From a virus, in IMG/VR virus record IMGVR_UViG_3300023196_002659, positions 1 through 23,509 of that record: a stretch of 23,509 nt of DNA. One strand, given 5' to 3'. The notes under the pieces were generated by a model. It saw nothing but the letters and a program-made list of their open reading frames with translations. It was not told the DNA's origin and did not search any database. Both the position numbers and the translations under genes were made by a program. Shown here piece after piece: positions 1 through 23,509 of this stretch. Numbering within the stretch: position 1 is the first letter of the stretch; the number at the start of each line of letters is the position of its first letter.

Positions 1-1
1 C

Positions 2-340
2 GGAGAAGCTCTGGAATCTATCCCTGAGAGTGCGATAAAAATGCTGAACAGTCTGAGCAATATCAATATCACAGCCAATCTTACCCCTCTAACCGCAGAT
101 GTTGAAGGGGTTATGGATGCAATCGACGGAGTGTCAGCAGTCAAGTTGGCAAGTACCGCTCTTATCGTCACAGGAGCCTCTGCAGCAGCCGCAACAACGA
201 ACCAGCGCCCAGTGACAGCAGCAGCAGCCCCAGCGCCAGCAGCGCCCAACGTAGAGGTCTACGTGACTCTTGATAGTGAACCAATAGCAGTCAAGACGGT
301 AGAAGTGTTTGAGAAGGAATTCGGAGAGTCAGTCATATGA
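2..340 (+). CDS. C-terminal end of a virion/tail protein, cut by the window start
   Basis: The reading frame is open from the first complete codon to a TGA at 338-340. The Met at 41 is therefore probably internal, and the gene starts upstream of the window. About 112 residues are visible: a helical stretch, a hydrophobic Ala/Ser segment, an Ala/Pro-rich linker (roughly window residues 65-85), then a short segment beginning NVEVYVTLDSEP that looks like a small beta domain. An Ala/Pro linker followed by a beta end-piece is common at the C-terminus of large tail proteins such as tape measures. The position just before baseplate-type genes fits that, but I recognise no diagnostic motif. The function is inferred from context only. 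Confidence 0.6.
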   Translation, partial: GEALESIPESAIKMLNSLSNINITANLTPLTADVEGVMDAIDGVSAVKLASTALIVTGASAAAATTNQRPVTAAAAPAPAAPNVEVYVTLDSEPIAVKTVEVFEKEFGESVI

Positions 341-362
341 CGAAATTAAAGGAAACAAGTAA

Positions 363-1475
363 ATGAGTAAAAGTTTAGGAATGTTCGATCAAGAAAGGTA
401 CAAAGAGATTACCCTTAATAATCGAAGGGGCACAAAAGCTGGTCATCTAAGTCCGGCTACAACTGATGGCATCGCTAACCATGCGGAAGCTGTCATCTCC
501 TTTTTCCATGTACCTTCGGAATCAGACGTCTTTTTCAAGGCGTTTATAACCACTTTCCAAGAGTCATACGCCTCTGAGTGGAGCCCGGAGACAGTGTTTG
601 GAAGAACTGATCCAATCTACACCTTCAAGAACACCCAAAGAAGAATCACACTAGCTTGGAAGATCCCCGCTGACTCGATTGGTGACGCATATGGAAACCT
701 CGCTAGGGTTCAATCACTCGCACAGTTTCTTTATCCAAACTACACAGGGGTAGGCTCCGCTAACACTTTGTCCCAGAGCCCAATGGTCAGGCTTAAGGTT
801 ATGAATCTTGCTGAAAAAAGCGGCCCGAACAAGGCCGCGGATTCAACGGGTAAGACGATTTTCAACCAATATACTTCTACAAATGATCCGTCCAAGGGTT
901 TGCTGGGAGTTATCACATCGCTGAACATTAATCATAACTTGGAAAACAAAGATGTAGGCGTTATTCAGGTTGAGTCAAACACTATTCTTCCCAAGATGAT
1001 TGAAGTATCAATAGACTTCGCAGTCATTCACGAACAAACACTAGGTTGGAACGACAACAGCAAGTCCACCTTCAAGGATCCCCAATTTCCTTACAATGCT
1101 CCTCGCGAGGCCGAGCCGGGTGATGTGGCTGGTGCGAGCACCTATAATGGCAAGATCGAAGCGCGCAAAAACAGAGAAGCGGCCCGAGCAGAAGCCGCGC
1201 AAGACCGCGCCAACGCGGAAGCCAGAGGGTATGATGGGATGTTTGGAGAGATGAGAAGAAAGAGAGATCAAAAGCGCTTAGATAAACTTAATGATAAGAT
1301 GGCCGCAGGAGAAAAACTCAAACCACGACAGCAGGCAAACTACGAATACCTTAGCTCAGTCCAGGCCGGCGACACGGGTGATACCCGGGTAGGGGTAAAG
1401 TATGACGAGTATTTTGAGGCGCAAGATCGTGATGTCATCGAAGAACCCGAGTTTAACGTGGAAGAATATTATTAA
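363..1475 (+). CDS. Tail/baseplate structural protein (putative)
   Basis: This is a 370-residue protein with an AAAGGA ribosome site at 348-353. Residues about 45-130 carry a pattern I associate with tail-tube or baseplate proteins of marine contractile-tailed phages: an EWSPETVFGRTDPI stretch (72-85), then YTFKNTQRRITLAW (86-99), then FLYPNY (122-127). Residues about 180-235 hold GLLGVITSLNINH and an LPKMIEVSIDFAVIHE segment, which look like beta-rich core. Residues about 263-330 are very rich in Lys, Arg, Glu and Ala and probably form a charged helix or coiled coil. It lies just before the gp53-like gene, which supports a tail-end role. The exact T4 equivalent (for example gp48 or gp54) cannot be settled from sequence alone. 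Confidence 0.7.
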   Translation: MSKSLGMFDQERYKEITLNNRRGTKAGHLSPATTDGIANHAEAVISFFHVPSESDVFFKAFITTFQESYASEWSPETVFGRTDPIYTFKNTQRRITLAWKIPADSIGDAYGNLARVQSLAQFLYPNYTGVGSANTLSQSPMVRLKVMNLAEKSGPNKAADSTGKTIFNQYTSTNDPSKGLLGVITSLNINHNLENKDVGVIQVESNTILPKMIEVSIDFAVIHEQTLGWNDNSKSTFKDPQFPYNAPREAEPGDVAGASTYNGKIEARKNREAARAEAAQDRANAEARGYDGMFGEMRRKRDQKRLDKLNDKMAAGEKLKPRQQANYEYLSSVQAGDTGDTRVGVKYDEYFEAQDRDVIEEPEFNVEEYY

Positions 1476-1510
1476 TAGGCGGAAGATAATATGCCGAAAG
1501 GAGACAGACT

Positions 1511-1852
1511 ATGTCAAGATACAACAACTATAAAATTTTAAACAACAGCAGCAAATACTACCAGTTCTTGCGCAAAAAGCGTAATGGAATCAAAAACATA
1601 CAACAATACGAAACCCCTGTTTTGTATCACCCAGATATGATTGATCGCGCTAGCTTAAATACGACAACGCACGTGTGGACTGTTGGTGATCGCTACTATA
1701 AGCTAGCAGACCAATTTTATGGAGATCCCACACTGTGGTGGATAATTGCTTGGTATAACGGCCGCCCAACCGAGTCAGACTGCCTCACCGGAGATTTGCT
1801 CACAATTCCACTAGACACAGAATCCATTTTGGCCACCCTGGGAATGGGATAA
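1511..1852 (+). CDS. gp53-like baseplate wedge protein with LysM-like domain
   Basis: This is a 113-residue protein with a strong AAAGGAG ribosome site at 1497-1503. Residues 54-100 form a LysM-like module: a HVWTVGDRYYKLADQFYGD stretch, then WWIIAWYNGRP, ending in GDLLTIP. The WWIIAWYN and GDLLTIP signatures match the baseplate wedge protein gp53 of T4-like phages, where this module helps hold neighbouring wedges together. The N-terminal ~50 residues are basic and Tyr/Asn-rich. The neighbours are other tail-side genes, and the stop codon is four bases before the next start. The family assignment is good; the exact place in the baseplate follows from the T4 model. Confidence 0.8.
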   Translation: MSRYNNYKILNNSSKYYQFLRKKRNGIKNIQQYETPVLYHPDMIDRASLNTTTHVWTVGDRYYKLADQFYGDPTLWWIIAWYNGRPTESDCLTGDLLTIPLDTESILATLGMG

Positions 1853-1856
1853 GAAA

Positions 1857-4800
1857 ATGGCTTCTTGCAAGAAATTCGGACCCGCCTATCCGAAAACAGA
1901 TAAATATATCGACGACAACTGCGGTGAGGCCAGTGAGAAGGTCCAAAAATTAAAAGAGACCGTTGAACAATATAATAGAGATGCAACAACAATAAATGAT
2001 ATTGTTGATTTGTACCCTGATCTGGCCGCATACCGCATCGATCTCATCGATGAAAAATATACAAATGTGCCGGCTGATGAGCAATTTAATAATAGCTTTA
2101 ACAATCTCGGTAGTTTAAAGACAGATACCGCCGGCACCCTTGACAAGGTCGTCGACCTGCGATTATTAAACGAAGACGCGTCAGTCTCTTTTTCTGACCC
2201 CGCTACCGATACAGCTTTTGGGACAATCCAAAGCTTGCTTGCAGAAAATGGCCCCATGTGGGGTTATGGAAAAGAACTTGCTCGCCTTTGGACTAAATTC
2301 GATGAATACGCTAAAGAAATTGGGAAGCTTCTGACAGAGGAAGACGGCACCAAGGTTGCCGCCGCCGGCGAGGAAGGGTACGCCGACGCATACGCCGCCT
2401 ACACCGAAAACAACAAACCGAACCCGCATGCACTCGATGCGTACTATACTGCTGCTGGTCTTGCCGGCGAGCGAGGCCGCAAAGAAGCAGAACGAATTGC
2501 GCGCGAACAACTTGAGAGAGATCGAGCAAGCGTGTCGAGCCTTGCAGCATTAACGGTAAATGAGAATTATCTTTCAAAGCCTTATCGAGAGCAGTGCTAT
2601 GTTCAAGCACAAATCTTTGAACTTATTAAGCTGCGTAGGGACCCTGCAATGCCCAAGCAAAGGAAACTGCCCGTCAGCAACGCATCATCCAGTCCGGTGG
2701 GTCAGGCCTGCATTATGGCAGGCGGCTCACCCTTTGGGTTTATAAACAAATTAACACAATCAGAGAGCATTAAAACAATGTTTGAGATCCCCCCAGAGGT
2801 ATTATCGCAGTTGCAGCCCACAGTGCGCCTTTACAAGGTCATCCCAGGCGAAAAGCCGGGAACAGAGGAGGACGTTGAGATAACTTTTGATGGCTCTACT
2901 ACTGCATCCGATGTAAAAGAAATGCTTGCTAACAAGAAGCGCCGCGGCAGAGGCGTAGGCCTAAAAAGCTTCAACTGGACGTATGACGGCAGTGATCCCT
3001 TCTCTACAAAAAAGAGCATAAAAGCAAAATTGAAGCTTCACGCAGCAAGTTTCGCTGATTTGTTAGCGCCCCGGGGATCTGGCCGAGGAAAATTTAGATA
3101 TGTTGATTTGGCTCTCAAAACTGGCACCACCGAGACCGAATGTCGTACTAGCGCTGGGAACATAATCGAAGACGCGTCATCCAAACTTAATTTTAGATTA
3201 AAAGTTCTTGTTGGCTACGCAATACCAAAAAAACTGGCCATTTCAAGAGGCGACAGGAACAAAATTCAAGCTGCTATCCGAGATAGTTTTGTAACGCTTG
3301 AGCTTACTCCGACCATCCACGAATTTGAGTTTGACGAGTTTGGCCGAGTTAACCTTATCGTTAACTACCTTGCCTACATCGAAGACTTCTTCGACGACTT
3401 TTATTATGATATATTTGCCGCAGGAGAGAAATCTGCGACAGCAAACTTTAACCGTAGAATGAAGCAGGCTTTCAGCAGAGCAATAAAAAACAAAGAGGGC
3501 GATCAACTTCAACCCCCGACAGAAGAGGATTCTGAAATATTAAAAGCAGAGCAAATGTCGAATCTAAAGTCACTGCTGTCAGCACTTTTTGAAAATAAGA
3601 GATTATATTATTACAAGATCCCATATGGGTCGATGACGGAATCAATGTATGGCGGTGTACGGCCGGTATATGATGTCGACGGCGGTATACCCAATCGAAC
3701 CGCGGTCACAAACGAGATTTCAAGCCTTAGAACTCAAGCCCGCGAAGCAGGAACCGCCGGCAGGACTGCTGAGGCCACGGCCACCACAGAGAAGGCCGAT
3801 GAGCTTGAAACACATCTTGGAATTGGAACAGCGAAGGGGTTCGGCGGTGATTCTTACGAGCAAGTTACCTTCTTTTACCTTTATGATTTGATTGATGTTA
3901 TTTTAAATGGAATTGAGGTGGCCCTCCGGAGCACCTATCCTAATGCACTAGGCAAGTTAGTGGTCCCTATAGGCGCCGAGCACATAAGAACAAAAGAAAG
4001 AGCAACCCTGCGAAGGATGCAAACCAACTTCAAAAATTTAAGGGTGCTATTGGGTCCAATGGAAATATCGGACCCCCAAAAGCCAGATGTCTATCTAAAC
4101 GTTTCGATAGGAGAAGCTCCTATATCGGTCAGCTACTTTACTGAGTGGATGGCGTCTAAGGTCTTAGCCAAAGGTCGTACTGGCTTCACTCTGAGCGCCT
4201 TTATAAACCAGTTTGTAAAAAATTATCTTAGAAACTTTCTAAATGATAATAGGTGCGGCGGTGATAAATCGCGCCAAAGAGTGTCCTTATACAATGCCTC
4301 GGTGACCTCCTACTATGACGGCCCTACTGATGAGATAAGCAAACTTCTGTTAAAGAGTTGGAGAAGAGAGAAAGTCGCCAACAAAAGGGTAGACGTTTAT
4401 GTGCCCAAATTTACCGGAGGGGCTCTCTTAAACACAATGGGTTCCCGGACCAACCAGGGCCCGAGAAACAAGGGGCAAGAGTCCCAAAGAAATTGGATGA
4501 TCTTTTATGCAGGCCGCTCACGCCCCCAAGAACTGATGCGCGGAGACTACAGTGTTGATCACAGCCATGGAATTTTTCATTATGTCTTGGGGAGCGATAA
4601 GGGCATTGTTAAAACAATCAAATTAGACAGGACGAGTGCGACTGGCTTGAAAGAGCTACGCTTTGAGCAAGAAGGCTATGATGGGCTCATGCAACTCCGA
4701 GAAGTGTACAATGTCACAGTAGACGCGTTTCTGTTGCCAAACACCTTCCCGGGTACGTACATGTACGTTGATCCTCGCGGCTTTGCGCCAAACACTACGG

Positions 4801-5228
4801 GCTATCACTACAATCAGAATAAAAAGAAAATGCCCCTTGACCAATACGAACTAAGCAGGTATGGTATAGGTGGGTACTACATGATTATTAAAACCACACA
4901 CACGATTGCAGAAGGTGTACGCTCAAGTCAAATTATTGCGCACTGGGTTGCCGAGGTGGACAAGAACTCCAAGTCAAACAATGGCAATAACGCTTCTGTT
5001 GATTCAAACCCTGATGTATCGGTTGTGAAAAAGTGTGCACTAAAAAGAACAGAATATCAAGCTTCTACAAGCGACAACAAGGAACCGGTACCCGAAGACG
5101 AAGTGGGTTATCAGTCGAGCGAAGAACTCGGTGAGAGCACCGTTTTTGAGGATGGCAGCAGCATCACCGAGTCTTACGAGACAAGTGACCCAAGCGACAC
5201 TGCCCAAGGTTCGGTCGGGGGCGGATAG
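1857..5228 (+). CDS. Large putative baseplate/tail protein with hub-like C-terminus
   Basis: This 1123-residue protein is the largest gene here and starts four bases after the gp53-like stop, with only a weak GGGA site. Residues 1-250 are mostly helical and charged, with an Ala/Glu/Tyr-rich stretch around 165-215. The middle holds apparent beta modules, including one with RLKVLVGYAIPKKLAISRGD. The last ~150 residues before a Ser/Glu/Asp-rich tail carry FLLPNTFPGTYMYVDPRGF and later RYGIGGYYMIIKTTHTI. That layout resembles the end of phage hub-type proteins, where a membrane- or tube-facing beta domain closes the chain. I recognise no enzyme motif. A tail/baseplate role is inferred from the neighbours and this C-terminal pattern. 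Confidence 0.65.
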   Translation: MASCKKFGPAYPKTDKYIDDNCGEASEKVQKLKETVEQYNRDATTINDIVDLYPDLAAYRIDLIDEKYTNVPADEQFNNSFNNLGSLKTDTAGTLDKVVDLRLLNEDASVSFSDPATDTAFGTIQSLLAENGPMWGYGKELARLWTKFDEYAKEIGKLLTEEDGTKVAAAGEEGYADAYAAYTENNKPNPHALDAYYTAAGLAGERGRKEAERIAREQLERDRASVSSLAALTVNENYLSKPYREQCYVQAQIFELIKLRRDPAMPKQRKLPVSNASSSPVGQACIMAGGSPFGFINKLTQSESIKTMFEIPPEVLSQLQPTVRLYKVIPGEKPGTEEDVEITFDGSTTASDVKEMLANKKRRGRGVGLKSFNWTYDGSDPFSTKKSIKAKLKLHAASFADLLAPRGSGRGKFRYVDLALKTGTTETECRTSAGNIIEDASSKLNFRLKVLVGYAIPKKLAISRGDRNKIQAAIRDSFVTLELTPTIHEFEFDEFGRVNLIVNYLAYIEDFFDDFYYDIFAAGEKSATANFNRRMKQAFSRAIKNKEGDQLQPPTEEDSEILKAEQMSNLKSLLSALFENKRLYYYKIPYGSMTESMYGGVRPVYDVDGGIPNRTAVTNEISSLRTQAREAGTAGRTAEATATTEKADELETHLGIGTAKGFGGDSYEQVTFFYLYDLIDVILNGIEVALRSTYPNALGKLVVPIGAEHIRTKERATLRRMQTNFKNLRVLLGPMEISDPQKPDVYLNVSIGEAPISVSYFTEWMASKVLAKGRTGFTLSAFINQFVKNYLRNFLNDNRCGGDKSRQRVSLYNASVTSYYDGPTDEISKLLLKSWRREKVANKRVDVYVPKFTGGALLNTMGSRTNQGPRNKGQESQRNWMIFYAGRSRPQELMRGDYSVDHSHGIFHYVLGSDKGIVKTIKLDRTSATGLKELRFEQEGYDGLMQLREVYNVTVDAFLLPNTFPGTYMYVDPRGFAPNTTGYHYNQNKKKMPLDQYELSRYGIGGYYMIIKTTHTIAEGVRSSQIIAHWVAEVDKNSKSNNGNNASVDSNPDVSVVKKCALKRTEYQASTSDNKEPVPEDEVGYQSSEELGESTVFEDGSSITESYETSDPSDTAQGSVGGG

Positions 5229-5255
5229 ATAATGCACAACAAGGAATCAATTTAA

Positions 5256-6488
5256 ATGTCTATATTTTATAAAAAAGGTAACAATGAGAGCACGAAAGCG
5301 CTCTATCAAAAATCACTCATATACCGAAATGATATTCTGGAACCGGAATACGAGAATCTAAAAGATTTTCAATTAGCAGAAAAGTATTTGTATGGCCGAG
5401 TGAGCTACAGCTACGTGCCGATTGAATTAGATCTGCCGTCGACCTCCATGGGCTCTCTTGATCAAACCAACAAGTTGGGGACTGGCTTCCAGGCAGTGGG
5501 GTTCGTTGCTCATGCTTTCCGAGAACTCTCACAACAATTTAAAAAGAAAGCCATGTCCGGACAAATCAAAACTACCGACCCATTTTTATCTGTGCTAGAG
5601 GTGCAAAGGGCATACGAAAGCCCGAGAACACTATACAGAAGCTTTTCAGCAGAAAACAAACAGTCAATAGAGAAGACCTTCTCTGGTAGGAACTTGAGAT
5701 TTAAAGATTTTGATGGATTTATGCTTCATCTCATGGGAATTTTAGAAACGTCTACGAAGGAGCTACCTTTTACATATCCCGGGTTTATAAAGAGTCGGTA
5801 CTGTCCGATGACTGCGACTGGTCTTGTAATTGAGGTCTCTACCGAGTCAGCCGCTAGCGACGAAATGAAGATCAAGAATTTTAAAGAAAGCAAAAACTGG
5901 CAGTTCTATCTGAACGCTTGCCGTTCTTACGGATTCTCTGTGGACTCAAACAACCCTTGGAGACTTGTGGCGGACATTGGTACCCCAGAGATGATCCAAT
6001 ATGCGCAGACCGCCCCAAATTCAAATTACCGCAGCACTTCCGCAGTGTTGGCTAGCGCCTACACACCAGCCCACATTACGTACTATGAAAATTTTAAAAC
6101 AATACTTCTAGAGTTATATGATCGCATTAAAACAGATTATATACATGTTGAGCTTTGCGGTGACGGCACACTTAGAAACAATATTGTACGACCCAAGCAG
6201 TATAGCCTCAGTCAGTTCAACACGCTCTATACAGAGAGATTCTGCCTTGAGAACTACATGAAAATCCGACTGATGGAAGAAAAGAGCGCTCCGCTGACAG
6301 AAAATGAAAAGCAGCATCTTATCAGGGACTCATTAAAACTCGCGACCTTAAAGGGCCACGCAGAAGCGGTCGGCCTGTTTGAGTCCATCATTGGAAAAAC
6401 ATATGATTACAGTGGCTCCTTGACAGATCTTCTTTACCGTGATAAGATAAGTAAAGAAGAGGCGGAAAATGTACTTTCAAACACTTGA
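5256..6488 (+). CDS. Conserved phage protein of unknown function, upstream of DNA polymerase
   Basis: This is a 410-residue protein with an AAGGA site at 5241-5245. I do not recognise a named family. Visible landmarks are an N-terminal LEPEYENLKDFQLAEKYLYG stretch, a central PGFIKSRYCPMTATGLVIEV segment (about 175-195), and a YGFSVDSNNPWRLVADIGTP stretch (about 225-245) that looks like a conserved core. There is no signal peptide, membrane helix or nucleotide-binding loop. The C-terminal third is helical, with many Leu and Glu. It follows tail genes, but its last 20 bases overlap the start of the DNA polymerase gene, so it may be a virion protein or may belong to the replication block. Confidence 0.6.
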   Translation: MSIFYKKGNNESTKALYQKSLIYRNDILEPEYENLKDFQLAEKYLYGRVSYSYVPIELDLPSTSMGSLDQTNKLGTGFQAVGFVAHAFRELSQQFKKKAMSGQIKTTDPFLSVLEVQRAYESPRTLYRSFSAENKQSIEKTFSGRNLRFKDFDGFMLHLMGILETSTKELPFTYPGFIKSRYCPMTATGLVIEVSTESAASDEMKIKNFKESKNWQFYLNACRSYGFSVDSNNPWRLVADIGTPEMIQYAQTAPNSNYRSTSAVLASAYTPAHITYYENFKTILLELYDRIKTDYIHVELCGDGTLRNNIVRPKQYSLSQFNTLYTERFCLENYMKIRLMEEKSAPLTENEKQHLIRDSLKLATLKGHAEAVGLFESIIGKTYDYSGSLTDLLYRDKISKEEAENVLSNT

Positions 6489-7668
6489 TGATAAAACAGA
6501 GTGTGTTGGTGTTTATAAAGATGGAGAACTTCACTTTGAACATATGCCGGCCGATCTACTCAGAACTTGGAAGTACACTGGCTCGGTAAGAGATTCCGAT
6601 GTACAATACGCATGGCTTTATTCTGGCGGGTCGTCTCTCAAGGAAGCTGCACCCTCGGATTTACTTGAAGAGTACGAGGCAACTGTGCGTAAAATGAACG
6701 CTTTTTATAAATCTTTTACAATAGCAAAGATTGATTTCAACGACCACTGCATCTTCGATCTCATTCCCAAGGACGCCCTGCTACAGTTCTGCGAGATAAA
6801 GAATAAGATAACTCAACATGTATTTGAAAACACCACAAAGCCAAATAACTACGATTTTCTGTGCGAGGCTTCGAAACTCATCCATGACATCAGATATCGA
6901 CCACTAAACATCGATGCCTCAGACTGTAAGAGCATGTTCACTGCCACTAACTCCAGGCTCGGCATCAAGAAGATTATCTCCGGCGCTAACTATATTGATT
7001 ACAACCTCTTTGGTACCGTCACAGGCCGATTAACAACCTCTCCCGGGTCTTTCCCCATCTTAACGATGAAAAAGGATTTCAGAAAGGTTGTAAAGCCTAA
7101 AAACGATTGGTTTATTTCATTGGACTATAACGGAGCAGAGGTAAGGACGGTGCTGTCTCTTCTCGGCGAACCGCAACCGCAGGAAGACATTCACCAATGG
7201 AACATTGAAAACGTGTTCAACAAATCAAATGATATACGCAATCCTACGCGCGACGAAGCAAAGACTTTGTTTTTTGGGTGGTTGTACAATCCTGATTCTA
7301 CGATTATCAAGAGCGATCTATATGATCGCAATTTGATTCTTGACAAGCACTACAAAGATGGCTATATTAAGACCATCTTCGGAAGGCGCATTAAAGTGGA
7401 ACAAAGAAAAGCATTCAATTACCTTATCCAAAGCACAACTTCGGATCTGGTTATCGACCGGGCAATTGAGATTAACAAGATGTTAGAAAACACGAAAAGC
7501 CACATTTCACATATTGTACATGATGAATTGGTAATTGACTTGGCTGATGAGGACCGCCCTCTTTTGCCGGCAATTAAAGAAGTCTTTTCAAATAACAAAT
7601 TGGACTCATTCATGGTCAATCTTAAGGCCGGCCAAAACTATTTTGATTTGGGAGACCTAAACCTATGA
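6469..7668 (+). CDS. Family A DNA polymerase, minimal, no recognisable exonuclease domain
   Basis: This 399-residue protein carries all three polymerase motifs of the Pol I family. Motif A is LDYNGAEVR with catalytic Asp219 and Glu224. Motif B (O-helix) is RDEAKTLFFGWLYN with Arg261, Lys265, Phe269 and Tyr273. Motif C is HDE at 351-353. A TGRLTTSPGSFP stretch (185-196) matches the conserved template-side loop before motif A. Position 269 is Phe, as in E. coli Pol I, rather than the Tyr of T7. The B-to-C spacing is about 35 residues shorter than in E. coli Pol I, so part of the fingers/palm is trimmed. The first ~140 residues show no 3'-5' exonuclease motifs that I can see. The start overlaps the upstream gene by 20 bases, and the end overlaps the next gene through ATGA at 7665-7668. 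Confidence 0.9.
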   Translation: MYFQTLDDKTECVGVYKDGELHFEHMPADLLRTWKYTGSVRDSDVQYAWLYSGGSSLKEAAPSDLLEEYEATVRKMNAFYKSFTIAKIDFNDHCIFDLIPKDALLQFCEIKNKITQHVFENTTKPNNYDFLCEASKLIHDIRYRPLNIDASDCKSMFTATNSRLGIKKIISGANYIDYNLFGTVTGRLTTSPGSFPILTMKKDFRKVVKPKNDWFISLDYNGAEVRTVLSLLGEPQPQEDIHQWNIENVFNKSNDIRNPTRDEAKTLFFGWLYNPDSTIIKSDLYDRNLILDKHYKDGYIKTIFGRRIKVEQRKAFNYLIQSTTSDLVIDRAIEINKMLENTKSHISHIVHDELVIDLADEDRPLLPAIKEVFSNNKLDSFMVNLKAGQNYFDLGDLNL

Positions 7669-8528
7669 TTTCTGTGATCGGAATTGGCAATGCTGCGTCT
7701 GCAATCGCAAGTAAGTTTGCAGATCTGCCGCAATACGAGGTATATACCATGAACAGCAAGGTCGAGAAGAACTCAAAGACGCAGTTTAAGTTAAATACGT
7801 ACGATACCCCCGAAGAATACGAAAAGAACGCCCCCCGAGTTAAAAAGTTTTTAAAGAATCTAAAAGACCACGTGCAGGTTTTTGTAGTGGGCTCCTCACT
7901 GAGTTCAATTTATACACTTGGGGTATTAGAGCAGATCAGAGAGAAACAACTGGATGTTTTCTACATCAAGCCGGATATCGAACTGCTCACAGGCGTGCCA
8001 AGATTAGTGGAGAACACGACTTTCGGAGTGCTACAGGAATATGCACGATCAGGCCTTTTTAAAAACCTAACTATTTTTTCCAACGAGAATATTGAGAGAG
8101 TCCACAGTGAGATCAATCTAAAAGAGTACTACAGTATTCTTAATGAGACGGTCTATTCTTGTGTGCATTACTTAAATTATTTTGCACATACCGAGCCACA
8201 CATTGGAAATGTGTCAAAGCCAAGCGATATCAATAAGATAAGAGCAGTGTCCCTTTTAGATATGAAAAGACTTGAAGAAAAGTGGCTATTTGACCTTGAC
8301 ACCGAGCGCGAATTATGTTATTATATGTGTATAAACGAAAAGCGGTTGGAGAGTGAAACAGGGTTGCATAAGCGTTTGGTAGACATCCTAAAAACAAAAC
8401 CCAGGAATGCCTATCGTAAAATTTCTTACGCGATTTACGAAACAAATTTACCAGATTTTGGGTTCTGCGTTGCCCACACTAACGCAATACAACAACAAAA
8501 AACTCTTGACAAGTTCGATCAAGAGTAA
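7665..8528 (+). CDS. Divergent FtsZ/tubulin-like protein (putative)
   Basis: This is a 287-residue protein. Its layout follows the FtsZ/TubZ fold. The N-terminal beta strand and loop ISVIGIGNAASAI (2-14) sits where FtsZ has its GVGGGGxNA loop. A strand and loop VFVVGSSLSSIYTLGVLEQI (72-91) sits at the GGGTGTG signature position, followed by DVFYIKPD where FtsZ has a strand ending in KPF. Next come an N-x-E-type nucleotide-contact helix region (SILNETVYSCVHYL) and SKPSDINKIRAV, matching FtsZ's D-x-x-D-V-x-x-V/M stretch. A shorter C-terminal alpha/beta domain follows. The signature loop has lost most of its glycines, so GTP binding may be altered or absent. It is translationally coupled to the DNA polymerase gene (ATGA). 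This is my own fold reading; a different Rossmann-type protein is possible. Confidence 0.5.
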   Translation: MISVIGIGNAASAIASKFADLPQYEVYTMNSKVEKNSKTQFKLNTYDTPEEYEKNAPRVKKFLKNLKDHVQVFVVGSSLSSIYTLGVLEQIREKQLDVFYIKPDIELLTGVPRLVENTTFGVLQEYARSGLFKNLTIFSNENIERVHSEINLKEYYSILNETVYSCVHYLNYFAHTEPHIGNVSKPSDINKIRAVSLLDMKRLEEKWLFDLDTERELCYYMCINEKRLESETGLHKRLVDILKTKPRNAYRKISYAIYETNLPDFGFCVAHTNAIQQQKTLDKFDQE

Positions 8529-8534
8529 TACATT
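8506..8534 (+). promoter_or_regulatory. Sigma-70-type promoter for the SSB gene
   Basis: A perfect -35 box TTGACA at 8506-8511 is followed by a 17-base spacer and TACATT at 8529-8534. That -10 box keeps the three most important positions (T, A and last T) of TATAAT. It lies within and just after the end of the upstream gene. Transcription would start near 8541, about 47 bases before the SSB start codon. Confidence 0.6.
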
Positions 8535-8536
8535 AG

Positions 8537-8557
8537 ATGCTGAGGAAAGCTCAGTAT
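8537..8557 (+). promoter_or_regulatory. Leader hairpin upstream of the SSB gene
   Basis: ATGCTGAG (8537-8544) can pair with CTCAGTAT (8550-8557), giving eight base pairs with one G-U and a GAAAG loop. It sits at or next to the predicted 5' end of the mRNA from the promoter at 8506-8534. Such 5' hairpins can protect an mRNA or serve as a binding site. T4 gene 32 is autoregulated through a structured leader, so a regulatory role is plausible but not shown. Confidence 0.45.
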
Positions 8558-8587
8558 ACTTTAACAAAACAACAAGGAGAAAAAGTA

Positions 8588-9355
8588 ATGTCTATTAATA
8601 TGGAACTAATGAGAAAGAAGTTGGCTTCACTACGCGGTGAAGGTGGCGATAACAGGGACTCAGTCTGGTTTAAGCCCGACGAAGGTGACCAAGATATTCG
8701 GATTGTACCGACATCAGATGGTGATCCCCTAAAGGAGATGTATTTCCACTACAATGTTGGAGAACATCGGGGCGGTATTCTTTGCCCTAAGCGTAACTAC
8801 GGAGAGTCATGCCCAATTTGTGAATTTGCCTCCTCTGTATGGCGAGAAGGTGTGGACAACAACGATGAAGAGAGCAAGAAGCTCGCTAAGTCTCTGTTCG
8901 TACGTGCTCGCTACTTCTCACCAGTGGTCCTCCGCGGCCGAGAAGATGAAGGAATCAAGGTGTATGGATATGGAAAGAAGGCGTATGAACTTCTTCTTGG
9001 TTACATTCTTGATCCAGAATACGGTGATGTCACGGATGCCAACGAAGGCACGGATATCACACTAACATATACCAAGCCCACCACCCCGGGCGCATATCCT
9101 CAAACTAATATGAAGATGAGGCGTAATACTTCCCCTCTTCTGGCAGATACAGAAGCGATCCCTGCCCTCCTCGATCGCATGCCAGACTTTGCTTCTCTCT
9201 TTGAGCGTCACACCTCAGAGCAGATTGACAGTATTCTTGATGAGCAATTGTGCGGCAATAAGTCCGCGGAATCCCGCTCTAGTGAGACTACTTCGTATAG
9301 CAAGCCAACGAGTGATGTAGATAAAGCCTTTAACGAACTGATGAACGGAAAGTGA
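8588..9355 (+). CDS. gp32-type single-stranded DNA-binding protein
   Basis: The 255-residue protein starts at the ATG at 8588, eleven bases after an AAGGAG site (8572-8577). An upstream in-frame ATG at 8537 lies inside a leader hairpin and has no ribosome site. A zinc-binding cluster is visible: His60 (or His54), Cys66, Cys75 and Cys78, in the GILCPKRNYGESCPIC region. This matches the zinc ribbon inside the OB-fold core of T4 gp32. Near the N-terminus is a basic LMRKKLASLRG stretch, as in the gp32 domain for cooperative self-binding. Residues 30-45 (KPDEGDQDIRIVP) begin the core. The C-terminal 35 residues are Ser-rich and less acidic than the T4 tail. It coats ssDNA and should organise the polymerase, helicase and UvsX-like recombinase encoded nearby. 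Confidence 0.9.
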   Translation: MSINMELMRKKLASLRGEGGDNRDSVWFKPDEGDQDIRIVPTSDGDPLKEMYFHYNVGEHRGGILCPKRNYGESCPICEFASSVWREGVDNNDEESKKLAKSLFVRARYFSPVVLRGREDEGIKVYGYGKKAYELLLGYILDPEYGDVTDANEGTDITLTYTKPTTPGAYPQTNMKMRRNTSPLLADTEAIPALLDRMPDFASLFERHTSEQIDSILDEQLCGNKSAESRSSETTSYSKPTSDVDKAFNELMNGK

Positions 9356-9375
9356 ACCATATAGTTTGAGAAACA

Positions 9376-9418
9376 CCGCTGGCAGAGCGGGTGCCGCAAA
9401 TACTCTGCCCTATTTTTT
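9376..9418 (+). terminator. Repeated pseudoknot/hairpin RNA element, copy A
   Basis: It begins CCGCTGGCA. A 7-bp stem pairs GGCAGAG (9381-9387) with CTCTGCC (9403-9409), followed by CTA and six T (9413-9418), so it can serve as an intrinsic terminator. CCG (9376-9378) can also pair with CGG (9388-9390) inside the loop, giving an H-type pseudoknot with a two-base CT first loop and no gap between stems. A competing hairpin, CCGCT with AGCGG (9386-9390), is also possible. It starts 20 bases after the SSB stop codon. Confidence 0.7.
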
Positions 9419-9436
9419 AACATAAAGGAGAAAATA

Positions 9437-9715
9437 ATGTTAGAATCACTAAAGTCCCTATGGGCCAAATGGAAGGTCCAAGTAAGCGTGGCCGGAGGCG
9501 TCCTTCTGGTCGCAACAGCATACGGGACATGTTCGGTTGATCCGGGAGCGGTGTCGACAAACACCAACACTGAAACAACTGAAACAACCGCTAGTGAGAC
9601 CGTAGAAGTCTCTGCCACAACGAGTGGCACAACAACTGGTACGGATGGTGGAACAACCACCGAAACTACCACCGACGGTGGAACAACTGACACCACCACA
9701 ACTACAACAGAGTAG
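9437..9715 (+). CDS. Small membrane-anchored Thr-rich protein
   Basis: This is a 92-residue protein with an AAAGGAG ribosome site just upstream. Residues 1-14 are amphipathic and basic. Residues 15-32 (VQVSVAGGVLLVATAYGT) form a single likely membrane helix or signal anchor, ending at a lone Cys33. From residue 40 on it is almost only Thr, Glu, Ser, Gly and Asp, with GTTT/TTTDGGTT-like repeats, which should be disordered and exposed. The context YGTC is a poor lipobox, so a lipoprotein is less likely. The gene sits alone between RNA element copies A and B, like a cassette. It could be a spanin-like, holin-like or surface-display protein; nothing in the sequence decides this. Confidence 0.6.
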   Translation: MLESLKSLWAKWKVQVSVAGGVLLVATAYGTCSVDPGAVSTNTNTETTETTASETVEVSATTSGTTTGTDGGTTTETTTDGGTTDTTTTTTE

Positions 9716-9724
9716 TAAAAACAG

Positions 9725-9762
9725 CCGCTGGCACCCCGGCCGAAATTGGGTGCCCCGTTTTT
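9725..9762 (+). terminator. Repeated pseudoknot/hairpin RNA element, copy B
   Basis: The same plan as copy A with different stem bases: GGCACCC (9730-9736) pairs with GGGTGCC (9748-9754), followed by CCG and five T (9758-9762). GCCG (9724-9727) can pair with CGGC (9737-9740) in the loop to form the pseudoknot. Unique to this copy, ACAGCC (9721-9726) could instead pair with GGCTGT (9769-9774). It begins nine bases after the double stop TAG-TAA. About 60 further bases precede the next start codon; I see no gene or promoter in them. Confidence 0.7.
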
Positions 9763-9823
9763 AATAAAGGCTGTGGTCATAAGAGTGATCAGAGACAGTC
9801 GCAACTAACAAAAAGGAGAAATA

Positions 9824-11143
9824 ATGTCAGTTATTATTAAGTTCCCTTTGGCGGGAAAAAACGCCATAGCAGAAGCTTCACTGCCCAACGGAGCGCGCTT
9901 TTATAGCGTTTTTATTCGCCCTAGTGACGAATATAGCCTGATCCAAATCCCCAAGGGTCCAAATCCACGCGATGTAAATGATAGTGGCACGATCCCGACA
10001 GCGATTTATGATGGGTATATATCAGACGACAATTTTGCAATTAAATGCCGCGGCATGCGTGCAATTATTGATCCTGATTCGCTTAAGGTCATTCAGGAAG
10101 ATGAGCAGTTCTATGTTGTATTCGAGTGCTCAGATAAAGAAATGACTGGGCACTACGACGGCCAACACAGTGTTGACCGCGTAATGGCAGCTATTGCAGA
10201 CTTGGTGGCGGAAAACCCTGATGATCCCAACTTTAAGATCTTCACACTACATCTTACAGAACAAGTTGCGTTTGGTTGCTCAAACGAAGTAAGAGATGTG
10301 GCTACAGCATCGAACGCTGTACAACCACAGCAAAAGAAGAGTGAGTACAATATTCTTGGTGGATTTGATGTAATCAAGAACCACCTTAATTATTGCGATT
10401 CATCCAACATTGGTTGGAAGCAAAACCAGCGATCAATTACAGGCGAATTAGTAACTAAAGAATGTTCCGCTGGCCACGTGACTAACTTGCTAGCTTCCTT
10501 GTTGCCCATTACTTATCAAACAGGAGCTTCAGTAGGCGAGATCAGTTCTTGGCCAAAACGAGGCGAACAAACCACTATTCCTTATTGGGAGAGAGAAGAT
10601 CTCGGGCCACTTTTGCGGTCTGCTGCAGAACACATTGATACGGTTTTAGAGTTTTCGGATTTCGTACAGTCATCGATGCCCACAGTTCTTGGAACATCCT
10701 TACAAAGTTGTCAAGTCTTGCGCAAGTCGGACAAGCGTTCTCTGAACAAGCCGACTAATGAACGGAAGTCATTTTCAAACCACCTGTTTGAGACAGCTAT
10801 GCCAGTAGACCATACGCTACCCAAGGAAATAATGTCAACAATCTGTTATGCATTGTTTAATAATTTGTTTAGATATAACTCGGAGGCCGAGAAGCATGAG
10901 ACAAATTACAGCCTTGGTGAAATGAAGGCAATTTGGTTAGCATGCGGTAAGGACATTATTGATATCATTGAAGGGCGGTTTAGTAGTAACTTTCAAACAG
11001 TCTTCAACACTCGATGGGGCGATTTTGCGGGGGATGAGACCCTGTGGGCTATCTGCTCAAGCACAGTAGCGCAAGTTGTTCACAACAAAGCCCTGTGGTC
11101 GAAGTATGTGACCACTACGGTCAAGATGCCTGAAGCAGCATAG
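9824..11143 (+). CDS. AIPR/DGQHR-like protein (putative)
   Basis: This 439-residue protein has an AAAGGAG site before its ATG. Residues 70-125 run FAIKCRGMRAIID, then a strand, then HYDGQHSVDRVMAAIA (DGQH at 112-115). This order matches the core of AIPR-type proteins (FxxxNNGI, then IVNGGQT) and the DGQHR motif of DndB-like proteins. The following 45 residues, with a HLTEQV strand and an EVRDVATASNAVQPQQKKS helix, match the segment where those families have a conserved Asn-rich contact. Known relatives occur in phage-resistance and DNA-modification settings, but no precise activity can be claimed. The C-terminal half is helical and unassigned. The gene is bracketed by RNA element copies B and C. 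Confidence 0.5.
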   Translation: MSVIIKFPLAGKNAIAEASLPNGARFYSVFIRPSDEYSLIQIPKGPNPRDVNDSGTIPTAIYDGYISDDNFAIKCRGMRAIIDPDSLKVIQEDEQFYVVFECSDKEMTGHYDGQHSVDRVMAAIADLVAENPDDPNFKIFTLHLTEQVAFGCSNEVRDVATASNAVQPQQKKSEYNILGGFDVIKNHLNYCDSSNIGWKQNQRSITGELVTKECSAGHVTNLLASLLPITYQTGASVGEISSWPKRGEQTTIPYWEREDLGPLLRSAAEHIDTVLEFSDFVQSSMPTVLGTSLQSCQVLRKSDKRSLNKPTNERKSFSNHLFETAMPVDHTLPKEIMSTICYALFNNLFRYNSEAEKHETNYSLGEMKAIWLACGKDIIDIIEGRFSSNFQTVFNTRWGDFAGDETLWAICSSTVAQVVHNKALWSKYVTTTVKMPEAA

Positions 11144-11154
11144 TAATTTACAAG

Positions 11155-11188
11155 CCGCTGGCACACCGGTAAAAAGTGTGCCGCCTTT
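11155..11188 (+). promoter_or_regulatory. Repeated pseudoknot/hairpin RNA element, copy C
   Basis: It has the same CCGCTGGCA start. GGCACAC (11160-11166) pairs with GTGTGCC (11176-11182), and CCG (11155-11157) can pair with CGG (11167-11169). The loop is short and A-rich (TAAAAA). Only three T follow, so termination should be weaker than at copies A and B. It begins 11 bases after a TAG-TAA double stop and ends about 20 bases before the methylase start codon, next to its AAGAGGG ribosome site. Confidence 0.65.
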
Positions 11189-11202
11189 ACATAAGAGGGA
11201 TC

Positions 11203-12075
11203 ATGAAACCGTTATTTATGTGGGCCGGCGGCAAGACACGCCTGCTTAAGAAATACAAAGAACAGGAAGTACTACCAGACTCATTCGATCAATACATGGA
11301 GCCATTCTTGGGCGCCGGCGCAATGTTTATATGGGCCTATGCCCAAAACCCCAGCGCCACGTTTGTTTTGAACGATTCCAATGCATCTATCATGGCTATT
11401 TATGCTGCCGTTAAAGATGACTGCAGCGCTTTCATGACACGGATGGATGAACTCTCAACACAGTACTTGCCTTTGGACAAGGAAGCACGCAAGGTTTTTT
11501 ACTACGACTTAAGAGGGGAACACGCCTTTGATTATAAAAAGTGGTCTAGAACCGACGAGGCTGCAACCCTATACTTTCTCATGAAGACTGGGTTTAATGG
11601 GATCTGGCAGATTAATAAAAACACTAACGGTCGCTTTGGCACGCCGTCTGGTCTATTAAACCAGAAAGACAAGGTATATGATAAGGACAATGTCTTAGAG
11701 TGGGAGATAGCCCTTCAACGCTGCACCCTCATGACTGGAGATTTTCGCGAGACCTTGAGCGCCGCAACATCTAACTCATATGTGTTTCTGGATCCTCCCT
11801 ACCGAGGATCATTCACGCAGTATGGTGTTGATTTTGATGACGATTTACAGGGCTCAGTAATTAAGCTCTTAAATGACTTGACAGCGAAGGACGCATACGT
11901 TATGATGTCTAATAGAGACATTGGAGATAACTTCTTTGAGTCTCGACAGGGCAATAATAAAATCATCTATTTTGATGTTACGTACACGGCAGGTCGTAGA
12001 AAGAAAAATGCCGATGGAACACATAGCGCCAAAAAGGCTAGAGAAATTCTAATGATAGGAGGAAAGAATGGCTAG
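11203..12075 (+). CDS. dam: Dam-type DNA adenine N6-methyltransferase (D12 class)
   Basis: The 290-residue protein starts at the ATG at 11203, behind AAGAGGG (11193-11199). An earlier in-frame GTG at 11176 lies inside RNA element C and is unlikely to be used. The N-terminal FMWAGGKTRLLKKY (about 5-18) and EPFLGAGAMF form the AdoMet-binding motif I of the Dam/D12 family. DPPY in the stretch SYVFLDPPYRGSF is the catalytic motif IV. TGFNGIWQINKNTNGRFGTP is the conserved central segment of Dam proteins. The enzyme should methylate adenine, most likely in GATC, which is frequent in this window. It may protect phage DNA from restriction or mark it. The end overlaps the recombinase start by eight bases. 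Confidence 0.9.
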   Translation: MKPLFMWAGGKTRLLKKYKEQEVLPDSFDQYMEPFLGAGAMFIWAYAQNPSATFVLNDSNASIMAIYAAVKDDCSAFMTRMDELSTQYLPLDKEARKVFYYDLRGEHAFDYKKWSRTDEAATLYFLMKTGFNGIWQINKNTNGRFGTPSGLLNQKDKVYDKDNVLEWEIALQRCTLMTGDFRETLSAATSNSYVFLDPPYRGSFTQYGVDFDDDLQGSVIKLLNDLTAKDAYVMMSNRDIGDNFFESRQGNNKIIYFDVTYTAGRRKKNADGTHSAKKAREILMIGGKNG

Positions 12076-13195
12076 AAAAACAAAAGAAGTGAAAGCAGGA
12101 AGAGTATCGTTACAAGACTTAATGGGCCTTGTTAACAAAAAGGCCGGCAGAAATGTCGCCCATGATCTTACGGGTGAAAACCCAACCGAAGTGAAAGAGT
12201 GGATTTCCACAGGATCCCGATGGCTTGATTCCATTATCTGCAAGGGGCAGGTCGCCGGTATTCCAGTTGGCAAGATAACAGAACTTGCCGGCCTTGAAAG
12301 TACAGGTAAGTCTTATATGGCAGCACAAGTAGCTGCAAACGCCCAGAAGACAGGCAAGATGGTCGTTTACTTCGATTCGGAGTCTGCCATCGATCCAAGC
12401 TTTTTGGAGCGCGCAGGATGCGATCTAGAGCGATTAATGTATGTTCAAGCGTCCTCTGTGGAGTTTGTACTGGAGACGGTGGAAGAACTGCTGGGGGCAA
12501 CCGATGAACAAATATTGTTTATCTGGGACTCACTGGCACTGACGCCCTCTATCTCTGATGTTGAGGGAGACTTTAATCCCCAATCATCGATGGCTGTAAA
12601 GGCTCGCATCTTAGCTAAGGGAATGTCCAAGCTGATTATTCCTATCGCAGATAAACAGGCTACGTTCTTGGTCCTCAATCAGTTAAAGACAAATATTCCA
12701 AGTGGACCCAACGCGCGCATTATTGCGATGACCACGCCTTATATGACGCCCGGCGGCAAGGCGATGCATTATTCGTATTCCTTGCGCATCTGGCTAACAG
12801 GCCGCAAGGCAAAATCTGCGTTTGTTGAAGACGAAAAGGGTTTCCGTATCGGTTCGGAGGTCAAGGTAAAACTTGAGAAGTCTCGTTTTGGAACACAAGG
12901 CAGAAACTGTGCATTCCGTATCCTGTGGGGTACAGAAGACATTGGCATCCGCGACGAAGAAAGCTGGTTTGACGCAGTTAAAAGCTCCGAACACCTCACA
13001 AGTGCCGGCGCCTGGTATACCTTGAAGATGCCTGATGGATATGAGAAGAAATTTCAACCGTCCAAGTGGACCGATATCATTAAGGCTGACGAAGAGTTTA
13101 AAAACAATATCATCAAGTTGATGGACGAAGAAGTTGTCCAGAAGTTTGATCGCCGAGAAGGTTCGGCAGAACAATTTTACGCAGATCCTAAATAA
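12068..13195 (+). CDS. uvsX: UvsX/RecA-like recombinase
   Basis: This is a 375-residue RecA-superfamily ATPase. Walker A is GLESTGKS (75-82), followed by VVYFDSESAID with Glu105 at the catalytic-glutamate position, and Walker B ILFIWDSLAL with Asp154. A FLVLNQLKTNI stretch marks the conserved polar sensor region. TTPYMTPGGKAMHYSYSLRI matches the end of loop L2 and the next strand, as in RecA and UvsX. The N-terminal ~50 residues are shorter than in RecA and fit phage UvsX. It should form a filament on ssDNA, in partnership with the gp32-like SSB, for strand invasion and recombination-dependent replication. It overlaps the methylase gene by eight bases and has a GGAGG ribosome site. Confidence 0.93.
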   Translation: MARKTKEVKAGRVSLQDLMGLVNKKAGRNVAHDLTGENPTEVKEWISTGSRWLDSIICKGQVAGIPVGKITELAGLESTGKSYMAAQVAANAQKTGKMVVYFDSESAIDPSFLERAGCDLERLMYVQASSVEFVLETVEELLGATDEQILFIWDSLALTPSISDVEGDFNPQSSMAVKARILAKGMSKLIIPIADKQATFLVLNQLKTNIPSGPNARIIAMTTPYMTPGGKAMHYSYSLRIWLTGRKAKSAFVEDEKGFRIGSEVKVKLEKSRFGTQGRNCAFRILWGTEDIGIRDEESWFDAVKSSEHLTSAGAWYTLKMPDGYEKKFQPSKWTDIIKADEEFKNNIIKLMDEEVVQKFDRREGSAEQFYADPK

Positions 13196-13206
13196 GAGAG
13201 TAAGTT

Positions 13207-14172
13207 ATGTCTGACAAGAAACGAGTATTAATTATAGATTCCCTAAATCTTTATTTGCGTGCGTACATTATGGACCCAAGCCTTACGATGGGCGGAGCGC
13301 CCTGCGGCGGTATTAAAGGTTCCCTAAAGATCCTCCAGAAGCTGGTGCGAGACTCCAAGCCCAACGAGATCATCTTCGTGTGGGATGGCCCCAACGGCTC
13401 ACAAAAGCGCAAGGCACTCAATAAGAATTATAAAGAGGGCCGCAAGCCTATCCGACTAAATCGAAGTGTAATGAACTTAACAGACGAAGAGGAAATGCAC
13501 AATAAGGTTTGGCAGCAAATGCGCCTGATGGAGTATTTCAATGAGATGCCCATAATTCAAATTATGATACCAGAAGTGGAGGCAGACGACGTGATTTCAC
13601 ATATCACGCACCTGTCTTATTACAAGGGCTGGCAGAAGGTCATCGTCTCAAACGACAAGGATTTCTATCAGCTATGTGATGACGAGACTGTCGTTTTTAG
13701 ACCGGTCAGCAAGACCGTCTATAACAAGGCCCGGATTATAGAAGAACTCGGAGTACATCCACGCAATATGGCGCTCGCCCGGGCCCTTATTGGCGATGCC
13801 TCTGACAACTTGCCCGGGATCCCTTCGGTTGGGTTTAAAACTGTGGCAAATCGCCTAGGCTTTCTTGCTGCGGATAAGGATTACACCATCGATGATATAT
13901 TGGCGTTTTGTGAAAAGACCGAGAAGAAACTAAAATTTCATAACAATATTATGGAAGGCAAAAATATAATTGAGCACAATTATAAAATGATGCAGCTTTA
14001 TTCTCCCATGCTTTCTCCCCAGTCGAAAGACTTTGTCAGGAATGCTATTGAGAACTTTGAGTGCAATTTCAATAAGATACAAATTATAAAGAAAATGCGA
14101 GACGATGGCTTCGGAGAATTAAACTGGAAAGATTTGGAACTGCACTTGAATAAGATCAATTCGGAATGTTAA
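13207..14172 (+). CDS. 5'-3' exonuclease / flap endonuclease (T4 RNase H-like)
   Basis: This 321-residue protein has the full set of acidic metal ligands of FEN-type nucleases: Asp11 in VLIIDSLNLYLRAY, Asp60 in IFVWDGPNGSQKRK, Glu125/Asp127/Asp128 in PEVEADDVI, Asp150 and Asp152 in VSNDKDFYQL, and Asp197/Asp200 in GDASDNLPGIPSVG. That last stretch also starts the helix-hairpin-helix DNA contact. The YKEGRKP segment after Asp60 is the arch entry seen in phage 5' nucleases. It should remove RNA primers and flaps from Okazaki fragments. The length is close to T4 RNase H (305) and T5 exonuclease (291). It starts eleven bases after the recombinase stop. Confidence 0.92.
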   Translation: MSDKKRVLIIDSLNLYLRAYIMDPSLTMGGAPCGGIKGSLKILQKLVRDSKPNEIIFVWDGPNGSQKRKALNKNYKEGRKPIRLNRSVMNLTDEEEMHNKVWQQMRLMEYFNEMPIIQIMIPEVEADDVISHITHLSYYKGWQKVIVSNDKDFYQLCDDETVVFRPVSKTVYNKARIIEELGVHPRNMALARALIGDASDNLPGIPSVGFKTVANRLGFLAADKDYTIDDILAFCEKTEKKLKFHNNIMEGKNIIEHNYKMMQLYSPMLSPQSKDFVRNAIENFECNFNKIQIIKKMRDDGFGELNWKDLELHLNKINSEC

Positions 14173-14177
14173 ATAAC

Positions 14178-14205
14178 TTGACTTCTACAGCAGGAGTGTT
14201 ATAAT
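14178..14205 (+). promoter_or_regulatory. Strong sigma-70-type promoter with extended -10, before the helicase gene
   Basis: TTGACT (14178-14183), a 16-base spacer, and a perfect TATAAT (14200-14205) preceded by TGT (14197-14199), an extended -10. It is the only clear promoter in the 57-base gap after the nuclease gene. Transcription would start near 14212, leaving a very short leader of about 18 bases. Confidence 0.75.
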
Positions 14206-14216
14206 TATGAACATGG

Positions 14217-14232
14217 AAGGAGGTGTTATTTG
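14217..14232 (+). promoter_or_regulatory. Near-perfect Shine-Dalgarno before a TTG start
   Basis: AAGGAGGTG (14217-14225) pairs with nine bases of the 16S rRNA anti-SD, four bases before TTG (14230-14232). The nearest ATG (14207) is out of frame and meets a stop after 11 codons, and the next in-frame Met is residue 125. The helicase therefore starts at TTG. Confidence 0.7.
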
Positions 14233-15633
14233 TCGGCAGTAACCGCGACTAACTTTGGAAAGTATGGTAAGACATTCCAAGAAGGATTAGTACAATTAAT
14301 ATACCAAGATAGGCCATTTGCAGATCAGATAACGGAAGTGCTAGACTTAAACTTTCTTGAGTTAGAATACTTGCGCGTCTTCACAGATAAGATCACATCT
14401 TACAGGGATAAGTATGCGAAACACCCCTCAGCGGACGCAATAGCAACCATACTTAGAACAGAACTAGACGGCGAAGAGCAAGTAACTCAACAACAAGTAA
14501 AAGAGTACTTCACTAAAATCTCTACGACTGAACTTGACGAAGTCGAGTATATAAAAGAACAATCCCTTGATTTTTGTCGCAAACAGAACCTCAAGGAAGC
14601 AATGTTGCAGTCGGTTGATCTGCTGCAGTCATGTTCCTTTGATGAAATTTCTAAGATAATTAATGATTCGCTAAAACTTGGATCTGAAACCAATTTTGGT
14701 CATGACTATCTTGCTGACTTTGAAACGCGTTACCAGCCCAGACACAGACAGCCCGTTACGACCGGCTGGAAGGACATTGATGCCATTGTGGGTGGCGGCC
14801 TAGGCAAGAGTGAACTCGGTGTGGTTATCGCCCCTACGGGCGCCGGAAAGTCAATGGTGCTTGTTCACCTCGGCTCCCAAGCCATCCTTGAGGGTAAGAC
14901 GGTTGTGCACTATACCCTGGAGCTTCAGGACACCGTCATTGCAAATCGTTACGATAGTTGTATCACGGGATATCCTTTGAGCGATCTGATGAGCTTCAAA
15001 AGCGAGATTTATGACGATATTAAGGATCTGGAAGGTTCTCTCATCGTCAAGGAATACCCCACTAAGTCTGCGTCAGTAGCCACTATCAAGGCTCACTTGA
15101 ACAAGTTAAAGAAGCGCGGAATTGATCCCGGATTAATCATCGTTGATTACGCTGATCTGCTTAAGCCAATTGTTGTCCGAAAAGAGAAACGCGCCGAACT
15201 AGAATCTATTTATGAAGACTTGCGCGGTATGTCCACAGAATTTTCGTGCCCAATCTGGACAGCATCGCAAACAAATCGGTCAGGTCTAAACGCAGAGGTA
15301 ATTACGATGGAACAGATATCAGAGGCCTTCAATAAGTGCTTCGTGGCTGACTTCATTATGTCAGTCTCCAGAACGATTGAAGACAAACAAAATAATACGG
15401 GCAAAATATTTATTGCAAAAAATAGAAACGGACCCGATGGGATCATATATGATATATTTATGGACACCTCTTGTGTTAAAATAAGAACAATGCCGAAAGC
15501 CAATACCATAAACCCCTCAGGCCCACAAAACATGATCCCGGCCAACCCCCTCCCTCTGGGCACCAGAGAGCAGAAGGAATTGCTACAAAACAAATACGAC
15601 AAGTTCAGAAAACATAACAAAAAAAGGAAATAA
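14230..15633 (+). CDS. Replicative DNA helicase, DnaB/gp41 type
   Basis: This 467-residue protein starts at TTG. Residues 1-160 form a helical N-terminal domain. Residues 175 onward are the RecA-like motor: TGWKDIDAIVGGGLGKSELG, then Walker A APTGAGKS (201-208) with Lys207, the VVHYTLELQ stretch with catalytic Glu231, Walker B LIIVDYADLLKP with Asp306, and the sensor SQTNR at 346-350. This order is that of the DnaB/gp41 family of hexameric 5'-3' helicases. The C-terminal ~35 residues are basic and proline-rich and may be disordered. It has its own promoter and strong ribosome site, and the reductase gene follows after two bases. No primase motif is present in this gene or elsewhere in the window. 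Confidence 0.92.
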   Translation: MSAVTATNFGKYGKTFQEGLVQLIYQDRPFADQITEVLDLNFLELEYLRVFTDKITSYRDKYAKHPSADAIATILRTELDGEEQVTQQQVKEYFTKISTTELDEVEYIKEQSLDFCRKQNLKEAMLQSVDLLQSCSFDEISKIINDSLKLGSETNFGHDYLADFETRYQPRHRQPVTTGWKDIDAIVGGGLGKSELGVVIAPTGAGKSMVLVHLGSQAILEGKTVVHYTLELQDTVIANRYDSCITGYPLSDLMSFKSEIYDDIKDLEGSLIVKEYPTKSASVATIKAHLNKLKKRGIDPGLIIVDYADLLKPIVVRKEKRAELESIYEDLRGMSTEFSCPIWTASQTNRSGLNAEVITMEQISEAFNKCFVADFIMSVSRTIEDKQNNTGKIFIAKNRNGPDGIIYDIFMDTSCVKIRTMPKANTINPSGPQNMIPANPLPLGTREQKELLQNKYDKFRKHNKKRK

Positions 15634-15635
15634 TA

Positions 15636-17606
15636 ATGAGAAGAACAGTAGAAAACATTCGCAGATTTAGATTATCAGATTCGTTCATCGAACCATATGT
15701 TAACGCCGAGGTGCCTTGGGGTCCCTTGGGTTACATTACTTTCAAAAGAACATATGCCCGTCGACTAAGTGAAACAGAACCCGGCGCAACAGGTACAGAG
15801 GAATGGTTTCAAACATGTCGTCGCGTAATCGAAGGTATGTTTGATATTCAGAAAGAGCACGTTGTAAGACTGTGTCTAGAGTGGAACGATAATAAGGCTC
15901 AAAAGACTGCAAAAGACGCGTATGATCGCCTGTTCAACTTAAAGTGGACCCCACCTGGCCGCGGCCTTTGGATGATGGGCACTAAGTTTGTCGAGGAGAG
16001 AACTGGAGCCGCCCTGTTTAACTGTGCTTTCCGTTCTACCAAGGATATAGACAAGAAGGGTGGCTACATTTTCGCCTGGATTATGGATGCCCTGATGGTA
16101 GGCGTTGGCGTAGGATTTGACACGAAGGGCGCCGGCACACTAACAATTAAAGAACCTCAGTTCACCAATGATACGCTTGTTATTGATGACTCGCGCGAGG
16201 GATGGGTCAACTCCGTTCACATTCTTTTAGATGGTTTTTTATTCGGAAGCAACATTCCAAAGTTTGACTATAGCGCACTGCGCCCAGAGGGCGCCATCAT
16301 CCATGGTTTTGGTGGTACATCGTCAGGCGCCGGCCCACTCATAGAGTTACATGATAACCTGAAAGAGTTGTTTTCCTCCAAGGTAGGAGAACTAATCACA
16401 TCGGTTGACATTGTAGACATAGAAAATCTAATTGGTCGCTGTGTTGTATCTGGCAATGTTCGCCGATCGGCGGCCCTTGCGCTTGGTGAGCACGATGACT
16501 TCCGCTACTTGGAAATGAAGAATGATCAGGAGAAGTTGTATCATCACCGATGGGGTTCCAACAACTCGTACGCCGCACACGTAGGTATGGAGTATGGATG
16601 GCACGCAAATCAAACCCAGCAGAACGGCGAGCCCGGAACTATTTGGCTAGAAAATGCACGCGCATACGGCAGATTCAAAGATGGCATTAATTATGACGAT
16701 GCAGAGGTCGTGGGATTCAATCCTTGCGTCGAGCAAAGCCTCCATAATGCTGAAATGTGCTGCTTGGTGGAGACTTTCCCGGCGAAGCATGATGACTACG
16801 AAGACTATGTAAAGACGCTCAAGTGTGCTTATTTATACGGCAAGACAGTTACCCTTGTCAACACACACTGGCCAGAGACAAATGCAAAAATGCTCAAGAA
16901 CCGCCGAATCGGACTTTCCCAGTCAGGAATCATCCAGGCGTTTAAGAAGCACGGCCGCAGAAACCTATTAGAGTGGAGCGACCAAGCCTATGATCATGTT
17001 AGGAAACTGGATACCGAGTATTCTAATTGGTTATGTGTTCCCCGATCTATTAAAGTGACGTCCATCAAGCCCTCGGGCACTGTGTCGTTGTTAAATGGTT
17101 CAACCCCTGGGATTCATTTCCCTGAGGACGAATATTACATTAGACGCATAAGATTTTCAAAGACATCCTCCATGCTGACAGATCTAGAGAAGGCAGGCTA
17201 TCATATTGAAGATGATGCATACTCGCCCAACACATCAGTTGTCGAGTTCCCGGTCAAAGAGGAACACTTTACCAAAGGCAAAAAGGATGTCAGTATGTGG
17301 GAACAGCTTGAGATTGCAGCACAGTACCAACACTATTGGGCAGACAATGCGGTCTCTGTTACGATTACTTTCAATGAAAGTGAGTCACAGCACATCCAAA
17401 GCGCGCTAGAGATGTATGAGACAAGGCTCAAGGCAGTCTCTTTCTTAAAACTCAGTGAAACTGGTTATAAACAGGCGCCCTACGAACCAATTACCAAAGA
17501 ACAATATGAAGAAATGTCCAACAAAGTGACACCCATCCATAGAATCAAAACAGAAACTGCAGGATCCGGTACAAAATATTGTGATGGAGACCAGTGCGAA
17601 ATTTAA
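15636..17606 (+). CDS. Adenosylcobalamin-dependent ribonucleotide reductase, class II, monomeric type
   Basis: This is a 656-residue protein. Key cysteines are in place: Cys130 in LFNCAFRS, the thiyl-radical Cys364 with Glu366 in NPCVEQSL, the partner Cys375 eleven residues later (as in Lactobacillus leichmannii RTPR, Cys408/Cys419), and a C-terminal Cys649-x4-Cys654 pair for re-reduction. PPGRGLWMMGTK (106-117) and KPSGTVSLLNGSTPG (478-492) are conserved barrel segments. GVGVGFDTKGAG (156-167) is the family glycine-rich loop. The enzyme makes dNTPs from NTPs without oxygen or a small subunit, but needs host or salvaged B12. It is shorter than RTPR (739). It sits two bases after the helicase gene in one operon, supplying nucleotides for replication. 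Confidence 0.92.
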   Translation: MRRTVENIRRFRLSDSFIEPYVNAEVPWGPLGYITFKRTYARRLSETEPGATGTEEWFQTCRRVIEGMFDIQKEHVVRLCLEWNDNKAQKTAKDAYDRLFNLKWTPPGRGLWMMGTKFVEERTGAALFNCAFRSTKDIDKKGGYIFAWIMDALMVGVGVGFDTKGAGTLTIKEPQFTNDTLVIDDSREGWVNSVHILLDGFLFGSNIPKFDYSALRPEGAIIHGFGGTSSGAGPLIELHDNLKELFSSKVGELITSVDIVDIENLIGRCVVSGNVRRSAALALGEHDDFRYLEMKNDQEKLYHHRWGSNNSYAAHVGMEYGWHANQTQQNGEPGTIWLENARAYGRFKDGINYDDAEVVGFNPCVEQSLHNAEMCCLVETFPAKHDDYEDYVKTLKCAYLYGKTVTLVNTHWPETNAKMLKNRRIGLSQSGIIQAFKKHGRRNLLEWSDQAYDHVRKLDTEYSNWLCVPRSIKVTSIKPSGTVSLLNGSTPGIHFPEDEYYIRRIRFSKTSSMLTDLEKAGYHIEDDAYSPNTSVVEFPVKEEHFTKGKKDVSMWEQLEIAAQYQHYWADNAVSVTITFNESESQHIQSALEMYETRLKAVSFLKLSETGYKQAPYEPITKEQYEEMSNKVTPIHRIKTETAGSGTKYCDGDQCEI

Positions 17607-17621
17607 ACGAAGGAGAAGTAA

Positions 17622-17894
17622 ATGTTTAAGCCAGTAAACCGGTACATCTTGATTGAAGTACCCCCGGAAAGAGAGGTCGATACTCAATCGCTAATTGTAT
17701 TGCCCGAGGACTATGAGCCAGAAAAGGAAAACTTTGCTGTTGCTAATGTTCTTGACTCTGCTGATGATGTGAGATTTGATCTATGTGAAGAATCTAAAAT
17801 TATAGTCGATCGCTCTATGATCGAGCAAATTAAGATTGATCAAACTAATTACAACATTATTCTAGACAATTACGTAGTTGGTATAGTCGACTAA
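17622..17894 (+). CDS. GroES/gp31-like co-chaperonin
   Basis: This is a 90-residue protein with a GAAGGAG ribosome site. The N-terminal MFKPVNRYILIEV matches the first strand of GroES proteins (KPLxDRVLV). Residues about 17-30 (with SLIVLPED) take the place of the mobile loop that docks on GroEL, using an IVLP-type hydrophobic tripeptide. ENFAVANVL, SKIIVDRSMIEQIKI and NYNIILDNYVVGIVD follow the later strands (GEVLAVG, DRVLF, ylilxxxDILAVI). The length is near GroES (97). Phage co-chaperonins such as T4 gp31 adapt host GroEL to fold the major capsid protein. That role is inferred; the capsid gene is not in the window. Confidence 0.8.
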   Translation: MFKPVNRYILIEVPPEREVDTQSLIVLPEDYEPEKENFAVANVLDSADDVRFDLCEESKIIVDRSMIEQIKIDQTNYNIILDNYVVGIVD

Positions 17895-17895
17895 G

Positions 17896-17915
17896 TGACG
17901 ACCCAGGGGGGGTCA
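17896..17915 (+). promoter_or_regulatory. Hairpin covering the ribosome site of the endolysin gene
   Basis: GACCC (17900-17904) pairs with GGGTC (17910-17914). TGAC (17896-17899) can add to the stem with GTCA (17912-17915). The run of G at 17906-17912 is the only candidate ribosome site for the ATG at 17923, and it lies in the loop and 3' arm. Folding would hide it, as described for the T4 lysozyme gene on early transcripts. Confidence 0.55.
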
Positions 17916-17922
17916 ATAAAAT

Positions 17923-18861
17923 ATGGACAAGAATTTCTACAACGAAGCTTCGTCAAAGAAGCTTGGTTGGGAGCCTTCGTGGTTCGGAGAAAAGTATTTC
18001 GATGACAAGCTTGTCCGTGCTATCAAAAAATGGCAAAAGGCACAGCTAATAGCAGCCGATGGGTTGTGCGGCCCAAGTACTTTCCGAAGATTGTGGACGA
18101 CAAGACAAGCCGCCATTGATGAATACAAGCCTCGCGACTGTCATTACTCTAACTACATTATATACAATAGTGAGTTTTTTCCTATTGAGTGGGATAAGTT
18201 TGTTCTTTGGTCCGAGAAAGGTGGCTTGGCCGCCAAGCCTGGTCATTACTATGATTACTCTGGACGCCCCAAGCGAAGTGTGAGATACTTTGTAAATCAC
18301 TGGGATGTTTGCCTCAGCGCTACTTCTTGCCAGCGTGTCCTTGACAGGCGTGGCATTTCAGTACACTTCCTTATTGATAACGACGGAACGATTTACCAAA
18401 CCTTAGATATCCAGCATGCAGCATGGCACGCTGGCTCATCGCGCACAAACCGCCCATCGGTTGGCGTAGAAATCAGCAATGCTTACTATCCCAAGTATCA
18501 AGATTGGTATAAAAAGAATGGCTTCGGTGAAAGACCCGTACTTGAAGACGTGTGGGTTCACGGGAACAACCTAGCACCTTTCATGGGATTCTATCCCGCA
18601 CAAATAGACGCACTTAAGGCTCTTTGGCGCGCCATCAATGGCGCAACTGGAATTCCTTTTGAGACACCACTAAATCAGTTTGGAAAAACCTCAAGCAAAT
18701 ATGTTCAAAAGGTTGCATACGGAAACTTTAAAGGTTTCGTTAGCCACTATCATATAAACAAGGGAAAGATTGACTGTGCTGGTTTGGATATTAAGACACT
18801 TCTTGAAGAAGTTGAGCACGATATCGACATTATAGACTGGCCAAAAAAACAGAAAGAATAG
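17923..18861 (+). CDS. Endolysin: peptidoglycan-binding domain plus N-acetylmuramoyl-L-alanine amidase
   Basis: This is a 312-residue protein. Residues about 22-62 form a peptidoglycan-binding module (DDKLVRAIKKWQKAQ, then DGLCGPSTFRRLW). Residues about 118-290 are an Amidase_2/T7-lysozyme-like domain: His126 in YFVNHWDV, VHFLIDNDGTIYQTLD (148-162), the WHAG segment at 168-171, GVEISNAYYP (181-190), and His277 with Cys285 spaced eight apart, as His122/Cys130 of T7 lysozyme. Those three would bind zinc. There is no signal peptide, so release should need a holin or another export route. The gene follows the co-chaperonin with a 28-base gap that holds a ribosome-site hairpin. It should cleave the amide bond between muramic acid and the stem peptide at lysis. 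Confidence 0.9.
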   Translation: MDKNFYNEASSKKLGWEPSWFGEKYFDDKLVRAIKKWQKAQLIAADGLCGPSTFRRLWTTRQAAIDEYKPRDCHYSNYIIYNSEFFPIEWDKFVLWSEKGGLAAKPGHYYDYSGRPKRSVRYFVNHWDVCLSATSCQRVLDRRGISVHFLIDNDGTIYQTLDIQHAAWHAGSSRTNRPSVGVEISNAYYPKYQDWYKKNGFGERPVLEDVWVHGNNLAPFMGFYPAQIDALKALWRAINGATGIPFETPLNQFGKTSSKYVQKVAYGNFKGFVSHYHINKGKIDCAGLDIKTLLEEVEHDIDIIDWPKKQKE

Positions 18862-18887
18862 TATTTTAGCATACGCCTATTTACCGT

Positions 18888-19436
18888 ATGGGTTTTATAG
18901 TATCAATATTAATATATTGCAATATGATCGTTGAGCCGGCCTATGAAGCGCCTCCGCCGCTTAAGATAAACTCTCCTCACGTTGTGGAGATGTTTGCGAT
19001 TGGGGCACCCCAACAAAAAGCGGAATGGATCATAAAGCCGACAATAAGGGTCTGCGCTTCCGCCGAGGTTCCATTCTTTAGAGTCCAACGTGCAATGAGA
19101 TATTGGGAAAAGAATGGATACATTTTTGATGGAGTGGTTCCCGACTCTTCGCCCGCTTGCGCAGAACCTCGTTTCGGCGAAATCATAGTCACTTTACCCG
19201 AGGGTGGGTTTTCAGACGCACACCTGGCGTCGACGCGGCTTTATGTCAGCAACAAAACAGGCGAAATTTTAAAAGCAAAGATTCACATACTCCCTAAACA
19301 TGCACGTAAAGAGCGTGTTTTGGAGCACGAGATGGGTCATGCCCTAGGGTGGTCGCATTATCGGCAACGCTATCACATAATGCATCCAACGTGGGCCGGC
19401 GGCGGCTATGATTCCTATGGGATACGCAAAAGATAG
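18888..19436 (+). CDS. Matrixin-like zinc metalloprotease
   Basis: This 182-residue protein carries the metzincin signature HExxHxxGxxH: His147, Glu148, His151, Gly154 and His157 in LEHEMGHALGWSH. A Met-turn follows in HIMHP with Met165, eight residues after His157. That spacing and the HPTW end match matrixins (M10). The N-terminus is a short hydrophobic stretch (residues 2-15), a possible weak signal or anchor with no leading positive charge, followed by a Pro-rich segment. No Shine-Dalgarno is visible before the ATG at 18888; a second Met at residue 13 is no better served. The gene lies between the endolysin and a secreted protein, so a role in opening the cell surface or in processing surface proteins is plausible. 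Confidence 0.75.
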   Translation: MGFIVSILIYCNMIVEPAYEAPPPLKINSPHVVEMFAIGAPQQKAEWIIKPTIRVCASAEVPFFRVQRAMRYWEKNGYIFDGVVPDSSPACAEPRFGEIIVTLPEGGFSDAHLASTRLYVSNKTGEILKAKIHILPKHARKERVLEHEMGHALGWSHYRQRYHIMHPTWAGGGYDSYGIRKR

Positions 19437-19465
19437 TTGACACTTTATGCCAACTGGGTTATAAT
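19437..19465 (+). promoter_or_regulatory. Consensus sigma-70 promoter before the secreted-protein gene
   Basis: TTGACA (19437-19442), a 17-base spacer, and TATAAT (19460-19465): a perfect match to both boxes with ideal spacing. It begins on the base after the upstream stop codon TAG (19434-19436). Transcription would start near 19472, about 19 bases before the ATG at 19491, leaving room for the AGGAG ribosome site. Confidence 0.85.
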
Positions 19466-19490
19466 ACATCAAACATAAACTAGGAGAAAC

Positions 19491-20690
19491 ATGTTTACAA
19501 ATTTATTATTATCGCTATGCCTTATGGGCACAGCAAACGCTAGCGACTTAAGCGCCAGCGAGACGTCTTATTCAGGCGCATCTATTTTAGAAGGAGACTG
19601 GGACGTATCGTTTGAAACCGCTACCGACATCGCTGGCAGTGAGGGCCGATTTCCGTACGCCTTTTTTGAGGGGAATACGCTTTACGTGGGCAACTCGGAC
19701 GTTTATGATAACACCATTGATGCCATTGTGGAATTTTTCTGGTTTCAATCGTCGATTGATAGGGGTACAGATTTTTATGTTGCCGTCATCAAAACACGGG
19801 TTACGCCGGGTCACGACTGCTACTACGCACCCTGGGATTGGGCGAGAGGAGCACAGTGCAAGCTCTGGGCAGACGAGTGGAGTGATTGGGGTGAACATCC
19901 AGTTCTGAGCGTTGAGGCTATGACAGATGTAGCGCGCGAACAGGGTGCTTTTCGTTGGGACTGGTCGGTTCCATTTGAGTCATATGGCATGGATGCCTAT
20001 GGGCAAGTAACATTCCAGAACGCATATGGTATCGGCTCTGACTCTGAGGGTGCCGTGATGGCACACGGAGAGTATAAGGTGGATGAAGAGGGTACTGAAA
20101 TGCAAGCCGCCGGCAACGTTCAGGTGAAAGGCTTTCACTCTTCAGAGTACTCAGTCCAAACACAATACGAAGTAACACTGTATGAGTGGGATGTATTTGT
20201 TGATGGCCGTGCCGATCTAATGGCGTGGGACATGTACCTGAACCTTGGAGCCCGAGAAACACAGTCAGCTTATCATGAATACTTTTTGAGTGTTCAGGTT
20301 GAGGAAGGTATGCCCTTCAGGATCGATGAGTTAAACTTTGTGGGTAACTTTGATACCGGTTGGTATGACCCCTTTCACCATGAGCTTGGCGTAACTTTGA
20401 GCGATTTGGTAATCTCACAGCCATTCTTTATTCCTGCTGATGAACCTGATGATGAAGAAGAGCCAGTTGTCACAGATAACGACACCGGTGAGCCACCCAT
20501 GATAGAAGACACCGGCGCAGAACACGAAGAGGATTCAGACACTGGAGGCTCATTTGAGTTTGCTGAAAATGCGAGAGGGCCGAGCCCCAAGGATCCGGCA
20601 GGTTGCAACAGCGTATTGAACAGCCGAGGCAGCTTGTATGTTATCTTTATGGCTGCGCTAGTCGCTGGCTTTAGACGAAAAGAAGATTGA
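19491..20690 (+). CDS. Secreted protein with C-terminal sorting signal (MYXO-/GlyGly-CTERM-like)
   Basis: This is a 399-residue protein. Residues 1-17 form a signal peptide (hydrophobic core, cleavage after Ala-Asn-Ala), although the n-region lacks Lys or Arg. The mature part is rich in Trp, Tyr, Phe, Asp and Glu and looks like beta sandwich; I recognise no enzyme family. Cys residues in GHDCYYAPW and AQCKLW may form a disulfide. Residues about 325-363 are acidic with three DTG motifs. The C-terminus has Cys372, a short hydrophobic helix (380-394) and an Arg-Arg-Lys cluster (395-397), the plan of MYXO-CTERM or GlyGly-CTERM surface-sorting tails. That tail suggests processing by host machinery and display at the host surface. 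A consensus promoter drives it, so it may act early in infection. Confidence 0.7.
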   Translation: MFTNLLLSLCLMGTANASDLSASETSYSGASILEGDWDVSFETATDIAGSEGRFPYAFFEGNTLYVGNSDVYDNTIDAIVEFFWFQSSIDRGTDFYVAVIKTRVTPGHDCYYAPWDWARGAQCKLWADEWSDWGEHPVLSVEAMTDVAREQGAFRWDWSVPFESYGMDAYGQVTFQNAYGIGSDSEGAVMAHGEYKVDEEGTEMQAAGNVQVKGFHSSEYSVQTQYEVTLYEWDVFVDGRADLMAWDMYLNLGARETQSAYHEYFLSVQVEEGMPFRIDELNFVGNFDTGWYDPFHHELGVTLSDLVISQPFFIPADEPDDEEEPVVTDNDTGEPPMIEDTGAEHEEDSDTGGSFEFAENARGPSPKDPAGCNSVLNSRGSLYVIFMAALVAGFRRKED

Positions 20691-21583
20691 TACCTGAATA
20701 TGATAAGATTGTAATAGGTGGCACTCTACCGGCCCTGCTCTTTGCCTATTTAAATCAGTATCCTGTATTTTTTGCAAAACCAGAGAGGCCCTTTCGGTTT
20801 GATTACTTCGAGCCGGCACTTGATCTTCAGTGTGTTGGTATTCCGGCCACAGCGCAGGAGCTAAAAACGCCATCTGGTCTTAAAAAAATTGGTATACCGA
20901 AGTATTTACTTTGGGAGAGGTTGGTTTTTTTACTTTCTTTAGAGGGGCTCTTGCCTTTGTCCGATCTTTGTGATAAGATGAGATATAGCGGAGAAAGAAT
21001 TGTTTGCACAAATGAATATTCCAAAATATATGAATTTAGCTTTAATACTTGTTATTATTTTAGAGACGATAATCTTTCTAACCTAGTAAACCAGCAGCCA
21101 GTTAAAGAAAACAGATATCTATGCTATGATTACATAGCGTTCAACCGAGGAGGAAAACTTGAACTTGATTACTTATCAACAAATGATGATTTTGTCAGCG
21201 AGATATGGTTCTATTCATCTGACAGAATTGATGGGAATACTGGCGTTAAAGATGCTTGCATTGTCTCAAGGCTGACAGAAGAGCAGCTAGCCAGCGCTGA
21301 CTACATTGAAACAATGGCTCGATTTAAGATGGAAGCAATTCTGAAAGAAATGGGTGTCAAAGGGCCATACAACGGCCTAAGCCCGACTGGCCGCCCAAAA
21401 TATTACACCCTAAAAACCTCACACATGCATCGTGTCAAGACTAAAATCACCCATCCTGAATGGGAGGCTTCCGATAACGTAAAAAAGATAAGTACCTCGG
21501 AAAAAGAACTGATAGATATTCTCCAACAGAGAGACCTAAATAAATATGGTAGTTTAAAATGCGATTACACCTTGCCGGCATAG
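20687..21583 (+). CDS. Phage protein of unknown function with Rossmann-like N-terminus
   Basis: This is a 298-residue protein starting at TTG (20687), which overlaps the upstream TGA, with a purine-rich GAAAAGAAG site just before. Residues 5-21 (YDKIVIGGTLPALLFAY) look like a strand-glycine loop-helix unit of dinucleotide-binding proteins, but the classic GxGxxG is incomplete. Next comes VFFAKPERPFRFDYF, then a mixed alpha/beta body with many Tyr. A C-terminal segment holds GPYNGLSPTGRPKYYTLKTSH and a charged helix. I do not recognise the family. It overlaps the next gene by 25 bases, so the two are probably translated together and may act in one pathway. Confidence 0.6.
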   Translation: MIPEYDKIVIGGTLPALLFAYLNQYPVFFAKPERPFRFDYFEPALDLQCVGIPATAQELKTPSGLKKIGIPKYLLWERLVFLLSLEGLLPLSDLCDKMRYSGERIVCTNEYSKIYEFSFNTCYYFRDDNLSNLVNQQPVKENRYLCYDYIAFNRGGKLELDYLSTNDDFVSEIWFYSSDRIDGNTGVKDACIVSRLTEEQLASADYIETMARFKMEAILKEMGVKGPYNGLSPTGRPKYYTLKTSHMHRVKTKITHPEWEASDNVKKISTSEKELIDILQQRDLNKYGSLKCDYTLPA

Positions 21584-22437
21584 TGCCAGTAGCAAACATT
21601 AAGACCGACCATGAGAATCCCCTACCAGAGATTCTTCTACCCGTTGACAACGGCTTCTCGGCAATTCAGAAATCAGTGTACGAGTGTGCCATGGCCGGCT
21701 GTAGTACGATCTGGATAGTTGCCAATGATGATTTGATCCCCCTTGTCCGAAAAACAATTGGTGAGTGGATCTACGATCCCGTTTATTACGCCCGAAAATT
21801 TAGTAAATTTTACAAGGAACAACGGAAAGAAGTACCTATTTACTACGTTCCCATACATCCGAAAGATCGCGATCGTCGTGATTCTTACGGCTGGTCTATT
21901 ATCCACGGGATTCATAGCGCATGGCGAACATCCTACAAAATTTCACAATGGATTGTACCACAGAAATATTATATTTCTTTCCCCATGGGCCTTTTCGATG
22001 TTGAGCAAGTAAGAGAACACAGGAAAGATATAAAAGATAAAGAAAAGAATTTTTTCTTTACGCATAAAAATAAAACAGTGAAAGGTGACTTACCTCTTTC
22101 TTTCACGATGACAGGAGAAGATTTTAAGTTATGCCGACGACACATCAACAAAAAAACATCACGGGAGTATTTACCCCCTTTACCAGGCCAGCAATACCCC
22201 ACGCAGAAGATCCCCTTGAGTCAGCGATGGTCAGCCCGTCGCTTCCCTCTGAGCGAGATCTTCCAACCTCTGGCGACAGAACAAGAAAGAGCGACAAAGG
22301 TAGAGGTTGATTGGTTTTACGATGGCTCCACCTGGGGCCAATATATAGACTATTTAGCATCAGATAACATTATAGAAAAGCCCTACAAAGAACTAGTTAG
22401 GCCTCACAAACATGAGAAGTTCTCGTATGAGGAATAG
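21559..22437 (+). CDS. Nucleotidyltransferase-like protein (putative)
   Basis: This is a 292-residue protein. The N-terminal 60 residues read like the start of a sugar-nucleotide transferase fold: LHLAGIVPVA, then LPEILLPVDNG (22-32), a helix, then AGCSTIWIVANDDL (46-59), the usual place of AGIxxIxxVT in that family. YYVPIHPKDRDRRDSYGWSIIHGI (95-118) is a strongly patterned segment that may hold the active site. The usual GxGxRxxP signature is missing, so the assignment is weak. The last third is basic and proline-rich, with a terminal FYDGSTWGQYIDYL stretch. A role in nucleotide or sugar modification with the preceding gene is only a guess. Confidence 0.55.
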   Translation: MRLHLAGIVPVANIKTDHENPLPEILLPVDNGFSAIQKSVYECAMAGCSTIWIVANDDLIPLVRKTIGEWIYDPVYYARKFSKFYKEQRKEVPIYYVPIHPKDRDRRDSYGWSIIHGIHSAWRTSYKISQWIVPQKYYISFPMGLFDVEQVREHRKDIKDKEKNFFFTHKNKTVKGDLPLSFTMTGEDFKLCRRHINKKTSREYLPPLPGQQYPTQKIPLSQRWSARRFPLSEIFQPLATEQERATKVEVDWFYDGSTWGQYIDYLASDNIIEKPYKELVRPHKHEKFSYEE

Positions 22438-22442
22438 TAATT

Positions 22443-22748
22443 ATGAAATGGCTAGTACATCGAATCAAGCATAAGCTTGAGCACTATAAAATTAAGAATA
22501 TTAAAAAAGATCTCTTGCGTTATGGCACCGCATTTGTTATAATATTTATAGTGTGGGAGATCATAGAGGATATTCTATTTCCCCTGCTGTTTCTGTGGCT
22601 TGGGGCCGAGGTACATCCTTGGTTTTTGACGGGCGCTCCAATTAGTTGGATTTTATGCTTGCATCCTATCGCAGTACCGGTTATATGGACAGTATACATT
22701 AAATTATCTGGGAGGGTAAATGACACAGAGAACACAATCGAAGATTAA
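22443..22748 (+). CDS. Small two-helix membrane protein
   Basis: This is a 101-residue protein with a basic N-terminus (residues 1-27, many Lys, Arg and His), then two likely membrane helices at about 29-53 and 61-87, and a short acidic tail. The first helix contains a WEIIEDILFP stretch with charged residues inside the membrane span. It starts five bases after the previous stop, with little ribosome-site signal. A promoter for the downstream polymerase lies inside it, and it overlaps that gene by 29 bases. Size and topology would allow a class II holin, but it is far from the endolysin, so this is uncertain. Confidence 0.55.
   Translation: MKWLVHRIKHKLEHYKIKNIKKDLLRYGTAFVIIFIVWEIIEDILFPLLFLWLGAEVHPWFLTGAPISWILCLHPIAVPVIWTVYIKLSGRVNDTENTIED
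22515..22543 (+). promoter_or_regulatory. Extended -10 promoter inside the membrane-protein gene, upstream of DnaE
   Basis: TTGCGT (22515-22520), a 17-base spacer, and TATAAT (22538-22543) preceded by TGT, giving the extended -10 TGNTATAAT. The -35 box matches only three of six positions, which an extended -10 can offset. It would start an mRNA near 22550, about 170 bases before the DnaE start codon. Confidence 0.5.
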
Positions 22749-23509
22749 ATTTGTAGGACTGCATGCGCACAGCGTCGCAGGTTCTATTTTTGATGCCATC
22801 GGGTATCCAAGCGCGCACATGGATTTCGCTTATAGTAATGGCGCCGACGCCCTGGCTCTCACAGACCACGGCAACATGAACGGCCTTGCAGGCCAAGTTC
22901 TGCATGCAAAGAAAATGCAAGAAGAGGGTAAAGAGTTTAAGCCCATCTTTGGTTGCGAAGCATATTTCACTCCGTCGATTGCAGAATGGCACGACGCCTA
23001 TAATCAGGCGATGGAAGACAAGAAGAGAGCGCGCGCAATTAAGAAGGACGCCCAGTCCGGAGCCACCGTAGAAGACGAAGGCGATAGCAAGAAGACCCAG
23101 GGCATCCTCAAGCGCCGCAGGCACTTAGTTTTGCTAGTGCAAAATCAGACTGGGCTCAACAATTTGTTCAAGCTTGTCTCTGAGTCCTACCAGCCAGAAA
23201 ACTTCTATCGCTACCCGCGTATTGACTACGCTCTCTTGAAGAAATACAATGAGGGTATTATTGCCTCGTCAGCATGCCTAGGCGGCGTTTATGCCGGTAA
23301 CTACTGGGAACACCGAGAGGAGGGCGATGAGGCCGTCCTAGAGGCCATGAGAGAGTCTACGCGACAAATGGTTGACATCTTCGGCGATCGTTGGTACGCT
23401 GAGATTCAGTGGAACAACATTAAAGAGCAGCATGAGCTAAATCAATATGTTATTCAGGTTGCTAAAGAGTTTGGTGTCGAACTGGTGACAACGGCCGACA
23501 GTCACTACC
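22720..23509 (+). CDS. dnaE: DNA polymerase III alpha subunit (DnaE type), N-terminal part, cut by window end
   Basis: The frame is open from the ATG at 22720 (GGAGGG site at 22711-22716) to the window end, giving 263 codons. It is the PHP domain of DnaE-type polymerases. The metal-binding landmarks are all visible: His15-x-His17 in FVGLHAHS, Asp49-His50 in LALTDHGNM, Glu80 in FGCEAYF, His135 in RRRHLVLL, Cys186 in SSACLGG, and Asp260-x-His262 in TTADSHY. The intact ligands suggest the PHP site could still be a 3'-5' exonuclease or pyrophosphatase. A charged insertion of about 45 residues (88-132) separates Glu80 and His135. The catalytic palm lies beyond the window. It overlaps the membrane-protein gene by 29 bases. 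Confidence 0.9.
   Translation, partial: MTQRTQSKIKFVGLHAHSVAGSIFDAIGYPSAHMDFAYSNGADALALTDHGNMNGLAGQVLHAKKMQEEGKEFKPIFGCEAYFTPSIAEWHDAYNQAMEDKKRARAIKKDAQSGATVEDEGDSKKTQGILKRRRHLVLLVQNQTGLNNLFKLVSESYQPENFYRYPRIDYALLKKYNEGIIASSACLGGVYAGNYWEHREEGDEAVLEAMRESTRQMVDIFGDRWYAEIQWNNIKEQHELNQYVIQVAKEFGVELVTTADSHY

Follow-up and report, generated by a model that had tools for sequence, protein, structure and literature searches.

A matrixin-like metalloprotease family of uncultured phages, commonly encoded directly after the endolysin and predicted to be exported and expressed late

We report that a viral DNA record of 23,509 bases, analysed over its whole length and hereafter termed the window, carries at positions 18888–19436 of its plus strand a gene for a matrixin-like metzincin protease (182 residues, ATG start), as supported by a Pfam M10 match, a fold match and an aligned family of 57 members. 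The computations leave it all but certain that the product is a metzincin whose fold is matrixin-like; that it is an active protease we predict as very likely. Our preferred reading, to which we give about an even chance, is that of a late, exported enzyme acting on the host envelope as an accessory factor of lysis and release; i.e., (i) the gene would encode a zinc endopeptidase of matrixin-like fold, (ii) it would be transcribed late, from its own phage promoter, as a leaderless mRNA, (iii) a short N-terminal hydrophobic segment would direct export across, or anchoring at, the cytoplasmic membrane, (iv) the protease would cleave host proteins of the envelope or surface as the adjoining amidase cuts the peptidoglycan, and (v) this cleavage would ease lysis and virion release. 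Envelope proteolysis in aid of lysis is favoured by the combination of four features, namely the matrixin-like active site, the segment of export type, the late type of expression and adjacency to an endolysin. The motif, fold match, conservation, purifying selection, mutual exclusion of promoter and Shine-Dalgarno sequence, endolysin linkage and optional presence were computed; catalytic activity, export, timing, substrate and any benefit to lysis we infer. Our best guess is still that the protease serves in lysis or in surface proteolysis, and if the lysis reading is true, proteolytic opening of the envelope would take its place in phages beside holins, endolysins and spanins.

The initial annotation had noted a complete HEMGHALGWSH motif and a Met-turn at matrixin spacing, and both are borne out. 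The zinc-binding motif spans residues 147–157 (19326–19358, plus strand), comprising H147, E148, H151 and H157, and the Met-turn HIM spans residues 163–165 (19374–19382, plus strand), with M165 as its methionine; the window protein thus has both hallmarks of the metzincin clan, i.e., the HExxHxxGxxH/D motif and the Met-turn. A phmmer alignment of residues 146–176 with human MMP-7 was weak (E 0.23) and free of gaps, which places the Met-turn at matrixin spacing. The best Pfam family is Peptidase_M10 (PF00413, E 1.4e-4), for which the score of 22.2 bits lies below the curated cut-off of 24 bits; we therefore name the protein matrixin-like and do not file it under M10A. The same model matches all 57 aligned family members at E≤1 (best 2.2e-6).

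These relatives were gathered from viral contigs, in which a first scan with a single-sequence query yielded nine loci and a profile scan yielded 151 candidate stretches, including 108 relatives, the best 80 of which were used; a scan of a genome collection added a single relative among 37 stretches. With the window, this amounts to 82 protease loci and 65 distinct proteins, 57 of which were aligned, with a few start codons picked by hand (the other eight were near copies, were cut at contig ends or held an ambiguous base). H147, E148, H151, H163, C56 and C91 are invariant in 57/57 aligned members. Across the 65 distinct proteins, 63 have His and two have Asp as third zinc ligand, the Met-turn residue is Met in 64 and Leu in one, and the distance between this residue and the third ligand is constant. 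Eight of nine chosen pairs gave dN/dS values of 0.035–0.144, with the ninth pair saturated, and the value against the nearest relative (L003) was 0.046. Given the invariant residues, the retention of the third ligand and Met-turn, and the low dN/dS, the motif is beyond chance; loss of the zinc ligands in all relatives, by which the protease assignment was to have been overturned, did not occur. Asp serves as the third ligand in L078, L080 and L081, loci in which the protease adjoins genes that appear by eye to be thioredoxin-like and nuclease-like instead of this endolysin. A further relative (L121, positions 6769–8025) lies directly after small lipoprotein-like open reading frames, as read by eye, in a 293-kb phage contig.

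Structure prediction, proposed at the outset as a check, also points to matrixins. An AlphaFold model of the window protein, built with a 57-row alignment, has a mean pLDDT of 87.9; values exceed 90 in every block of residues 41–180 and fall to 53–69 over the first 40 residues. It comprises a low-confidence helix at residues 3–12, five strands, a helix at 63–74 and the active-site helix at 144–152. Matrixins (MEROPS M10A; MMP catalytic domains and karilysin, 2xs4/2xs3) share with it the HExxHxxGxxH motif, the Met-turn spacing and the fold over residues 40–182. The top VIA-align score (Z 11.6, karilysin and MMP-13) covered 131 aligned residues at an rmsd of 2.9, and all 50 of the 50 matches listed were matrixins (Z 10.7–11.6). 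Among solved structures, Foldseek ranked MMP-7 first (E 2.9e-5) and karilysin as the next kind of protein (E 1.1e-4); TM-scores by query length were modest, at 0.40–0.50 among the best 25. Unlike matrixins proper, to which it is about 19% identical, with a PF00413 score under the cut-off, the phage protein has two invariant cysteines and a probably leaderless late mRNA. The window model also has no helix of four or more residues beyond residue 152, whereas a model of the divergent relative L074, based on 28 aligned rows (pLDDT 91.9), retains one at residues 166–174; the window copy thus looks, in the model, like a trimmed matrixin-like domain. Matrixins also carry structural zinc and calcium sites and a cysteine switch, PRCGxPD; read by eye, the window protein has no PRCGxPD motif.

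Other known families are more distant. The HExxHxxGxxD motif of the two Asp-bearing members is that of snapalysin (M7), a structure of which (PDB 4hx3) was among the Foldseek matches (E 3.7e-3), whereas the third ligand of the window copy is His. The MXAN_2677/MXAN_2678 myxosortase-dependent metalloprotease model (NF041905) is matched by 55 of the 57 members at E≤0.1 (best 1.6e-4), with the window match limited to residues 144–173 and to 15.5 bits against a cut-off of 250. At E≤0.001, Foldseek hits in BFVD were mainly insect-virus metalloproteases, together with a matrixin/M10-annotated protein of an uncultured Caudovirales phage (A0A6J5P205, E 5.5e-5, 15% identity to the window protein); a second such annotated protein, from Maribacter phage Colly_1 (A0A8E4XY18), follows at E 3.7e-3 and 10% identity.

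Metzincins had been called rare in phages in the initial annotation, a view that calls for qualification. On the one hand, none of three tblastn queries found a match among 50,697 phage records, be it the window protein (at E 0.01) or two divergent family members (at E 0.05). On the other hand, there are the 108 IMG/VR stretches and, in BFVD, other phage proteins annotated as matrixin/M10; found on many uncultured-phage contigs in one scan, the relatives of the window protease form a family and are not the curiosity of one contig. This family has been overlooked by PHROGs and by the phage-record collection searched: PHROGs gave no match for the window protein, and a scan of the 57 aligned members hit seven families, each matched by one or two members (best E 7.1e-4). 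A limited literature search, with incomplete coverage of subscription papers, found no description of this protease family among the matches listed; in the accessible part of PMC10013915, the proteases discussed are those of the host. When only the C-terminal 103 residues were searched at E 10, 12 phage records were matched, the best (E 0.02) being the tape measure protein of Arthrobacter phage Shambre1 (OP297545.1, 13960–14109), which is 42% identical over 50 residues including the zinc motif and may contain a genuine zinc-peptidase stretch.

The N-terminus of the protease is of an export type. Residues 3–12 (18894–18923, plus strand), which form the low-confidence helix of the model, probably constitute a short export signal or anchor, and a comparable hydrophobic stretch is present in 63 of the 64 distinct proteins with a complete N-terminus. 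Under the same test, with home-made hydrophobicity thresholds, the controls scored 0/52 (endolysins) and 0/50 (ribonucleotide reductases), other core genes at most 15/54 (c4), and the secreted protein encoded downstream of the protease 17/17; the endolysin itself has no such segment. Given this difference from the control genes, export of the protease is likely. By lipobox patterns that were likewise home-made, 15 (strict) or 29 (loose) of the 64 relatives have a lipobox, the strict form being found in none of 435 distinct proteins from ten other gene clusters, and lipid attachment is thus likely for part of the family only. The window copy has no lipobox, which, together with the modest Foldseek TM-scores, we count against our preferred reading. 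The invariant C56 and C91 would be compatible with a disulfide bond in a protein that is exported. Export-type N-termini, along with the bacterial protease karilysin among the closest solved folds, would also suit an enzyme that, after release, degrades extracellular matrix, host exoproteins or the proteins of competitors for nutrients or diffusion; since the phage would presumably gain little once its cell is gone, we consider this quite improbable.

With respect to expression, the lack of a Shine-Dalgarno sequence at the start codon (18888) had been observed correctly, whereas the low or coupled expression deduced from it does not fit the window copy, in which a late-promoter-like element stands in place of the Shine-Dalgarno sequence. 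This element, CTATTTA (18877–18883, plus strand), ends 4 nt before the start codon. Across 39 distinct upstream regions with gaps of 12 nt or more, the consensus is CTAnTTA, likewise ending 4 nt before the start codon (C 28, T 34, A 34, T 32, T 34 and A 34 of 39, in order), with a pyrimidine at position −1 in 39/39 and a purine at position −2 in 37/39. Element and Shine-Dalgarno sequence exclude one another: among 54 distinct protease genes that follow the endolysin, 34 have only the element, 15 only a Shine-Dalgarno-like sequence, five neither (in two of these, L006 and L009, the element is one base off position) and none both (Fisher p 1.8e-9, treating related and hence non-independent sequences as independent). 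Each of the 15 genes with a Shine-Dalgarno-like sequence either overlaps the endolysin gene or adjoins it (gap −4 to 3), which makes coupled translation plausible for these 15/54 relatives. Moreover, when the 60 nt past the endolysin stop codon are considered, CTAnTTA is present at 32 of the 52 loci where the protease comes next, and at 0/21 of those in which the next gene or the secreted protein follows instead.

The same element recurs elsewhere in these genomes. Pattern CTANTTANNRYRTG has 17 occurrences in 10 of 12 larger relatives, against one for a reversed control pattern. In the 106.9-kb relative G001 (L083–L088), CTATTTA is found 16 times on the coding strand and twice on the other, and 10 occurrences fall in the 70 nt preceding gene starts (our own ORF calls) against 0.91 expected; the tail sheath gene is among those so preceded. 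For the looser CTAnTTA, the counts are 40 vs 11 by strand and 16 upstream of genes vs 2.28 expected, whereas TATAAATA, which we take to be the T4-type late promoter pattern, is hardly enriched there (2 vs 0.51 expected). CTATTTA looks like the late promoter element of this phage lineage; the protease of G001 itself is preceded by CTACTTA. Shine-Dalgarno-like sequences are present at 52 of 87 G001 genes, as opposed to 11% of random 17-mers. The simplest reading is that of a predicted late promoter, travelling with the gene, that would start a leaderless mRNA at or next to the ATG; because the element abuts the start codon in place of the Shine-Dalgarno sequence, absence of the latter would signify probable leaderless late expression, a rule that could be applied to other genes of the lineage. 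RNA folding around the protease start was no better than that of shuffles, and the window gave no Rfam match and no tRNA. A late-promoter-like element in common with structural genes might instead suggest a protease that is associated with the virion or processes its scaffold; the export-type N-terminus and conserved cysteines nevertheless point outside the cytoplasm, and the gene has replication genes on one side and the endolysin on the other, outside the head and tail block of G001, leaving this idea very improbable.

The placement of the gene beside an amidase, remarked on in the initial annotation, turns out to be widespread. The upstream neighbour (17923–18861, plus strand) is an endolysin with PG_binding_1 and Amidase_2 domains by Pfam and PHROGs, and in 68 of the 82 protease loci the gene immediately before the protease is an endolysin of this type (of the rest, four have no upstream gene and 10 have something else), corresponding to at least one locus for 54 of the 65 distinct proteases. 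Eight distinct proteases lie elsewhere than behind such an endolysin, and a profile of the latter gave no match in 11 such or cut-off loci. The recurrent order is ribonucleotide reductase, a small gene that may be absent, GroES-like, endolysin, protease, the optional secreted protein, two conserved genes and DNA polymerase III alpha-like (the GroES-like and polymerase labels being read by eye).

Seen from the endolysin, the protease is common without being universal. In the best 80 of 503 endolysin relatives, the gene directly after is the protease in 52, the next conserved gene in 17, the secreted protein in four and something else in five, with two loci too short; the protease is therefore skipped in 21 of 78 informative loci. 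Of the five other loci, one carries two inserted genes ahead of the protease, and in four no protease is present in the flank covered. To cover the 26 loci where something other than the protease comes right after the endolysin, 21 records, which may be fragments, were searched over their whole length: 19 held no protease and two held one elsewhere. A quick tree of 63 distinct endolysins, 43 of them with the protease directly after, requires at least seven changes of this label, three forced by well-supported branches. From the skipped loci and the tree changes, we conclude that the protease is an accessory gene in a variable slot. The two genes inserted between endolysin and protease in L173 (3452–5133) are perhaps tail or fibre genes by eye, such that the slot takes varied cargo. 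In L152 and L153, the stretch separating the endolysin from the next gene seems to encode the final residues of the secreted-protein tail, the remainder of that gene being absent, as if a moron had been inserted and then deleted.

Such patchiness bears on what the protease does. Considered as membership in a lysis module, linkage to the endolysin in 68/82 protease loci stands against absence of the protease from 21/78 endolysin loci, and we count against a lysis role both this optional presence and the eight distinct cases in which the protease is away from this endolysin. An accessory trait outside the lysis pathway would fit these eight cases, and the seven or more tree changes, as well or better: the protease might strip surface proteins late in infection, such that progeny avoid adsorbing to debris or rivals can no longer adsorb. 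The export-type N-terminus and late-promoter-like element are compatible with such receptor shaving or control of superinfection, which we regard as possible, if unlikely, as it would leave the repeated position right after the endolysin unexplained and as exclusion would be better timed well before lysis.

For the lysis role itself, the nearest tested precedent that we found is, by analogy, the Listeria metzincin Mtz. According to the accessible part of PMC8235301, Mtz is of phage origin and, with its partner lipoprotein Tim, enhances phage-mediated lysis and raises virion yield about 5-fold; with inactive Mtz there was no enhancement of lysis (section 4.4 therein). Common to Mtz and the phage protease are the metzincin class, the association with phage and secretion, which for the phage protein is predicted. 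In the same accessible text, Mtz differs in its Gram-positive chromosomal locus, its CI/Cro-like control and its requirement for a TIMP-like partner, and we liken the two by description, not by sequence. No partner protein is conserved in the phage family, whereas the Listeria effect needed one, a point we also count against the lysis role. Furthermore, lysis may proceed with no obvious need for the protease, as G001 has holin-like and i-spanin-like genes elsewhere. These belong to a candidate lysis cassette of three overlapping small genes far from the endolysin (G001 57708–58693; L086:708–1693), comprising a holin-like gene (by eye), an i-spanin-like gene (PHROG Rz-like spanin, E 0.09) and one with a superinfection-exclusion PHROG match (E 3.8e-5). 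A more specific form of the lysis role, speculative and distinctly unlikely in our estimate, would be that of a mobile cassette of late promoter and leaderless gene, the product of which, a matrixin attached to the membrane or outer membrane, would cut the proteins that fasten the outer membrane or surface layer to the wall, alongside spanins or in their place, and would represent an undescribed class of lysis proteins.

Maturation of the secreted protein encoded next (19491–20690, plus strand) had been put forward as another function. As regards the neighbour itself, a signal peptide and a Cys-TM-RRK tail are seen by eye, in keeping with the secreted protein with a sorting tail first described; the tail has, however, no backing from NCBIfam, in which no model matches the protein at E≤1. 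A myxosortase-type tail, suspected by eye, likewise gained no support from any NCBIfam model at that threshold. A consensus sigma-70 promoter, TTGACA-17-TATAAT (19437–19465, plus strand; 12/12 consensus bases, spacing 17), precedes the gene and begins directly after the protease stop codon. Over 15 distinct upstream regions of the secreted protein, nine have a perfect promoter of this kind, two match 11 of the 12 bases and four have none.

The two genes are adjacent in the window, lie within two genes of one another in 20 of 77 protease loci, and are found about 2.2–2.4 kb apart in L121 and L126, which belong to another lineage, as would suit an enzyme and its substrate. Conversely, 57/77 protease loci have no secreted protein within two genes. 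A scan with the secreted protein gave 42 loci, in which it accompanied endolysin and protease in 20, the endolysin without protease in nine, the protease without this endolysin in two and neither in the flanks in 11; eight of the nine records with endolysin then secreted protein were searched whole and none held a protease. In all, 20 records with the secreted protein, among them these eight and the two with a protease and no such endolysin, were searched whole, and five carry a protease somewhere. Ten phages have a secreted protein 75–93% identical to the window copy and proteases at 42–59% identity; the protease is also more variable than the endolysin beside it, as 12 endolysins of the lineage are 70–80% identical to that of the window. 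From its high identity and its own sigma-70 promoter, we deduce a history for the secreted protein separate from that of the protease; it behaves, so far as sequences tell, as a recently mobile, separate moron within an optional, moron-like cassette, and not as a dedicated substrate of the protease. Maturation of the neighbour is accordingly the function to which we give the least credence, as extremely improbable.

As to the host, the sole relative from the genome collection (L082) lies on a 9.2-kb contig binned in a Neomarinimicrobiota MAG. Because its gene order is that of this phage type, its presence in the MAG may be contamination, and 198 further Neomarinimicrobiota genomes gave one short, weak match. 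Elsewhere in the window, positions 9437–9715 encode a 92-residue protein that combines a single membrane segment with an extended Thr-rich tail; small proteins that resemble it by eye are encoded at G001 17817–18071 and near the protease in L079.
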